Source: an uncultured Clostridia bacterium (GTDB lineage: Bacteria; Bacillota; Clostridia; Oscillospirales; Acutalibacteraceae). Taken from it: a DNA stretch of 64,000 bases. The DNA is taken from assembly GCA_947589485.1 (NCBI GenBank), contig CANQBK010000002.1, positions 1 to 64,000 on the forward strand, in the 5' to 3' direction. A program made the position numbers and the translations under genes. Shown piece after piece: positions 1-64,000 of the stretch (positions are counted from its first letter, which is position 1; every line of letters begins with the position of its first letter). The notes below the pieces were generated by a model, which ran no database searches, was not told where the DNA came from, and saw only the letters and a program-made list of their open reading frames with translations.

Positions 1-321
1 ACAGAGTTTTCGACTAACCCGACAGAGCCTTCGACCAATCCGACAGAGTTTTCGACTAACCCGACAGAGCCTTCGACTAACCCGACAAACGCTCCGACGA
101 ACGCTTTGACAACTCAGCCGACAAGCTCAGCCGACGTATCTCTCAACGCAAAAGGCGAGTCTAAAGAGCAAAATTCTGCGGGTGAATCTCAGGGCAAGGG
201 TGACAACGTGTATACCGGCGAAAACAGAGAGCTTGTTACGGTTATTATATGCGCGTTTGTCGTTTCCGCCGCATTTATTGTAGGTATTGGATTGCGGCGC
301 AGAAAAGAAACTGATGATTGA
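1..321 (+). CDS. C-terminal end of a repeat-rich, membrane-anchored surface protein (partial)
   Basis: The reading frame is open from base 1, so the N-terminus lies outside the window. The first 30 or so residues are an imperfect 7-residue repeat alternating TEPSTNP and TEFSTNP, a Thr/Pro-rich stalk of the kind that spans the cell wall. A Ser/Gln/Glu-rich linker follows, then YTGENREL, one hydrophobic helix of about 20 residues and a basic tail (LRRRKETDD). This arrangement is typical of cell-surface proteins of Clostridia that end in a TG(D/E)xxxL membrane anchor; a strict LPXTG motif is absent. The function of the exported part cannot be seen. The ORF-track start at 106 (TTG) is only an internal codon. 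Confidence 0.75.
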   Translation, partial: TEFSTNPTEPSTNPTEFSTNPTEPSTNPTNAPTNALTTQPTSSADVSLNAKGESKEQNSAGESQGKGDNVYTGENRELVTVIICAFVVSAAFIVGIGLRRRKETDD

Positions 322-834
322 TTTTACACGAACAGCCATTCGCTTTTAACGCGTGTTTTTGCCTGTTTCGCTGTTGCATAGATTTGTCTCGGCAGGTCTT
401 ATCGGCGATAGGGGTTCGAGCGGCGACCGCGCGGAAAGAAGCCGGTAAAGAATCAAGGGGCTGTCGCAGTAAGAAAAGCGGCAGCCCAAAAAAATATTCA
501 AAAAAATAACAGCCGGACTATGAAAAATCCGACTGTTGGTGTAAAATAGAAGTATGCACAAACACAACTATTTACAAAAAGATTATACAACAAACGGAAT
601 AGAAAAGCAACTAAAAATTCCGTTTGAAACAGGGCAACCGTGTAGGTTTACAATTGATATGTTACAGTAAGCAAAAATAACAGCAAATAGGAAAAAACTG
701 TGGGGCGATATTTATATGGAATAAACTTATAAATTATGTTTTTGACTTTATTTCAAACAGTTTGATAATTTTTCGTAAAAAAATATTGCGCACAACAAAA
801 GCTGAGCGCAATATTATAACAGCAATTTTGCTTA
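322..834. other. Intergenic region with three stem-loops, no convincing gene
   Basis: About 500 bases between the surface-protein gene and the tRNA. Three stem-loops can be paired by eye: GGGCTGTCGC/GCGGCAGCCC at 458-487, AACAGCCGGA/TCCGACTGTT (one mismatch) at 508-537, and a perfect 10-bp repeat CAAACGGAAT/ATTCCGTTTG at 591-626. The listed ORFs here lack credible ribosome sites and look random. The first hairpin could help end transcription of the surface-protein gene, but no T-run follows it. Confidence 0.5.
776..816 (-). terminator. Rho-independent terminator of the tRNA-Arg gene
   Basis: A perfect 10-bp stem AATATTGCGC/GCGCAATATT (782-791 with 806-815) is followed, on the minus strand, by a run of seven T. 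It lies about 20 bases past the tRNA 3' end. Confidence 0.8.
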
Positions 835-911
835 TGGCGTCGCTAAGAGGATTCGAACCTCCGACCTACCGCTTAGGAGGCGGTCGCTCTATCCGGCTGA
901 GCTATAGCGAC
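835..911 (-). tRNA. tRNA-Arg (anticodon CCU)
   Basis: The minus strand folds into a full cloverleaf. Acceptor arms GTCGCTA and TAGCGAC pair over 7 bp, the discriminator base is G and CCA is encoded. The D-arm carries AGCTCAGCCGGATAGAGC, the anticodon stem is ACCGC/GCGGT with loop CTCCTAA (anticodon CCT, reading AGG), and the T-arm contains GTTCGAATC. It stands alone, with its own promoter and terminator. No attachment-site duplication or integrase is visible beside it. Confidence 0.97.
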
Positions 912-983
912 GTATAACATTAATATTCGGACTTATTAATTTAAATAAGATAATTAAGTGTTTTCCGAATAACAAACACTAAT

Positions 984-1012
984 ATTTTACAATTTTAATT
1001 TTAGCTTGTCAA
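984..1012 (-). promoter_or_regulatory. Promoter, TTGACA-17-TAAAAT, reading toward the tRNA
   Basis: On the minus strand TTGACA (1012-1007) and TAAAAT (989-984) are separated by 17 bases. Transcription would start about 65 bases upstream of the tRNA 5' end, leaving a leader for RNase P to remove. Confidence 0.6.
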
Positions 1013-1074
1013 GAGTTTGAGCAAAAAAATTGACAATTTCTTTGTCGTCGTATTAATCTCATAATAATACTGCG

Positions 1075-1103
1075 TTGTAATCAGCCATACAGTATGGTAT
1101 AAT
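1075..1103 (+). promoter_or_regulatory. Promoter, TTGTAA-17-TATAAT, for the DUF1349 gene
   Basis: TTGTAA at 1075-1080 and a perfect TATAAT at 1098-1103 are separated by 17 bases, about 60 bases ahead of the ATG at 1167. Confidence 0.65.
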
Positions 1104-1166
1104 CGAAAAAAGACATATATTTAACTAAATGAAAAAATTAATTTGGGAGCGGTTGAAGAAGATATT

Positions 1167-1766
1167 ATGGATATGAACGCATTTAAATGGATAAGAGAAC
1201 CGAAGATTTATCATATTGACAGCGAACGTGTTGAAATTGTCACCGAACCGTATACCGACCTTTGGCAAAGAACTTATTACCGATTTAGGAATGATAATGC
1301 GCCGGTTTTACAAATGGAAACCGACAAGAAGTTTTTCAGTTTTGTGGTAAAAACAGATTTTTCCGACAGCCGTCACCGTTTTGACCAGTGCGGTATTGTA
1401 ATGTATTTAGACAGCGAAAATTGGCTGAAGTGTTCCGTTGAGTATGAAAACGGTAAATTTAGTCAATTGGGCAGTGTCGTGACTAATGACGGATATTCCG
1501 ATTGGGCAACGGCTCCTGTTCCTGCCGATGTAAAAACCATGTGGTACCGTTTCAGCCGCAGGGAGGACGATTACCGTATGGAATATTCTGAAGATGGTGT
1601 ACATTTTAATCAAATGCGTATTTGCCATATAAAAAAGGGGGACGGAAAAATAACTTTCGGCATATATGCCTGCTCTCCGGAAAATTCTTCATTCAAGGCT
1701 GTTTTTACCGATATGGAGCTCACCGAATGTCAATGGAGAGCCCATGACGGACAACAGCCCGATTGA
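1167..1766 (+). CDS. DUF1349 domain protein (concanavalin-like beta-sandwich)
   Basis: About 199 residues, beginning MDMNAFKWIREP. The run of aromatic and polar motifs (WQRTYYRF, DQCGIVMYLDSENWLKCSVEY, WYRFSRREDDYRMEYSEDG, FGIYACSP) is characteristic of DUF1349, a jelly-roll fold found in enolase-regulation proteins and beside carbohydrate-active enzymes. No signal peptide is present, so it should be cytoplasmic; the ligand is unknown but carbohydrate binding is plausible. I chose the ATG at 1167, which has GAAGAAG just upstream, over the TTG at 1143 in the ORF track. It is a single-gene unit with its own promoter and a strong terminator. Confidence 0.8.
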   Translation: MDMNAFKWIREPKIYHIDSERVEIVTEPYTDLWQRTYYRFRNDNAPVLQMETDKKFFSFVVKTDFSDSRHRFDQCGIVMYLDSENWLKCSVEYENGKFSQLGSVVTNDGYSDWATAPVPADVKTMWYRFSRREDDYRMEYSEDGVHFNQMRICHIKKGDGKITFGIYACSPENSSFKAVFTDMELTECQWRAHDGQQPD

Positions 1767-1803
1767 TGAGAATTACTATTTCTTTTACTGAAGCAAAATA
1801 CTG

Positions 1804-1831
1804 AAAGAGCCGGGAAATCGGCTCTTTTTTT
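1804..1831 (+). terminator. Rho-independent terminator after the DUF1349 gene
   Basis: Stem AAAGAGCCG/CGGCTCTTT with a 6-base loop, running into a T-tract. Confidence 0.9.
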
Positions 1832-1895
1832 ATCCGAAACAATGTGGTGTTTTCACGTACTATATGCACCGAATACCGCTTTTTTGTTTACAGTC

Positions 1896-1922
1896 AAAAA
1901 GGCAGCCGTTTAATCGGCTGCC
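1896..1922 (-). terminator. Terminator hairpin downstream of the 6S RNA gene
   Basis: Perfect 8-bp stem GGCAGCCG/CGGCTGCC (1901-1908 with 1915-1922). The T-run lies on the minus-strand side, so it serves leftward transcription. Confidence 0.65.
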
Positions 1923-1947
1923 CGTGAAATTAAAATTTTTATTTCAT

Positions 1948-2135
1948 AAAAAAATCCGCCCAACCGTCTGCGTCTATAATAACCTGCCTACAGAGATAAG
2001 CAGGTGGGTACTCTCCTTATGATTTCATACTCCCTTCGTCCGTTAAAAAACGGGAGGTCTGAAGTCCGTCACAAGAGCCGAGTTCCCGATTTAAAAGGTG
2101 TAGGGTTATAAAGACGCATACACGAATTGGGCAGA
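1948..2135 (-). ncRNA. ssrS: 6S RNA (SsrS)
   Basis: On the minus strand the ends close into a long stem: CTGCCCAA pairs with TTGGGCGG and TGCGTC with GACGCA, and a T-run follows the 3' end. Between them are blocks I recognise from Firmicutes 6S RNAs: TTATAACCCTACACC and CGGGAACTCGG on the 5' side, ACCTCCCG in the apical part, and GAGAGTACCCACCTGC on the 3' side. 6S RNA binds the housekeeping RNA polymerase holoenzyme by mimicking an open promoter. It represses many promoters in stationary phase. The 83-aa ORF drawn across it (2017..2268) is spurious. The exact 5' end is estimated. Confidence 0.87.
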
Positions 2136-2264
2136 AAATATAAACAATAAAATTATTTTTTGTATCTTTATTATATAACATATATTTAAAAAAATCAATA
2201 GTAAATTTTATCTTAATGTCAAAAAATAAAGATACACGTATTTTATGTATGTTTAAATAGGGTA

Positions 2265-3023
2265 TCACGATTTTCCAAATTCCGGGTATCTTTTAAGAGT
2301 TTCCTCCATTGTACCGTCAAAAGCGACCTTTCCTTTTTCAAGATAAATACATCTGTCACAGAAGTCCTGAATATCACGGTTGTGTGAAACATATAATACG
2401 GTAATATCCTTTTTTATCATTTCATGTATTTTATCCTTACATTTTTTCTTGAAAGCCGCATCTCCGACACTCAACGCTTCATCAATAACAAGAATATCGG
2501 GATTTGTATTGATATTGATTGCGAAACCGAGCCGCACTTTCATACCGGACGAATATGTTCTGACCGGCTGGTCTATATATTCCCCAAGGTCTGCAAATTC
2601 TATTACCTTTTCTTCTATTTCCTTTATCTCGTCATCTTTCATTCCGAGAACATAACCTTTGAAATATATATTCTCTCTGCCCGTCATATCACCGGAGAAT
2701 CCGGCGGTAAGTTCAAGCAGGGCGGAAACTCTTCCTTTGACATAAACATCACCGTCTGTCGGAAAACAAACGCCCGTTATCATTTTAAGAATAGTAGATT
2801 TACCCGCACCATTCTTTCCTATAAGGGCAACCGATTCTCCTTGGTGTATTTTAAATGTAACACCTGAAAGAGCCTGATGCTTTTTAAATTTTTTTGAATC
2901 GTAAAACAACGCCATAAACTGTTCACGGCTGTTTTTATAAAGCGTATACACTTTCGTTACATCATTAAACATTATTATAGGCTCGCCGTGTTCGTTTTTT
3001 ATTTCGGCTGTATTTTCGCTCAT
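2265..3023 (-). CDS. ABC transporter ATP-binding protein, polysaccharide/teichoic acid export type (TagH/Wzt-like)
   Basis: About 252 residues from the ATG at 3023 (MSENTAEIK), which has AAAGGA ten bases upstream; the ORF-track start at 3059 has no such site. Walker A is GKNGAGKST, the signature is YSSGM rather than LSGG, Walker B is ILVIDEAL, and an H-loop VSHN follows. The segment GRVSALLELTAGFSGDMTGREN is the hallmark of ATPases that drive export of teichoic acid or O-antigen. Such proteins normally pair with a TagG-type permease, but no permease lies nearby. The C-terminal carbohydrate-binding extension of Wzt is also missing. Either the partner is elsewhere or this is a leftover subunit. 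Confidence 0.88.
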   Translation of the reverse strand: MSENTAEIKNEHGEPIIMFNDVTKVYTLYKNSREQFMALFYDSKKFKKHQALSGVTFKIHQGESVALIGKNGAGKSTILKMITGVCFPTDGDVYVKGRVSALLELTAGFSGDMTGRENIYFKGYVLGMKDDEIKEIEEKVIEFADLGEYIDQPVRTYSSGMKVRLGFAININTNPDILVIDEALSVGDAAFKKKCKDKIHEMIKKDITVLYVSHNRDIQDFCDRCIYLEKGKVAFDGTMEETLKRYPEFGKS

Positions 3024-3182
3024 AAAATCAGTTTCCTTTCGGGCAATAAATTCAACCAAAGGTTGACGTGACGCAAAATTATCGTTTCATATTATTTTAA
3101 CCTTATAATAATTATTTGTCAACAAAATAAGCATAAAACAATATTCCCTAAATGACAATATTTTTGATTATTTTTGGTAAAA

Positions 3183-3725
3183 TTAAAATCTGTAACCGTC
3201 AATGCTTGGTTCTCCGCTCAGCAAAAGAACGGAACAGGCGGCAAGCAGAGGGTAGACCGGTATTTCACGGCTCAGTTTTACACTAAACTCGTGCGGTTCG
3301 ATAATATTTCCGTCAACTGTCTTTACACTTCTTTGAAGACTTATAAGTTTAGTGGGAAAATTTTTTATGCCGGAAACACTTATTGTATCGTGACCGGACA
3401 TCGAACAGCCGACAACCGATGAACCGCTGCCCTTTAATATTGTAAGAGCCTCTGCGTTGGAGGTATCGACTATGGGAATCATTGTTCCCATACTGATACT
3501 TGTGCGTACCCTGCACAGTGCTTTGCCAAAAACCATAATTCCGCTGCCGCACCGTATATCCGTAAGTGTATATGTTGTGACAATCAAAAATTTAGGATTT
3601 TGTTTTGTTTCGTATATTTTCGCTCCGTCGCACACAAACGCTCCGCCGCAGCCCGAACACGCCCTTATTACCGTGCGTGTAAGTACCTTTGAACCACAGT
3701 CACCGCATATAACTATTTTTTTCAT
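3183..3725 (-). CDS. Hypothetical protein with N-terminal zinc ribbon
   Basis: About 180 residues from ATG 3725, with AGGTG six bases upstream; the GTG at 3734 is the alternative. The first 30 residues carry CGDCG and CSGCG, a four-cysteine zinc-ribbon pattern. The rest is mostly beta-strand-like with many Ser/Gly/Ile/Val residues and a short hydrophobic C-terminal stretch (YPLLAACSVLLLSG). I do not recognise a family. It may be a nucleic-acid or protein-binding zinc ribbon. It is a single gene divergent from the rtcB leader. Confidence 0.6.
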   Translation of the reverse strand: MKKIVICGDCGSKVLTRTVIRACSGCGGAFVCDGAKIYETKQNPKFLIVTTYTLTDIRCGSGIMVFGKALCRVRTSISMGTMIPIVDTSNAEALTILKGSGSSVVGCSMSGHDTISVSGIKNFPTKLISLQRSVKTVDGNIIEPHEFSVKLSREIPVYPLLAACSVLLLSGEPSIDGYRF

Positions 3726-3778
3726 TTTGTTCACCTGAAAATATTATTACGAATTTGTAAAAAAATATTCCTAAATGT

Positions 3779-3807
3779 TTGACAAAGTTGTTTTTTTATG
3801 TTATCAT
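3779..3807 (+). promoter_or_regulatory. Promoter, TTGACA-17-TATCAT, upstream of the rtcB leader
   Basis: TTGACA at 3779-3784 and TATCAT at 3802-3807 are spaced by 17 bases. Initiation would give a leader of roughly 240 bases before rtcB. Confidence 0.75.
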
Positions 3808-3840
3808 TCATTTAATTTTTAGAAAAGGACGGTGAATTTT

Positions 3841-3921
3841 ATGACCATACTTTATTATACTTTTACTAACTTAATATACTTAAACGGAATGTGTGAAATT
3901 CACCTAAGCGGTAAACGTTAA
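3841..3921 (+). CDS. Possible 26-aa upstream ORF in the rtcB leader
   Basis: ATG at 3841 is preceded by AAAGGAC and GGTG and reads MTILYYTFTNLIYLNGMCEI, ending at TAA 3919-3921. It lies between the leader promoter and the terminator. A second mini-ORF, ATG CTT CTG TTT TAG (3988-4002), overlaps the 5' arm of the terminator. These are leader-peptide candidates only; length and composition alone do not prove translation. Confidence 0.3.
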   Translation: MTILYYTFTNLIYLNGMCEIHLSGKR

Positions 3922-3990
3922 TGTTTTTGATTCGGATACTTTCCTGTTTGTGTCAGCAATTAAGAACAAAACTTATACGGTGATTTTATG

Positions 3991-4017
3991 CTTCTGTTTT
4001 AGGACAGAAGTTTTTTT
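3991..4017 (+). terminator. Terminator hairpin between leader and rtcB
   Basis: CTTCTG/CAGAAG stem with an 8-base loop, followed by seven T. It stands 42 bases before the rtcB start, so full-length rtcB mRNA requires read-through from the promoter at 3779. Confidence 0.7.
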
Positions 4018-4058
4018 ATGCCCAAAATTCCTAAATAAATTTTACGAAAGGATAGTTT

Positions 4059-5252
4059 ATGATAATTTTAAAAGGAAAATATAACAGCGCAAAAGTTTTT
4101 ACAGATGTAATAGATGAAAATGCGGTTTCACAAATAATTGAACTGTTGAATCAACCGATTGCGCTTGATTCCAAAATACGCATTATGCCTGACGTTCACT
4201 CCGGAGTCGGCTGTACAATCGGAACTACAATGAAAATAACCGACAAAGCCGTACCAAACCTTGTCGGAGTAGATATAGGCTGTGGTATGGAAACCGTAAA
4301 AATAAAGGAGAAACATATTGAACCGCAAAAATTAGACAAAATCATTCGGGAAAAAATTCCGTCGGGATTTTCAATACGTTCAAAACCGCATAAATATGCT
4401 GAAATGATTGACCTGCTCGGTCTGTACTGTTTTGATAATATCAATGCTGAAAAGGCGGAAAAAAGCATAGGGACATTAGGCGGCGGAAATCATTTTATAG
4501 AAGTCGACAGAGGGAGCGACGGCTCAATTTACATCGTAATACACTCAGGGTCGCGTCACCTCGGCGTTGAGGTGGCGTCATACTACCAAAATGAAGCGTA
4601 CAGACGTTTGAAAAAGAACAGCGGTAAGGATATAGAAAAATTTATAGAAAAACTCAAGTCGGAGGGAAAGCAAAAAAGTATCCAATCGGAACTTAAAAAA
4701 CTTAACCTTTCGGATATTCCGAAAAATCTTGCATATACGGAAGGGGAGCTGTTCCGCCAATATATACACGATATGAAGCTGACGCAGAGTTTTGCCCTGA
4801 TCAACCGACAAGCAATGATGCACGAAATTATAAAGGGTATGAAACTTCACGTTACGGAACATTTCAGTACAATTCATAATTATATAGATACGGAAAGTAT
4901 GATTTTAAGAAAGGGCGCCGTGTCGGCAAATAAAGGCGAAAAATTGATTATACCCATCAATATGAGGGACGGAAGTCTTATATGTATCGGAAAAGGCAGT
5001 GAGGATTGGAACTTCTCTGCGCCGCACGGTGCGGGCAGGCTTATGTCACGCTCCTCCGCAAAAGAAAAATTCACCGTGTGCGAATTTAAAAAGCAAATGT
5101 CGGGAATATACACCACCTCCGTTGACCAAAGCACTCTTGATGAATGTCCTATGGCGTACAAATCAATAGACGACATTATAAATAATATTTCGGAAACGGC
5201 GGAGATTACCGACATTATAAAACCTATATACAATTTTAAGGCGGGAGCATAA
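4059..5252 (+). CDS. rtcB: RtcB-family RNA ligase
   Basis: 397 residues, the short bacterial form. RtcB joins RNA ends carrying 2',3'-cyclic phosphate or 3'-phosphate to 5'-OH using GTP and divalent metal. Family motifs are present in order: PDVHSGVG near residue 44, GVDIGCGM near 70, GGGNHFIE near 144 and HSGSRHLG near 164. RKGAVSANKG follows, then PHGAGRLMSR near 325, whose His is the residue that is guanylylated. Start ATG has GAAAGGATA upstream. No archease, RtcA or PrfH gene is adjacent. The unusual leader with a terminator suggests conditional expression. Likely role is repair of cleaved tRNA or rRNA. Confidence 0.93.
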   Translation: MIILKGKYNSAKVFTDVIDENAVSQIIELLNQPIALDSKIRIMPDVHSGVGCTIGTTMKITDKAVPNLVGVDIGCGMETVKIKEKHIEPQKLDKIIREKIPSGFSIRSKPHKYAEMIDLLGLYCFDNINAEKAEKSIGTLGGGNHFIEVDRGSDGSIYIVIHSGSRHLGVEVASYYQNEAYRRLKKNSGKDIEKFIEKLKSEGKQKSIQSELKKLNLSDIPKNLAYTEGELFRQYIHDMKLTQSFALINRQAMMHEIIKGMKLHVTEHFSTIHNYIDTESMILRKGAVSANKGEKLIIPINMRDGSLICIGKGSEDWNFSAPHGAGRLMSRSSAKEKFTVCEFKKQMSGIYTTSVDQSTLDECPMAYKSIDDIINNISETAEITDIIKPIYNFKAGA

Positions 5253-5290
5253 AAATCTTTTCCGACAGTTTAGTATGTATTCTATTAATG

Positions 5291-5319
5291 TTGACCGAAA
5301 ATTCAATTTGTGTTATCAT
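5291..5319 (+). promoter_or_regulatory. Promoter, TTGACC-17-TATCAT, for proB-proA
   Basis: TTGACC at 5291-5296 and TATCAT at 5314-5319 have 17-base spacing. A short palindrome CGGCATTATGCCG follows in the leader before the proB start. Confidence 0.7.
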
Positions 5320-5373
5320 AAAACAGTAAGGTTTACGGCATTATGCCGAATTATATTTTTCGGAGAAATTTTT

Positions 5374-6177
5374 ATGAATACATTTCAAACAAGAAGAATA
5401 GTTGTAAAGGTCGGTACGTCCACATTGACGTATGAAAACGGACGCGTTAACCTGCGCAGAATGGAAATGCTGTGTAAGGTTTTGAGTGATTTGCACAACA
5501 GCGGAAAGCAGATAATACTTGTAAGCTCGGGAGCAATAGGTGTAGGCGTCGGGAAGCTGAAACTTTCCCGACGACCGACCGAAACCCGTTACAAACAGGC
5601 TTTGGCGGCTGTCGGGCAGTGTGAAATAATGTTCCTGTACGACAAATTTTTCGGTGAATACAACAATTCGGTAGCGCAGGTTCTTATGACGAAAAACATA
5701 ATAACAAATGACCATTCGCGTCAGAATGTTATAAATACATTCCAAACGCTTCTTGAAATGGGAATTATCCCCATAGTAAACGAAAATGACACCGTTGCGA
5801 TTGATGAGCTTGTAGGTGAAAACTTTGGAGATAATGATAATCTTTCCGCAATTGTTGCGGATATTTTGGGAGCCGATTTGCTTATTATACTTACCGATAT
5901 TGACGGTCTGTATGACTGTGACCCCAGGAAAAACGCCAACGCAAAGAAAATCCCTATCGTAACGCATATTGATGACGAAATCAGAAAAATGGCAGGCGGT
6001 TCGGGCTCAAACAGGGGGACGGGGGGAATGACCACAAAAATAACCGCAGCCGCCGTCGCAACTTCCGCAGGAATAAACTGTTGCGTTATGAGCGGTGAAA
6101 ATCCCCAAAATATTTACAGACTTATTGAGGGAGAGCAAATGGGAACTTTGTTTACAGCCGCCGAGGGCAGCGTATGA
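5374..6177 (+). CDS. proB: Glutamate 5-kinase
   Basis: 267 residues from ATG 5374, with GGAGA upstream; the ORF-track start at 5275 adds 33 residues that overlap the promoter. It phosphorylates glutamate to gamma-glutamyl phosphate, the first step of proline synthesis. Amino-acid kinase motifs: VVKVGTSTLT at the N-terminus, LVSSGAIGVGVGKL, PIVNENDTVA, GDNDNLSAIVA, ILTDIDGLYDCDP, and GTGGMTTKITAA. The C-terminal PUA domain of longer ProB proteins is missing, which is common in clostridial enzymes. It lies 128 bases before proA in the same direction, so the two form an operon. Confidence 0.95.
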   Translation: MNTFQTRRIVVKVGTSTLTYENGRVNLRRMEMLCKVLSDLHNSGKQIILVSSGAIGVGVGKLKLSRRPTETRYKQALAAVGQCEIMFLYDKFFGEYNNSVAQVLMTKNIITNDHSRQNVINTFQTLLEMGIIPIVNENDTVAIDELVGENFGDNDNLSAIVADILGADLLIILTDIDGLYDCDPRKNANAKKIPIVTHIDDEIRKMAGGSGSNRGTGGMTTKITAAAVATSAGINCCVMSGENPQNIYRLIEGEQMGTLFTAAEGSV

Positions 6178-6305
6178 TCGTATTGAACAAAACGAGAAGA
6201 ATAATATTAACTTATGACGTTATGTGAACCGAATGTATAGACATCGGCAGTGTTCTGTAAACGGTTCGCAGCGGACTTTTAATTTTTGACAGGGAGGATA
6301 TATTT

Positions 6306-7550
6306 ATGACTGTAATTGAGAAAATGGGCGCAAAAGCTAAAAAAGCATCGAAAATGCTTTCGATTGCGGGAGAAAAGAAAAATGACGCTCTTAAGGCAAT
6401 CGCAAAAGCTCTTACGGACAATGCCGAAAAAATTATTGAAGCAAACAAAATTGATCTTGAAAACGGCAGACAAAATAATCTGTCCGAGTCATTGCTTGAC
6501 AGGCTAATGCTTGACGACTCAAGAATAAAAGGAATTGCACAAGGCGTACTTGAGGTTGCCGCTCTTCCGGATCCGGTCGGCACCGTAATTTCGGGCGGCA
6601 AAAGACCAAACGGACTTGAAATAACGAAAGTTCGTGTTCCGATCGGGGTAATAGGAATAATATTTGAGTCCCGTCCGAATGTTACCGCCGACGCCGCAGT
6701 CCTTTGTCTTAAAAGCGGCAATGCGGTAATTCTTAGGGGCGGCAAGGAAGCAATAAACTCAAACAAATGTATAACCGGCATTATGCAAGACGCAATTGAA
6801 TCGGCAGGCTTGGACAGGAATTGTGTCCAGCTTATAGAGGATACATCGAGGCAGTCGTCGGTCGAACTTATGTGCCTTACGGATTATCTTGACGTTCTTA
6901 TTCCCCGTGGAGGAAAAGGTCTTATCCGTGCGGTTGTTGAAAATGCCAAAGTTCCTGTAATTGAAACGGGCGCGGGAAACTGTCATGTATATGTTGACGA
7001 AAGCGCGGACATAGATATGGCGGCAAATATTATCTACAACGCAAAAACATCTCGTCCGTCGGTATGCAATGCAATCGAAACCGTACTCGTACATAAAAAT
7101 ATAGCAGAAAAAGCCCTGCCCGTTATAAAGGCAAGGCTTGACGAAAAGAATGTTCAAATAAGAGGCTGTGACGAAACAAGAAAGATTTTGGGCGACAGCG
7201 TTATCCCCGCTGACGAAAGCGACTGGGAAACCGAATACGGCGATTATATTCTTGCCGTTAAGACAGTAAAGGATATTGATGAAGCAACGGAGCATATAGC
7301 GAAATATTCAACCGGTCACAGTGAGTGTATAATAACAAAAGACTATAAAAATGCAAAAAAATTTACGTCTGTTGTGGACTCGGCTGCCGTTTACGTCAAT
7401 GCCTCAACACGTTTTACAGACGGCGGAATGTTCGGACTTGGCGCAGAAATAGGTATTTCTACCCAAAAGCTGCATACAAGGGGTCCTATGGGCTTGAATG
7501 AGCTGACGTCTGTAAAGTTTATAATTGAGGGTGACGGTCAAGTAAGGTAA
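6306..7550 (+). CDS. proA: Gamma-glutamyl phosphate reductase
   Basis: 414 residues, the usual family length. It reduces gamma-glutamyl phosphate with NADPH to glutamate-5-semialdehyde, which cyclises toward proline. Visible motifs include VPIGVIGIIFESRPN, NAVILRGGKEA, and the active-site cysteine segment SRPSVCNAIETVLVH; the C-terminus has GAEIGISTQKLHTRGPMGL. The start has AGGGAGGA upstream. It is the second gene of proB-proA. No T-box or proline-specific leader was found in the intergenic region. ProC is not in the window. It converges closely with the gene at 7558. Confidence 0.96.
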   Translation: MTVIEKMGAKAKKASKMLSIAGEKKNDALKAIAKALTDNAEKIIEANKIDLENGRQNNLSESLLDRLMLDDSRIKGIAQGVLEVAALPDPVGTVISGGKRPNGLEITKVRVPIGVIGIIFESRPNVTADAAVLCLKSGNAVILRGGKEAINSNKCITGIMQDAIESAGLDRNCVQLIEDTSRQSSVELMCLTDYLDVLIPRGGKGLIRAVVENAKVPVIETGAGNCHVYVDESADIDMAANIIYNAKTSRPSVCNAIETVLVHKNIAEKALPVIKARLDEKNVQIRGCDETRKILGDSVIPADESDWETEYGDYILAVKTVKDIDEATEHIAKYSTGHSECIITKDYKNAKKFTSVVDSAAVYVNASTRFTDGGMFGLGAEIGISTQKLHTRGPMGLNELTSVKFIIEGDGQVR

Positions 7551-7557
7551 CGCCGTA

Positions 7558-7908
7558 CTATATAAGAAGATACAAAAGCGCAAGCATTAGGCTGTTGTCG
7601 GATTTTTCGTCCATAAGCAGTAAAATAAGACTCAGTATAAGCGTTTTTTCCTTATCCTTAAACAATGCTTCAAAAATACCGCTTTGTTTGTCTTTTCTTG
7701 GTTCTCCGCGAATCGATTGACGAGAGAAACCGCCGCCGTTATTGTTGTTGTTATTATTGCTGTTATTGCTCATCTGCGGCTCTTGCCGTACTTCTTTGGG
7801 CGGCGGTACTCTTGACGGAGGGACGGGAGCGGGTCTTGCCCTGTTTTGCATTTCTCTTGCACGTCTTACAGCCTCCTGCTGCATTTTGAGCATTTCGCTT
7901 TCTGTCAA
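7558..7908 (-). CDS. Small hypothetical protein with poly-Asn tract and hydrophobic C-terminus
   Basis: 116 residues, TTG start with GGGTGAT just upstream. The N-terminal 25 residues form a charged helix (MLKMQQEAVRRAREMQNRA), then a Pro-rich and Asn-rich linker including seven or so consecutive Asn. The C-terminal 30 residues are strongly hydrophobic (ILSLILLLMDEKSDNSLMLALLYLLI) and could be a helical hairpin at the membrane. No enzyme motif is visible. It is the last gene of a three-gene cluster of small proteins with 8019..8381 and 8385..8540. The function is unknown; such clusters occur in spore-forming Clostridia, but a sporulation role here is only a guess. Confidence 0.65.
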   Translation of the reverse strand: MTESEMLKMQQEAVRRAREMQNRARPAPVPPSRVPPPKEVRQEPQMSNNSNNNNNNNGGGFSRQSIRGEPRKDKQSGIFEALFKDKEKTLILSLILLLMDEKSDNSLMLALLYLLI

Positions 7909-8018
7909 AATATCACCCGCTGTTAATTATAAATTTTTGCGCGTCTTTTTCAAAATGTGCCGTGTGGAAAAGGAAAGAGTTGTCGAATCCTCAATTAAAC
8001 GGAAATTATTGTATACTT

Positions 8019-8381
8019 TTACTTAAACAGTTCTATACCGGAGCTTTTAAGAAGAGGAAGCATACGAATCAATCCCAAAAGTCTTATTGCCCCGTCAATT
8101 TTTTTTGCACGTTCATCGTGCATAAACGGTTTTAATGCACGCAAAAGACGAATACTGTCATCATCGCTCCTTGCCGACTGAAGCAGCGGCGCGAGCTTCA
8201 TAACGGTTCCGATCATTTCGGTATTTAAGGAGTCGCCGATGCTGTTTTCTTTAATAGGATCCGGCTGGGCTCTTTGTTCATTTGTATCCGACTGTCCCAG
8301 CAGCCCCGCAAGACCCTTTATTTGTTCCATTGTTTCGGGATTCCCCAGAAGCTCGCTTATTTTTTGGGACAAATCATCCAT
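8019..8381 (-). CDS. Small conserved helical protein (unknown function)
   Basis: 120 residues, starting MDDLSQKISELLGNPETMEQ, with GGGAGAAAAG upstream lying inside the end of the preceding ORF. It is predicted to be nearly all helix: two amphipathic segments (IKGLAGLLGQ; MIGTVMKLAPLLQSA) and a C-terminal RAKKIDGAIRLLGLIRMLPLL. It has no signal peptide and no catalytic motif. The start is four bases past the stop of the 51-aa ORF, so they are translationally linked. The N-terminal pattern resembles a protein I associate with Clostridia only as hypothetical. Confidence 0.7.
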   Translation of the reverse strand: MDDLSQKISELLGNPETMEQIKGLAGLLGQSDTNEQRAQPDPIKENSIGDSLNTEMIGTVMKLAPLLQSARSDDDSIRLLRALKPFMHDERAKKIDGAIRLLGLIRMLPLLKSSGIELFK

Positions 8382-8384
8382 ATA

Positions 8385-8540
8385 CTACTTTTCTCCCATC
8401 AGCTTTTTTATAATTGCCTGTGCTTGCGGTGATTTCAGGATTTTTTCGGTTTGAGCTTTATCCGAAAGAATCTTTTCCACCTGCTTTTGCTGCTCCGGCG
8501 ACAAATTATTGAACATTTTGTCCACACTGTTTTTATCCAT
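8385..8540 (-). CDS. 51-aa conserved-looking protein, first gene of the small-protein cluster
   Basis: This ORF is too short for the supplied track. ATG at 8540 has a strong GGGGGTGA site seven bases upstream. The product reads MDKNSVDKMFNNLSPEQQKQ, continues with a helical, Lys/Gln-rich segment and ends LMGEK; the stop is at 8385-8387. The sequence resembles the N-terminus of its neighbour in size and style (short helices separated by SPEQ or NPET turns). Strong ribosome site, tight spacing and coding-like composition argue that it is real. Confidence 0.7.
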   Translation of the reverse strand: MDKNSVDKMFNNLSPEQQKQVEKILSDKAQTEKILKSPQAQAIIKKLMGEK

Positions 8541-8599
8541 AAGATTCACCCCCTGTAATTATTTATGCCGGCAGATTCAAATATATGTTGGAGGTAAAT

Positions 8600-9094
8600 A
8601 TGAAAATTATTGTTGTTTCTGATTCTCACGGAAACGTTGATGAACTTTCCCGAATTGTATTAATGAACGGTAGTGCCGATATAGTTGTTTTTTGCGGTGA
8701 CGGTTACCGCGATATACAGTCTGTAAGAGGAATGTATCCCGACAAAATGTATGTTGCAGTTAAAGGCAATAATGATTGGTACTGTAACGAACCATATTTG
8801 CAGGAAATAAAAGTGTGCGGAAAGAAAATTATAATTACACACGGTCATACTTACGGAGTCAAGGAAGGTTATTACAGAATAGCAAGTTACGCCCACTCGG
8901 TAAATGCCGATATTGCTCTTTTCGGACATACCCACTCACAATATTTGGATTATGACGGGCGAGTGCTTCTTATGAATCCCGGTTCAATAGGATACAAAGG
9001 TGAACACGGAATTATCGAGATAGAGGACAGCGGCAAAATAACGGCAAAAATTTACCCCGCCAACCAATTCAATCCGCCGATTACCATTCAATAA
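8600..9094 (+). CDS. YfcE/MJ0936-type metallophosphoesterase
   Basis: 164 residues from ATG 8600, with GGAGGT five bases upstream; the track start at 8585 precedes that site. All calcineurin-like metal motifs are present: SDSHGN (DxH), CGDGYRD, GNND, THGHTYG, and FGHTHSQ with NPGS after it. The family hydrolyses phosphodiesters using two metal ions; physiological substrates are usually unknown. It is cytoplasmic and stands alone, divergent from the small-protein cluster. Confidence 0.9.
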   Translation: MKIIVVSDSHGNVDELSRIVLMNGSADIVVFCGDGYRDIQSVRGMYPDKMYVAVKGNNDWYCNEPYLQEIKVCGKKIIITHGHTYGVKEGYYRIASYAHSVNADIALFGHTHSQYLDYDGRVLLMNPGSIGYKGEHGIIEIEDSGKITAKIYPANQFNPPITIQ

Positions 9095-9127
9095 ATAATA
9101 AAATTAAAATTCGCTGTAAACTGTGTC

Positions 9128-9187
9128 ATTATTACACATTATATCATAAGATATACGGGAGATGATATAATGTGTAATAATTTTTTT
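9128..9187 (+). promoter_or_regulatory. Perfect 20-bp hairpin enclosing the start codon of the SOD-like gene
   Basis: ATTATTACACATTATATCAT (9128-9147) is the exact reverse complement of 9162-9181, with a 14-base loop AAGATATACGGGAG. The loop holds the ribosome site GGGAG; the ATG at 9170-9172 is inside the 3' arm. Seven T follow the stem. The structure could therefore be a terminator of the upstream phosphoesterase gene, a translational switch for the SOD-like gene, or both. Confidence 0.75.
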
Positions 9188-9619
9188 ATGCACCCAAATG
9201 CGGTTGCGTGTATAACGGGAGGGGAAGAAGCTCCCGATATTAAGGGCTGTGTACAATTTTTTCAGAGATGCGGAGGAGTTTTGACAGTTGTAAATGTTTC
9301 CGGACTGCCCGAAGAAAACGTATCCGGCTTTTTTGCTTTCCATATTCACGAAGGAAGCGATTGTACGGGTGAAAGATTTGAAAATACAAAGAGCCATTAC
9401 AACCCCGAAAATGTCCCGCATCCGGAACATTCGGGAGATTTGCCGCCTTTGCTTTCCTGTAAAGGAAAGGCATTTATGGCTGTCTTTACTAATCGTTTTT
9501 CGGTAAAGGAAATAATCGGGCGCACGGTCGTAATTCATAGCGGAGCCGATGATTTTGTTACACAGCCGTCAGGCAACGCCAAGGCAAAAATCGCCTGCGG
9601 AGTGATACGTAAAAGTTGA
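9170..9619 (+). CDS. Cu/Zn superoxide dismutase-like protein, cytoplasmic form
   Basis: 149 residues without a signal peptide. The Cu/Zn-SOD ligand set is recognisable: HIHE at 58-61 (two copper His), HYNP at 76 (bridging His), H84, H87 and D90 in PHPEHSGD (zinc), and VIHSGADDF with H123 (fourth copper His). C65 and C143 could form the family disulfide. Bacterial SodC proteins are normally exported, so an intracellular version in an anaerobe is unusual. It may scavenge superoxide, or may have become a metal-binding relative. GGGAG eight bases upstream supports the ATG at 9170, which sits in a long hairpin. Confidence 0.82.
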   Translation: MCNNFFMHPNAVACITGGEEAPDIKGCVQFFQRCGGVLTVVNVSGLPEENVSGFFAFHIHEGSDCTGERFENTKSHYNPENVPHPEHSGDLPPLLSCKGKAFMAVFTNRFSVKEIIGRTVVIHSGADDFVTQPSGNAKAKIACGVIRKS

Positions 9620-9658
9620 CGTAAAATATGAATTAACTGTCGCCTTGAATTTATGTAT

Positions 9659-10459
9659 TTATAAAGGAATACCGTTACGTCCAAAATTTTCGGAAAAATA
9701 AAAGAACGCAAAGTATACAAGAGCCAGTGCCATAAAAATAACACACCATATTATAAATGCCCTTGTGTAAGACCTGATATTAATGTTAACGTTTTTCCCG
9801 AATGAAAAAAATATTGCGGCGGCTATATTAATTATAGGTATAAAAAGAAGAAGCTGGATTAAAAATGCCGAACCGGTCGTTATAGGATTTTGATTTAAAG
9901 ACTTTTCCGTTTTTTCCGTAGATGCAATATCCTCCGAATCGGAAGATACAAGTATTCTTGCGCGTTCCGATGCCTGTCTGTTAAGCTCGTCTATTCTTTT
10001 TTGGTCAAACACCTTTTTAAAAGGAGGCTGACACAACGCTTCTATCTCTGAAGCTGTTTTTTCTCTTCGATAAAGCTCTTCTGCAATTTCGTACATTATA
10101 CCTGACGATTCGGGCAATGTATGCGTATTATCGGGCTTGGGCAATTCGTCGTCACTTCCGACTATCTCCGTGCCGTCCGGTACATTTTCTGCGGTTTCAT
10201 TAATAATCGTTAAAGTGCCGGGGCTTGGTGCCGACGAATCCTCCGTTTTATTTTGTTTGTCGTTTACACTTATTTCTTTGTTTAGAACGTCCGGCTTTTC
10301 TTTTTTGTTTTTATTCACGGTGTGTTTGTTGGTCTTATTCTGCTTTTTTGCTGTCTTTTTTGCTTGTTTGTTTTTCAGAATATCTACCGCCGCCGTTCCG
10401 CAATAGGCGCAAACAGTATGATTTTTGGGAATTTCCCTTTCACAATTTTTACAAAGCAT
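9659..10459 (-). CDS. Zinc-ribbon membrane protein of unknown function
   Basis: 266 residues, start supported by AGGAGG. The first 25 residues carry CKNCEREIPKNHTVCAYCG, a zinc-ribbon motif. A very Lys/Asn-rich, disordered linker of about 100 residues follows, then a helical region (EIAEELYRREKTASEIEALC). Two hydrophobic helices occupy the C-terminal 70 residues (FLIQLLLFIPIINIAAAIFF and FIIWCVIFMALALVYFAFFY). Membrane proteins with an N-terminal zinc ribbon are common in Clostridia and generally uncharacterised. It is a single gene, convergent with the SOD-like gene. Confidence 0.75.
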   Translation of the reverse strand: MLCKNCEREIPKNHTVCAYCGTAAVDILKNKQAKKTAKKQNKTNKHTVNKNKKEKPDVLNKEISVNDKQNKTEDSSAPSPGTLTIINETAENVPDGTEIVGSDDELPKPDNTHTLPESSGIMYEIAEELYRREKTASEIEALCQPPFKKVFDQKRIDELNRQASERARILVSSDSEDIASTEKTEKSLNQNPITTGSAFLIQLLLFIPIINIAAAIFFSFGKNVNINIRSYTRAFIIWCVIFMALALVYFAFFYFSENFGRNGIPL

Positions 10460-10529
10460 AAAAATATCCTCCTACGGAATTTAATCAGCAGAAGGATAAA
10501 CAAATTATTTAAGAAGAATAAAAATAAAA

Positions 10530-11804
10530 TCAATCAAGGCTGTTAATAACAAGACCGGTTATCAGCTTAGGATAAAAATATGTGGATTTTTGCGGCATTT
10601 TTTCTCCCGAAGCTGCAACGTCACGAATTTCGGCAACTCTTGTGGGATTAAGAATAAACGCACATTGCGCCTTTCCGCTGTCCACGGCGGATACAGCCTC
10701 GTCGATCTGTTTTGTGTATGTCAGATTTATTTGTTTTGCCATATTTTCCGAATCTATCCCGAAAATTTTTTCAAGCACCAGAGTATGAAGCACCGTTACA
10801 TCAAGCTGTTGTACAGACTTGCTTTTGTTCGGCAAAAGTTTCGCGATAATATCGTTGTTTTTAAGGACAAGAAGAGTGTAATCGTTTTCGCCCGAGTAAA
10901 AAACAAACGCTTTTCTGCCGGCATCATACATTTCTTTCAGCTTTTGTTCCGCAATATCCATATTCGGCTGATATATGACGTCAAAATATTCCCTGCACCC
11001 GTCAAGCATTTTTTCTTTGTCAAAATCCGGCAAATCACGCACAAGCCTATGTGTCGGCAAAACAACAAGTCCGGGGTGTTCCATATCGACAAGCATCATC
11101 ATTACATAATCTTCACCGCCGTTGCCTATGTTGTTTTCGCGGCAGTAATTGCGGTAATTAAGGGCTGTTTCATACCTATGGTGACCGTCCGCTATATACA
11201 GCTTTTTGTCCTTGAAATCGGAACAAACAGCGTTTATCTGTTCGGTATCGGAAACAATCCATAATCTGTGTGTGACGCCGTCGCCGTCGGTAAATTCAAT
11301 TTCCGGTTTGTTTGAAGATAGTATGTCGAGCCTGTTTGTTATTTTATGTTCGGGATCCGTATAAAGGGAATAAATTTGGCTGAAATTACAGTTTGTTGCT
11401 TTCATAAGATTAAAACGATCCTGCTTTGCCTTTGACAACGTTTCTTCATGCGGCAAAACAATTCCCTTTGAAAATTCCTCCAGTTTGACGCGGACAATAC
11501 AGCCTTTAATTTTTGCGTGTATACCGTTAACGGAAAACTCTTCCTCATATATATACACCGACTCTTTATTGTCCTTTCTCAAAATGTCATTGTCAATCAT
11601 AGCCTCAAGAGTTTTAGCGGCTGTGCCGTAGGGGTCATCTCCCTTTGGAAGCTCCAAGCGTATTATATTGTTCGGATTTTTTTTGATATATTCCTCACGC
11701 TGTTCGTCGTTGACAATATCATACGGAGGGCAAACAAGCTCATCTGTTTTGCCTGCTTTCTCGGTGTTAAATCTGAGCGCCTTAAAAGGTTTTATTTCTG
11801 CCAT
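10530..11804 (-). CDS. DUF1015 family protein
   Basis: 424 residues, full family length. The N-terminus MAEIKPFKALRFNTEKAGKT followed by ELVCPPYDIV is diagnostic of DUF1015. Further motifs are IRLELPKGD, LPHEETLSKAKQDR, YIADGHHRYETALNY and MMMLVDMEHPGLVVLPTHR. The central DGHHRYETAL suggests a catalytic or ligand-binding site, but the reaction is not known to me. From memory the family often lies near serine-biosynthesis genes in Clostridia; here no ser gene is adjacent. Start ATG has AAGGAG upstream and a clear promoter. Confidence 0.92.
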   Translation of the reverse strand: MAEIKPFKALRFNTEKAGKTDELVCPPYDIVNDEQREEYIKKNPNNIIRLELPKGDDPYGTAAKTLEAMIDNDILRKDNKESVYIYEEEFSVNGIHAKIKGCIVRVKLEEFSKGIVLPHEETLSKAKQDRFNLMKATNCNFSQIYSLYTDPEHKITNRLDILSSNKPEIEFTDGDGVTHRLWIVSDTEQINAVCSDFKDKKLYIADGHHRYETALNYRNYCRENNIGNGGEDYVMMMLVDMEHPGLVVLPTHRLVRDLPDFDKEKMLDGCREYFDVIYQPNMDIAEQKLKEMYDAGRKAFVFYSGENDYTLLVLKNNDIIAKLLPNKSKSVQQLDVTVLHTLVLEKIFGIDSENMAKQINLTYTKQIDEAVSAVDSGKAQCAFILNPTRVAEIRDVAASGEKMPQKSTYFYPKLITGLVINSLD

Positions 11805-11840
11805 TTCAAATACTCCTTACGATAAAATATTAATAATATT

Positions 11841-11869
11841 ATTTTACCGTTAAGAACATTAGCTGTCAA
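11841..11869 (-). promoter_or_regulatory. Promoter, TTGACA-17-TAAAAT, for the DUF1015 gene
   Basis: On the minus strand TTGACA (11869-11864) and TAAAAT (11846-11841) have 17-base spacing, about 40 bases before the start codon. Confidence 0.75.
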
Positions 11870-12023
11870 TGTTTTAATGCTATTCTTCTGCTGTAAATAA
11901 ACTATATCACGCGAAGAATAAAAATATTAACGAAAAAAGTGTGCAGTATTTTTCCGGTTTTGACACTTTATTTTTTATGTAAGGATAAAATATGAAAAAG
12001 TTACAAAAAAATTTAAGAATATA

Positions 12024-12052
12024 TTGACAAAATATATAAAATGTGATACATT
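12024..12052 (+). promoter_or_regulatory. Promoter, TTGACA-17-TACATT, for the first permease gene
   Basis: TTGACA at 12024-12029. The -10 may be TACATT (17-base spacing) or the overlapping GATACA (15-base spacing). It opens the 12-21 kb locus. Confidence 0.5.
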
Positions 12053-12114
12053 GTTAAAAGATTGATTAGGATTATTTTTTGGTATTTACATTAATTATTA
12101 AGGAGTGAATTATA

Positions 12115-13605
12115 TTGAGAAAAAATATGAGGCTAATAAAAGAGCTGTTATATAAAAATATAATCAAGGTGGTTTCAATATTTTTGGTATTGATACTCGT
12201 GTGTACCTATATAGGCTTAGTAATTGCAAGATATAATTATCGTAAGAATTATTTCGATATGTTTAACAAACCGGAATTTTCAAACGCTTCTTTTGTCGGT
12301 ATACCGAGTTTTGTAAGAGGAGAGTATTATTCACTTGAAGAACAAGCTCGAACAATGCAGAAAATTCCCAGGAATTATTATTTTGATAAAGCTCGGTACA
12401 GATATTTTAAAGATAATGATATATACAGCGATTTAAAAAAACTGTCGGCGGTTGATAATGTATATTATTACTATACTCTGCCACTTGGAGCTCAAGGTTT
12501 TGTTATGAGTAACGATACATATAAACTGTTGTTTCAGCGTCCACTTTCAAGCGGAAAAAACTTTGAGGATACCGAGCAGACAAGCAAGTATCCCAATGCA
12601 GTGGTTTGCGGTCCGCGCTTTGATGACGTTTCTGTGGGAGATGATATACCGATAACTGCGAAATACCTTCCCATAAGTGAAATTTCTTCGGTTTCATATT
12701 ATCAGGCGTCCGAAAATTTGGAAGATCAGTTAGTATCGAAAGAATATAAAGTTCACGTTATAGGAAAGATTTCATATCCGTACAAAACCTTAGATGAAAT
12801 GCCGGGCTATGAGTCGCAGTTGAATTATGGTCCAGATAATACATGTGACGATGCGATAATTATGTTGGACAATGATTTTACACTTAATTATTTTTCTGAT
12901 ATTTCCGTAAAATCTTATCCCGGTGAATCCATTGTTTCATATAAAAAAGGTGCGTCGGCAAAAGATATGGAGGAATTTAGAGCATATTGTGACAAAATGA
13001 CCTCAGGCTTTATTGATAAATTATATAAAAAATTCGATATAAAGAGGCGTGGAGGCTTGCCCAGAATTTATGTAAACGGTAAGGATGTAGTTGCAAGACC
13101 GTATAATAATTCTGTTTCGGAATCGTATGACTATGCCATTAATAATTTGAACAGTGAAACAAAAACAAGATTACTGCCCGTTGCGTTGGTTATTGGTGTC
13201 ATCGGTATTATAGCATCATGTTTTGCGGCGGTGCTTATGGTAAGAAAAAAGCGGAAAGATATTTGTATATATTATTTCTGCGGGTGTACGAAAAGTAAAG
13301 TATATCTGTTGTATTTATCTATAACGGCGGCATCGGTGCTTGCGGTAGGTATATTGTCATCTGTCTTTATGTATGTTTACAATAATATTTCGTTCTTTTT
13401 GAACCCGAATGAAGATGATGTAATATTGAGTTCGATATTTCATGTAAATTTCAATAAGGCTTTTGTTGATTTCCAATCAAACTGTTACATTGCGGTGTGG
13501 CTTTATTTGCTCGTTGTTTTTGTAATATTGTCGGTTTTGATTTACTTTTTGACCGCAAAAAGAAAATATATGTTAATTGATTTTTATAATAAGTTAAAAA
13601 TATAG
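12115..13605 (+). CDS. FtsX/MacB-like ABC permease, type A copy 1
   Basis: 496 residues with TTG start, AAGGAG nine bases upstream. One N-terminal membrane helix (VVSIFLVLILVCTYIGLVIA) is followed by an extracellular domain of about 320 residues and three C-terminal helices. This is the topology of a single MacB/FtsX-type permease. The outer domain contains TSKYPNAVVCG and KVHVIGKI, shared with all large permeases here. The cytoplasmic loop CIYYFCGCTKSKVYLLYL corresponds to the coupling segment of FtsX proteins. It is near-identical to 17852..19366 in its membrane parts but differs in patches of the outer domain. It probably works with the ATPase at 20278. Export, immunity or sensing are all possible. 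Confidence 0.75.
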   Translation: MRKNMRLIKELLYKNIIKVVSIFLVLILVCTYIGLVIARYNYRKNYFDMFNKPEFSNASFVGIPSFVRGEYYSLEEQARTMQKIPRNYYFDKARYRYFKDNDIYSDLKKLSAVDNVYYYYTLPLGAQGFVMSNDTYKLLFQRPLSSGKNFEDTEQTSKYPNAVVCGPRFDDVSVGDDIPITAKYLPISEISSVSYYQASENLEDQLVSKEYKVHVIGKISYPYKTLDEMPGYESQLNYGPDNTCDDAIIMLDNDFTLNYFSDISVKSYPGESIVSYKKGASAKDMEEFRAYCDKMTSGFIDKLYKKFDIKRRGGLPRIYVNGKDVVARPYNNSVSESYDYAINNLNSETKTRLLPVALVIGVIGIIASCFAAVLMVRKKRKDICIYYFCGCTKSKVYLLYLSITAASVLAVGILSSVFMYVYNNISFFLNPNEDDVILSSIFHVNFNKAFVDFQSNCYIAVWLYLLVVFVILSVLIYFLTAKRKYMLIDFYNKLKI

Positions 13606-13665
13606 TAAGCTAATGTGAGATTATTTGTATAATAAGAATTTATTGTTTTGTTTTGCGAAAAAATA

Positions 13666-13703
13666 TTGACAAAAAATGTAAAATACAGTATACTTTAAGT
13701 ATA
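13666..13703 (+). promoter_or_regulatory. Promoter with palindromic operator, secreted gene 1
   Basis: TTGACA (13666-13671), 17 bases, TATACT (13689-13694). The -10 is the first half of the 15-base inverted repeat TATACTTTAAGTATA (13689-13703). The same module precedes the second secreted gene. Confidence 0.75.
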
Positions 13704-13726
13704 AAATATTTAAGGAGGTTTTCTAT

Positions 13727-14194
13727 ATGAAAAAGTCGGTTTTAGGTAAAGTTTTGGCGTCTGTATTGATTACGGCAACAGTGGGGGTATTTTCCGCTGC
13801 TGCTGTAAATGCTGTTACTTATGATTACGGAACCATTAACGTTAATTACGGTCAAAATTATAGTTATTTAGAAAATAACGATGAGTTAAGATGTTATTTT
13901 GAAACAAAAACAAGTGATCACGGAAATCGCTCAGGTACGCATTACTACACAAATTCTAAAAATGGATTGGTAAGGGGTGCAGCGTATTCTTATATGACTT
14001 ATATTGATTATGAAGGTAAATCACGTACTCCGGACTATAACGGAAAGCGTAGCGGAATTGGTTGGGTAAAATCTGCTTGGGTTGAACCCGAATCTTCCGT
14101 TTGCAAAACTGTTAAAAAAGTTGTTCACTATGGTGAAAAGTATGATGATACATACGGTGATACATACACAATTGATAAATTTACTACAATTTAA
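13727..14194 (+). CDS. Secreted 155-aa protein, bacteriocin-like candidate, copy 1
   Basis: The N-terminus MKKSVLGKVLASVLITATVG with FSAAAVNA is a standard Sec signal peptide, cleaved near residue 29. The mature part (about 126 residues) is rich in Tyr, Gly, Thr, Asn and Lys, consistent with a small beta-sheet protein. It contains HYYTNSKNGLVRGAA and SGIGWVKSAWVE. Size, export signal, aromatic-rich composition, the WVKSAW motif and neighbouring FtsX-like permeases plus ATPase recall the lactococcin 972 group. No sequence search was possible, so this is a hypothesis. It has its own promoter and an AAGGAGG ribosome site. About 92 of 126 mature residues match copy 2 by eye. Confidence 0.7.
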   Translation: MKKSVLGKVLASVLITATVGVFSAAAVNAVTYDYGTINVNYGQNYSYLENNDELRCYFETKTSDHGNRSGTHYYTNSKNGLVRGAAYSYMTYIDYEGKSRTPDYNGKRSGIGWVKSAWVEPESSVCKTVKKVVHYGEKYDDTYGDTYTIDKFTTI

Positions 14195-14311
14195 AAAATG
14201 TGTTCGGATTAATAGAATAATCGTAAATATTATGTGATGTGTTATCTTTTTGTAAGTTGGAATTGTTAAGAAGTGGGGTTTATAATAAATATAAAAAAAC
14301 ATAAAAAATTC

Positions 14312-14349
14312 TTGACAAAAAATGTAAGAAATGATATACTTTAAGTATA
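14312..14349 (+). promoter_or_regulatory. Promoter with palindromic operator, secreted gene 2
   Basis: TTGACA (14312-14317), 17 bases, TATACT (14335-14340), with the same TATACTTTAAGTATA palindrome at 14335-14349 and the same TTAAGGAGG leader. Confidence 0.75.
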
Positions 14350-14373
14350 AAATATTTAAGGAGGTTTTTTTAT

Positions 14374-14841
14374 ATGAAAAAATCAGTTTTGGGCAAGGTA
14401 GTAGCATCTGTGTTGATTACGGCAACAGTGGGAGTGTTTTCCGCTGCGGCAGTAAATGCCGGTACTTATTGTTACGGAAAAGTTAATGTTAATTACGACC
14501 AAAATTATGATTATCATTATAATAACAATGAGTTTCAATGTTACTATGAAACAAAAACAACCAGTCACGGACAACGCTCGGGTACACATTACTACACGAA
14601 TTCTAAAGATGGCTTGGTAAGAGGCGCAGCATATTCTTATATAACTTATATTGATAATAAAGGTCAAACACGGACGCCGGACTATAACGGAAAGTGCAGC
14701 GGAACCGGCTGGGTAGAATCCGATTGGGTTGAACTTACTCCTTCCGTTTGCAAAGAGGTTACGAAGGTAGTTCACTATGGTGAAAAATATGAGGATATAT
14801 ACGGTGATACATACACAATTGATAAATTTGTCACATATTAA
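14374..14841 (+). CDS. Secreted 155-aa protein, bacteriocin-like candidate, copy 2
   Basis: Tandem paralogue of 13727..14194 with identical length. The signal peptide differs at one residue in 29, while the mature part has about 34 substitutions, concentrated in its first 40 residues and around GWVESDWVELTPSVC. The conserved core SGTHYYTNSK, VRGAAYSY and the C-terminal VVHYGEKY with YGDTYTIDKF are retained. Copy 2 has extra cysteines (TYCYG, FQCYY, GKCSG) that copy 1 lacks, so disulfide pattern may differ. The promoter is duplicated too. Divergence of the mature domain against a fixed signal peptide is what one expects of toxins or recognition proteins, but function is unproven. Confidence 0.7.
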   Translation: MKKSVLGKVVASVLITATVGVFSAAAVNAGTYCYGKVNVNYDQNYDYHYNNNEFQCYYETKTTSHGQRSGTHYYTNSKDGLVRGAAYSYITYIDNKGQTRTPDYNGKCSGTGWVESDWVELTPSVCKEVTKVVHYGEKYEDIYGDTYTIDKFVTY

Positions 14842-14896
14842 TTACACAGTGAAATCATTTTGACGTGTAAATTTAAGTTAATGTGAGGAATAGGTT

Positions 14897-16225
14897 TTGA
14901 TAATAAAAAATATTAAATTGTGTTTTCAGTTTTTCGGAAAAAACAAGTTGAAAGTCCTTGCACTGCTTATAATTGCTGTAAGTAATTGTATAATACTGTG
15001 TTCTTCCATAGGCTATTGTAATTATCGTGAATATTCGTTTAGTATGTACGACAAATCGGAAATAAGAAATGCCGATTATGTCAAAATATACTATCAATTG
15101 AATATGCAGTATCAGCTTAATTATGAAAACGAAAACGGAGGCGTTGATGTCGAAGCGGTAAATAAATCGTATTCTGAAGCGCTGGAAGATGATGTTTATC
15201 ATCAAATAGAACAGCTTCCCGCAGTTGATTCGGTTTACAGCTACAATGTTGAGGAAAACGGTGACAATCGTTATAACGATTCTCATATTTCACTGCTTTT
15301 TTCAAATAAGGATACCGCTCGCTTGTGGAATTACGAGCTTTCGGACGGGTGTTGGTTTTGGGAAACAAAACAGACAAGCAAATATCCTAATGCCGTTGTA
15401 TGCGGTTCAATTTTTCAAAACGTGGAAGTTGGCAGTGATATTGAAATACTATATTTATCAAGACCGTATAAGATTCACGTTATAGGTAAGGTTGCCGCTC
15501 CTTATCAAACGGTTGATATTACGGGTGAGTACAGCTTAGGATTGACAAACGAAAACAGGATTTTCTTTTTGGACGACGAAATGAGCTACAACACATTCGG
15601 CGCAAGAATAAAAAGAAATCCGACGGGAGCCATTGTAAAGTATAAAGATAACTCGACAAAGGAAGATATAGAAGAGTGCAGAAAATTCTATAAAAGTTAT
15701 GTATATGGCAAACTTTCCAAAGACTTGGTCGACATAGACGAATCGGAGCTTGATGAAATAGATTGTTTTACCGAGCCGGAATTTAAGTTTAACAATACGG
15801 AACATCTTATTGAATCAGCGAAAAGAGAGGCATTTTCCAGAAATACATTCTTCACAGTTATTGCCTCATTAATGTTTGTTATACTTACCGCTCTTATGGT
15901 CAAGGTCAAAATGCCGGAGTTCTGTATATATCGTTTTTGCGGCTGTACACGCATAAGGAGTTTTCTCATTTTTCTGTCGGCAATATTGTCGATAACGGTG
16001 CTGGCGGGAATTTTGGGTTCATTATTTATGTTGTTGCACACCTATATGGCTTATAACGGAATGACCGATATGAAAATGTCGGGGTATATTTACGGCGGTA
16101 ACTGTTACTTGACAATGTGGTTGACGTTGATTGCTGATGTACTGCTTGGTTCAATTATTCCTTTTATCGTTTTGTGTAAAAGAAAGATAACATTGATTAC
16201 TCTGTACAAAATAGAAAAGGAATAA
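14897..16225 (+). CDS. FtsX/MacB-like ABC permease, type B copy 1
   Basis: 442 residues, TTG start with GAGGA seven bases upstream. The topology matches type A: a helix near residues 18-40, an outer domain of about 270 residues, and three helices in the last 120. It has YPNAVVCG and KIHVIGKVAAPYQT in the outer domain and FCIYRFCGCTRIRSFLIFLS before the second C-terminal helix. Sequence outside those motifs differs strongly from type A. It begins 55 bases after secreted copy 2, so the two form a unit. Possible roles: export partner, or self-protection against the secreted protein. Confidence 0.75.
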   Translation: MIIKNIKLCFQFFGKNKLKVLALLIIAVSNCIILCSSIGYCNYREYSFSMYDKSEIRNADYVKIYYQLNMQYQLNYENENGGVDVEAVNKSYSEALEDDVYHQIEQLPAVDSVYSYNVEENGDNRYNDSHISLLFSNKDTARLWNYELSDGCWFWETKQTSKYPNAVVCGSIFQNVEVGSDIEILYLSRPYKIHVIGKVAAPYQTVDITGEYSLGLTNENRIFFLDDEMSYNTFGARIKRNPTGAIVKYKDNSTKEDIEECRKFYKSYVYGKLSKDLVDIDESELDEIDCFTEPEFKFNNTEHLIESAKREAFSRNTFFTVIASLMFVILTALMVKVKMPEFCIYRFCGCTRIRSFLIFLSAILSITVLAGILGSLFMLLHTYMAYNGMTDMKMSGYIYGGNCYLTMWLTLIADVLLGSIIPFIVLCKRKITLITLYKIEKE

Positions 16226-16249
16226 AAGTATAGAATTTAGGAATCTTTG

Positions 16250-16407
16250 TTGACAGAGCATTTAAAATATGATATACTTTGAATACAAAATAACTATTTT
16301 GAGATTGAGGTTCATATACAAAAGTTTATTTTATATTGTATTTTATATTGAGTATGTTGTATAAATGTTTTTATGTGTAACTTTAAGTTAGATGTTAGGA
16401 GCAGATT
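16250..16407 (+). promoter_or_regulatory. Orphan promoter module lacking its secreted gene
   Basis: TTGACA (16250-16255), 17 bases, TATACT (16273-16278), then TTGAATACA, a decayed form of the operator palindrome. No secreted-protein ORF follows. Instead, about 100 bases lead directly into GTGTAACTTTAAGTTAGATGTTAGGAG, which resembles the sequence joining secreted copy 2 to permease B1. The pattern suggests deletion of a third secreted gene while its promoter survived and now drives permease B2. Confidence 0.6.
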
Positions 16408-17715
16408 TTGGTAATAAAAAATATTAAACTGTATTTTCAGTTTTTCGGAAAAAACAAGTTGAAATTTCTTGCGTTTCTTATAATTGCCGTAATCAACTGT
16501 ATAGTACAGTGTCTTTCTGTTGGATACTGCGACTATCTTGAGTATTCTCTGAGTATGTATGACAGACCCGAACTCAAATATACCGACTATGTTGATATAT
16601 ACAATGAGTTGGATAATCAGATTACGTTTCAGTTTCAGGATGATTACGGAGCAATTGATACAGAATCGTTAAAAAAAACTTATTCCGAGTCATTGAAAGA
16701 TGATGTTTATCATCAGATAGAACAGCTTCCCGTTGTTGATAAAGTTTATAGATATGACACTGCGTCATCCCGTTATGACGATTCGGATGTTTCGTTGTTT
16801 TTTTCAAATGAAGATACCGCACGCTTGTGGAATTACGAGCTTTCGGACGGGTGTTGGTTTTGGAAAACAAAACAGACAAGTAAATATCCCAATGCCGTTG
16901 TGTGTGGTTCAATTTTTAAAAATGTTAAAACAAACAGCGATATTGAGATAACATATTTAAAAAAACGGTTCAAAATTCACGTTATAGGTAAGGTTGCCGC
17001 TCCGTATAGAACGGTTGATTATTTTACGAGAAATTACATTTCGGGATTAACAAACGAAAACAGGATTTTCCTTTTAGATAACGAAATGAATTACAACACA
17101 TTCGGTGCGTCAATAAAATTGAACCCGACTGCGGCATTTGTAAAATATAAGGACAGCGCAAGCAGTGACGATATAGATGAGTGCAGGTATTTTTACAGAG
17201 ATTATATATATGACAAGCTCAATATGGAAATGCTGGATCCAAGTGATATATATCCTTGTGATAGCCATTATTATAATATGGATTGTGCGGAAATTGGTAT
17301 AAGAGAGATCAAGACTAATGCCTTTTTATTCAATTTCTTTTTTACCGCTGTTACTGCATTTATTCTTATAATATTGGCTGCACTTATGGTAAAAAGTAAA
17401 ATGCTCGATTTTTGTATATATCGTTTTTGCGGCTGTACACGCATAAGGAGCTTTCTCATTTTCCTTTCGACAATATTGTCAATAACGGTGCTGGCGGGAA
17501 TTATGGGTTCAGCATTTATGTTGGTACATAATTATATGATTTGTGACGGAATGACCGATATGAAAATGTCGCAGTATATTTACGGCGATAACTGTTACTT
17601 AACAATGTGGCTGACACTGTTTATGAATATATTGCTTTGTTCCGTTATACCGTTTATTGTTTTGTGTAGAAGAAAAATTAATTTAATTACTTTATACCGA
17701 ACCGAAAAGCAATAA
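16408..17715 (+). CDS. FtsX/MacB-like ABC permease, type B copy 2
   Basis: 435 residues, TTG start with AGGAG six bases upstream. It is clearly a duplicate of 14897..16225: the N-terminus (VIKNIKLYFQFFGKNKLK), the block LWNYELSDGCWFW, YPNAVVCGSIF, and the C-terminal membrane part with CIYRFCGCTRIRSFLIFLS are almost the same. The outer domain varies in patches (for example LDNQITFQFQDDYGAIDTES against the corresponding copy-1 stretch). Same predicted topology: one helix, outer domain, three helices. It is the only member of the array with a promoter but no secreted gene before it. Confidence 0.75.
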   Translation: MVIKNIKLYFQFFGKNKLKFLAFLIIAVINCIVQCLSVGYCDYLEYSLSMYDRPELKYTDYVDIYNELDNQITFQFQDDYGAIDTESLKKTYSESLKDDVYHQIEQLPVVDKVYRYDTASSRYDDSDVSLFFSNEDTARLWNYELSDGCWFWKTKQTSKYPNAVVCGSIFKNVKTNSDIEITYLKKRFKIHVIGKVAAPYRTVDYFTRNYISGLTNENRIFLLDNEMNYNTFGASIKLNPTAAFVKYKDSASSDDIDECRYFYRDYIYDKLNMEMLDPSDIYPCDSHYYNMDCAEIGIREIKTNAFLFNFFFTAVTAFILIILAALMVKSKMLDFCIYRFCGCTRIRSFLIFLSTILSITVLAGIMGSAFMLVHNYMICDGMTDMKMSQYIYGDNCYLTMWLTLFMNILLCSVIPFIVLCRRKINLITLYRTEKQ

Positions 17716-17777
17716 AAATTATAGCTGAAATGATAATTTCTTGTGTTTATTTGCATACTGAATAACGGTAAATATCA

Positions 17778-17820
17778 AAAAAGGCGGCGCCCAAAATTTT
17801 TTATGAGGCGTTGCCTTTTT
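17778..17820 (+). terminator. Terminator hairpin between permease B2 and permease A2
   Basis: A 14-bp stem with two G-T pairs, AAAAAGGCGGCGCC (17778-17791) with GGCGTTGCCTTTTT (17807-17820), including its own T-run. It separates the upstream units from the A2-C-ATPase unit. Confidence 0.7.
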
Positions 17821-17851
17821 GTAAGTTTGAATTGTTAAGGAGTGATTACTA

Positions 17852-19366
17852 TTGAGAAAAAATATGAGGCTAATAAAAGAGCTGTTATATAAAAATATAA
17901 TCAAAGTGGTTTCAATATTTTTGGTATTGATACTCGTGTGTACCTATATAGGCTTAGTAATTGCAAGATATAATTATCGTAAGAATTATTTCGATATGTT
18001 TAACAAACCGGAATTTTCAAACGCTTCTTTTGTCGGTATAGAGAGTTCTGTAAGCAGTGGATATGATTCACTTAGAGAGCAAGCTCGAACAATGCAGAAA
18101 ATTCCCCAGCATTATGATTTTCAGGAAGCTCAGCTCAAATATTTTAAAGATAATGATATATACAGCGATTTAAAAAAACTGTCAGCGGTTGATAATGTAT
18201 ATTATTACTATGATCTGCCGGCCAATTATGCCCGAAACCTGGAACGTACATCTTTCGTTTTTGCTATGAGTAACGATACATATAAACTGTTGTTTCAGCG
18301 TCCGCTTTCAAGCGGAAAAAACTTTGAAGATACCGAGCAGACAAGCAAGTATCCCAATGCAGTGGTTTGCGGTCCGAGCTATGATGACGTTTCTGTGGGA
18401 GATGATATACCGATAACTGCGGAATACACTCCGGTAAGCAAATTTTCTTCGAGTTCATATTATCAGGTATCCTCAAGTCAGATAATATCGAAAGAATATA
18501 AAGTTCACGTTATAGGAAAGATTTCATATCCGTACAAAACCTTAAGTCAATTGCCGCCCAATGAAACGCAGTTGTATATTTTATTTAATACATGTGACGA
18601 TGCGATAATTATGCTGGACAATGATTTTACACTTAATTATTTTTCTGATATTTCCGTAAAATCTCATCCCGGCCCTTATTCCATTGTTTCATATAAAAAG
18701 AGTGCTTCGGCAAAAGATATGGAGGAATTTAGAGCATATTGTGACAAAATTACCTCGGCTCATATTAGTGAAGTATATAAAAAATTCGATATAAAGATGC
18801 GTGGAGGCTTGCCCAGAATGTATGTAAACGGTAAGGATGTAGTTGCAAGACCGTATAATAATTCTGTTTCGGAATCGTATGACTTTGCCATTAATAATTT
18901 GAACAGTGAAACAAAAACAAGATTACTGCCCGTTGCTTTGGTTATTGGTGTCATCGGTATTATAGCATCATGTTTTGCGGCGGTGCTTATGATAAGAAAA
19001 AAGCGGAAAGATATTTGTATATATTATTTCTGTGGGTGTACGAAAAGTAAAGTATATCTGTTGTATTTATCTATAACGGCGGCATCGGTGCTTGCGGTAG
19101 GTATATTGTCATCTGTCTTTATGTATGTTTACAATAATATTTCGTTCTTTTTTAATTCGGGTGACAATAGTGAGATATTTACGATATTGGGTTCGATATT
19201 ACATGTAGATTTCAATATGTCTTTTATTGATTTCCAATCAAACTGTTATATTGCTGTGTGGCTTTATTTGCTCGTTGTTTTTGTAATATTGTCGGTTCTG
19301 ATTTACTTTTTGACCGCAAAAAGAAAATATATGTTAATTGATTTTTATAATAAGCTGAAAATATAA
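17852..19366 (+). CDS. FtsX/MacB-like ABC permease, type A copy 2
   Basis: 504 residues, TTG start. The first 62 residues are identical to 12115..13605 by eye, as is most of the C-terminal membrane region and long blocks such as the segment around YPNAVVCGP. Differences cluster in three or four patches of the outer domain (after SNASFVGI, around the DNVYYYY stretch, near ISSVSYYQ/FSSSSYYQ, and near the loop before NTCDDAIIMLDN) and in the last outer loop. This mosaic points to recent duplication with diversification, or gene conversion, limited to the exposed part. It lies 18 bases before the third permease type and shares its unit with the ATPase. Confidence 0.75.
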   Translation: MRKNMRLIKELLYKNIIKVVSIFLVLILVCTYIGLVIARYNYRKNYFDMFNKPEFSNASFVGIESSVSSGYDSLREQARTMQKIPQHYDFQEAQLKYFKDNDIYSDLKKLSAVDNVYYYYDLPANYARNLERTSFVFAMSNDTYKLLFQRPLSSGKNFEDTEQTSKYPNAVVCGPSYDDVSVGDDIPITAEYTPVSKFSSSSYYQVSSSQIISKEYKVHVIGKISYPYKTLSQLPPNETQLYILFNTCDDAIIMLDNDFTLNYFSDISVKSHPGPYSIVSYKKSASAKDMEEFRAYCDKITSAHISEVYKKFDIKMRGGLPRMYVNGKDVVARPYNNSVSESYDFAINNLNSETKTRLLPVALVIGVIGIIASCFAAVLMIRKKRKDICIYYFCGCTKSKVYLLYLSITAASVLAVGILSSVFMYVYNNISFFFNSGDNSEIFTILGSILHVDFNMSFIDFQSNCYIAVWLYLLVVFVILSVLIYFLTAKRKYMLIDFYNKLKI

Positions 19367-19384
19367 TAAATCGGGAGTGACACA

Positions 19385-20260
19385 ATGCGAAATTTTATCC
19401 TTGCAATAAATCGTGTCAAAGAGGATTTTATAAATCATAAGCCATTTATGATATTATATTTAATAGGCTCCGTAGTGTGTATTATTGTATTTATATATTC
19501 ATATACAAATATTCCGTTAATTATACAACAGTATAAAGAAGCCTCATTGATTGACAGAACGTATACTGTTGAATTTTCGGAGAAAACAGAAATTGAAAAA
19601 TCCTCTTTTGATTTTCTTGAAAATTACAATGTGGAAAGTACATATATACAATATTACGGCAATGACGAAAACAGCAAAGAAAACACGGATATTTTTTCCG
19701 ATAACACTAAAAAGAATGATATAATAGGTGTGACGGTAGTTTTAAAATCCACTCTGTCAACATATCAAAACGCCGAATTTATTGAAGAAATTTCAAAAAA
19801 GGTAGGTGGTAAATATCATATAAAATCCATAATCAGCCCCTCACCGTCAGATAATAGCGGACCTGATATAAATTTGATAGTACAAAATTTATTAAATATA
19901 TCCCTAATGTATATTATATGTTTTGGAGTTTGCGCGTGTTTATTTAAGCACATATTTGATTCAAACAGATACGAAAACACTATATATTCAATAGTGGGTT
20001 CGTCGAAAAAACGGGTTTTTTCAATAGCACTTATTGAGGCAGGGATTTTATCTTTAATAAGTATTGCAATTGCTTTTATTATCCATTTTTTGTTGTATGA
20101 TATTCTGTTTTCAAAAATATATTTGTACAGTGTACCATATAACACTTTGGATTACATTGTAATAGCAATTTTTACACTTACCCTTTCAATTGTAACGATA
20201 ATTCCGTTTTTTGTTATGTATTTTAAAAATCCTATAATAAAAACAAAACGTAAATTGTAA
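19385..20260 (+). CDS. Smaller FtsX-like permease subunit (type C)
   Basis: 291 residues, ATG with GGGAG upstream. One N-terminal helix (FMILYLIGSVVCIIVFIYSY) is followed by an outer domain of only about 110 residues, with an unusually charged and Asn-rich middle. Three C-terminal helices follow. The loop NTIYSIVGSSKKRVFSIALIEAGIL matches the coupling-helix region of FtsX/MacB permeases. It lies 18 bases after permease A2 and 17 before the ATPase. It is the likely obligate partner in a heterodimeric transporter with one large (A or B) and one small (C) permease. Confidence 0.75.
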   Translation: MRNFILAINRVKEDFINHKPFMILYLIGSVVCIIVFIYSYTNIPLIIQQYKEASLIDRTYTVEFSEKTEIEKSSFDFLENYNVESTYIQYYGNDENSKENTDIFSDNTKKNDIIGVTVVLKSTLSTYQNAEFIEEISKKVGGKYHIKSIISPSPSDNSGPDINLIVQNLLNISLMYIICFGVCACLFKHIFDSNRYENTIYSIVGSSKKRVFSIALIEAGILSLISIAIAFIIHFLLYDILFSKIYLYSVPYNTLDYIVIAIFTLTLSIVTIIPFFVMYFKNPIIKTKRKL

Positions 20261-20277
20261 AGTAAAGGAGAACGGCT

Positions 20278-20964
20278 ATGATTGAACTGAAAAATTTAAG
20301 TAAGATTTACAAGGTAGGAAAAGGGAAGAATTTTACCGAAACACAAGCCCTTAACAATATAAACCTTACAATCGAGGACGGCGAAAGCGTTGCGATTCAG
20401 GGTAAATCGGGTGCGGGCAAATCTACTCTTTTAAACATTCTCGGTATTCTTGATTCGTATAACAGCGGCAATTATTTTATAGACGGGGAAGAGGTAAAAA
20501 AGCTCTCCGATAAAAAAGCCGCAAAACTGAGAAATGAAAAAATAGGTTTTGTTCTTCAAGATTTTTCTCTTATAGACAGTAAAAGTGTAGCTATGAATGT
20601 AATGCTTCCTCTGTTTTTTTGCGGCTGCAAACATAATGTAATGTACGAAAAAGCCGAAAAAGCACTTGAACTTGTGGACATAAAGGATCAGATAAACAAA
20701 AAAACATATCAGCTTTCGGGCGGTCAGCGTCAGCGTGTTGCCATTGCAAGAGCGATAGTAAATAATCCGTCGATAATTCTTGCCGACGAACCTACGGGCG
20801 CGCTGGACAAAGAAACTTCCAAACAAATAATGGATCTTCTTTTAAAACTGAACGAAACAGAAAAAATTACGCTTATAGTTGTAACGCACGATGACGATGT
20901 TGCGAAATGCTGTAAACGCAGGATTGAAATATCTGACGGAAACATAAAGAAAAGTGATTCCTAA
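20278..20964 (+). CDS. MacB/LolD-type ABC transporter ATP-binding protein
   Basis: 228 residues with all motifs: Walker A GKSGAGKST near residue 42, Q-loop VLQDFSL, signature LSGGQRQRVAIARA, Walker B IILADEPTGALD, and H-loop VVTHD. The Q-loop and signature spacing are typical of the MacB/LolD/FtsE group that energises FtsX-like permeases by mechanotransmission. It is the only ATPase in the 12-21 kb array and so probably serves all five permeases. ATPases of this group are also encoded in lactococcin-972-type loci. A clear terminator follows. Confidence 0.93.
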   Translation: MIELKNLSKIYKVGKGKNFTETQALNNINLTIEDGESVAIQGKSGAGKSTLLNILGILDSYNSGNYFIDGEEVKKLSDKKAAKLRNEKIGFVLQDFSLIDSKSVAMNVMLPLFFCGCKHNVMYEKAEKALELVDIKDQINKKTYQLSGGQRQRVAIARAIVNNPSIILADEPTGALDKETSKQIMDLLLKLNETEKITLIVVTHDDDVAKCCKRRIEISDGNIKKSDS

Positions 20965-21009
20965 TTAACAAGCACAAAGCAACGATACAAAACACACATA
21001 TTGATTTAC

Positions 21010-21047
21010 AAAACCGAGGCTGCGGTAAAATGCAGGCTTCGGTTTTT
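21010..21047 (+). terminator. Terminator closing the permease/secreted-protein locus
   Basis: AAAACCGAGGCTGC pairs with GCAGGCTTCGGTTTT (one bulge), ending in a T-run. Confidence 0.8.
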
Positions 21048-21124
21048 GTAATTATTTTTAAATTTCTGTTTATATTTTTATAATTTATGTTATAATGCTA
21101 TTATTAAATTATGGAGGTTTTTAA

Positions 21125-21679
21125 ATGGACTGGGAGTTTTATATACTGAACTATATTCAGCAAAATTTTAGAAACGACTTTTTGGATATGGCAATGCCTT
21201 TCATATCATTTATAGGAAATGGATATTTATGGTTTTTGGCAGCGATTGTTTGTTTTTTGATAAAAAAAACACGTCCTTTTGGAAGGACGTTGGCAATCAA
21301 TTTGGCATTGTGCGTAATTTCGTGCAGCTTTATTTTGAAACCCATTGTGCAGAGAATACGCCCCTATGATTTAAATTCTACCGTATCTCTTATTGTAGAT
21401 GCCGAAACGGACTATTCGTTTCCATCGGGACATACCTTTTTGGCTTTCAGCACGGCAACGATAATTTTTATGTATAACAAAGCGCTTGGTACTGCTGCGT
21501 ATATTTTCGCCTCAATCATTGCATTTTCTCGGTTATATTTATATGTACATTTTCCCACGGACGTTATTTGTGGGGCTGTTTTTGGTATACTTATAGCTGT
21601 TGCGGCATATCGTATTGATAAAATGACTTTTCCAAGCAAACTTCAAGTACACGAACCAAAGTATAAGCGCTCGCTTTAA
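21125..21679 (+). CDS. PAP2-family membrane phosphatase (undecaprenyl-diphosphatase-like)
   Basis: 184 residues with five or six predicted membrane helices. The three-part acid phosphatase signature is present: KPIVQRIRPYD (KxxxxxxRP), FPSGHTFLAFS (PSGH) and SRLYLYVHFPTDV (SRxxxxxHxxxD). In Gram-positive bacteria such proteins (BcrC type) dephosphorylate undecaprenyl diphosphate to recycle the cell-wall lipid carrier. Specificity cannot be fixed from sequence; phosphatidate or other lipid phosphates are possible. Start ATG has GGAGG upstream. It sits just past the secreted-protein array, which would fit envelope defence, but the terminator between them separates transcription. Confidence 0.9.
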   Translation: MDWEFYILNYIQQNFRNDFLDMAMPFISFIGNGYLWFLAAIVCFLIKKTRPFGRTLAINLALCVISCSFILKPIVQRIRPYDLNSTVSLIVDAETDYSFPSGHTFLAFSTATIIFMYNKALGTAAYIFASIIAFSRLYLYVHFPTDVICGAVFGILIAVAAYRIDKMTFPSKLQVHEPKYKRSL

Positions 21680-21682
21680 CAA

Positions 21683-22240
21683 CGGTGCGGAGCCCGCACC
21701 GGCGATTCGCGGCGCAGTGCCTGCGCTCTCAATTCGCGGCGCCGAGCCTGCGCGGGCAATTCGCGGCGCAGTGCCTGCGCTCTCAATTCGCGTTGTCGCT
21801 CACTCCGTTCGCTCGTACTGCAAGCGATAAGTACATTCGCGCGGCGTAAGTTAATGTATCCATAGTTAAAAGTTTCGGCGCAGTGCCTGCGCTCTCAATT
21901 CGCGGCGCCGAGCCGGCGCAGGCGATTCGCGTTGTCGCTCACTCCGTTCGCTCGTACTGCAAGCGATAAGTACATTCGCGCGGCGTTAGTTTATGTTCCC
22001 ATAGTTAAAAGTTTCGGTCAAGCCTTTTCAAAGGCTTGCGGATTCCAAAGGCATAGCCTTTGGCGGGTTTTAAGGGCGGAGCCCTTAACTGCGCCGAGCC
22101 TGCGCGGGCAATTTGCGAAGTCGTTCGCTCCGCTCACTCGTATTGCAAGCGATAAGTGCGTTCGCGCGGCGTTAGTTAATGTATCCATAGTTAAAAGTTT
22201 CGGTCAAGCCTTTTCAAAGGCTTGCGGATTCCAAAGGCTG
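21683..22240 (+). repeat. GC-rich palindromic dispersed repeat, block 1
   Basis: A mosaic of short modules, much more GC-rich than the surroundings. Module A is GCGCAGTGCCTGCGC plus TCTCAATTCGCG; module B is GCGCCGAGCCGGCGC or GCGCCGAGCCTGCGCG. Module C is an 85-base unit starting TTGTCGCTCACTCCGTTCGC and ending AGTTAAAAGTTTCGG, with copies at about 21793, 21932 and 22118. Module D has three palindromes in a row (AAGCCTTTTCAAAGGCTT, CCAAAGGCATAGCCTTTGG, AAGGGCGGAGCCCTT). The last D copy is cut off at GATTCCAAAGGCTGCC. The ORF at 21932..22288 is a translation of the repeat, not a gene. Confidence 0.9.
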
Positions 22241-22437
22241 CCAACATATATGACACGACAAAAGGCTCTTTCCTCAACATCATTTTAGCTGTTATATCTG
22301 AGCAAACAGTGCATTTGTACTTCCAACGAGCACAAATACGCTTTTTCGGGACACCCTAAGATCTGTAAAAAATCCTCTTTTTCGTATTTATGTCTGTTAA
22401 TTCGTTTTATTATATGATATGATAGAATTATCAATCA
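22241..22437. other. Non-repeat spacer between repeat block 1 and mcrB
   Basis: This stretch of about 200 bases does not belong to the repeat. I see no gene in it. The minus strand holds a short open stretch (ILGCPEKAYLCSLEVQM) that could be a gene remnant, but I do not recognise it. The AT-rich end provides the likely mcrB promoter region. Confidence 0.4.
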
Positions 22438-22452
22438 TTGAGGGGCGATAGT

Positions 22453-24969
22453 ATGAGCGCTAAGAATCAATTTGACTGGATAGCATTTTATGAGGAGTTT
22501 GCAGATAAGTTGCTTACATATAAGGACAATCGGCATGAGCTGATTGAAAAGATAAAACGGGTTTATGAGGTTACGGAGATAAAACTGCCAAGATTGGAAC
22601 GCAATAAAAACGGCGAAAATGAGATTGTAGATATAGACCCGTTTACTACGTTTGGTCTTTTTAATAAACACATCACAGATGTAAACAGAATAAGAATAAT
22701 TACAGAAATCAAAGAATTGTTTTCAATTAACTCTGATGTACCTACCAGCTTTGACGGTATTCCGTTGTTGAACAATCAGATGGCTACATTCTATTGGTTT
22801 GGCAGCGATCGTGGTGAACACGATATTAATAATCTTTGGGATGTTTTCGCTTATGCTATAGCACTTTCAAGTTCAGATTCGCCCGAACTGAAAGATAGTT
22901 TTACACATTCATTTAATGTTTCCCTTTCTCAAAAGGGCGTAAAGTGGAATCTGTCAATGGGCTTATATTGGATTCGTCCTAACAGATTTTTGAATTTGGA
23001 TTCACGCAACAGATGGTTTATCATAAACAACGACAGCTTACCTGAGTCTATTGTTGCAAGGGTGAAGAATTTGAAATCTATGCCCGAAGCAGAAGAGTAT
23101 CTCGCTATATGTGACGAGTGCCTTTCCTATATTCATTCCGATAACTCTCCCTATGATTCACTTTCCGCTTTGTCTTTTAGTGCTTGGAATGTTTCCAAAC
23201 AGGACGACGGATATGAGAAGCTGACGGAAAGTTCATCGTCAAATTCCGGTGCTAAATTCCTGCGTTGGTTCAGACCTATTTTGCAGGCGCTCAAAGATTT
23301 AGGGGGTTCTGCGACTCCGAAAGAGGTACGAAATAAAATAATAGAAGACGAAAAGTTGACCGAAGAAGAAACAAGCACTGTTGTTGGTAAAACACAAACA
23401 CCTGAATTCAACAATGACGTTGCTTGGGCAAGCCAGCATCTTGTCAGAGGCGGTTATTTAGACAACAGCACTCGTGGTGTTTGGAAACTCACCGAAAACG
23501 GTTGGACTGTTGATATGACAGACGAATTAGCGTCAGAGATTTTCAAAGCAATCGTTAAAGTAAACCAGCAAGATAAGGAAGATAAAGGCTCAGCTCTCGC
23601 AGACGAAGATGTAAATACAAAGCGTTATTGGATTTACTCGCCCGGTAATAATGCTTCAAAGTGGAGTGAATGTACCGAGAAAGGTGTAATGCTCATCGGT
23701 TGGGGTGAAATCGGTGATTTGACACGTTTTTCTTCTAAAGCAGAAATGAAAGCTGCTATGCAGGATTCCTACGGCGACAATAAGCCTTACCGCAATGCAG
23801 CACATGCTACTTGGCAGTTTGCCTATGATATGAAACCGGGTGACATTGTTTTTGCAAAGCAAGGTATGTATAAAATAATCGGTCGTGGTGTCGTTGAGTC
23901 CGGTTATGTGTTTGATGACAACAGTGAAGATGGGTATAACAACACTCGTAAAGTAAAGTGGACAGACATCGGTGAATGGGAGCATCCCGGTCAGGCAGTT
24001 ATGAAAACGCTGACCGATATTACCCAATATACGGAATATGTTGAAAAGCTAAATGCAATGTTTGATACAGAAGATGATGACGATGATATCGACGTCGACG
24101 AAGCACCGCTGAACACCTATACAAAAGAAAACTTCCTTGCAGACGTTTATATCAGCGAAAAGCAGTATAATACTTTAGAAGGACTGCTCCGAAAGAAACT
24201 GAACGTCATTTTGCAGGGGGCTCCGGGTGTCGGTAAAACCTACGCTGCAAAACGTCTTGCCTATTCAATGATGGGTGTTAAGGATCCCGAACGTGTGCAG
24301 CTTGTTCAATTCCATCAAAGCTATTCCTATGAGGATTTTGTCGAGGGCTTCCGTCCGTCAAGCACAGGAATGAACTTTGAAATTAAGAAGGGTGTATTTT
24401 ACAACTTCTGCAAAAAAGCGTCCGATGATAAAGAAAACGAGTATTTCTTTATCATTGACGAAATCAACCGTGGTAACCTCAGTAAAATTTTCGGCGAGCT
24501 GTTTATGCTGATTGAAGCCGATAAGCGTGGCAATGATATTCAGTTGCTCTACTCTTCGGACAAGTTTTCCGTTCCGAAAAATGTTTACATTATCGGTATG
24601 ATGAACACAGCCGACCGAAGCTTGGCGATGATTGACTATGCGCTCCGCAGGCGTTTTGCGTTTTTTGAAATGAAGCCTGCGTTTGAATCTGAGGGTTTTA
24701 AGGAATATCAATACGGATTAGAAAATGATAAATTCAACAAACTGATTGACTGCGTTATCAGCCTGAATCACAAGATTGCCGACGACGATTCTCTCGGTGA
24801 GGGTTTCTGCATCGGTCACAGCTATTTCTGCGATATTGAGGAGATTAAGGAAAACACGCTGACTGATATTGTGGAGTTTGAAATTATCCCCTTGCTCAAA
24901 GAGTATTGGTTTGACGTGTCTTCCAAAGTAAAAGAATGGTCTGACCGTTTGAGGAGTGCTGTCAAGTGA
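22453..24969 (+). CDS. mcrB: McrB-like AAA+ GTPase/ATPase with N-terminal EVE-like recognition domain
   Basis: 838 residues from ATG 22453, with GAGGGG seven bases upstream. Residues 1-250 are a domain frequent in McrB-like proteins (IDPFTTFGLFNKHITDVNRI). About 265-355 resembles the Mrr N-terminal winged helix. About 390-515 is an EVE/PUA-like fold (YWIYSPGNNASKW, MLIGWGEIGDL, KPGDIVFAKQGMYKIIGRGVV), a module that reads modified bases. The C-terminal third is the AAA+ motor: Walker A GAPGVGKT, FFIIDEINRGNLSKIFGEL, MMNTADRSLAMIDYALRRRF. With McrC it forms a modification-dependent restriction system that translocates along and cleaves modified DNA. It overlaps mcrC by four bases. Confidence 0.93.
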   Translation: MSAKNQFDWIAFYEEFADKLLTYKDNRHELIEKIKRVYEVTEIKLPRLERNKNGENEIVDIDPFTTFGLFNKHITDVNRIRIITEIKELFSINSDVPTSFDGIPLLNNQMATFYWFGSDRGEHDINNLWDVFAYAIALSSSDSPELKDSFTHSFNVSLSQKGVKWNLSMGLYWIRPNRFLNLDSRNRWFIINNDSLPESIVARVKNLKSMPEAEEYLAICDECLSYIHSDNSPYDSLSALSFSAWNVSKQDDGYEKLTESSSSNSGAKFLRWFRPILQALKDLGGSATPKEVRNKIIEDEKLTEEETSTVVGKTQTPEFNNDVAWASQHLVRGGYLDNSTRGVWKLTENGWTVDMTDELASEIFKAIVKVNQQDKEDKGSALADEDVNTKRYWIYSPGNNASKWSECTEKGVMLIGWGEIGDLTRFSSKAEMKAAMQDSYGDNKPYRNAAHATWQFAYDMKPGDIVFAKQGMYKIIGRGVVESGYVFDDNSEDGYNNTRKVKWTDIGEWEHPGQAVMKTLTDITQYTEYVEKLNAMFDTEDDDDDIDVDEAPLNTYTKENFLADVYISEKQYNTLEGLLRKKLNVILQGAPGVGKTYAAKRLAYSMMGVKDPERVQLVQFHQSYSYEDFVEGFRPSSTGMNFEIKKGVFYNFCKKASDDKENEYFFIIDEINRGNLSKIFGELFMLIEADKRGNDIQLLYSSDKFSVPKNVYIIGMMNTADRSLAMIDYALRRRFAFFEMKPAFESEGFKEYQYGLENDKFNKLIDCVISLNHKIADDDSLGEGFCIGHSYFCDIEEIKENTLTDIVEFEIIPLLKEYWFDVSSKVKEWSDRLRSAVK

Positions 24970-25997
24970 TTCCGATTCAAAATATTTACTATATGCTCTC
25001 CTACGCATTTCAGGTGCTAAATGAGCAAGGATATAAAAGTGTGGCAACAGAGCATTTTGAGAATGTGGCGGATTTGTGTGCCGCAATCCTGATTAAAGGC
25101 TTGTCAAAGCAACTCAAGCGCGGTCTGATGAAAGACTATATCCCAAAGCGTGAACCGCTGACGGCACTGCGTGGTAAAATGGAAATTTCGGAAACACTGA
25201 AAACAAACGCCATTATCAAGCGGCAGGTTGTCTGCTCCTACGACGAGTTTTCCGAAAATGCCTATATGAACCGTATCATCAAGACGACAATGCAGCGCCT
25301 AATGGTAGCGGATGTTGGCAAGAGCCGCAAAAAGGAAATGAAAAAGCTGTTGGTGTTCTTGGGCAATGTTGAGCCGATGCCGATTTACAGTATCAACTGG
25401 AATTTGCGCTATGACCGTAACAATCAGACATACCGTATGTTGTTGTCGATTTGCTATTTGGTTTTGAAAGGCTTGTTGCAAACGCAGTCGGACGGCACTA
25501 CCAAGTTAATGGACTTCCTCGATGAACAGCGTATGCACCGCTTGTATGAGAAGTTTATTCTGGAGTATTTCCGCAAGGAACACCCGGAACTGACTGTCGG
25601 CGCACCGCAAATCCCGTGGCAGCTCGATGACGATTTCAGCGATATGCTGCCGGCTATGCAGTCGGATATTGTACTCGAAAAAGACGATAACACTCTAATT
25701 ATCGACGCAAAATATTACGCTCACACCACACAACAGCGGTTTAATAAGGCAACAGTCCACTCGGCAAACCTGTATCAAATTTTTACCTACGTCAAGAACA
25801 AGCAGGAAGAACTGAAGGACAGACAAGTAACCGTTTCGGGAATGCTGCTCTACGCCAAGACAGACGAACAAATTGTCCCCGACAACACCTATCAAATGAG
25901 CGGCAACCAAATCAGTGTGAAAACACTTGATTTGAATTGCCGGTTTGACGAGATTCGGGAACAGTTGGATAATATAGTACAAGTAAATGCAAGGTGA
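24966..25997 (+). CDS. mcrC: McrC-family nuclease subunit
   Basis: 343 residues beginning with GTG that overlaps the mcrB stop (GTGA), a sign of translational coupling. The N-terminus IPIQNIYYMLSYAFQVLNEQ and the block LRGKMEISETL with CSYDEFSENAYMNRII are typical of McrC. The PD-(D/E)xK nuclease core is visible near residue 235: MQSDIVLEKDDNTLIIDAKYY, with D, D and K as candidate metal-binding and catalytic residues. It provides the cutting subunit for McrB. Base composition in mcrB-mcrC is somewhat richer in C- and G-ending codons than the flanking genes, consistent with acquisition as a unit. Confidence 0.93.
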   Translation: MIPIQNIYYMLSYAFQVLNEQGYKSVATEHFENVADLCAAILIKGLSKQLKRGLMKDYIPKREPLTALRGKMEISETLKTNAIIKRQVVCSYDEFSENAYMNRIIKTTMQRLMVADVGKSRKKEMKKLLVFLGNVEPMPIYSINWNLRYDRNNQTYRMLLSICYLVLKGLLQTQSDGTTKLMDFLDEQRMHRLYEKFILEYFRKEHPELTVGAPQIPWQLDDDFSDMLPAMQSDIVLEKDDNTLIIDAKYYAHTTQQRFNKATVHSANLYQIFTYVKNKQEELKDRQVTVSGMLLYAKTDEQIVPDNTYQMSGNQISVKTLDLNCRFDEIREQLDNIVQVNAR

Positions 25998-26001
25998 AAC
26001 A

Positions 26002-26303
26002 ATGAATAAGCCTAAAATTTTTATTAGTTCAACAATTTATGATTTTCAAGATTTACGTTCTGCTCTAAAATATTGGTTTAAAGAATATGGATATGAAGCT
26101 CAGCTTTCAGAATATAATGATTTTTAAAAAGATTTATCAATTAATTCTTATGATGCTTGTTTGAATGTGATTGAGGATTGCGATTATTATATTTTGTTAA
26201 TTGGAAGTCGAAGAGGAGGTTTGTATTCGGGTGAAGATAAAAGTATTACTCAAAAAGAATATGAAAAGGCAATTAAAAAGCAAAAAAGCATAAAAAATTT
26301 GGT
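26002..26303 (+). pseudogene. Broken DUF4062-domain gene, stopped and truncated
   Basis: ATG at 26002 (AAGGTG upstream) reads MNKPKIFISSTIYDFQDLRS, the N-terminal signature of DUF4062, then meets TAA at 26125-26127. The same frame continues with DLSINSYDACLNVIEDCDYYILLIGSRRGG, still clearly DUF4062, up to about 26303, where repeat block 2 begins and the homology ends. So it has an internal stop and its 3' part is gone. DUF4062 domains are often the sensor part of multidomain proteins near defence genes. It starts four bases past mcrC, so it was probably the third gene of the restriction operon. Confidence 0.85.
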
Positions 26304-26556
26304 AGCCTTTGGCGGGTTTTTAAGGGCGGAGCCCTTAACTGCGCCGAGCCGGCGCAGGCGATTCGCGGCGCAGTGCCTGCGCTCTCAATTCGCGTTGTCG
26401 CTCACTCCGTTCGCTCGTACTGCAAGAGATAAGTATGTTCGCGCGGCGTAAGTTAATGTATCCATAGTTAAAAGTTTCGGTCAAGCCTTTTCAAAGGCTT
26501 GCGGATTCCAAAGGCAGAGCCTTTGGCGGGTTTTTAAGGGCGGAGCCCTTAACACT
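26304..26556 (+). repeat. GC-rich palindromic dispersed repeat, block 2
   Basis: The same family and orientation as block 1. It opens inside module D (AGCCTTTGGCGGG with AAGGGCGGAGCCCTT), then B, A, a module C copy at about 26394-26478, and a complete module D ending just before the rsmA stop at 26562. The right edge is six bases from rsmA, so it may also serve as that gene's terminator. The ORF at 26161..26451 is a fusion of the DUF4062 remnant and repeat sequence. Confidence 0.9.
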
Positions 26557-26561
26557 CACTG

Positions 26562-27422
26562 CTACTTTGAATGTTCTAATTCATTTGCGATTGCGGCAAA
26601 TTGGTTCATTGTAACTTCTTCGGCTCTGACGGTGGGGGAGATTCCCGCAGAGGATAGTATTTCAATGATTTGGGGTTTTGATATTGAAAGTCCCGAACAT
26701 AGCGAATTTGAAAGATTTTTTCTTCGCTGCATAAATGACGCCTTTATAATCTTAAAAAATAGCTTTTCGTTGTCTACGCTGACAATCGGCTGCTTTAATA
26801 CATTAAGTTTTATAACCGCAGAGTCAACCTTTGGGGCGGGTATGAAACTCCCTTTTGAAACCTTGAAGAGTATTTCCGGTTCGGAATAGTAATGAACCGC
26901 TGCACTTATGGCTCCCGATTCTCTTGTTCCGGGTAATGCACATATCCTTTCTGCGGCTTCCTTTTGTACCATAACGGTAATGCTTTGTATCGGCAGCCTT
27001 TCTTCAAGCAGGCGCATTATAACAGGCGATGTTATATAATAGGGAAGATTGGCGCATATCACAACATCGCCATTCGGAAACTCATCATTTATGACTTTCT
27101 TTAAATCTATTTTCATAATGTCGTCATTTATTACCTTTATGTTTTTATACTCTGCGAGGGTTTCGTCTAAAACCGGCAAAAGTCTTTTGTCAAGCTCTAT
27201 TGCAACTACTTTGTGTGAAATTTTTGCAAGTTCCGCTGTGAGGACTCCGGCGCCCGGTCCTACTTCAATTACGCCGACTCGGTCAGATGCACCGCTCATT
27301 TGAGCCATACGAGGACATATATTTGGATTGGTAAGAAAGTTTTGTCCGAGGGATTTTGAAAATGTAAAACCATGCTTTTGAAGTACCCCTTTTATATACG
27401 ATATGTCGGTTAGTCTGTTCAT
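26562..27422 (-). CDS. rsmA: 16S rRNA dimethyladenosine transferase (KsgA)
   Basis: 286 residues, standard length. It dimethylates two adjacent adenines near the 3' end of 16S rRNA (A1518/A1519 in E. coli numbering) using SAM, late in 30S assembly. Motifs: SLGQNFLTNP near the N-terminus, the SAM loop VGVIEVGPGAGVLTAEL, VVAIELDKRL, and the catalytic NLPYYITSPV (NLPY). The C-terminus has FIPAPKVDSAVIKL and QRRKNLSNSL. It is the last gene of trkA-trkH-rsmA, ten bases after trkH. Confidence 0.96.
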   Translation of the reverse strand: MNRLTDISYIKGVLQKHGFTFSKSLGQNFLTNPNICPRMAQMSGASDRVGVIEVGPGAGVLTAELAKISHKVVAIELDKRLLPVLDETLAEYKNIKVINDDIMKIDLKKVINDEFPNGDVVICANLPYYITSPVIMRLLEERLPIQSITVMVQKEAAERICALPGTRESGAISAAVHYYSEPEILFKVSKGSFIPAPKVDSAVIKLNVLKQPIVSVDNEKLFFKIIKASFMQRRKNLSNSLCSGLSISKPQIIEILSSAGISPTVRAEEVTMNQFAAIANELEHSK

Positions 27423-27431
27423 AAAATCTCC

Positions 27432-28880
27432 TTAATTTTTTTTCATCCATGTTCTCGGATAAAAAGCAAGAAGCATCGGATAAATTTCAAGCCTTCCGAA
27501 AAGCATTGCCGCAGATAAAATAATCTTTGAAAAATCGGAATACTCCGAAAAACTCGCCATAGGACCTATGGAACCGAATCCGGGACCAACATTGTTAAAA
27601 CAGGTTACGGCGGCAGTTAAATTTGTCTGAAAGTCAAACGGCTCAAATGATAGAATTATAAATATAATCGAAATAATAACAATATAAAGCGCAAAATATG
27701 TGCCTACACCGTGAAGCGTTGAATTGTCAACGGCTTTACCTTCTATTTTTACCGACTCGACCGAGCGTGGGTGCAATAATTTGCGTATATCTTTTATAAT
27801 CATCTTGAACATAAGAAGAACCCTGGACATTTTCAGTCCGCCTGCTGTTGACCCCGCGCACCCGCCTATAAACATAAGAATAAACAATATGCCTTTTGCC
27901 GATTCGGGCCATAAATTAAAATCGGTGCTTGAATAACCCGTCGTTGACATAATTGATGCAACTTGAAATACGGAGTGACGCAATGAATCTCCAAAATTTT
28001 GATATATCGGAAATATATTGTATGCTATAATTCCGCTTGCAACAAGCACGGTACCGAAAAAACACCATAGCTCTGTGTTCTTGAACACCGTAGAAAAATT
28101 CCTAATAAGAAGCAAATAAAATAAATTAAAGTTAATGGCAAAAATCAGCATAAATATTGTTATTACCCATTGCAGGTACGGGCTGTATCCGGACAAGCTA
28201 TCCGCCTTTATGCCGAATCCGCCGGTTCCTGCCGTTCCAAGCGAATGAACAATGCTGTCAAATAACGGCATTCCTCCCATAAGCAGGAAAAATATTTCAA
28301 CAATTGTCAGAGCCAAATATATTATATATAGTATTTTTGCGTTTTCTTTTATTTTAGGAACGATTTTACCGACAACGGGACCCGCCATTTCCGCACGCAA
28401 AATATGAATCGCCCGTCCGGAATCGGTCGGAATAATCGCCATAATCAGCACCAGAACACCCATTCCGCCTATCCAGTGCGTAAAGCTCCTCCAAAAAAGC
28501 ATACTGCGGCTCATACTTTCAATATCGTTTAATATTGTTGAACCCGTTGTTGTAAATCCGCTTACGGTTTCAAAAAACGCATTGACAAAATTCGGTATTT
28601 CTCCGCTGATATAAAAAGGCAGAGCACCGATGAGGGATAATATTATCCACGCAAGAGCAACAATCGCAAAACCCTCTCTGGCATATATTATCTTGTTTTT
28701 CGGTTTAAATAAAATCGTAAGGGTGAATCCCGATATTAACGAAAATATTATTATTGCCGCAAACGCGATTGAACAATAAAATTCACGGTAACAAGCGGAA
28801 ACAATAAGCGGCAAAACCATAAGCACTGCTTCGAGCTTTATGATTTGTCCTATCATATAAATAACCATTCTTCGATTCAT
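27432..28880 (-). CDS. trkH: Potassium uptake protein TrkH/KtrB family
   Basis: 482 residues with about ten membrane helices in the repeated M1-P-M2 arrangement of the Trk/Ktr family. Selectivity-filter-like turns are visible: TVSGFTTTGSTIL, GTAGTGGFGIKADSL, ASIMSTTGYSSTDF and FNNVGPGFGSIGPM, one per repeat. The block IGGCAGSTAGGLKMSR is the helix-break motif before the last repeat. It forms the ion-conducting subunit of a K+ transporter gated by the cytoplasmic TrkA ring. It lies 19 bases downstream of trkA on the same strand. Confidence 0.95.
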   Translation of the reverse strand: MNRRMVIYMIGQIIKLEAVLMVLPLIVSACYREFYCSIAFAAIIIFSLISGFTLTILFKPKNKIIYAREGFAIVALAWIILSLIGALPFYISGEIPNFVNAFFETVSGFTTTGSTILNDIESMSRSMLFWRSFTHWIGGMGVLVLIMAIIPTDSGRAIHILRAEMAGPVVGKIVPKIKENAKILYIIYLALTIVEIFFLLMGGMPLFDSIVHSLGTAGTGGFGIKADSLSGYSPYLQWVITIFMLIFAINFNLFYLLLIRNFSTVFKNTELWCFFGTVLVASGIIAYNIFPIYQNFGDSLRHSVFQVASIMSTTGYSSTDFNLWPESAKGILFILMFIGGCAGSTAGGLKMSRVLLMFKMIIKDIRKLLHPRSVESVKIEGKAVDNSTLHGVGTYFALYIVIISIIFIILSFEPFDFQTNLTAAVTCFNNVGPGFGSIGPMASFSEYSDFSKIILSAAMLFGRLEIYPMLLAFYPRTWMKKN

Positions 28881-28899
28881 TTTATTTTAATCTGTCCTT

Positions 28900-30258
28900 T
28901 TATTTTATAATGTCACGCAAATCATTCAAGCGTTGATTTGCAGCAAGAACTATTACCTTATCTCCAACTTTGATTTCATCGTTACCGCTTGGAATTATAG
29001 GCTTTCTGTCCCTTACAATACCGGCAATCAATATATTTGGTTTAAGCGAGAGATCCTTTAGAGGAATGTCCGTCTGTTTAAAATCCGATTTTACGTTAAA
29101 TTCCAAAACTTCCGCTTTGCCGTCCATAATATTGTAGAGAGTTTCAACATTGCTTCCGCGTGAATTTTCAAGCGCTCTTGCATATTGCAGCAAAATATCG
29201 GAAACTATTTTTTTGGGAGAAATAATACAGTCCAAACCGAGCTTAGATGCCATACCTGCCAGCTCGTCACGATTTACTTTTGTTATGACTGTCGGTACAT
29301 TGTGAGTAGCTGCAAAAATGGAAATAAGAATGTTTTCCTCGTCCATACCTGTAAGAGATACAAATGCGTCAAGTGAATCAAGTCCCTCCTCAAGCAAAAG
29401 CTCCTGTTGGGCTCCGTCACCATGAATTATAACGGCTTTCGGCAATGATTCGGACAGGCTGCTGCAATTGTTTTTATCACGTTCAATAATCTTTACTCTG
29501 TTTCCCGATGCGTCAAGCATTTTTGCAAGATAATATGCCAGTTTGCTGCCGCCCAAAATCATAATGTTTTTTGCCTGCTTTTTGTCTATTCCCGAAGAAC
29601 GCAGAAATTTTTGTATTTCGGACGGCGAAGCGGTAAGTCCGATTTTATCGCCCTCTTCAAGAATGAAATTACCGTCGGGTATATATACGTTTTCTCCGCG
29701 CTGAACAACGCATACAAGGAATTTTGCTTTCATTCGGCTTCTTATATCCGTAAGCCTTTTGCCGCAGAACATAGAATTTTCTTTTAAGATAATTTCAATT
29801 ATTTCAAAGCTCTTTCCCGAAAAGGTTTCTATTTTGACCGCTGAGGGCAGCTTTAAAATATTAAACATTTCCCTTGCGGCAAGCATCTCCGGATTTATTG
29901 ACATCGACAGGTTTAGCTGCTCTTTAAGGAACCCTTGGCTTTTCATATTATATTCGGGTTTGCGTATCCTTGCAATAGTATGTGCGGCGCCCATTTTTCT
30001 TGCAATATAACAGCTAAGCATATTAAGCTCATCGGACGATGTTGCCGAAACAAAAAGCTCGCAGTTTTCCACACCTGCTTCAATAAGTGTTTCACAATCC
30101 GTTCCGCTTCCGTATACGCCCATAACATCAAAAATATTTGATATTTCGTTAATGACATTAATGTTGTTGTCAATTGCAACAACATTATGTTTTTCTTCTA
30201 CAAGGCTCGACACAATAGTTCGACCTATTTTGCCGCAGCCTACAACTATAATATTCAT
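28900..30258 (-). CDS. trkA: Trk system potassium regulatory subunit TrkA
   Basis: About 452 residues with two RCK units in tandem. Each has a Rossmann domain: MNIIVVGCGKIGRTIVSSL at the N-terminus and NIMILGGSKLAYYLAKML near residue 230. Each is followed by a TrkA-C domain; the second ends PSGNDEIKVGDKVIVLA. It binds nucleotides (NAD(H)/ATP) and gates TrkH. I prefer the ATG at 30258 because the conserved Rossmann start begins there and GGATGG lies just upstream; 30267 is the alternative. First gene of the K+ uptake operon. Confidence 0.94.
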   Translation of the reverse strand: MNIIVVGCGKIGRTIVSSLVEEKHNVVAIDNNINVINEISNIFDVMGVYGSGTDCETLIEAGVENCELFVSATSSDELNMLSCYIARKMGAAHTIARIRKPEYNMKSQGFLKEQLNLSMSINPEMLAAREMFNILKLPSAVKIETFSGKSFEIIEIILKENSMFCGKRLTDIRSRMKAKFLVCVVQRGENVYIPDGNFILEEGDKIGLTASPSEIQKFLRSSGIDKKQAKNIMILGGSKLAYYLAKMLDASGNRVKIIERDKNNCSSLSESLPKAVIIHGDGAQQELLLEEGLDSLDAFVSLTGMDEENILISIFAATHNVPTVITKVNRDELAGMASKLGLDCIISPKKIVSDILLQYARALENSRGSNVETLYNIMDGKAEVLEFNVKSDFKQTDIPLKDLSLKPNILIAGIVRDRKPIIPSGNDEIKVGDKVIVLAANQRLNDLRDIIK

Positions 30259-30452
30259 ATCATCCATCCATCTAACAACTTGAATTAGTACATATTACAT
30301 ATAAAGATGTACTTATTATTATTTTAACATATTTTTTTTGATTTGTGTCAAAATATATGAAATATTATTATACAAAAAACAATAAATAATTATGGTTTTT
30401 TTTAAATGTATGTGATATAATAGCCTCATAAAAAATTACGGGGGCAAATAAA

Positions 30453-31412
30453 ATGAATATTACTCTGCTCGGCTGCGGTCGCTGGGGTTCGTTTATAGCA
30501 TGGTATCTTGATAAAATAGGTCACAATGTGACGATTTGGGGGTTAAGCGATTCTCCACAATTTAAAGAAATAAAAACAACTCGAAAAAACAATATGCTCA
30601 CTTTCAGAGAATCTATAAAAGTGACAGATAATCTTGAAGATGCGGTGAATACCGCAGAGATCCTTATTATTTCTATAAGCTCTCAGGCATTGCGTTCGTT
30701 CCTTGGCAGCTTGACAAAACATAATATTGAGGGCAAAAAAATAGTGCTTTGTATGAAAGGTATTGAGGTAAACACCGGAAAAAGGCTCACAGAGGTCGTT
30801 TCGGAATTTGTGAGCGAAAAAACCGGAGTGGCAGTTTGGGTCGGACCCGGACACCCTCAGGATTTCAGCAAGGGTATACCTAACTGTATGGTTATCGACT
30901 CCGAAAACAATGCTCTTAAATCGGAGCTTATTAAAGAGTTTTCGAGCGAGCTTATACGCTTTTATGTTGGTAAGGATCTTATCGGCAACGAAATAGGTGC
31001 TGCGGCAAAAAATACAATAGGTATCGCGGCGGGAATGCTTGACGGCTTAAATCTTTCTTCACTTAAAGGCGCACTTATGTCGAGGGGAACAAGAGAAATA
31101 TCACGCCTTATAAAAGCTATGGGCGGCAACGAACTTTCCGCATACGGCTTGTGTCATTTGGGCGATTATGAGGCAACATTGTTTTCTCCGTACAGCCATA
31201 ACCGAAAATTTGGAGAATCGCTCGTAAAAGGGGAAAAATTTGAACTTCTCGCGGAAGGTGTCGATACTACAAAGGCTCTTGTTTATCTCGGCAGAAAATA
31301 TAACGTCGATTTGCCTATATGCGATACCGTCGAAAATGTAATAAGCGAAAGAATAACCGCCAAGGACGGTCTTTCTGAGTTGTTTATTCGCAGCATAAAA
31401 GAAGAATTTTAA
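30453..31412 (+). CDS. gpsA: NAD(P)H-dependent glycerol-3-phosphate dehydrogenase
   Basis: 319 residues. It reduces dihydroxyacetone phosphate to sn-glycerol-3-phosphate for phospholipid synthesis. The N-terminal dinucleotide loop is LLGCGRWGSF. The C-terminal domain keeps GNEIGAAAKNTIGIAAGM, with the catalytic Lys in AAKN, plus ALMSRGTREISRL and the GLCHLGDYEATLFSPYSHNRKFG block. The usual GPSxAxEV segment is replaced by GPGHPQDFSKGIPN, so this belongs to a divergent GpsA subgroup. It is a single gene with a strong terminator. Confidence 0.88.
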   Translation: MNITLLGCGRWGSFIAWYLDKIGHNVTIWGLSDSPQFKEIKTTRKNNMLTFRESIKVTDNLEDAVNTAEILIISISSQALRSFLGSLTKHNIEGKKIVLCMKGIEVNTGKRLTEVVSEFVSEKTGVAVWVGPGHPQDFSKGIPNCMVIDSENNALKSELIKEFSSELIRFYVGKDLIGNEIGAAAKNTIGIAAGMLDGLNLSSLKGALMSRGTREISRLIKAMGGNELSAYGLCHLGDYEATLFSPYSHNRKFGESLVKGEKFELLAEGVDTTKALVYLGRKYNVDLPICDTVENVISERITAKDGLSELFIRSIKEEF

Positions 31413-31451
31413 TTAAAAAATCTTTTGCCGATATTTTCGGTGTAAAGAAAC

Positions 31452-31484
31452 GGAGGGTGGAACGTATGTACACTCTCCTTTTTT
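31452..31484 (+). terminator. Terminator after gpsA
   Basis: GGAGGGTG/CACTCTCC stem (one G-T pair) followed by six T. Confidence 0.85.
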
Positions 31485-31585
31485 GTCGGAAAAAAACGGA
31501 CAAAAAAATATAGACTTTAATTTTCCGCATAAATTGCCGCTTAAATCGCCGCAGCACAATAATTTAAAAAATTAACGCTGAAAAC

Positions 31586-31614
31586 TTGATAAATGAATAA
31601 TTGTGTGTTATAAT
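31586..31614 (+). promoter_or_regulatory. Promoter, TTGATA-17-TATAAT, for tig-clpP-clpX
   Basis: TTGATA (31586-31591) and TATAAT (31609-31614) at 17-base spacing, about 42 bases before the tig start codon. No CtsR or CIRCE operator is evident. Confidence 0.75.
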
Positions 31615-31655
31615 TCAAATTGATTTTTCAGCTTAAAATTTTGGAGGAAAAAAAA

Positions 31656-32939
31656 ATGACACTAAAATCATCAAACAAAGTGGAAACAAACAGATATGAA
31701 TTGGTTGTTGAAATTGACGGCGATACATTTATGAACGCCGTTAATGCCGTTTATAAAAAGCAAGTAAAAAATATAACCATTCCCGGATTCAGAAAGGGTA
31801 AGGCTCCCCGTTCCATTATAGAAAGGGAATACGGCGAGGGCGTATTTTATGAGGACGCAATGAAAGAATTGTATCCGCAAGCCCTTGAAGATGCAGCCGA
31901 AGAGGCAGGACTTGAACTTGTAAGGGACACAATCGACCTTGATGTGGAAAAAGCGGATAAAAGCGGATTTGTGTTTAAAGCTGTTGTTACCGTTGAACCG
32001 GAGGTTGAAATCGAAAACTACAAGGGCATTTCCGTAAAACCGATGTCGCTTGAAATTACGGATAAAGACATAGACGAAGAAATCCAAAAGGTTTTAAAAA
32101 GAAACAGTCGTATTGTAAGCGTTGAGGACAGACCGGCTGAAAAAGACGATATTGTTGTTATCGACTTTAAAGGATTGCTTGACGGCGAAGCGTTTGACGG
32201 AGGTACAGCGGAAAATTACAGCCTGACATTGGGCAGCGGTGCGTTTATTCCCGGCTTTGAAGATCAGGTTATCGGACATAAAAGCGGTGAAGAATTTACA
32301 ATAGACGTTACTTTCCCGGAAGATTATCAGGTTGAAGAGCTTAAGGGCAAAGCGGTTAAGTTTGAAATTAAGCTGCATGAAGTCAAAACTCACGAGCTTT
32401 CCGAATTTGATGACGAGTTCGTTAAAGATGTAAGTGAATTTGATACGGTTGACGAGTATAAAGCCGACATTAAGAAAAAGCTCGAAGAGTCACGCAAAGA
32501 AGAAGCTGAAAACGATAAGGAACGTCAAATCGTTGAAAAGCTGACTGAGCTTGTTAAGGCTGAAATACCCGAAGCAATGTTTGAAAACAGACTTGACGGC
32601 ATTGTTGACGAGTTTGCAATGAATCTCAGAACACAGGGAATTGATCTTGACACATATATGCAGTACACGGGTCTTACAGACGAAAAGCTCCGTGAAACTT
32701 ATTACGACAGGGCTGTTTCACAGGTCAAAGTCAGACTCGCACTTAAAAAGATTGCCGAAATTGAAGGATTTAAGGCTACGGAAGAAGATATTGAAAATAA
32801 GTACAGCGAGCTTGCCGAAACATACAAGGTTGAAATCGACAGAGTTAAAGCGGCGTTTACATCAAAAAATATCGCCGATGACATTGAACTGTCAAAGGCT
32901 ATGGACTTCGTAAAAGAATCGGCTGTAAACGAAGAATAA
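31656..32939 (+). CDS. tig: Trigger factor
   Basis: 427 residues from ATG 31656, with GGAGG eight bases upstream; the track start at 31620 is too early. It is the ribosome-associated chaperone with three domains. The N-terminal ribosome-binding domain carries the signature PGFRKGKAP. A central FKBP-type prolyl isomerase follows (DIVVIDFKGLLDGEAFDGG, LGSGAFIPGFEDQVIG). The C-terminal helical arms are seen (AEIPEAMFENRLD). It opens the operon tig-clpP-clpX, the order common in Firmicutes and Proteobacteria, and links nascent-chain folding with the ClpXP protease. Confidence 0.97.
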   Translation: MTLKSSNKVETNRYELVVEIDGDTFMNAVNAVYKKQVKNITIPGFRKGKAPRSIIEREYGEGVFYEDAMKELYPQALEDAAEEAGLELVRDTIDLDVEKADKSGFVFKAVVTVEPEVEIENYKGISVKPMSLEITDKDIDEEIQKVLKRNSRIVSVEDRPAEKDDIVVIDFKGLLDGEAFDGGTAENYSLTLGSGAFIPGFEDQVIGHKSGEEFTIDVTFPEDYQVEELKGKAVKFEIKLHEVKTHELSEFDDEFVKDVSEFDTVDEYKADIKKKLEESRKEEAENDKERQIVEKLTELVKAEIPEAMFENRLDGIVDEFAMNLRTQGIDLDTYMQYTGLTDEKLRETYYDRAVSQVKVRLALKKIAEIEGFKATEEDIENKYSELAETYKVEIDRVKAAFTSKNIADDIELSKAMDFVKESAVNEE

Positions 32940-33010
32940 TTTACTTAAAAATGATTAAAGCACCAAAATTATGACAATGATTTAATTGATTTAAAACGGA
33001 GGTAATTTTT

Positions 33011-33592
33011 ATGTCATTGGTACCTTATGTTGTTGAACAAACAAACAGAGGAGAACGCTCTTATGATATTTATTCAAGGCTGCTTAACGACAGAATAATT
33101 ATGCTTACCGAAGAAGTAAACAATGTTTCAGCAAGTCTTGTTGTTGCACAGTTGCTTTATCTTGAGGGACAGGACAGCACAAAGGATATAAGCCTGTATA
33201 TTAACAGCCCCGGAGGTTCGGTTACCGACGGTATGGCAATATATGATACCATGCAGTATATCAAGTGCGACGTATCGACTATATGTATGGGTATGGCGGC
33301 AAGTATGGGTGCGTTTCTCCTTGCCGCAGGCAAAAAGGGTAAAAGATATGCCCTGCCTAACAGCGATATTATGATTCACCAGCCGAGCGGCGGCGCTCAG
33401 GGTCAGGCAACGGACATTATGATACATGCCGACCACATTATCCAAACAAAGAAAAAACTTAACACTATATTGTCGGAGAAAACCGGTCAGCCTTATGATA
33501 TTATTGCAAGAGATACCGAGCGTGACAATTTTATGACTGCTCAACAGGCTCTTGAATACGGTCTTATTGATAAGGTAATTACACAGCGATAA
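33011..33592 (+). CDS. clpP: ATP-dependent Clp protease proteolytic subunit
   Basis: 193 residues. The catalytic triad is in place: Ser in [11 protein letters not shown], His in [12 protein letters not shown], and Asp in the segment [12 protein letters not shown]. The N-terminus [20 protein letters not shown] and [16 protein letters not shown] are standard. ClpP forms a double heptamer that degrades proteins fed by ClpX. A good GGAGG site precedes the ATG, and clpX follows after 12 bases. Confidence 0.98.
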
Positions 33593-33604
33593 AGGAGTGC
33601 GGAA

Positions 33605-34921
33605 ATGTCAAACAAGGAAGAAAGCAAGAGAAGTATATGTTGTTCTTTCTGCGGAAAATCTCAGGAAACGGTCGGACGTATGATACAGGGACCGGGAGTT
33701 TATATATGCGACGAATGTATTGAGCTTTGCAGTTCTATCCTAAAAAATAACGGTGACATTTCAGAAGAGTTTAACGAAAACCTCTTCCGAGGAATGGGTG
33801 AACTTCCAAAACCGCAGGAGATAAAGGAAAAACTCGATGAATATGTTATCGGTCAAGATGAAGCAAAGATTTCGCTTGCGGTTTCGGTTTATAACCACTA
33901 TAAAAGAATTAACTACCACGATGATGACGATGTTGCGCTTAACAAGAGCAACGTGCTTCTTTTGGGTCCGTCAGGAGTCGGCAAAACTCTTCTTGCACAG
34001 ACTCTTGCCCGTATCCTTGACGTTCCTTTTGCCATAGCCGACGCAACTACCCTTACTGAAGCAGGTTATGTCGGAGAAGATGTTGAAAATATTCTTCTTC
34101 GCCTTATTCAGGCTGCCGATTTTGATATTGCCCGTGCGGAACGCGGAATTATTTATGTTGACGAAATCGACAAAATTGCCCGTAAATCGGAAAACCCCTC
34201 AATTACGCGTGACGTAAGCGGAGAGGGCGTTCAGCAGGCATTATTGAAAATTTTGGAGGGTACAATTTCAAATGTTCCCCCTCAAGGCGGCAGAAAGCAT
34301 CCCCAGCAGGAGTTTATTCAAATTAATACCTCAAACATTTTGTTTATATGCGGCGGAGCCTTTGACGGACTTGAAAAGACCGTCGAAAAACGTATGGGTT
34401 CCTCGGTACTCGGTTTTAATGCGGATATAAAGTCAAAGAGTGAACTTGACACAACAAGCTGGATGTCCGACGTTATTCCGCAGGATCTTGTAAAATTCGG
34501 ACTTATACCGGAGCTTGTAGGCAGACTTCCCGTAATAACCGCGCTTAACGGTCTTGACGAAAACGCTCTTGTGCGTATTTTAAAGGAACCGAAAGATTCT
34601 CTTGTCAAGCAATATACAAAGCTGTTTGCCCTCGACGGTGTTGAAATAGAATTTGAAGATGATTCACTTATCGAAATCGCCAAAAAGGCTATCGAAAGGC
34701 ATACAGGCGCAAGAGGACTGCGTTCCATTATGGAAGAGATCCTTAAAAAACTTATGTATGAGATTCCTTCAGATGAAACGGTCGTAGGAATTAAAATAAC
34801 GCCCGAAACCGTTCGCGGAGAATCCGAACCTCAGCTTGAACGTGCAAAAACCAAGAGGATACGGAAAATTATTACCGATAAATCTTCAAAGAAAAAGTCG
34901 AAAAGAAGTTCCGCATCTTAA
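33605..34921 (+). CDS. clpX: ATP-dependent Clp protease ATP-binding subunit ClpX
   Basis: 438 residues. The N-terminal zinc-binding domain has CSFCGKSQ and CDECIELC. The AAA+ module follows: Walker A GPSGVGKT, pore loop GYVGEDVE, Walker [12 protein letters not shown], and sensor regions [16 protein letters not shown] and [13 protein letters not shown]. It unfolds substrates and feeds them to ClpP. The C-terminal 20 residues are basic and variable. Last gene of the operon, with a terminator after it. Confidence 0.98.
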
Positions 34922-34982
34922 TTTTTAATATTAATTAATTTTGCCGTGTGTCGGTAATAAATTAATTCCTAATGTAATAAAG

Positions 34983-35019
34983 GAAAAGCGCAGTCTTTGA
35001 AAGCTGTGCTTTTCTTTTT
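34983..35019 (+). terminator. Terminator of tig-clpP-clpX
   Basis: GAAAAGCGCAG/CTGTGCTTTTC stem with one G-T pair, followed by five T. Confidence 0.85.
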
Positions 35020-35345
35020 GTTACGGTAAATTTGAATTTCTTATGTTACAGCACAAATCTTCAGCCTTGTTCATTTTCAGACGGCATATCTCGGATTGTC
35101 AAGTATGTTTTCAAAGCCTAAAACGTACTTGTTAATTTTATATAAATTCTCCAAAAACTCTTGATTTTATTAATATCTTCAAGTATAATGTAACAATAAG
35201 TATAATAAGAATCTAAAAATTTCACCCATTGTGTAAGTTTTGTTTGGAAACTGCCTATGCTCACATAAAGTAAATATTTTATATGTTTTTTGCGGCAAAT
35301 TTAATTGACTTGTATACACAATATATTATATAAGGAGGAAACAAA
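35020..35345. other. Intergenic region, nothing recognised
   Basis: About 325 AT-rich bases between the clpX terminator and the next gene. I see no ORF with a ribosome site and no conserved RNA. TTGACT (35305-35310) with an AT-rich -10 near 35327 is a weak promoter candidate, but it would leave an extremely short leader. Confidence 0.4.
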
Positions 35346-35945
35346 GTGAAAAATACGATAATTACTATTGCCCGTGTTTACGGAAGCGGAGGGCGGACAA
35401 TAGGAAAAATGCTTTCAGAAAAATTGCAGATTCCATATTATGACAGGAACCTTATATATATGGCTTCCGATAAAAGCGGAATTGATATACAGCACTTCTC
35501 GGAAAATGACGAAAAGATAATGAAATCATCGGATGTGAGTTTTATACCGCCCGAAAACAGGCGTTATGTTTCAAAAGACAATATATTTGATTATCAATCG
35601 CAAATTATCCGTGATGTGTCGTATAAGTCGGACTGTATAATCGTCGGTCGCTGTGCTAATTTTATTCTCAAAAACAGCGATCATAGACTTCTTCGCATAT
35701 ACATATACGCACCCGATGATGTTTGCATTTCAACGATTATGAAAAAATTTTCCATATCCGAGCGCGATGCGGAAAAAACATTTCGCCAAATAAACAAGCA
35801 TAGGGAAGAGTATTACAAATACCATACGGGCAAGGAATGGAGAGATGTTCGGAATTATGATTTATGTTTCGATACATCTGTTTTTACATATAAACAAGCG
35901 GTTTCGGCAATAAGCAAATATTCCGAAATATTTTCTTCCTTATAG
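35346..35945 (+). CDS. Cytidylate kinase-like protein
   Basis: 199 residues starting GTG, with AAGGAGG upstream. The N-terminus IITIARVYGSGGRTIGKML is the modified P-loop of the cytidylate-kinase-like family (PF13189 type), and PYYDRNLIYMAS follows, as in that family. CIIVGRCANFIL and the Arg-rich lid SISERDAEKTFRQINKHREEYYKYHTGKEW also fit. Many Clostridia carry several such proteins beside a true Cmk. Whether it phosphorylates CMP or another substrate is not known. It is a monocistronic gene converging on a glycosyltransferase. Confidence 0.88.
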   Translation: MKNTIITIARVYGSGGRTIGKMLSEKLQIPYYDRNLIYMASDKSGIDIQHFSENDEKIMKSSDVSFIPPENRRYVSKDNIFDYQSQIIRDVSYKSDCIIVGRCANFILKNSDHRLLRIYIYAPDDVCISTIMKKFSISERDAEKTFRQINKHREEYYKYHTGKEWRDVRNYDLCFDTSVFTYKQAVSAISKYSEIFSSL

Positions 35946-35987
35946 TGCCGAACAGGGTCGGCGTCGTTATGGAATTGTTTATTTAAA

Positions 35988-36029
35988 AATCCGTACAAAC
36001 TCTAATACACGGCAGAGTTTGTACGGATT
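35988..36029. terminator. Bidirectional terminator between converging genes
   Basis: A perfect 16-bp inverted repeat AATCCGTACAAACTCT/AGAGTTTGTACGGATT with a 10-base loop lies between the kinase-like gene and the glycosyltransferase gene. AT-rich tracts flank both sides. Confidence 0.8.
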
Positions 36030-36077
36030 ATTATTATATTTAAAATATTTTTTAAGAGGTAAACAGCTTGTTATATC

Positions 36078-37268
36078 TTATGTGAAATTTTTTAATCTTC
36101 TTATCCTTATTGCGTTTCGATATATATTGACATATTTTTCACACATATATATATTGCCGGTGTTTGAAATCGTGTGGCGGACAACGTGTTTTATTCGATT
36201 TTTTTGCGACTGGTTTACAGAAGAAAGTTTTTTTAAATATTTTGCAAATTCGTATTCGTTTGTATAAACAAACCCATTAATACCGTTTTGAATCATATTA
36301 TAAACAAATTTTTCATTGTCCTCTTTTATAAGTACCGGAAGCCCACAAGCGATTGCCTCAGAAAATGACATTGACATAAGTCCGTCATCATAAGAACAAA
36401 CATATATATCACATGAAGAATAAATTTCGGGCATAATTGAATGTGCAACGGAGCCGATAAAACGTACCATATTATTTATGTGAAGTCTGCGGCAAAGAGA
36501 TTTAAGATAATCCGTTTCCGTACCGTCACCGACAATAAGAAATTGTATATTGTCATCGGGCGTTATATATTTAGAAATTGTTGTCAGGACAAATTCAAGA
36601 TTTTTTTCTACCGTGAGCTTGCCGGCAAAAACCGCAACCGATGAATCAGAAGCCAAGCCGAGTTTTTTACGCATTTTCTTTACTGACGTTTCGGTCGACT
36701 TTCTGTAATCAAAGAGAGATGTATCGGTATTTGAGGGTATAAGTACCACTCTTCTTTCTCGTCCCGCATTTTTTACGAACATTGACGCTCTGCGGCAAGA
36801 TGATGTAAGAATATCTGCATTGTCTATCATATCCTTAAAATGCTGTTTTTCAATCATTGTTTTTATGTTCCATATAATTTTTGAATTGCTTGAAGCAAAG
36901 CGGTCAATGTAATAATCGTGTATTGTAAATACAACGGGCTTATTGATTTTATCGGCAAGATAGATACCCATATAACCGATTCTTGTGTCTGTTTGAATAT
37001 GGACAATATCGGGTTTGAAGCTCTTTATAAATTCAATTGTTTTGTTGTCGTTTATATTTTTACATTCGTATCCGTATTTATTATTGCATTTTCGTGCAGG
37101 ACAACGAATAATGCCGTTTTTAAATACCGGACGTTTTGTATGAAGCGAAGAGGTCACAATAAGGACTTGATGCTTAAGTTTTTCAAGTCCGTTTTTGAGA
37201 ACCTCAACATAGCTCGAAATACCGCTGATATTTGGTGAAAACACCTCTGTAAATATAACTATACGCAT
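36078..37268 (-). CDS. Glycosyltransferase family 4
   Basis: 396 residues in the GT-B fold. The N-terminal acceptor domain begins MRIVIFTEVFSPNISGISSY, with DIVHIQTDTRIGYMGI and FTIHDYY. The C-terminal nucleotide-sugar domain has VAVFAGKLTVEKNLEFVL, FLIVGDGTETDYLKSL, VRFIGSV and the ExxxxxE-type motif SMSFSEAIACGLPVLI. Close relatives include diacylglycerol glucosyltransferases of Gram-positive bacteria that make glycolipids and lipoteichoic acid anchors. Donor and acceptor cannot be fixed here. No signal peptide; likely membrane-associated on the cytoplasmic side. It is a single gene. Confidence 0.9.
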   Translation of the reverse strand: MRIVIFTEVFSPNISGISSYVEVLKNGLEKLKHQVLIVTSSLHTKRPVFKNGIIRCPARKCNNKYGYECKNINDNKTIEFIKSFKPDIVHIQTDTRIGYMGIYLADKINKPVVFTIHDYYIDRFASSNSKIIWNIKTMIEKQHFKDMIDNADILTSSCRRASMFVKNAGRERRVVLIPSNTDTSLFDYRKSTETSVKKMRKKLGLASDSSVAVFAGKLTVEKNLEFVLTTISKYITPDDNIQFLIVGDGTETDYLKSLCRRLHINNMVRFIGSVAHSIMPEIYSSCDIYVCSYDDGLMSMSFSEAIACGLPVLIKEDNEKFVYNMIQNGINGFVYTNEYEFAKYLKKLSSVNQSQKNRIKHVVRHTISNTGNIYMCEKYVNIYRNAIRIRRLKNFT

Positions 37269-37433
37269 ATAATCACCGTAAAAAAGTTAATATAATACAA
37301 TTATAGCATATAAATTGTCAAATCTAAATACTTAATTTAAATTTATATAATAAATAATAAAAAGTCTTTAAAAAACAATAAAAATAATGTATAATATATA
37401 ACATATAAAAAAATACGGAAAGTTGGTGCTTTT

Positions 37434-38396
37434 TTGGAAAAAAAATTTTCGGTAACATTATCAAAAATAATATCTGAGCTTGAACTTGATGTTGCATATA
37501 TGCCAAAGGATCCGAATGAAATATATGTTTACTCAAAGGATATAACCCGTCCGGGGTTGGAGCTTACCGGATTCCTCGACTTTTTTGACAATTCAAGGAT
37601 AATCCTTTTCGGAAATACGGAAAACAGTTATCTTAACAGATTTAGCTCGGAACAAAGATTTCACGTTCTGGATCGCATATTTTCATTGTTGCCTCCGGCA
37701 ATAATAATCGCGCGTAATATTATACCTTACGGAGAACTTATGTCTGCCGCCGAAAAGTATAAAATACCTGTTTTGCGTTCCGCCGAAGCTACGTCAGCAC
37801 TTTCGGCATCTCTTGTAACATTTACCAACACGGAGCTTGCACCGAGAGTAACGCGCCACGGTGTGCTTGTAGAGGTTTACGGCGAGGGTTTGTTTATTGT
37901 CGGTGACAGCGGTGTGGGTAAAAGCGAAACTGCCATTGAACTTATAAAAAGAGGTCATCGGCTTATAGCTGATGACGCCGTTGAAATAAGGCGCGTGTCA
38001 AACAAATCTCTTATAGGCTCTGCTCCCGAAAATATACGTCATTTTATTGAACTGAGGGGCATAGGTATTATAAACGCAAGACGTCTTTTCGGTATGGGAT
38101 CTGTAAAAATGAGCGAAAAAATAGATATGGTAATAAACCTTGAAATTTGGGACAACAAAAAGGTTTATGACCGAATGGGAATGAGCAATGAAATGACTGA
38201 AATTTTGGGTAATCAGGTTCCCATTCTTACAATTCCCGTAAAGCCCGGACGTAATCTTGCCGTTATAATTGAGGTTGCGGCAATTAACAATCGTCAGCGC
38301 AAAATGGGTTACAACGCCGCCCAGGAACTTTTCTCCCTTCTTGGTCTTGATTATCCGGAAGAGGAAAACACCGTTGTAAAAAACATTGAGTTTTAA
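37434..38396 (+). CDS. hprK: HPr kinase/phosphorylase
   Basis: 320 residues, TTG start with GGTG upstream. This bifunctional enzyme phosphorylates Ser-46 of HPr and reverses it, controlling carbon catabolite repression in Firmicutes. The N-terminal domain runs to about residue 130. The kinase domain has RHGVLVEVYGEGLFIVGDSG with the P-loop GDSGVGKSETAIEL, DDAVEIRR, and the family signature ELRGIGIINARRLFG. The C-terminal helix NRQRKMGYNAAQEL is also typical. It heads the group hprK-murB-rapZ-whiA. Confidence 0.96.
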   Translation: MEKKFSVTLSKIISELELDVAYMPKDPNEIYVYSKDITRPGLELTGFLDFFDNSRIILFGNTENSYLNRFSSEQRFHVLDRIFSLLPPAIIIARNIIPYGELMSAAEKYKIPVLRSAEATSALSASLVTFTNTELAPRVTRHGVLVEVYGEGLFIVGDSGVGKSETAIELIKRGHRLIADDAVEIRRVSNKSLIGSAPENIRHFIELRGIGIINARRLFGMGSVKMSEKIDMVINLEIWDNKKVYDRMGMSNEMTEILGNQVPILTIPVKPGRNLAVIIEVAAINNRQRKMGYNAAQELFSLLGLDYPEEENTVVKNIEF

Positions 38397-38470
38397 ACAA
38401 AGAGGTAAATATGTTAATTTTTCAAACAGGTGAGTAATTCTTGCCTGAAATAAAAATAAAGAGGTTTTTT

Positions 38471-39373
38471 ATGATTAATCCGGAATTTATGGATCTTATC
38501 AAATCCGAAGAAACAAAAATATACTTAAATGAGCCGATGAGCCTTCATACCACGTTTCGCATAGGCGGAAATGCCGATTGTTTATGCGAGGTAAAAAGTG
38601 TGGAATCTCTTAGGAACATAATAACGCTTTGCAGGGAATACTGCGTTCCTTACTTTATTTTGGGACTTGGTTCAAACCTTCTTGTTTCCGATAACGGTAT
38701 AAGAGGTGTTGTTATCAAACTTGGCGGTAAATTTAACGAGATTAACTATATTGATAATGAACAGATTTGCTGCGGAGCCGGCGTTACGCTTGCCGGATTG
38801 TGTGTTGCCGCAAGGAATATGTCGCTCGGCGGTCTGGAGTTTGCATGGGGCATACCCGGTTCCGTCGGCGGTGCGGTATATATGAATGCGGGAGCTTATG
38901 ACGGTGAAATAAAAGATGTTGTCATATCTTCAACATATATGAATGAAAAAGGTGAAATTCATAGTTACAACAAATCCGAACACGACTTTTCGTACCGTCA
39001 CAGCGTCTATTCCGATATGAACAACATTATTCTTAACGTGACGTTTCAGCTAAAAAGAAAAAATCAAGATGAAATAACGGACCGTATGCAGGAACTTATG
39101 GACAGAAGAAGAACCAAGCAGCCTACAAACCACCCAAGTGCCGGCAGTGTGTTTAAACGTCCTAAGGGATATTATGCCGCTGCTCTTATTGAAGAATGTA
39201 ATTTGAAAGGGTGTACAGTGGGAGGAGCACAGGTCAGTGAAAAACATTCGGGTTTTATAGTCAATAACGGAGGCGCTACCGCACAAGATGTTAAAACATT
39301 GATCGAACATATTAAAAAAGAAGTTAAAGAGCAAAAGGGAGTTGAACTTTGCTGCGAGATAAAATATATATGA
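38471..39373 (+). CDS. murB: UDP-N-acetylmuramate dehydrogenase
   Basis: 300 residues from ATG 38471, with AAAGAGG upstream; the track start at 38441 is a TTG ahead of the ribosome site. This FAD enzyme reduces UDP-GlcNAc-enolpyruvate to UDP-MurNAc in peptidoglycan synthesis. Visible motifs: TTFRIGGNAD, LGLGSNLLVSDNGIRGVVIK, WGIPGSVGGAVYMNAGAYDG, SYRHSVY and HPSAGSVFKRP with the catalytic Ser. The end EKHSGFIVNNGGATAQDV is the type II MurB pattern. Confidence 0.97.
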   Translation: MINPEFMDLIKSEETKIYLNEPMSLHTTFRIGGNADCLCEVKSVESLRNIITLCREYCVPYFILGLGSNLLVSDNGIRGVVIKLGGKFNEINYIDNEQICCGAGVTLAGLCVAARNMSLGGLEFAWGIPGSVGGAVYMNAGAYDGEIKDVVISSTYMNEKGEIHSYNKSEHDFSYRHSVYSDMNNIILNVTFQLKRKNQDEITDRMQELMDRRRTKQPTNHPSAGSVFKRPKGYYAAALIEECNLKGCTVGGAQVSEKHSGFIVNNGGATAQDVKTLIEHIKKEVKEQKGVELCCEIKYI

Positions 39374-39411
39374 AAAAATAGGTATTGTCAAAACGAATTA
39401 GGTGGGTGTAT

Positions 39412-40275
39412 ATGGAATTTATAATTATAACGGGTCTTTCGGGTGCGGGTAAATCCGTCGCAATGAGAAATATGGAAGACATAGGTTTTTATTGTGTGGA
39501 TAATATTCCGCCTATGCTTGTTTCAACATTTTATGATCTTTGCGAAAAATCCTCGGACGAACATATGAAAAAAATAGCCGTTGTTACCGATATTCGCGCA
39601 GGCGATATATTTGACAATCTTTTTGATTCGCTTGGCAAGCTGAAAGCCGCGAAAAAAAAATATAAAATTTTATTTCTTGACGCGCGGGATGAGGTCCTTT
39701 TGCATCGCTTTAAGGAAACGCGCCGAAAACATCCCCTTAATGACATAAGCAGCGGTTCAACCGAGGACGCAGTGCGGCTTGAGCGTGAACTCCTTATGCC
39801 TATAAAGGCACGCGCCGACTATGTTATTGACACTTCACTTTTGTCGCAAACCCAACTGAAAGAACGTATAACCTCGCTTTTTTTGGGTAATGCGGCATTG
39901 GGACTTACGGTAAATTGCCTTTCGTTTGGATTTAAATACGGCTTGCCCTCAGAGGCGGATCTTGTTTTTGACGTTCGTTGTTTACCTAATCCTTTTTACA
40001 TTCCGGAACTTAAACATCATACGGGATTGGATTCGTGTGTTTATGATTATGTAATGAAATTTGAGCAATCAAAGGGATTTGCGGAAAGGATGATTTCACT
40101 TATTGATTTCTCAATTCCGCTGTATCTTACCGAGGGAAAAAGTCAGCTTGTAATTGCGGTCGGATGTACCGGAGGCAAACATCGTTCCGTTACGCTTACA
40201 AGAGTTCTTTATGACCATATACTTGAAACAGGTCAAAGAGTAATAGTACATCATAGAGATATAGGTAAAAATTGA
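39412..40275 (+). CDS. rapZ: RapZ/YvcJ nucleotide-binding protein
   Basis: About 287 residues from ATG 39412, with GGTGGG upstream. N-terminal P-loop GLSGAGKSVAMRNMEDIGFY, then CVDNIPPMLV. FLDARDEVLLHRFKETRRKHPL is the Walker-B-like region. The C-terminal domain has SFGFKYGLPSEADLVFDVRCLPNP and IAVGCTGGKHRSVTL. In E. coli RapZ controls the small RNA GlmZ; in Gram-positive bacteria the role of YvcJ is less clear and GTP/ATP hydrolysis is known. It lies between murB and whiA, a conserved clostridial order. Confidence 0.95.
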   Translation: MEFIIITGLSGAGKSVAMRNMEDIGFYCVDNIPPMLVSTFYDLCEKSSDEHMKKIAVVTDIRAGDIFDNLFDSLGKLKAAKKKYKILFLDARDEVLLHRFKETRRKHPLNDISSGSTEDAVRLERELLMPIKARADYVIDTSLLSQTQLKERITSLFLGNAALGLTVNCLSFGFKYGLPSEADLVFDVRCLPNPFYIPELKHHTGLDSCVYDYVMKFEQSKGFAERMISLIDFSIPLYLTEGKSQLVIAVGCTGGKHRSVTLTRVLYDHILETGQRVIVHHRDIGKN

Positions 40276-40287
40276 CGGTGATAAAGT

Positions 40288-41214
40288 ATGTCATTTTCAA
40301 AACAAACAAAGTCTGAGCTTTGTCTGGCAGATGTAAATAACAGTGAACAAAAAACCGCGCTTATTTACGGTATGATACTTTTTTCAAAGGTTTTCAGCCA
40401 TTCGGCTCTTAATTTTACAACCGAATGTCAACCGGTGGCATCGCTGTATTCGGAACTGCTCTCATCGACAGTGGGAGTAATTGTGGAGCTTAAATCAAAC
40501 ATATCGCGCAAAGGCGTTAAAAACAATATTTTTAACATTTCCGTTCCCGATAAAAATGATTGCAAAAGGATATACGATTTTTTCGGACATACCCCAAAAC
40601 AGCCGAGTCTCCGCATAAACCGTGCAAATATTGATGGTGACGAATGTATTCCTTTGTTTTTGAGGGGAGCTTTTCTTTCGTGCGGAAATGTTACCGATCC
40701 CGAAAAAGACTATCATCTTGAATTTGTTGTACCCCGTATGAATCTTGCGGCAGATCTTGAACGTATTATTTCCGAAATTGAAGAAATAAATGCCGAACCA
40801 AATGTTATTAAACGAAAAGGCAGTTATGTCGTATATATAAAGGGCAGTGACAGTATTGCCGATATGATTACATATATGGGTGCTCCGATGTCATCTTTGG
40901 ATATTGTTCAAAATAAAATTTTTAAATCGGTGCGTAACCGTGTTAACAGGAAAATAAACTCCGAAACCGCAAATATCAATAAAACTGCCGAGGCTTCTGC
41001 AAAGCAGCTTTATGCAATAAATATTATATTAAAAAAACGGGGTTTGGAATTTCTTGACGATGACCTTAAAGAGCTTGCTCAGATACGTATTGAACATCCG
41101 GAATTTAATTTAAGAGAACTGGGAGCGTCGCTTTCAACACCAATAAGCCGATCAGGAGTAAACCACAGACTTCAACGGATTATTGATATTGCAAAGGAGC
41201 TTGACGGCAAATGA
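40288..41214 (+). CDS. whiA: DNA-binding protein WhiA
   Basis: 308 residues. It combines an N-terminal LAGLIDADG-like fold (RGAFLSCGNVTDPEKDYHLEF, LRINRANI) with a C-terminal helix-turn-helix (LAQIRIEHPEFNLRELGASL with ISRSGVNHRLQRI). WhiA is a conserved Gram-positive regulator, required for sporulation septation in Streptomyces and affecting division in Bacillus. It starts 12 bases after rapZ. The yvcK gene often found between these two is absent here. Confidence 0.95.
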   Translation: MSFSKQTKSELCLADVNNSEQKTALIYGMILFSKVFSHSALNFTTECQPVASLYSELLSSTVGVIVELKSNISRKGVKNNIFNISVPDKNDCKRIYDFFGHTPKQPSLRINRANIDGDECIPLFLRGAFLSCGNVTDPEKDYHLEFVVPRMNLAADLERIISEIEEINAEPNVIKRKGSYVVYIKGSDSIADMITYMGAPMSSLDIVQNKIFKSVRNRVNRKINSETANINKTAEASAKQLYAINIILKKRGLEFLDDDLKELAQIRIEHPEFNLRELGASLSTPISRSGVNHRLQRIIDIAKELDGK

Positions 41215-41780
41215 ACAGCATATTAAAATTTGTATTTGTTTTTCTGAACGATGGTTTGCCGTGGGTTCTTATAGTTGCTCCTGTTTATATTTTTTTCAGG
41301 ATACTTTACATATATGTTACATCAAAAGGAAAACTGTTTATTAAATATAACATTGTACGTGAATCAATATTGTTTATGTTTGTTATATTTACAACAATGC
41401 TTTTTGTACAAACTTGGGCGGTGGATACAAACGGAAAAAGCGATATAAATATTATACCGTTTTATATGGTATATACTCAAATATCGGAAATGAATAATTC
41501 ACAAAGTTCATATTCATTGTTTTTATTGAACATAATCGGCAATATAGCAGTTTTCGTTCCGATTGGCATTTTTTCGGCATATTTGTTTAAAGGCAGTATT
41601 TCCCGTACCATCGGTTTGGGATTTTATATATCCTTTATTATTGAGGTAGGGCAGATTCCACTTAACCGAACAAGTGATGTGGACGATCTTATTCTCAATA
41701 CAACGGGAGCGGCTTTTGGTTTTGCCGTATATAAAACGGGAAATTTTGTTAAAAGAAAACTAAAGTTATCAGATGTATAA
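41211..41780 (+). CDS. VanZ-like membrane protein
   Basis: 189 residues; the ATG overlaps the whiA stop (ATGA), so it is translationally coupled. Four or five hydrophobic helices are predicted. The family pattern is seen in NIIPFYMVY, then SLFLLNIIGNIAVFVPIGIFSAYL, SFIIEVGQIPLNRTSDVDDLILNTTGAAFGFAV. VanZ proteins give low-level teicoplanin resistance in one setting, but most chromosomal copies have unknown envelope roles. Coupling with whiA is unusual enough to note. Confidence 0.88.
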   Translation: MNSILKFVFVFLNDGLPWVLIVAPVYIFFRILYIYVTSKGKLFIKYNIVRESILFMFVIFTTMLFVQTWAVDTNGKSDINIIPFYMVYTQISEMNNSQSSYSLFLLNIIGNIAVFVPIGIFSAYLFKGSISRTIGLGFYISFIIEVGQIPLNRTSDVDDLILNTTGAAFGFAVYKTGNFVKRKLKLSDV

Positions 41781-41795
41781 ACCGGTATATACGGC

Positions 41796-41836
41796 AAAGG
41801 CGAACCATACCTTTTATTTGGTATGATTCGCCTTTT
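41796..41836. terminator. Bidirectional terminator after the vanZ-like gene
   Basis: AAAGGCGAACCATACC pairs with GGTATGATTCGCCTTTT (one mismatch), with an 8-base T-rich loop, between converging genes. Confidence 0.85.
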
Positions 41837-41840
41837 ATGT

Positions 41841-42689
41841 TTATTGTGAAAGTGCAGGAGAATTACAGTTTGCGGTAATATAATGAATAAGGTCATCTTT
41901 TAAAAAGTCAAAGCTTTCATTTCCGCATTTGACCGGTTGCAATTTTGCAAGATTGACCTTATCGCACAATGTATATAAAGCGGAAAGAAAATACAGTTCG
42001 TCCGTACAATCCGGTTTAATTTCAATATATTTTACGGGAAACTCCGGATAATATTTAGTTATAACAATTCCTTTTGTTGAAACAAGAGGTTTATATGAAG
42101 TAAAAATCAAGGAATCCTGATTGGTAGGCAGACGGACTTTGATTTTCGAGGGACATATTAGTATATTGCATGGAGAAAGTCGTTCAAGCGAATTACTTAC
42201 GATAGGTGAAGCACCGATTGTATTCATAAGTCTTTCTGATTCATTTTCGTAAAATCGTGGCATATTACTTACCACAGTAATATTTGATGTATATTTAAGA
42301 AGTTTTTCAACAAATAAAGGATATTCAGCTTCCGGGTCATAGAATGATATTTTAATATCGTTAGAATTATCGCAGCATTTTTTTAAAATATCGCACACAA
42401 AATTTTCCATCATTATGATGTTAAATTCGTTTCTGTCAAATCTTTTAAAGGGGGTAGCTTTTAGAGATATATCATCGCTGCAAAGGATTGTTTTTGATTC
42501 TCCGATTGTATGGTCGTATATTTTATTGAATTTTATACCGCCGCGGTATTGCTTATAGCATATATTCAGTATGGAAATATCGCCGTTTGAAACTATTTTT
42601 TTTGTAATTTTGTAAGGACGGAAAAAAGATTTTACCTTTTGTTTTAAGTCCTTGCTGTATATTTTTTGCACATCTAAAACCACAAGCAT
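41841..42689 (-). CDS. Hypothetical protein (282 aa)
   Basis: 282 residues starting MLVVLDVQKIYSKDLKQKVK, with GGTGA upstream. It lacks a signal peptide and membrane helices and has no motif that I recognise. Mixed alpha/beta composition; the central part (ITVVSNMPRFYENESERLMN, NTIGASPIVSNSLERLSPCN) with alternating hydrophobic strands could be a Rossmann-like domain. It lies between the vanZ-like terminator and repeat block 3. Probably lineage-specific. Confidence 0.65.
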   Translation of the reverse strand: MLVVLDVQKIYSKDLKQKVKSFFRPYKITKKIVSNGDISILNICYKQYRGGIKFNKIYDHTIGESKTILCSDDISLKATPFKRFDRNEFNIIMMENFVCDILKKCCDNSNDIKISFYDPEAEYPLFVEKLLKYTSNITVVSNMPRFYENESERLMNTIGASPIVSNSLERLSPCNILICPSKIKVRLPTNQDSLIFTSYKPLVSTKGIVITKYYPEFPVKYIEIKPDCTDELYFLSALYTLCDKVNLAKLQPVKCGNESFDFLKDDLIHYITANCNSPALSQ

Positions 42690-42761
42690 TAAATCACCGT
42701 TCTTTCCGTTTGATTTTATATATTATATGTTTCGATATTAAAAAAAATTACAAAAATCAAA

Positions 42762-43125
42762 AGTTTCGGCGCGGCGCAGTGCCTGCGCTCTCAATTCGCG
42801 GCGCCGAGCCGGCGCGGGCAATTCGCGTTATCGCTCACTCCGTTCGCTCGTACTGCAAACGATAAGTACGTTCGCGCGGCGTTAGTGATTGTTACCATAG
42901 TTAAAAGTTTCGCTCAAGCCTTTTCAAAGGCTTGCGAATTCCAAAGGCGGAGCCTTTGGCGGGTTTTTAAGGGCGGAGCCCTTAACGCGCAGTGCCTGCG
43001 CCCTCGATTCGCGTTGTCGTTCGCTCCGCTCGCTCGTACTGCAAACGATAAGTACGTTCGCGCGCAATAAGTTTATTTATCCATAATTAAAAGTTTCGCT
43101 CAAGCCTTTGAAAAGGCTTGCTGAT
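42762..43125 (+). repeat. GC-rich palindromic dispersed repeat, block 3
   Basis: Third block of the family seen at 21.7 and 26.3 kb, same orientation. It contains modules A and B (GCGCAGTGCCTGCGC, GCGCCGAGCCGGCGC), two module C copies starting about 42828 and 43015, one full module D (42914-42986) and a shortened D (43099-43122) that ends in CTTGCTGATTT. The second C copy is more diverged. Block 3 sits directly upstream of the padR operon promoter. The ORF at 42885..43070 is a translation of the repeat. Confidence 0.9.
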
Positions 43126-43149
43126 TTATTAATATATTTACGAAACCTA

Positions 43150-43178
43150 TTGACAAAGCAAATACTTCGTGATATGAT
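43150..43178 (+). promoter_or_regulatory. Promoter, TTGACA-17-TATGAT, for padR-DUF1700-DUF4097
   Basis: TTGACA (43150-43155) and TATGAT (43173-43178) at 17-base spacing; AAGGAGG and the padR ATG follow closely. PadR proteins usually repress their own operon, so an operator around the -10 (the near-palindromic ATATGATATAT) is plausible. Confidence 0.7.
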
Positions 43179-43202
43179 ATATAGCATAAAAGGAGGCATA
43201 GT

Positions 43203-43523
43203 ATGGACATTCAATTGAAAAGAGGCCTCTTAGATGTCTGCGTTTTAGCAGCGATCAAAAGCGAAGATTCATACGGGTATAAAATCATAAAAGATATGAA
43301 ACCGTATATTGAACTTTCCGAATCGACCCTATATACCATTCTGAAACGCTTGGAAACAGCTAATATGCTGACCGTTCGCACCGCAGAACATAGCGGCAGA
43401 CTTCGGAAGTATTACCATATTACCGATGAGGGGCTTAAACGAATTGAAGATTTCAAGGTTGAGTGGAAAGAAATCTTATCTATATATAGATTTATAACTA
43501 AGGAAGATGATGGCAATGAGTAA
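43203..43523 (+). CDS. PadR family transcriptional regulator
   Basis: 106 residues. The winged helix is evident: RGLLDVCVLAAIKSEDSYGY, then ELSESTLYTILKRLETANML and RKYYHITDEGLKRIEDF. Short PadR proteins of this type (about 110 residues) regulate the membrane and adhesin-like genes that follow them, often in response to cell-envelope antibiotics. It overlaps the next start codon by eight bases. Confidence 0.95.
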   Translation: MDIQLKRGLLDVCVLAAIKSEDSYGYKIIKDMKPYIELSESTLYTILKRLETANMLTVRTAEHSGRLRKYYHITDEGLKRIEDFKVEWKEILSIYRFITKEDDGNE

Positions 43524-44115
43524 ACAAGAATTTCTTACGCAGTTGCGTAAAGGTTTGTCTGGATTGCCGCAGGGTGATATTGAGGAACGTTTAGCGTTTT
43601 ACAGCGAAATGATTGACGACCAAATGGAAGAAGGTCTATCTGAGGAAGAAGCAGTTTCAGCAGTAGGCGCGGTTGATGAAATCGTTAAACAGGCAGTAGC
43701 GGAAACGCCCCTTGCAAAAATCGCAAAGGAAAGAATTAAATCTAAAAGACGGATAAGTGCAGGCGAAATTGTGCTTTTGGTTCTCGGATCTCCGATATGG
43801 CTTTCCTTAGTGATTGCCGCATTCGCTGTAATACTCTCGCTTTATATTTCTCTATGGGCTGTAATTGTTTCCTTGTGGGCAGTTTTTGTATCACTTGCCG
43901 CCGGTTTTATTGGCGGGGTACTGTCATGTATCATTTTTGCCATAGGCGGCAACGTTGCTTCCGGTATTGCCATGCTCGCCGCAGGAATTGTTTGCGCCGG
44001 TCTTTCTATCCTTATGTTCTATGGATGCAAGGTAGTGACAAAGGGTATATTACTACTCACAAAGAAAATGGCAATATGGATTAAGAATTGCTTTATTAAA
44101 AAGGAGAAAGCGTAA
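43516..44115 (+). CDS. DUF1700 membrane protein
   Basis: About 199 residues from the ATG at 43516 (MSKQEFLTQL); starts at 43507 and 43510 are possible. The N-terminal 75 residues are the charged DUF1700 helix bundle (LRKGLSGLPQGDIEERLAFY and GLSEEEAVSAVG). Four hydrophobic stretches follow, rich in Val, Ile, Leu and Ala. PadR-DUF1700-DUF4097 is a common three-gene unit in Clostridia and Bacilli, thought to take part in envelope stress adaptation. Confidence 0.9.
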   Translation: MSKQEFLTQLRKGLSGLPQGDIEERLAFYSEMIDDQMEEGLSEEEAVSAVGAVDEIVKQAVAETPLAKIAKERIKSKRRISAGEIVLLVLGSPIWLSLVIAAFAVILSLYISLWAVIVSLWAVFVSLAAGFIGGVLSCIIFAIGGNVASGIAMLAAGIVCAGLSILMFYGCKVVTKGILLLTKKMAIWIKNCFIKKEKA

Positions 44116-45074
44116 TGAGAAAAACAACAAAAGTATGGCTTATTACAGCGGCTTCTCTCGTGTTGATCGGATGCATACTCTTTGTAGTCGTGATGTCAAT
44201 GCTCGAATGGGATTTTACCAAGCTGTCAACGACTAAATACGAAACAAACACTTACGAAGTCAGCGAAGCATTTGACAGTATATCTATCAATACCGACACC
44301 GCAGATATTGTTTTTGCACTTTCTGATGATGGCAAGTGCAAAGTGGAGTGTTATGAAGGTGAAAACACAAATCATTCCGTCGCCGTCAAAAATAATATGC
44401 TTGTTATCGACACAAATCCAAAATCTTGGTACTACTATATCGGACTCAGCTTTGATTCTTCAAAGATAACGGTTTATCTGCCAAGTACGCAATACACTTC
44501 ACTTCAAATTGACGAAAGTACCGGAGATGTAAAAATACCTAATGAGTTTATGTTCAAAAATGCTGATATTTCTTTAAGCACAGGGAACGTTCATTTTTGC
44601 GGCTCTGCTTCCGAGATACTCAAAATAAAAACGAGTACAGGAGCTATTAGTGTAGAGAATATCTCCGTTGGCTCACTTGACCTTAAAGTTACCACAGGTA
44701 CGGTGACGGTTTCGGACGTGAATTGCGAGGGTGATGTTACAGTCGGTGTATCAACGGGCAAAACATATCTGTCCGATACCCGTTGCAAAAACGTTATCTC
44801 AAGCGGAAGCACGGGTGATATTTCCATAGATAATGTTATAGCCGAAGAAAAGTTTTCTATCAAGAGAAGTACGGGTAAGGTGAACTTCATCGGCTCAGAT
44901 GCCTCTGAAATTTTTGTTGAAACCAATACGGGTGATGTTATAGGTAGTTTGCTTACCGATAAGGTGTTTATTATACAAACCGATACGGGTAATGTAAATG
45001 TACCTAAAACTGTGGACGGCGGCAGATGTGAGATTATTACGGATACGGGCAATATTAAAATAAAAATCGACTAA
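44115..45074 (+). CDS. DUF4097 family beta-strand repeat protein
   Basis: 319 residues; its ATG overlaps the preceding stop by one base. An N-terminal helix (VWLITAASLVLIGCILFVVV) anchors it, and the rest is outside the membrane. From residue 130 on, ten copies of a 20-24-residue turn motif STGDV/STGNV/STGAI/NTGDV/DTGNI form what should be a parallel beta-solenoid. The family includes LiaX of enterococci, a surface sensor of antimicrobial peptides, but equivalence is not shown. Third gene of the padR operon. Confidence 0.92.
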   Translation: MRKTTKVWLITAASLVLIGCILFVVVMSMLEWDFTKLSTTKYETNTYEVSEAFDSISINTDTADIVFALSDDGKCKVECYEGENTNHSVAVKNNMLVIDTNPKSWYYYIGLSFDSSKITVYLPSTQYTSLQIDESTGDVKIPNEFMFKNADISLSTGNVHFCGSASEILKIKTSTGAISVENISVGSLDLKVTTGTVTVSDVNCEGDVTVGVSTGKTYLSDTRCKNVISSGSTGDISIDNVIAEEKFSIKRSTGKVNFIGSDASEIFVETNTGDVIGSLLTDKVFIIQTDTGNVNVPKTVDGGRCEIITDTGNIKIKID

Positions 45075-45084
45075 AGGTTAAATT

Positions 45085-45122
45085 AAACACCCTGCAAGAC
45101 TTCAAAATCTTGCAGGGTGTTT
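45085..45122 (+). terminator. Terminator of the padR operon
   Basis: A perfect 15-bp stem AAACACCCTGCAAGA/TCTTGCAGGGTGTTT with an 8-base loop. Confidence 0.9.
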
Positions 45123-45191
45123 CTCTGTCTAAAATGTATGTAATCCTGTAAGGCAGGAAGACTGCCCTGCGGTGTTTTCGTTACACAAAAA

Positions 45192-45224
45192 TTACGGGGA
45201 ACCCACGAAAAAGGTTCCCCGTAA
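45192..45224. terminator. Terminator of the lipoprotein gene
   Basis: A perfect 12-bp stem TTACGGGGAACC/GGTTCCCCGTAA. On the minus strand a T-run follows, so it serves the gene at 45254..45697; it may work in both directions. Confidence 0.85.
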
Positions 45225-45253
45225 AAATTTAACGAAAAAGAAGCCGTCAGTAA

Positions 45254-45697
45254 TTACCCGTGCATATCGCTTACGGTATCCGATACGGTTCTGTCTGTTT
45301 CGCTTACTGTACCGGATACAATATCCGCCGCATTGCTTACGGTATTTGAAACAACGTCTCCCACATCACTTACAGTGTTAGAAACAACATCGCCAACATC
45401 ACTTACGGTGTCCGAAATCAGATTACCGCCATTATTGTTGTTATTGTTGTCGTTATTGTTATTATTGTTTTTGTTGTTTTTGTTACCGTTTTCGTAAACA
45501 CGGTCATCGGAATCTCCTATAATTCCGTTGCCGTCGGTAACCTCGCCGTTGTTCGGCATACGTGTAATATTTTCATCTGTTTTTGAATTTACCGTTGTAT
45601 CCGAATTTTCGGCGGCATCGTTCGTATTTGTTTTACAGGCAGCCATACATCCGCATATAAGTGTGATAAGACAGGCTGCCGCTATAAATCTTTTCAT
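45254..45697 (-). CDS. Small repeat-containing lipoprotein
   Basis: 147 residues, with AAGGAG before the ATG. The N-terminus MKRFIAAACLITLICGCMAAC is a lipoprotein signal peptide; C21 or C17 is the lipidated residue. The middle is a Lys/Asn-rich low-complexity tract. The C-terminal 55 residues repeat a heptad-like unit (SDTVSDVGDVVSNTVSDVGD then VSNAADIV, VSETDRTV), which should form an amphipathic helix or coiled coil along the membrane or wall. The codons for the repeats are themselves near-identical, so copy number may vary. Function unknown. Confidence 0.75.
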   Translation of the reverse strand: MKRFIAAACLITLICGCMAACKTNTNDAAENSDTTVNSKTDENITRMPNNGEVTDGNGIIGDSDDRVYENGNKNNKNNNNNNDNNNNNNGGNLISDTVSDVGDVVSNTVSDVGDVVSNTVSNAADIVSGTVSETDRTVSDTVSDMHG

Positions 45698-45822
45698 AAA
45701 TATGCGCTCCTTAAATTTTAGATTATATATCTATTGTTTTCATAATGTTTACTATTATACATAATAAATACGGTAAATTATATAAATAATAAAATCAACA
45801 AATATATAATTTTTATATAATT

Positions 45823-47097
45823 TTATTGTCTTGCTTTGCGGTTCAAAAACTTAGCTTTATATTTTGAGTATACTATCGTTTGATCTTTGTAAAGTCCGTA
45901 ATATCCGGACATAAAATAACTTACGGCAACAGCAATCATAAAGAAATGTATACCTCCGGCGCCAAACAGTTCAAAACTAATCAATAAAGATGTTATGGGA
46001 CAGTTGGTAACACCGCAAAATACGGCAATAAGCCCGACAGCGGCACAAACGGAAGGAGAAAATCCAATCAGACTTCCAAATGTACACCCAAATGTGGCAC
46101 CTATAAAAAATGAAGGTACAATTTCTCCTCCTCTGTATCCCGCCTCAATTGTAATAACGGTAAATATCATTTTTAATATAAAGGCATACGGAACCGCTTT
46201 GCCGTTTATGGCGTTTTCAATTACCGATATACCTGCTCCGTTATAATCGTTAGTGTTTAACAAAATAGATAATACAACAATAACACAGCCTGCCAAAAAA
46301 ATTCTTATGTACGGATTTTTTAAATACTTCCTTAAAAGGTCACCGACAGAATGAAGCATTACAATAAATATAATACTGAGAACAGCGCACAGAGCGGAAA
46401 GAATAATTGTTTCAAGTGCGTTTGTGACAGTTAGAGCCGGAAATTCTATTTTGCTGAAGTCATCGGCTCTTACTCCAAAATTCATCGCAAAGTATGAAGC
46501 AATAAGAGCCGAAAACACACACGGAACAAGTGCGGCATAATACATAACACCGATACTTACAACTTCCATTGAAAATATGGCAGCCGCCATAGGAGTACCG
46601 AAAACAGCCGAAAATGCCGCGCTCATACCGCACAGAACCACGACTCTTTTGTCTGCGTCATCAAACTTGAAAAGTCGCCCAAGCTGATTTCCTATGCTTC
46701 CGCCAAGCTGTAATGCGGCTCCCTCGCGTCCCGCTGAGCCTCCGAACAAATGCGTCAACACAGTGGTAATAAATATCAGAGGCGCCATTTTAAACGGAAT
46801 TTCACTTTGGGCGTGTATGGTCGACAATACAAGGTTTGTACCTTTATCGTTTTTGTAGTTAAAAATGCTATATAAAAAAACAGTGACAATACCTGCAAGC
46901 GGAAGAAAGTACAATATATATTTATTGTCGTTCCTGAAATCTGTTACCGTGTTCATCATAAACGCAAACAGTGTACTGAATGAGCCTACCGTAATTCCGG
47001 TAATAACGGAAACTAATGACCATTTTATGAATTTGGATATATGGAACCACGATTTTTTTGAATATGCCTTTACGGCTTTCAATATCTTTTTTGACAT
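45823..47097 (-). CDS. ClC-family anion channel/antiporter, probably the fluoride-type (CLC-F)
   Basis: 424 residues, about ten or more helices. Family motifs: GGSAGREGAALQLGGSIGNQ and YRGGEIVPSFFIGATFG. In classical chloride-type ClC proteins the first motif is GSGIP with GREGP; here the GSGIP region reads HAQSEIP. GREG(A/T) and GGE(I/V)xPxFFIGAT(F/L)G are the pattern I associate with CLC-F fluoride/proton antiporters. It starts 17 bases after ligA, so the two are probably cotranscribed. No fluoride riboswitch was found upstream. Anion specificity is inferred, not proven. Confidence 0.82.
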   Translation of the reverse strand: MSKKILKAVKAYSKKSWFHISKFIKWSLVSVITGITVGSFSTLFAFMMNTVTDFRNDNKYILYFLPLAGIVTVFLYSIFNYKNDKGTNLVLSTIHAQSEIPFKMAPLIFITTVLTHLFGGSAGREGAALQLGGSIGNQLGRLFKFDDADKRVVVLCGMSAAFSAVFGTPMAAAIFSMEVVSIGVMYYAALVPCVFSALIASYFAMNFGVRADDFSKIEFPALTVTNALETIILSALCAVLSIIFIVMLHSVGDLLRKYLKNPYIRIFLAGCVIVVLSILLNTNDYNGAGISVIENAINGKAVPYAFILKMIFTVITIEAGYRGGEIVPSFFIGATFGCTFGSLIGFSPSVCAAVGLIAVFCGVTNCPITSLLISFELFGAGGIHFFMIAVAVSYFMSGYYGLYKDQTIVYSKYKAKFLNRKARQ

Positions 47098-47113
47098 CTT
47101 TTTATAACCGCCC

Positions 47114-49332
<2,219 letters not shown>

Positions 49333-49374
49333 ATATATGTCAGCCGTTATTAATTGCGTCGCAATATAAGATGA

Positions 49375-49403
49375 TTGTCATTATGCGTATGTTATGATAT
49401 AAT
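49375..49403 (+). promoter_or_regulatory. Promoter, TTGTCA-17-TATAAT, for thiE
   Basis: TTGTCA (49375-49380) and TATAAT (49398-49403) at 17-base spacing, 35 bases before the thiE start. The short leader leaves no room for a TPP riboswitch. Confidence 0.7.
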
Positions 49404-49437
49404 ATTTGCGATTTGCAAAAACGGCAGGTGTTAAATA

Positions 49438-50088
49438 TTGAATTTAAATAAAAATAATATCAGGTTTTATGCGGTTACGGACAGAAAGTGGACAGGGAAG
49501 ATGACTCTCCTCGAACAGATTGAAGCCGCTCTTGCGGGAGGTGTGACTTGTTTGCAGCTTCGGGAAAAAAATATGGACTTTGACGATTTTCTTGAAGAAG
49601 CAAAAGAGGTAAAAAAAATATGTATTAAATATAACGTACCCTTAATAATAAATGATGAGCCGAGTGTGGCTTTAAAAAGCGGCGCAGACGGTATTCACAT
49701 AGGACAAGATGATATGGAAATTTCCGAAGTAAGAAAAAAAGTCGGTAAAGATTTTATTATAGGTGTTTCAGCACACAATAAATCCGAGGCTGTTCTTGCC
49801 GAACGCGGAGGCGCGGATTATCTTGGCTGCGGAGCGGTTTTCGGAAGTTCCACAAAATCGAATACAAATCCTATTTCTATTGAAACGGTTTCACAAATAT
49901 GTTCGGCTGTATCAATACCGGTAGTCGCAATCGGAGGAATAAACAAAACAAATATTCTGCGACTTTCGGGAACGGGCGTTGACGGTGCAGCAATAATATC
50001 CGCAATATTTTCCGCTGACGATATAAAAAAGGAATGTATTGAGCTGTCCGAGCTTACACTAAAGCTGGTTGAGCAAAAAATTAAATAA
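49438..50088 (+). CDS. thiE: Thiamine-phosphate synthase
   Basis: 216 residues, TTG start, with a weak GCAGGTG upstream. It joins HMP-diphosphate and the thiazole phosphate to give thiamine phosphate. TIM-barrel motifs: FYAVTDRKW, GVTCLQLREKN, PLIINDEPSVALKSGADGIHIGQDD, IGVSAHNKSEA, GADYLGCGAVFGSSTK and VVAIGGINKTNI. No other thi gene and no TPP riboswitch is nearby, so the enzyme stands alone here. Confidence 0.95.
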   Translation: MNLNKNNIRFYAVTDRKWTGKMTLLEQIEAALAGGVTCLQLREKNMDFDDFLEEAKEVKKICIKYNVPLIINDEPSVALKSGADGIHIGQDDMEISEVRKKVGKDFIIGVSAHNKSEAVLAERGGADYLGCGAVFGSSTKSNTNPISIETVSQICSAVSIPVVAIGGINKTNILRLSGTGVDGAAIISAIFSADDIKKECIELSELTLKLVEQKIK

Positions 50089-50093
50089 TACGG

Positions 50094-50333
50094 TTACTTT
50101 TCTCTTTTTATAATGAACGTTGTAGTTCCTTGATTCAGACCGATTATTTTTTGTTCTATTTTTGGGTGTTTATACTTTCTTACCATATTACGCAGCGATG
50201 TGCCGCCCCTGTATCCGTGAATAATTTCAATTTCACGCACATCTTTCGGTAATTTTTTCAAAGTTTCGTTAAGTTTTGCTTTTGCGCTTTCGCTTGTATG
50301 ACCGTGCAGGTCTATTTCTATTGAATAGGGCAT
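50094..50333 (-). CDS. Smr-domain protein
   Basis: 79 residues, essentially a single Smr domain. It has the DLHGHTSESAKAKL motif and IIHGYRGGTSLRNMVRKY, corresponding to the LDLHGxxxxEA and HGxGxGxLR motifs of MutS2-type Smr nucleases (here with YRGG and SLR). Smr domains nick DNA or RNA; some act on stalled ribosomes. It lies tail to tail with thiE, with only five bases between the stops. The stand-alone form suggests a small nuclease or a binding module. Confidence 0.88.
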   Translation of the reverse strand: MPYSIEIDLHGHTSESAKAKLNETLKKLPKDVREIEIIHGYRGGTSLRNMVRKYKHPKIEQKIIGLNQGTTTFIIKREK

Positions 50334-50415
50334 AATTTTTCTCCTACGCTTATGTATTTTTATATATTATAACACATAAATTCTTGAAAATTAATATCAA
50401 CATAAAAACTATTTG

Positions 50416-50444
50416 TTTACTTTTTTATTTTAATGTGTTAAAAT
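50416..50444 (+). promoter_or_regulatory. Promoter, TTTACT-17-TAAAAT, for the yerC operon
   Basis: TTTACT (50416-50421) and TAAAAT (50439-50444) at 17-base spacing, 40 bases before the start codon. Confidence 0.5.
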
Positions 50445-50484
50445 ATTATTGAACTAAATTTTAAAAGGAACGGGAGGATTATTT

Positions 50485-50799
50485 ATGAATCCGAAAATAA
50501 AAAATTCAAATACAGATTCTCTTTTTAAAGCGATACTTACTCTTAAAACGGTTGACGAATGTTATGCTTTTTTTGATGATTTATGTACCATTTCGGAAAT
50601 AAAAGCAATAGCACAGAGATATGTTGTGGCAAAAATGCTTGACGAGGGAGAAATTTATAATGAAATAGTGGAAAGGACAGGCGCCAGCACCGCCACCATA
50701 AGCCGTGTGAACCGTGCCTTAAATTACGGTAGCGACGGATATGCCCTTACTTTTTCACGTTTAAAGGAACAGAACGGTAAAGAGGGGGAGGACGCTTGA
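50485..50799 (+). CDS. YerC/YecD family TrpR-like protein
   Basis: 104 residues with a GGGAGG ribosome site. The helix-turn-helix of the TrpR superfamily is clear: SEIKAIAQRYVVAKMLDEGE, then YNEIVERTGASTATISRVNR. The family is widespread in Firmicutes and appears to bind DNA; the ligand, if any, is unknown, and no tryptophan gene lies here. It overlaps the methyltransferase start by four bases, so it may act in the same unit. Confidence 0.92.
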   Translation: MNPKIKNSNTDSLFKAILTLKTVDECYAFFDDLCTISEIKAIAQRYVVAKMLDEGEIYNEIVERTGASTATISRVNRALNYGSDGYALTFSRLKEQNGKEGEDA

Positions 50800-51545
50800 A
50801 TTCTTATTCTTGTTTTTCAAGGTTTTATGACAGTTTGACATTTAATGTGGAATACGGTAAAAAAGCCGATTACATTTTGGAAATTTTAAAGCGTCACAAT
50901 CACAATGCGGGTCTTACTCTCGACCTTGCCTGCGGTACGGGAACGCTTACTTTGGAACTTTGCAAACGGGGCGTTGACATATTCGGAGCGGATTCGTCAT
51001 CGGATATGCTTACGCTCGCACAGCAAAAGGCGTCCGAAAGCGGTTTTTCGATTTTGTTTTTGCGTCAGAAAATGCAAAATCTAAACCTTTACGGTACAAT
51101 AGATACTTGTATTTGTTCGCTTGACAGTATTAATCATCTTCCGTCGGGAAAAGATGTTTTAAAGTCGTTTGAGCGTATAGCAACCTTTTTGAATCCTGAC
51201 GGTTTGTTTGTGTTTGATGCGAATACAATTTATAAGCATAAATACGTCCTCGGTGATAATTGTTATATATATGATACGGACGACGTCTTTTGTGCATGGC
51301 AGAATACATACCGTGAGGAAGATAACAGGGTTGATATTACTCTCGATTTTTTTGCCCCCGATGAAAATGGGAAAAAATATAACAGATTTACCGAGGAAAT
51401 TTCGGAAACAGCATATTCAAGAAATGAAATGATAAATATGATTGAAAGTTCGGGGCTCAAACCGGAGGCTGTCTATGACGATATGAGCTTTGAGGAACCA
51501 AAGCCCGACTCTCAAAGAGAAATTTATGTAGTGAGGAAAGAATAA
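50796..51545 (+). CDS. Class I SAM-dependent methyltransferase
   Basis: 249 residues, TTG start overlapping the yerC stop (TTGA). Start YSCFSRFYDSLTFNVEYGK, SAM-binding motif LDLACGTGTLTLEL, then GADSSSDMLTLAQQKA and CICSLDSINHLPSG. The family has several small-molecule and cofactor substrates; the one here is not evident. It lies between yerC and hslO, with only one base to hslO, so the three form an operon. Confidence 0.9.
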   Translation: MNSYSCFSRFYDSLTFNVEYGKKADYILEILKRHNHNAGLTLDLACGTGTLTLELCKRGVDIFGADSSSDMLTLAQQKASESGFSILFLRQKMQNLNLYGTIDTCICSLDSINHLPSGKDVLKSFERIATFLNPDGLFVFDANTIYKHKYVLGDNCYIYDTDDVFCAWQNTYREEDNRVDITLDFFAPDENGKKYNRFTEEISETAYSRNEMINMIESSGLKPEAVYDDMSFEEPKPDSQREIYVVRKE

Positions 51546-51546
51546 T

Positions 51547-52452
51547 ATGAATGAGGATAAAATTATACGCTGTATTACATCAGACGGTTCTGTTATGGCG
51601 TCGGTTGCCGAAACGTCAAATATTGTTTATACGGCTTCAAAGGTTCACCTTACATCTCCGGCGGCAACGGCGGCTTTGGGACGTCTTTTAACAGCGGCTT
51701 CCATAATGGGCGCACAGCTTAAACAAAAGGACGCAAGCATTACCCTCAGGATAAACGGTAACAACAGTAAAACGGGAGCCGTAATAGCTGTTTCCGACAG
51801 CAAGGGCAACGTCCGAGGTTATGTACAAAATCCCGATTGTTTAACTGAATATTACAATAACGGAAAGATAAATGTCGCAAAGGCGGTAGGCAGTACCGGT
51901 ACTCTTAATGTAATGCGTGACTATGGTACAGGTGACCCTTATATAGGAACTGTACAGCTTGTTTCCGGCGAAATAGCCGAGGATATTGCCGGTTATTATG
52001 CGGTAAGTGAACAGATTCCTACGGTCTGCTCACTCGGTGTACTTCTTGACAAACAGGACCATGAGGTTCTTCTTTCCGGCGGACTTCTTATACAGCTTCT
52101 TCCGGGAGCCGACGATTCGGTAATAGACAAAATAGAAAAAAACGCAAATGCACTTGAGCCGATGACGACAATGCTCGCAAAGGGAATGTCTGCCCGTGAA
52201 ATATGCCAAACAGCTTTGAATGGTTTTGAGGTTGAAATTCTCGATGAAATGCCGATACATTATGCCTGCACATGCAGTAGGGAAAGGGTCATCAGAGCTT
52301 TTATAACTCTGCCGGACGACGAAATACGCTCTATGGCGGACGAAAAAGGCTATGCCGAGGCTCTTTGTCATTTCTGCAAAAAACGTTACAGATTTTCAAA
52401 GCTCCAATTGGAACAGATAATCAAACAAAAAAACAGCGGCAGTTCTTTTTAA
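51547..52452 (+). CDS. hslO: Hsp33 redox-activated chaperone
   Basis: 301 residues. The N-terminal domain has IIRCITSDGSVMASVAET and GRLLTAASIMGAQLK. The C-terminal redox switch carries the zinc-binding cysteines in CTCSRERV and CHFCKKRY. On oxidation these form disulfides and the protein becomes an ATP-independent holdase. Third gene of the yerC unit. No clear terminator is seen after it; the MBOAT cluster starts about 100 bases on, with its own promoter. Confidence 0.97.
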   Translation: MNEDKIIRCITSDGSVMASVAETSNIVYTASKVHLTSPAATAALGRLLTAASIMGAQLKQKDASITLRINGNNSKTGAVIAVSDSKGNVRGYVQNPDCLTEYYNNGKINVAKAVGSTGTLNVMRDYGTGDPYIGTVQLVSGEIAEDIAGYYAVSEQIPTVCSLGVLLDKQDHEVLLSGGLLIQLLPGADDSVIDKIEKNANALEPMTTMLAKGMSAREICQTALNGFEVEILDEMPIHYACTCSRERVIRAFITLPDDEIRSMADEKGYAEALCHFCKKRYRFSKLQLEQIIKQKNSGSSF

Positions 52453-52479
52453 GAAAATTAATTTATTAGAAAAAAACTC

Positions 52480-52508
52480 TTGATATTAATTGGTTATTGG
52501 AGTAAAAT
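52480..52508 (+). promoter_or_regulatory. Promoter, TTGATA-17-TAAAAT, for the MBOAT cluster
   Basis: TTGATA (52480-52485) and TAAAAT (52503-52508) at 17-base spacing, about 45 bases before the MBOAT start codon. Confidence 0.65.
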
Positions 52509-52553
52509 TAAATAGCTATTTTATAGAAAATAACGGATTAAAGGAGAAGTGTG

Positions 52554-53975
52554 ATGGTTTTTGCAGATTTGTTTTTTCTGTATTTTTTTCTGCCTGTTTG
52601 TTTGTTGGCTTATTTCATAAGCAAAAAAATTGAAACAAGAAATACAGTCTTAATTGTTTTTTCTCTTATTTTTTATGCTTGGGGTGAGCCTACATACTTC
52701 TTTTTGCTGATTTTTGTCGCCCTTGTAAACTGGTATTTCGGTTTGTGTGTGGGCAGGTGCAAAAACACAGCAAATGCCAAAGCGGCGGTTGCTGTTGCCG
52801 TAGTTATTGACATTCTCCTTCTTGTAATATTTAAATACAGCGGATTTATAGTTCAAAATGTCAATTCCCTTTTCCGTTCGTCAATTCCCGTTCCGGATAT
52901 TTCACTTCCGATAGGTATAAGTTTCTTTACGTTCCAGGCGATTTCATATATTATTGATTGTTATTGGCAAACTGTTGAACCACAGCAGTCATTCAAGAAG
53001 TTCCTTTTGTATATTTCGCTTTTTCCGCAGCTTGTTGCGGGACCTATCGTTCGTTACAGCGTCGTTTCCTCGGAAATAGATAAAAGACGTTCGACCGCAA
53101 GCGACATAAGCGAAGGCTCAATGCGTGTTATTGTGGGACTTGCAAAGAAGGTTATTGTTGCAAATAATCTTTATGCAATTGTAACACAATTTTTCGGCAA
53201 TGATATTTCAAATCTTTCGTTCCTCGGAACGTGGTACACGGTAATAGCATATTCTCTTTATGTTTACTTTGACTTTAGCGGATATTCGGATATAGCGATA
53301 GGTTTGGGAAGGATATTCGGATTCCATTTTAATGAAAACTTTAACTATCCGTTTATATGCAAGAGCATCAGTGAATTTTGGCAAAGATGGCATATTTCTC
53401 TAAGTACGTTTTTCAGGGATTATCTTTTCTATGCGCCTATTTTAGGAAAACCTCGCAAGTATGTTAACTTATTCCTTGTGTGGTTCTGTACGGGTATGTG
53501 GCACGGTGCGGAATGGAACTTTATTTTCTGGGGACTTTATTTCGGACTGTTTATATTTATGGAGACCAAAATCGGCAAAAAGCGTATGAAAAAGTGGCCC
53601 TTGTGGTTTTCACATATTTACAGCAAGCTGGTTATTGTTATAGGATTCGGTATATTCTATTTTTCGGATATTGGTCAGCTCGGCAAATTCTTTATGAATA
53701 TATCAGGAATAAGTATGCTTACAAACGGAAACAGCTTTGCCGACATTGTTACATGGAATTCATTCTTAAACAATATTTTCCTTTTTGCAATCGCAATCAT
53801 AATATCTATGCCTCTGCTCCCGAAACTTAAATACTTTTTCTTCAAGTGGGGAAACAACACGGTCTATACTACGGGAAAAATATTGGGTACGATTGGATGC
53901 GTGTATTTGCTCATTATGTCAAGCATACTGCTTGTTGACGCAACCAATAATCCGTTTTTGTATTTCCGTTTCTGA
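52554..53975 (+). CDS. MBOAT family O-acyltransferase (AlgI/DltB type)
   Basis: About 473 residues from ATG 52554, with AAAGGAG upstream. It is a polytopic membrane protein with ten or so helices. Motifs: ISFFTFQAISYIIDCYW, PQLVAGPIVRYSVV, YFDFSGYSDIAIGLGRIFGF, NFNYPFICKSISEFWQRWHI, and FLVWFCTGMWHGAEWNF with the catalytic His in MWHG. AlgI-type proteins move acyl groups across the membrane to exopolysaccharide. Together with the DHHW, FkbH and ACP genes it forms a four-gene operon, probably decorating a surface polymer. Confidence 0.94.
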   Translation: MVFADLFFLYFFLPVCLLAYFISKKIETRNTVLIVFSLIFYAWGEPTYFFLLIFVALVNWYFGLCVGRCKNTANAKAAVAVAVVIDILLLVIFKYSGFIVQNVNSLFRSSIPVPDISLPIGISFFTFQAISYIIDCYWQTVEPQQSFKKFLLYISLFPQLVAGPIVRYSVVSSEIDKRRSTASDISEGSMRVIVGLAKKVIVANNLYAIVTQFFGNDISNLSFLGTWYTVIAYSLYVYFDFSGYSDIAIGLGRIFGFHFNENFNYPFICKSISEFWQRWHISLSTFFRDYLFYAPILGKPRKYVNLFLVWFCTGMWHGAEWNFIFWGLYFGLFIFMETKIGKKRMKKWPLWFSHIYSKLVIVIGFGIFYFSDIGQLGKFFMNISGISMLTNGNSFADIVTWNSFLNNIFLFAIAIIISMPLLPKLKYFFFKWGNNTVYTTGKILGTIGCVYLLIMSSILLVDATNNPFLYFRF

Positions 53976-53998
53976 TTTATTGTAAAGGAGAATAAAAA

Positions 53999-55465
53999 AT
54001 GGAAAAAAAGCCTGCACCACATACTCCGCCAAAAAAGAGATTCAATTCATATAAACGCTCGATAATAAGACATTTTTCCTCGGTCATTTCATTGCTTGTT
54101 TTAATTCCGGTTTTTGCGCTTATTTCAGTGTTTCTTCTTGTATTTCCGCACTCTACGATTTCATATATCGAAAAAAGAGAGCTTACAAAGTTTCCGGAAT
54201 TTACATTTGACGGGTATTTTTCCGGCGCATTTACTTCCGGTATCACAAAATATTATGATGATACCGTTCCATACAGAGATGATTTTAAAAATATAGGCAA
54301 CAGCTTCAAGGCGAATTTTGGAATAAAAACCAATGATTCCGTATCTGTAAAGGGAAAATTGACTGCGGCAAAAAATAAGGATAAAAAGCCGACACAGCAG
54401 ACCGAAAGCTCTGCGTCTGACAATGAAAAAACAAAGCCGAATAATGAAAGCTCGAAAAATACCGTTGAAGAAAGCGCACAAAAGGATTATACCAAGGAAA
54501 ATGCCGAATATACGGTAGAAAACGGTATTATTGTAGTTAATCAAGACGGACACTACCGTGCGCTTGAAATGTTTGGCGGAGGTACGGGTAACGCTTATGT
54601 GGACGCCCTTAACAAGTTCAGAAGTCAGATTGACGACAAAGTAAAGGTTTACTCAATGATAGCTCCGCTTGCCAGCGAGTATTATACACCTGCAAACTAT
54701 TCCTATGCTTCTGCGAACCAAAAGGAGTATTTTGATGATATAGCCTCTCGTCTTGACAAAGGCATAACCTCTGTTGATATTGATTCCGTACTCGCAAAAC
54801 ATACCGAAGAGAATATATACCTCCGAACCGACCATCACTGGACGCCGCTCGGAGCATATTATGCGGCGCGTACATTTGCCGATGCGGCAGGCGTCAACTT
54901 TAAGGATATAAACACATTTAAAAAGGAAACCATTGCGGGATTTGTGGGAACAATGTATGCTTTTACCGGAGATATAAACATTAAGAATGACTCCGAAGAC
55001 TTTACATATTATGTTCCGGACAATAATGACAAGTGTACAACATACTATTATGATACTTCATTTAATTACAACAGCAGTGGAAACTTTTTCAATGAAGTAG
55101 GAGATCCTCAGTCTAACGCTTATATGACTTTTATGGGCGGCGATGAACAAATTGTAAAAATTAAAACAAACGTAAAAAATAACAGAAAACTGCTCATAAT
55201 AAAAGACAGTTACGGTAATGCCGAACCTGCTTATTATACAAACTCTTTTGAGGAAATATATGTTGTCGATATGAGATATTTTGATTTGAATCTCGTTGAC
55301 TTTACCGAACAGATGAACATTACAGATGTACTGTTCACAATGGTAACATTCTCCGCTTTTGGCGACAATGCCGAAAACCTTGATAATCTTATTACGCAGG
55401 CAAAAGGAAACGTAATAAAGGATACCGCAGATTCGGAAGAAAACAGCGTTTCTGCTTCGGATTAA
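53999..55465 (+). CDS. DHHW-family (AlgX/AlgJ-like) membrane-anchored protein
   Basis: 488 residues. One N-terminal helix (FSSVISLLVLIPVFALISVFLLVF) anchors it facing outward. A low-complexity Lys/Ser/Glu linker follows near residues 120-160. The second half has YSMIAPLASEYYTP and the DHHW motif LRTDHHWTPLGAYYAARTFA, then LLIIKDSYGNAEPAYYTNSF. Together these make a SGNH-like acyl-transfer site as in AlgX/AlgJ. It should receive the acyl group from the MBOAT protein and load it on a polymer outside the cell. Confidence 0.92.
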   Translation: MEKKPAPHTPPKKRFNSYKRSIIRHFSSVISLLVLIPVFALISVFLLVFPHSTISYIEKRELTKFPEFTFDGYFSGAFTSGITKYYDDTVPYRDDFKNIGNSFKANFGIKTNDSVSVKGKLTAAKNKDKKPTQQTESSASDNEKTKPNNESSKNTVEESAQKDYTKENAEYTVENGIIVVNQDGHYRALEMFGGGTGNAYVDALNKFRSQIDDKVKVYSMIAPLASEYYTPANYSYASANQKEYFDDIASRLDKGITSVDIDSVLAKHTEENIYLRTDHHWTPLGAYYAARTFADAAGVNFKDINTFKKETIAGFVGTMYAFTGDINIKNDSEDFTYYVPDNNDKCTTYYYDTSFNYNSSGNFFNEVGDPQSNAYMTFMGGDEQIVKIKTNVKNNRKLLIIKDSYGNAEPAYYTNSFEEIYVVDMRYFDLNLVDFTEQMNITDVLFTMVTFSAFGDNAENLDNLITQAKGNVIKDTADSEENSVSASD

Positions 55466-55522
55466 AAAACATCTTGTATTTTTGTTACAATATGAATATT
55501 TGTGTTGAAGGGAGAAATAAAA

Positions 55523-57319
55523 ATGAATGAGCTTGAATATCCTTTTGACTCCGAGTACATAATAAAAAAAAGAAAATCAATTAAACGTAAGCTACTGGCT
55601 GACGGCAGTAAAAGGCTGAAAAAGAAAATTGCCGTTTTCGGGGGTTCAACGACAAGCGACATAGTTGTTTATTTGGAGTTATTCCTGCTTAATAACGGTA
55701 TTGAGCCGGAATTTTATGAATCGGAATATGCCCAATACTGGCAAGATGCAATGTTTCCCGGCGATGAACTGATTGAATTTGCTCCGGATATTGTTTTCAT
55801 ACATACTACCAACAGGAATATTTCAAACTTTCCTTTAATGACAGACGACAAAAGCAGAGTAGAAAATCTTTTGGAGTCGGAATACGGCAAGTTTGAACAA
55901 ATGTGGAAAAAAATAAGCGAAACATATCATTGTCCGATTATTCAAAATAATTTTGAAATGCCTTTTTACAGGATTATGGGCAACAAGGATTGCAGTGATT
56001 ACAGGGGACGCACAAATTTTATAACAAACCTTAACAGAAAATTCTATGAGTATGCCGAAAAAACGGAAGGCTTCTACATTAACGACATTAATTTTATATC
56101 CGCTTCTTACGGTCTGAAAGAATGGAGCAATCCTCTGTATTGGAATATGTATAAATACGCTATGTGCGTAGAGGCAATTCCCGAATTTTCTTTTAACCTT
56201 GCCAATATAATAAAATCTGTTTTCGGAAAAAATAAGAAAGCGGTTGCGCTTGACCTCGACAACACTTTGTGGGGTGGAGTAGTTGGCGATGACGGTGTGG
56301 ACGGAATACAGATAGGTCAGGAAACGGGCGTCGCACAGTCATATTATGAATTTCAAAGTTATATAAAATCTCTTAAACAGCTTGGAGTAGTGCTTACGGT
56401 ATGCTCTAAAAACGATTATGAAAACGCCGTTGCCGGACTGAATCACCCCGAAGGCGCATTAAAGCCGGACGATTTCATTATAATTAAAGCAAACTGGGAA
56501 AATAAAGACAGAAATATTATTGAAACGGCTTCTGAACTGAATATTCTTCCGGATTCAATTGTTTTTGTTGACGATAATCCGGCCGAGCGTGCTATCGTGC
56601 AGGCTCAGATAGCGGGGATAAGCGTTCCGGTCATTGACAGCGTTGAAAATTATATTTCAACGATAGACAGAAACGGTTACTTTGAAGTTACGAATTTCAG
56701 CGAAGATGATCTTAAGCGCAATGAAATGTATAAAGCGAATGTTCAGCGTGCGGTTCAACAGGCTGCATTTTCGGACTATAATGAATATCTTTTGAGCCTT
56801 GAAATGACTGCGGTAATTGATGACTTTTTACCTGTTTACTTGCAGAGAATTACACAGCTTTCAAATAAAAGCAATCAGTTTAATGTAACAACAAAACGCT
56901 ATACTCCCACAGAAATGGAGGCTGTATTTAACAGCAGCGAATACATACGTCTTTACGGAAAACTGATTGACAAGTTCGGTGATAACGGTGTTGTGTCGGT
57001 GGTTATAGGTAAAAAAGAAAATAATATTCTTAACATTGATTTGTGGATTATGAGTTGCCGCGTACTTAAGAGAGATATGGAGTTTGCAATGCTTGATCGT
57101 CTTGTTGAGCGCTGCCGTGGGCAGGGGATAGACACAATAAAAGGATATTATTATCCTACCGCAAAGAATAAAATGGTCAAGGAGCTTTACGGAAAGTTTG
57201 GTTTTAACAAAATTTCCGAAGATGAAGAAGGCAATACGATATGGCAGCTTGACATAAAGTCGTATGAAAATAAAAACAATGTTATAAATGTGCAGGATAA
57301 TTCCTCAATTAATCAATAA
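55523..57319 (+). CDS. FkbH-type HAD-IIIC phosphatase/acyl-carrier loading enzyme with GNAT-like C-terminus
   Basis: 598 residues from ATG 55523, with GGGAG upstream. Residues 1-200 resemble an SGNH-like domain (KIAVFGGSTTSDIVVYLELF, APDIVFIHTTNRNI). The HAD core follows: VALDLDNTLWGGVVGDDG, LTVCSKNDYENA, SIVFVDDNPAER. The last 160 residues are GNAT-like (RITQLSNKSNQFNVTTKRYT, LWIMSCRVLKRDMEFAMLDR). FkbH-like enzymes load a glyceryl group from 1,3-bisphosphoglycerate onto an ACP for polyketide starter or extender units. The ACP encoded directly downstream is the expected partner. Confidence 0.93.
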   Translation: MNELEYPFDSEYIIKKRKSIKRKLLADGSKRLKKKIAVFGGSTTSDIVVYLELFLLNNGIEPEFYESEYAQYWQDAMFPGDELIEFAPDIVFIHTTNRNISNFPLMTDDKSRVENLLESEYGKFEQMWKKISETYHCPIIQNNFEMPFYRIMGNKDCSDYRGRTNFITNLNRKFYEYAEKTEGFYINDINFISASYGLKEWSNPLYWNMYKYAMCVEAIPEFSFNLANIIKSVFGKNKKAVALDLDNTLWGGVVGDDGVDGIQIGQETGVAQSYYEFQSYIKSLKQLGVVLTVCSKNDYENAVAGLNHPEGALKPDDFIIIKANWENKDRNIIETASELNILPDSIVFVDDNPAERAIVQAQIAGISVPVIDSVENYISTIDRNGYFEVTNFSEDDLKRNEMYKANVQRAVQQAAFSDYNEYLLSLEMTAVIDDFLPVYLQRITQLSNKSNQFNVTTKRYTPTEMEAVFNSSEYIRLYGKLIDKFGDNGVVSVVIGKKENNILNIDLWIMSCRVLKRDMEFAMLDRLVERCRGQGIDTIKGYYYPTAKNKMVKELYGKFGFNKISEDEEGNTIWQLDIKSYENKNNVINVQDNSSINQ

Positions 57320-57338
57320 ATAAAAAGGAGAAAGTGCT

Positions 57339-57581
57339 ATGGATACAAAGACAATTTTCGTAAGGTTGAACAAGGTTTTTCGCGATGTTTTTGATGATGA
57401 CTCAATTAAAGTAACACCGAAAACAACCGCAGATGACATTGATGATTGGGACAGCTTGGAGCATATAACTCTGATTGCTGCCGTTGAACGTGAATTTAAG
57501 ATGAAATTCAAAATGGGTGAGATTTCATCTATGAAAAATGTCGGAGAAATGGCTCAAATTATCGCACAAAGAGTGAAATAA
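57339..57581 (+). CDS. Acyl carrier protein
   Basis: 80 residues, with AAGGAG before the ATG. The phosphopantetheine attachment site is DDWDSLEHITLIAAVE, with the Ser in DSL. The sequence is acidic with four predicted helices. It lies 19 bases after the FkbH-like gene, is a stand-alone carrier, and would hold the acyl or glyceryl group made by that enzyme for the MBOAT/DHHW pair. It is unlikely to be the fatty-acid ACP, since no fab genes are near. Confidence 0.93.
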   Translation: MDTKTIFVRLNKVFRDVFDDDSIKVTPKTTADDIDDWDSLEHITLIAAVEREFKMKFKMGEISSMKNVGEMAQIIAQRVK

Positions 57582-57600
57582 AAATTTTTCCGAATATTTA

Positions 57601-57652
57601 AAATACCGAACGCAGGGACAAACAGCTTGCTCCTGCGTTCGGTATTTTACGT
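57601..57652 (+). terminator. Terminator of the MBOAT-ACP operon
   Basis: A perfect 16-bp stem AAATACCGAACGCAGG/CCTGCGTTCGGTATTT with a 15-base loop; T residues are built into the 3' arm. Confidence 0.9.
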
Positions 57653-57685
57653 TATAAAAATGCTTTTTCAAAAATCGAAGTTTTT

Positions 57686-58603
57686 TTATAAATCGTTTTT
57701 ATGTGCCTCAGCCATTTTGGCAACTGTACTTCTTCTCAGCATTTTACCTCCGACAGATACATATTCGTTCGGATTTCCTTGTGACAGTCGCACCAGCTCG
57801 TCATAATCGAGTTTTTCAGGTTCTGATGAATCCCCCGATTTTGCCGTTACATCGTTTTTATAATTTTTATGGCTGTTTATAACGTGCTTTTCAATTGAAT
57901 TGTAGGAATTGAATACGATTATATATACGATTAATGTGGGCAATACAGTAATTGTCAGAACACCTAAAACACATAAAGGAATAATAAGTGATACCGAAAA
58001 TTGAAGTAAAGTATATATGAAAAAGGTGATGATTAAAAGCGATACTAAAGTTTTTATATGATTTGCAAAGCCGGCAGCAATTAAAAATACTGAATTTTTT
58101 ATAATTTGTACAAACTTTAAATCTACCGATACAGCCATAACAAAAAAGCTGAACGACATAAGAAGGAAAAATAATGCTACAATAAGGCTCATTATGAAAC
58201 TGACGGTTACTATCGGGTTCCCAATAAAATCATTGTAAAATGAAAAGGTGATCCAGAATCCAATCGTTATTATATATTCAATTAACGAGCCTGCCAAAAA
58301 ATATTTCCAATTGTTTTTTATTCCGTTTTTAAAATCCCTCAATAATTTAATATCTTGACCGACAGTGATCCTTTTGCAAATATATGTCAATGCGGCTGCA
58401 AAGGGGGAGATAAGTGGTATTGCCAAAGCCAAAATATATATATTTATCTGTTTTGTGAAATATATCAATACAAATGAAATCGTGCCCAAAACAGCCAAAG
58501 GTATGCAAAACAACAGGTTTGCGCATAACAGCTTTAAAAAATTACTTTTGTATTTTGAAAAGAAACCTTTCGAACTATTATTTTGATTATTGCTTTTTGA
58601 CAT
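57686..58603 (-). CDS. Six-helix membrane protein, YesL/DUF624-like
   Basis: 305 residues from ATG 58603 (MSKSNNQNNSSKG), with GGAAG upstream; the track start at 58696 overlaps the upstream gene. About six helices: an N-terminal pair (LLCANLLFCIPLAVLGTISF), GSLIEYIITIGFWITFSFYN, LIVALFFLLMSFSFFVMAVS, LLIITFFIYTLLQFSVSLII. The block FKNGIKNNWKYFLAGS recalls the DUF624/YesL family of Firmicutes membrane proteins of unknown function. A soluble tail with EKLDYDELVRLSQGNPNEYV ends it. Second gene after the spoIIM-like gene. Confidence 0.65.
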   Translation of the reverse strand: MSKSNNQNNSSKGFFSKYKSNFLKLLCANLLFCIPLAVLGTISFVLIYFTKQINIYILALAIPLISPFAAALTYICKRITVGQDIKLLRDFKNGIKNNWKYFLAGSLIEYIITIGFWITFSFYNDFIGNPIVTVSFIMSLIVALFFLLMSFSFFVMAVSVDLKFVQIIKNSVFLIAAGFANHIKTLVSLLIITFFIYTLLQFSVSLIIPLCVLGVLTITVLPTLIVYIIVFNSYNSIEKHVINSHKNYKNDVTAKSGDSSEPEKLDYDELVRLSQGNPNEYVSVGGKMLRRSTVAKMAEAHKNDL

Positions 58604-58622
58604 TTTATACACTTCCGATAAA

Positions 58623-59264
58623 TTAAAATTTGAAAATCCACGAAAAACAGAAAGAACAGACCATATCAATAACAGATGCTGCGGCACATAATCCAAGGTA
58701 CCAAAGCATTGAAAGCAAATATTTTTTCATTTGTATTTGCGGGTCGTCCCTTATTGCGGCTTTTGTAAAACAAGATGTAATATTGATTGAATTTTTAAAT
58801 GAATCTTGTGCAGCAGCAGCTATTACCAAAGAACACAAAAATGCTCCGGGAAGGATTATAAGAAGATTGTAAATTATTCCCCATATACCGTAAGAATTAT
58901 AAAGGAAACCTACCGCCAGGCCGTAACCGTACCCTTTAAGAAACGGTACGACTGCGGAAAATATTCCGCCCCAAAGCGATAATCCCAGCAGGAATATTAT
59001 AAAAAGAAATATTGCCGAGGAGGCAAAAGATGAAACGAAAGAAGAAAACACTCCCTTTGAACAGCGAATATCGTAGTTTGTATTAAACATAAAATCAAGA
59101 CGCTGCAAAAGTTGACTGTCGGCTTTTTTTCCGTTTAATGCGCCGTAAACGATTCCGCCGAAAAAGATTGATAGGAAAATTATCATTAGAAGATTTCTTT
59201 TTAAATTCGATTTGTTGATTCCGAATTTGTTTTTGAGCGGATTAAGTAAAATTATATTCTTCAT
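58623..59264 (-). CDS. SpoIIM-like membrane protein
   Basis: 213 residues, with GGGAG before the ATG. The segment FLLGLSLWGGIFSAVVPFLK with GYGYGLAVGFLYNSYG is the core of the stage II sporulation protein M family, in which SpoIIM acts with SpoIID and SpoIIP in engulfment. Five helices are predicted. Clostridia also carry SpoIIM paralogues unrelated to sporulation, and spoIID/spoIIP are not near, so I give the family and not the role. It heads a two-gene unit with the DUF624-like gene. Confidence 0.82.
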   Translation of the reverse strand: MKNIILLNPLKNKFGINKSNLKRNLLMIIFLSIFFGGIVYGALNGKKADSQLLQRLDFMFNTNYDIRCSKGVFSSFVSSFASSAIFLFIIFLLGLSLWGGIFSAVVPFLKGYGYGLAVGFLYNSYGIWGIIYNLLIILPGAFLCSLVIAAAAQDSFKNSINITSCFTKAAIRDDPQIQMKKYLLSMLWYLGLCAAASVIDMVCSFCFSWIFKF

Positions 59265-59345
59265 AGCATTAACTCCCGAAAAATTTATACGGTTTTCTTA
59301 ATTAATGTCTATGAAATTTAAAAAGCGGATATGAATAAGCCGTTT

Positions 59346-61706
59346 TTAATTTTTATAAAATCTCTCGGCATATCTTACTGTATCCATTGCATCGGAGCCG
59401 TAAAAATCTGCTCCTATCATATCGGCATATTCCTGATTAAGAACGGCGCCGCCTACAATTGTCTTAATGCTTCTGTCCGTTTTATTGAGCAATTCTATGG
59501 TTTCCGCCATAGCAGGGACAGTAGTTGTCATAAGTGCGCTAAGTCCCACCAGTTTACAATTATTTTCAACGGCACAATCCCGTATTTTTTCAGGTGGGAC
59601 ATCACGCCCAAGATCGTATACCGTAAAGCCGTAGCTTTCCATAAGAACTTTTACTATGTTTTTACCTATATCGTGAATATCTCCTTTTACGGTTGCCAAT
59701 ACTATTGCCTTGTTTTTATTGTTCTTTTCGGATTTTATTTTCTTTTTCACTTCTTCAAATGAAGCCGAAGCCGCTTCGGCACTCATCAAAAGCTGCGGGA
59801 GATATGCCTTTTTTTGTTCAAATGCCTCGCCTATTTCGTTTAGAGCGGGTATTATATGGCTATTGATAACATCAAGCGGAGCAGTATTTTCCAAAAGAGC
59901 TTTGGCGCATAAAACGGCGCTGTCTTTCAGTCCCTTTACAATGCTTGTATGTAGAGATTCGTTGTTCCGATTTTGTTTACTCTCCGTTTTTTCCGTATTG
60001 GCTGACGCATAATTGATATAATCAATACAGCCCGTGTCAAGCATATTTAAAGCTCTGTATGAATAATATGTATCCATCATTGCCTTTGAGAACGGGTTCA
60101 TAATGGCGCAGTTAAGCCCGCAGCAAAGCGAATTGGCATAAAATGTACTTGTAACCAGTTCTCTTTGGGGCAAGCCGAAAGAAATATTTGAAATACCCAA
60201 ACAAGTTTTAAGTCCCATTTTTCTTATAAGTCTTATCGACTCCAACGTTATAATTGCGCTTTCGGGGTTTGATGAAACGGTAAGAGCGAGAGGGTCAACA
60301 ATAATATTCTTTTTTTCAATACCGTATTCTGCGGCACGTTTGGCAATCTTTGAAGCAATTGCGGCGCGTTCGGCAGCGTTGTTCGGGATACCTTTTTCGT
60401 CAATGGTAAGGGCAATAAGTCCGCCGCCGTATTTTTTTACAATAGGAAATACGGTATTCATACTTTCTTCTGTTCCGTTGACGGAATTAACCAAGGGTTT
60501 GCCGTTATATATACGCATTGCTTTTTCAAGCGTTTCAGCTTTTGTCGTATCAATTTGGAGGGGAATATCGACAACTGCCTGAATTGCGGAAATACATTTA
60601 ACCATCATTTCCGTTTCGTCAATTTCCGGCAGACCTACATTGACGTCAAGAATATGTACTCCCGCTTCAGATTGTGTTATTGCTTCGTTCAAAACATAAT
60701 TAAGATTTTTTGTTCTCAGAGCTTCCTTTAATTTGGGTTTACCGGTCGGATTTATACGTTCTCCGATAAGAATGGGTTCACGGTCTATAATTACCGAATG
60801 AGTATAGGAGGAAACCATAGTAAAATCTTTTTTGTATGGAGCTTTATACGGAAGGTCTTTTGTTTTTAATACGGTTTTGTGTATAAATTCAGGCGTTGTA
60901 CCACAGCATCCGCCAAGAATAGAAGCCCCGTTTTCCGCAAGACGGAGCATATAGTCGGAAAATTCGTCTGAATCAATATTAAAAACAGTTTTGCCGTCTA
61001 TTACTTCCGGCAGTCCCGCATTTGGATTTACTATAATCGGCGTTGAGGAATATTTTTCAAATTCTTTTATAATTTTAAGCATAGTATCGGGACCGAGTGA
61101 ACAGTTCATACCCAGAGCGTCAACCTTTAGTCCTTCAAGAAGGGAAATCATTGCCGCAGGGTCAGCTCCGGTCATCAGCTTGCCCGAAGCGTCATAAACG
61201 TTTGTTACAAAAACAGGTAAATCGCAATTTTCCTTAGCGGCAAGTACAGCCGCCTTTGTTTCATAGCTGTCATTCATTGTTTCGATTAAAACAAGATCGA
61301 CCCCGTATTCGGCGGCAGCACGGATATTTTTTGAAAAAAGTTCAACTGCATATTCAAATGTCATTTCGCCTAAAGGTTCCAATAACTTTCCTGTCGGTCC
61401 CATATCAAAAGCAATGTATTTTTCTTCTTGATCGTCAACAGCTTTTTTTGCACATTTTATTCCGGCTTCGATAAGTTCCTTATAATTTTCAAATTTGTCA
61501 GCATTTATTCCAAAAGTGTTTGTTTTTATTATGTTGCAGCCGGCGTCAAGATACGCCTTATGTAAACCTATTATTTTTTCGGGGTTGGATATGTTCCATA
61601 ATTCCGGTGTTTGACCGGCAGGTAATCCCATATCCTGAAGGACAGTTCCGGTACCTCCGTCAAAGTACACTCTTTTTTCTCTTATAAGTTCAGTTATCTT
61701 TTTCAT
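59346..61706 (-). CDS. metH: Cobalamin-dependent methionine synthase, without activation domain
   Basis: 786 residues. It has three of the four MetH domains. The homocysteine domain has MGLPAGQTPELWN and zinc ligands in MNCSLGP and GGCCGTTPEF. The pterin domain has ILIGERINPTGKPKLKEALR, IQIDTTKAETLEKAMR-like and ISNISFGLPQR. The cobalamin domain has the signature DIHDIGKNIVKVLMESYGF. The C-terminal SAM-dependent activation domain is missing here and is encoded separately just upstream (61690..). The two genes overlap by 17 bases. No B12 or SAM riboswitch was recognised upstream. Confidence 0.93.
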   Translation of the reverse strand: MKKITELIREKRVYFDGGTGTVLQDMGLPAGQTPELWNISNPEKIIGLHKAYLDAGCNIIKTNTFGINADKFENYKELIEAGIKCAKKAVDDQEEKYIAFDMGPTGKLLEPLGEMTFEYAVELFSKNIRAAAEYGVDLVLIETMNDSYETKAAVLAAKENCDLPVFVTNVYDASGKLMTGADPAAMISLLEGLKVDALGMNCSLGPDTMLKIIKEFEKYSSTPIIVNPNAGLPEVIDGKTVFNIDSDEFSDYMLRLAENGASILGGCCGTTPEFIHKTVLKTKDLPYKAPYKKDFTMVSSYTHSVIIDREPILIGERINPTGKPKLKEALRTKNLNYVLNEAITQSEAGVHILDVNVGLPEIDETEMMVKCISAIQAVVDIPLQIDTTKAETLEKAMRIYNGKPLVNSVNGTEESMNTVFPIVKKYGGGLIALTIDEKGIPNNAAERAAIASKIAKRAAEYGIEKKNIIVDPLALTVSSNPESAIITLESIRLIRKMGLKTCLGISNISFGLPQRELVTSTFYANSLCCGLNCAIMNPFSKAMMDTYYSYRALNMLDTGCIDYINYASANTEKTESKQNRNNESLHTSIVKGLKDSAVLCAKALLENTAPLDVINSHIIPALNEIGEAFEQKKAYLPQLLMSAEAASASFEEVKKKIKSEKNNKNKAIVLATVKGDIHDIGKNIVKVLMESYGFTVYDLGRDVPPEKIRDCAVENNCKLVGLSALMTTTVPAMAETIELLNKTDRSIKTIVGGAVLNQEYADMIGADFYGSDAMDTVRYAERFYKN

Positions 61707-62304
61707 TTTTTACCCCCATAATTGCCGTAATTGACTTAACAGGTGTCATAAAAAAGTTGCCGTTAAGTGTTATTCCCAATGTTTGTGAGGCATTAAGCCT
61801 GTTTAAAAGCGGTTTTTGTACTTCAATTGATACATCACCGTAGCCTGGACTGAATCTTGGCGCACAGTCGGCTCCGTTTTTTATAATATCGGACGCATAA
61901 TCGCAGAATGATTCTATTGCAGCAGATGCCAAAGCGTTGGTGATGAAATGTTCCGCTTGAGATGTAATGTTAAGTTTGGCAAGAAGTCTGTCAACACCTA
62001 TACCCGCAGTAACTGCCATAATAAACGCCTTGTCGCAGCCTTTTAAATTACGGTACAAATTTTGACTTGATACGGTCATAAAACCGAAATCGGATATATT
62101 TTGTTTTGACAAATCTATGTCTGACTTTATATATGCACATTTGTATGATATAACCTCAAGCAAACGTTCACGGCAAAAATCAACGGCATAACTTTCATAT
62201 TCTCTGCTTGTTCCAAGTCTTGCAGCCAATTCGTTTTTATTTATTTTTATTTGGTCAGGCTTGGCTGAAATAGTCAATATATCCTTGTTATTCATATAAA
62301 CCAC
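61690..62304 (-). CDS. MetH activation-domain protein (separate subunit)
   Basis: About 201-204 residues; starts at 62304 or at the ATG at 62295 (MNNKDILTISA), neither with a strong ribosome site. The C-terminal half has RFSPGYGDVSIEVQKPLLNR, then LGITLNGNFFMTPVKSITAIMG, the SAM-binding motif region of the MetH reactivation domain. It should reductively methylate cob(II)alamin in the methionine synthase encoded next. The overlap with metH implies coupled translation. Split MetH systems occur in Clostridia. Confidence 0.85.
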   Translation of the reverse strand: MVYMNNKDILTISAKPDQIKINKNELAARLGTSREYESYAVDFCRERLLEVISYKCAYIKSDIDLSKQNISDFGFMTVSSQNLYRNLKGCDKAFIMAVTAGIGVDRLLAKLNITSQAEHFITNALASAAIESFCDYASDIIKNGADCAPRFSPGYGDVSIEVQKPLLNRLNASQTLGITLNGNFFMTPVKSITAIMGVKNEKDN

Positions 62305-62461
62305 ACTTTTATAACAAAATTATATTTAATTAAAAATCTATAAAATTATAACATAATTTTATGGGAACCGCAATATATGCATAATTAAATAATATAAGTA
62401 GAAATGATTTTGGTTAGGTATAATATTAATTTTCTACTGTCGAAAATTTTCGAGTTAATAT

Positions 62462-62496
62462 AAAAAGGAACCCTGAGTGTTTCCACTTAGGGTTCC
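62462..62496 (-). terminator. Terminator of the small P-loop gene
   Basis: GGAACCCTGAGTG pairs with CACTTAGGGTTCC (one mismatch). The T-run is on the minus strand, 30 bases after the gene end. Confidence 0.85.
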
Positions 62497-62526
62497 GAAC
62501 ATTACACACCGTAAAACCGCAGCTTA

Positions 62527-62943
62527 TTAAATTTTTACCGATATTGCATCAAGACTTTTCGGAAGTTCAGACTCATCGGCGGATACGAGGAATGTAAATC
62601 TTGTTTCCGTCTTTGCAGCAAGGACATTTGTCTTTTCAATGAAATCTACAAATTGAGTGAAATCCTTACCGCCGATTTTAAGAGTTGAATCAACAATGAC
62701 ATCGGTCAAGTCATAATTTCCTGCACAAAGACCGCTGAGGAATCCAAAAAATGCGTCATAGCCTGTGATAGAATACTGCTCTGTATCTATAAGTCTTGCT
62801 TTATGTGTTATATCATAAGTAAGTCTTGAACCTTTTTCAATTACAACAACGTTTCCGTTTGAACCTTCAACTGCTTCATTAGTAAGGTTTATAAGTTTTT
62901 TGGTTTTGCCCGTACCTTTTTTTCCCACAATAAGTGTTACCAT
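62527..62943 (-). CDS. Small P-loop protein of unknown function
   Basis: 138 residues, with AAGGAGG before the ATG. The N-terminus MVTLIVGKKGTGKTKKLINL is a clear Walker A. VTDVIVDSTLKIGG-like strands (DLTDVIVDSTLKI) may be the Walker B, but no acidic DE pair is obvious. The short length suggests a minimal P-loop domain, perhaps a kinase-like or ATP-binding accessory protein. I do not recognise a named family. It is a single gene between metH and pgi. Confidence 0.75.
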   Translation of the reverse strand: MVTLIVGKKGTGKTKKLINLTNEAVEGSNGNVVVIEKGSRLTYDITHKARLIDTEQYSITGYDAFFGFLSGLCAGNYDLTDVIVDSTLKIGGKDFTQFVDFIEKTNVLAAKTETRFTFLVSADESELPKSLDAISVKI

Positions 62944-63052
62944 AATTTTTGCCTCCTTAAATAATTAACCGTCAAGCGGGTATTAATCATCTATATAGAA
63001 TTTTATAATAATTCAAGCGTACTGTCAATGTTTTTTGTCATTTAAGATAAAA

Positions 63053-64000
63053 TTATTTCAGTCTTGCCTCAAGTGCCTCTTTTTGACTTTCATATCCCGG
63101 TTTTCCGAGAAGAGCGAACATATTCTTTTTGTAGCTTTCCACGCCGGGCTGATTAAACGGATTAATGCCGAGTGTATATCCGCTTATGGCGCAGGCTTTT
63201 TCAAAGAAATATATCAAATATCCAAGTTCGGATTCATTTGCTTCCGGAACATTAAGAACAACATTTGGAACATTTCCGTCCGTATGGGCGAGAACCGTAC
63301 CTTCAAATGCTTTCTTGTTTACAAAATCAACTGTTTTGCCCGAAAGGAAATTAAGTCCGTCAACATTTTCGGGATCGGTGTCGATTTCTATTTCATATTT
63401 TGGCTTTTCAAACTGAACGACAGTTTCAAACATTATTCTGGAACCTTCCTGTATAAACTGTCCCATTGAATGAAGATCTGTGGAGAATACTACCGAGGCA
63501 GGGAAAAGACCCTTGTTGTTTTTTCCTTCACTTTCGCCGAAAAGCTGTTTCCACCATTCATTCATCATTGTGAACAAAGGCTCATAGCTTACAAGAAGTT
63601 CCACTGACTTACCCTTACGGTAAAGAATATTTCTTATTGCCGCATACTTATAACAGTCATTTTTGTTTAAATCCGTTTCCGAAAGCTCCTCACGCGCTTT
63701 TGCCGCACCCTGCATAAGAGCGTCAATGTCTGCACCTGCAACCGCAATCGGAAGAAGTCCTACCGCAGTAAGAACGGAAAAACGTCCGCCAACATCGTCG
63801 GGAACCACAAATGTTTGATAGCCCTCGCGGTCTGCTAACATTTTAAGTGTTCCTTTTGCCTTGTCCGTTGTGCAGTATATTCTTTCTTTTGCTCCGTCTT
63901 TGCCGTATTTTTTTTCAAGAAGTTCTCTGAATACCCTGAACGCAATTGCGGGTTCGGTAGTTGTTCCCGATTTTGAAATCATATTTATGGATACGTCCTT
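63053..64000 (-). CDS. pgi: Glucose-6-phosphate isomerase (partial, N-terminus outside window)
   Basis: The frame is open to base 64000 (KDVSIN precedes the M at 63982), so the gene starts beyond the window. [14 protein letters not shown] is the sugar-phosphate-binding SIS loop. [19 protein letters not shown] is the first PGI signature, and [18 protein letters not shown] and [20 protein letters not shown] complete it. The enzyme interconverts glucose-6-phosphate and fructose-6-phosphate. These motifs fit the shorter bacterial Pgi type of Firmicutes, about 450 residues. Confidence 0.96.

Follow-up and report, generated by a model that had tools for sequence, protein, structure and literature searches.

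A hairpin enclosing a sporulation-type promoter motif as a probable read-through lock on a clostridial superoxide dismutase gene

We suggest that the perfect hairpin over the start codon of a Cu/Zn superoxide dismutase (SOD) gene, found in the 64,000-nucleotide stretch of clostridial DNA analysed here (the window), is a read-through lock, a reading to which we would give a probability of about 0.68. RNA reading in from the YfcE-like phosphodiesterase gene upstream would carry both arms and fold into the 20-bp hairpin, which would hide the start codon and leave SOD untranslated from such RNA. In a sporulating cell, one of the mother-cell sigma factors, SigE or SigK, would use the -10 element CATAAGAT and, because the predicted start at about position 9159 falls inside the loop, the gene's own transcript would lack the 5′ arm, form no hairpin and present a free ribosome site and start codon. 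Hairpin formation would be restricted to read-through RNA. The hairpin, the motif, the controls on specificity and the difference in energy between the two RNAs come from sequence and computation, and are set out below.

The hairpin and its genes

A 20-bp perfect hairpin over the start codon had been described in the earlier note and is borne out here (Table 1). The two arms are exact reverse complements over 20 bp, with G-C at 3 of the 20 pairs, and as perfect arms reached at most 10-12 bp when the window was simulated 12 times with a first-order Markov model, arms of this length are not a product of chance. Folded alone, the stem-loop has an energy of -20.7 kcal/mol (z -7.8 against shuffles). 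The remaining positions given in that note also stand: GGGAG lies in the loop (9157-9161), the ATG (9170-9172) in the 3′ arm, and a run of seven T follows, its first T (9181) being the final base of the arm. When the 91-base region was searched against the whole genome, no second copy came up, so the element is not a dispersed repeat, and a mobile element was likewise ruled out. Rfam held no match to a known RNA family at the hairpin site, and that candidate was rejected. Other strong inverted repeats occur in the window at 57599-57649, 35984-36033, 41787-41844 and 45085-45122, with arms of 18-25 nt that are 80-95% complementary.

Table 1. Features at the SOD locus of the window.
Feature	Positions	Strand	Basis or remark
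YfcE-like phosphodiesterase gene	8597-9094	+	likely source of read-through RNA
-35 position, TGTCA	9124-9128	+	placed from orthologue logo
Hairpin 5′ arm	9128-9147	+	predicted to be missing from RNA of the gene's own promoter
Predicted mother-cell sporulation -10 element, CATAAGAT	9145-9152	+	orthologue logo, motif enrichment
Hairpin loop, 14 nt	9148-9161	+	
Ribosome-binding site, GGGAGATGAT	9157-9166	+	counterpart of GGAGGTGAT in orthologues
Predicted transcription start	9158-9160	+	about 7 nt past the -10 element
Hairpin 3′ arm	9162-9181	+	start codon within
Extended -10 look-alike inside the 3′ arm, TGATATAAT	9163-9171	+	rival promoter
Cu/Zn superoxide dismutase gene, 149 aa	9170-9619	+	Pfam and PDB matches
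T7 tract directly 3′ of the stem	9181-9187	+	candidate weak terminator for upstream transcription

The gene under the hairpin, previously called Cu/Zn-SOD-like, is confirmed as such by its matches to Sod_Cu (Pfam PF00080, E 3e-27) and to SODs in the PDB (E down to 7e-17). In an alignment of seven SOD sequences, the metal-ligand histidines and aspartate (H58, H60, H76, H84, H87, D90 and H123) are invariant, as is the cysteine pair C65/C143. The proposed mechanism also suggests that this SOD is a spore-associated protein, like SodA of C. difficile (PMC3789822). The genome encodes SpoIVA, above cut-off, and its best hits for SigE and SigK are homologues that score just under the curated cut-offs. 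A 6S RNA is also present in the window, on the minus strand at 1949-2140 (Rfam RF00013, 63.6 bits).

The upstream gene matches Metallophos_2 (Pfam, 3e-25) and exceeds the cut-off of NCBIfam TIGR00040. It is co-directional with SOD, its stop codon lying 75 nt from the SOD ATG, and no terminator was called in the 34 nt between its end and the hairpin. The yfcE-sod order was seen in one further lineage only (L036/L080), too few for a test, and there another long hairpin, different from that of the window, covers the same site.

A long stem followed by T7, 34 nt behind a same-strand gene, might also be the intrinsic terminator of the yfcE-like gene, overlapping the SOD start by accident, and the stronger locks found behind co-directional genes (see below) would suit this reading as well. 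We consider it unlikely. The stem is poor in G-C pairs, its base is A-T and its loop is 14 nt long; in the orthologues, it is the ribosome site that makes up the 3′ arm, with ATG rather than a T tract coming next; and the position of the predicted promoter inside the hairpin would be left unexplained. Termination is nonetheless compatible with a role as a lock, and it is possible that the T7 tract acts as a terminator for the upstream gene.

A sporulation-type promoter motif within the hairpin

Orthologues of the SOD gene were fetched from 28 of 64 congeneric genomes and from 80 further loci, mostly in the Oscillospirales with a few in the Lachnospiraceae. Nearly all of the roughly 100 orthologue leaders carry the same motif, and the remaining leader sequence has diverged. 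The logo reads GCATAnn(A/C)T(G/A), followed by a gap of about 5 nt, by GAGGTGAT or a variant of it, and by the start codon. In the window, CATAAGAT sits at the junction of the 5′ arm and the loop and fits the CATAnnnT of mother-cell promoters, with T in place of G ahead of CATA. In C. difficile, SigE and SigK have a very similar -10 in common, with boxes CATATTAT and CATATAAT, and SigK promoters carry AC at -35 (PMC3789822). With AC (SigK) or ATA (SigE) at about 16-17 nt as the criterion for the -35, AC was found to be enriched in the orthologues 17-20 nt 5′ of CATA (48%, against 9-30% in other four-base windows), an enrichment that could partly reflect pairing with the ribosome site; the TGTCA of the window matches the SigK-type AC poorly.

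We predict that the motif serves as a sporulation promoter of the mother cell, followed by a very short leader, and infer SigE or SigK as its sigma factor. The spacing to the start site was taken from established promoter geometry, and it would leave a leader of only about 11 nt, with the start cutting into the ribosome site. The arrangement TATAAT, 5-12 nt, GAGGTG, ATG is very common in 36 genomes of relatives. Since TATAAT holds the same position before many other genes, short leaders appear to be ordinary in these genomes, and it seems usual in these Clostridia for an mRNA to start almost at its ribosome site.

The 3′ arm itself contains TGATATAAT, a perfect TGnTATAAT, from which a near-leaderless mRNA could start within the arm and be translated from the in-frame ATG at 9188. 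This is the least probable of the readings weighed here: the element has no good -35, the ATG at 9188 has no ribosome site, and relatives offer no counterpart, their starts coming after GAGGTGAT-like sites.

The sporulation-type motif that we favour as the promoter of the SOD gene recurs elsewhere. A strict pattern, GCATANNNTR-N3-8-GAGGTG-N2-9-ATG, which works in relatives with canonical ribosome sites, gave 49 matches in 20 genomes and 51 in 37 genomes, against 1 match of the reversed control pattern in each case. Non-SOD genes with the motif include those for CwlD, YunB, YlmC/YmxH and SigK (NCBIfam), and the same layout is found at sigK of the window's own genome. In that genome, a permissive pattern (CATARWAT-GGNG) showed no enrichment, with 9 matches against 9 for the control. 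The motif was not clearly present in the upstream regions of SpoIVA, and YabG, the intended SigK positive control, was not found in the genus and was replaced by motif-based discovery of sporulation genes.

Further observations came with this search. Within the window, a 51-aa ORF (MDKNSVDKMFNNLSPEQQKQ...) at 8388-8542 on the minus strand stands behind a mother-cell-type promoter, GCATAAATA-n-GGGGGTG, and is the first member of a minus-strand cluster that also comprises 8019-8381 and 7558-7908 and may be a sporulation locus; small proteins resembling it were found through the motif at L176, L180, L182 and L216. Near-perfect hairpins enclosing a GCATAnnnT promoter were seen at the non-SOD genes of L152 (around 1501), L184, L213, L220 and L197. 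One non-SOD hairpin reads CACCTCCGG-catacaata-gCCGGAGGTG and lies ahead of an M14-type peptidase gene.

Pairing across the predicted promoter and the energy of the proposed lock

In many relatives (for example L108, L060, L068 and L075), the ribosome site pairs with a stretch 5′ of the motif, which itself occupies the apical loop; in the variant found in the window, pairing instead involves the start codon and spares the core of the ribosome site. When 5′ and 3′ leader halves were exchanged among 74 dereplicated species, the chimeras folded more weakly than the native leaders (-11.1 versus -14.2 kcal/mol, z -11), and three control gene sets from the same loci gave z between -1.3 and 0. In a scan of the position of the cut (66 leaders, 12 cuts), the effect was strongest (z -8.5) with the cut 8 nt into the motif, near the predicted start. 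Self-complementarity across the promoter is conserved though the sequence has diverged. The earlier note had held that a loss of pairing in close relatives would speak against its reading of the hairpin as a switch; pairing is not lost in the class as a whole, and it varies widely between species. Two double compensatory changes occur among the L108-type relatives, formal covariation in the small L108 group showed no clear excess over shuffles, and the congener L006 retains 7 bp adjoining the loop, two of them through double compensatory changes (judged by eye from the alignment).

We define the lock energy as the energy needed to expose the ribosome site and start codon in the long RNA, less that needed in the RNA from the predicted start. 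Its mean is 6.8 kcal/mol for SOD genes and 5.9 for 58 other sporulation-type genes, against 2.7 for 118 other genes (p 6e-12 and 1e-7, respectively), and it is 2.2 kcal/mol for 26 genes with vegetative TATAAT promoters of matching geometry. When only the upstream 40 bases were shuffled, with dinucleotides kept, the effect was significant for SOD (p 5e-7) and for sporulation genes (p 0.026), and both control sets showed none (0.56 and 0.89). This self-complementarity marks sporulation genes, and not vegetative promoters with matching geometry. Among SOD leaders, 28% beat 95% of their own shuffles, compared with 7% of control genes; as only 28% are individually significant, the lock is weak or missing in many orthologues. 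Locks were stronger behind a co-directional gene than behind an opposing one (z 1.58 versus 0.67, one-sided p 0.011, on crude gene calls; p 0.03 and 0.08 by two other measures), which is what read-through requires.

At the level of DNA, the arms form a palindrome that might serve as an operator for a regulator over the sporulation promoter. They flank the region of the -10 and the start, and the palindrome is perfect in both the window and L108. Yet the arm sequences are wholly different between species, the centre and length of the dyad vary, and the enrichment is specific to the opening energy at the ribosome and start site, so that an operator appears highly improbable.

In the window, opening 9157-9172 costs 14.8 kcal/mol in the read-through RNA and 2.4 in the RNA from 9159, the predicted start; its lock energy ranks sixth among 65 leaders, and 39 of 40 shuffles of the leader score below the native sequence. 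The probability that the ATG is unpaired is predicted to be 0.001 at 37 °C and 0.020 at 70 °C. These values bear on the earlier proposal of an RNA thermometer or other translational switch, of which one part holds: because the hairpin occludes the start codon, control would act on translation. The thermometer does not: in silico, the ATG remains paired throughout the range from 20 to 70 °C, and this candidate was rejected for want of melting. More broadly, a conditional switch (thermometer, ligand- or protein-controlled) on an upstream-started RNA that always carries both arms would agree with the occluded start codon, with the ribosome site in the loop and with the conserved self-complementarity. 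Against it stand the pairing of the ATG up to 70 °C, the lack of conservation 5′ of the motif except for a weak -35, the absence of an Rfam match, and the fact that the one unpaired element that is conserved looks like a promoter and appears again at sporulation genes. We regard such a switch as improbable, if less so than an accidental terminator. The earlier note had suggested that the SOD gene may be expressed only when the hairpin is opened; as the conserved promoter element predicts a start within the loop, the hairpin is probably escaped by transcription from inside it instead. Transcripts that begin in the loop and lack the 5′ arm, which the earlier note would have taken as counter-evidence, are what the promoter element is predicted to produce.

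We tentatively propose that mother-cell sporulation genes in the Oscillospirales generally make use of read-through locks, with each lineage rebuilding the hairpin from a sequence of its own, and we hold this wider proposal to be somewhat short of an even chance.

Significance and relation to known systems

Where leaders are very short, there is little space for other control of translation, and where genes are closely packed, there is a risk that spore proteins are made during growth. Placing the promoter inside a hairpin would meet both problems with a few dozen bases, the message being translatable only if a sporulation sigma factor had started it. We infer the read-through RNA and the translational effect, and if they are as proposed, translation would be set by which promoter made the RNA. 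For phage T4 such a mechanism is documented, and for a single Bacillus gene it has been proposed; its recurrence on mother-cell genes of gut Clostridia would amount to a principle of regulation recognisable from sequence alone. Our incomplete coverage of the literature turned up the T4 and sigG cases only, and no regulon-wide version. The principle is known, and its recurrence on SOD and other mother-cell genes across the Oscillospirales appears to be new.

RNA thermometers of the ROSE and FourU type share with the window a translation start within an AU-rich helix. Unlike them, the window shows no melting in the physiological range and no conserved thermometer motif, and it has its ribosome site in the loop and a predicted promoter inside the helix. 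The leaders of the T4 genes e (lysozyme), soc, 49 and I-TevI are closer: a hairpin hides their start sites only when the RNA is long and was initiated upstream, and a late promoter in the 5′ strand of the hairpin yields late transcripts that lack this strand and are translated (PMC3014915, PMC2988022). A hairpin-hidden start and, for the window by prediction, a promoter in the hairpin are common to both, but the T4 element is a phage late promoter and experimentally shown, whereas that of the window is a putative bacterial sporulation-type promoter known from computation only. In B. subtilis, a hairpin of 20 or more bp at sigG (spoIIIG) has been proposed to block translation of read-through from the spoIIG operon, and it cannot form in RNA from sigG's own sporulation promoter (PMC5942855). 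A hairpin that blocks read-through and is absent from RNA of the gene's own promoter is thus common to sigG and to the reading proposed here for the window; sigG, however, is a single forespore gene with a forespore promoter in the Bacilli, while the present case concerns mother-cell-type promoters, at SOD and many other genes, in the Clostridia.
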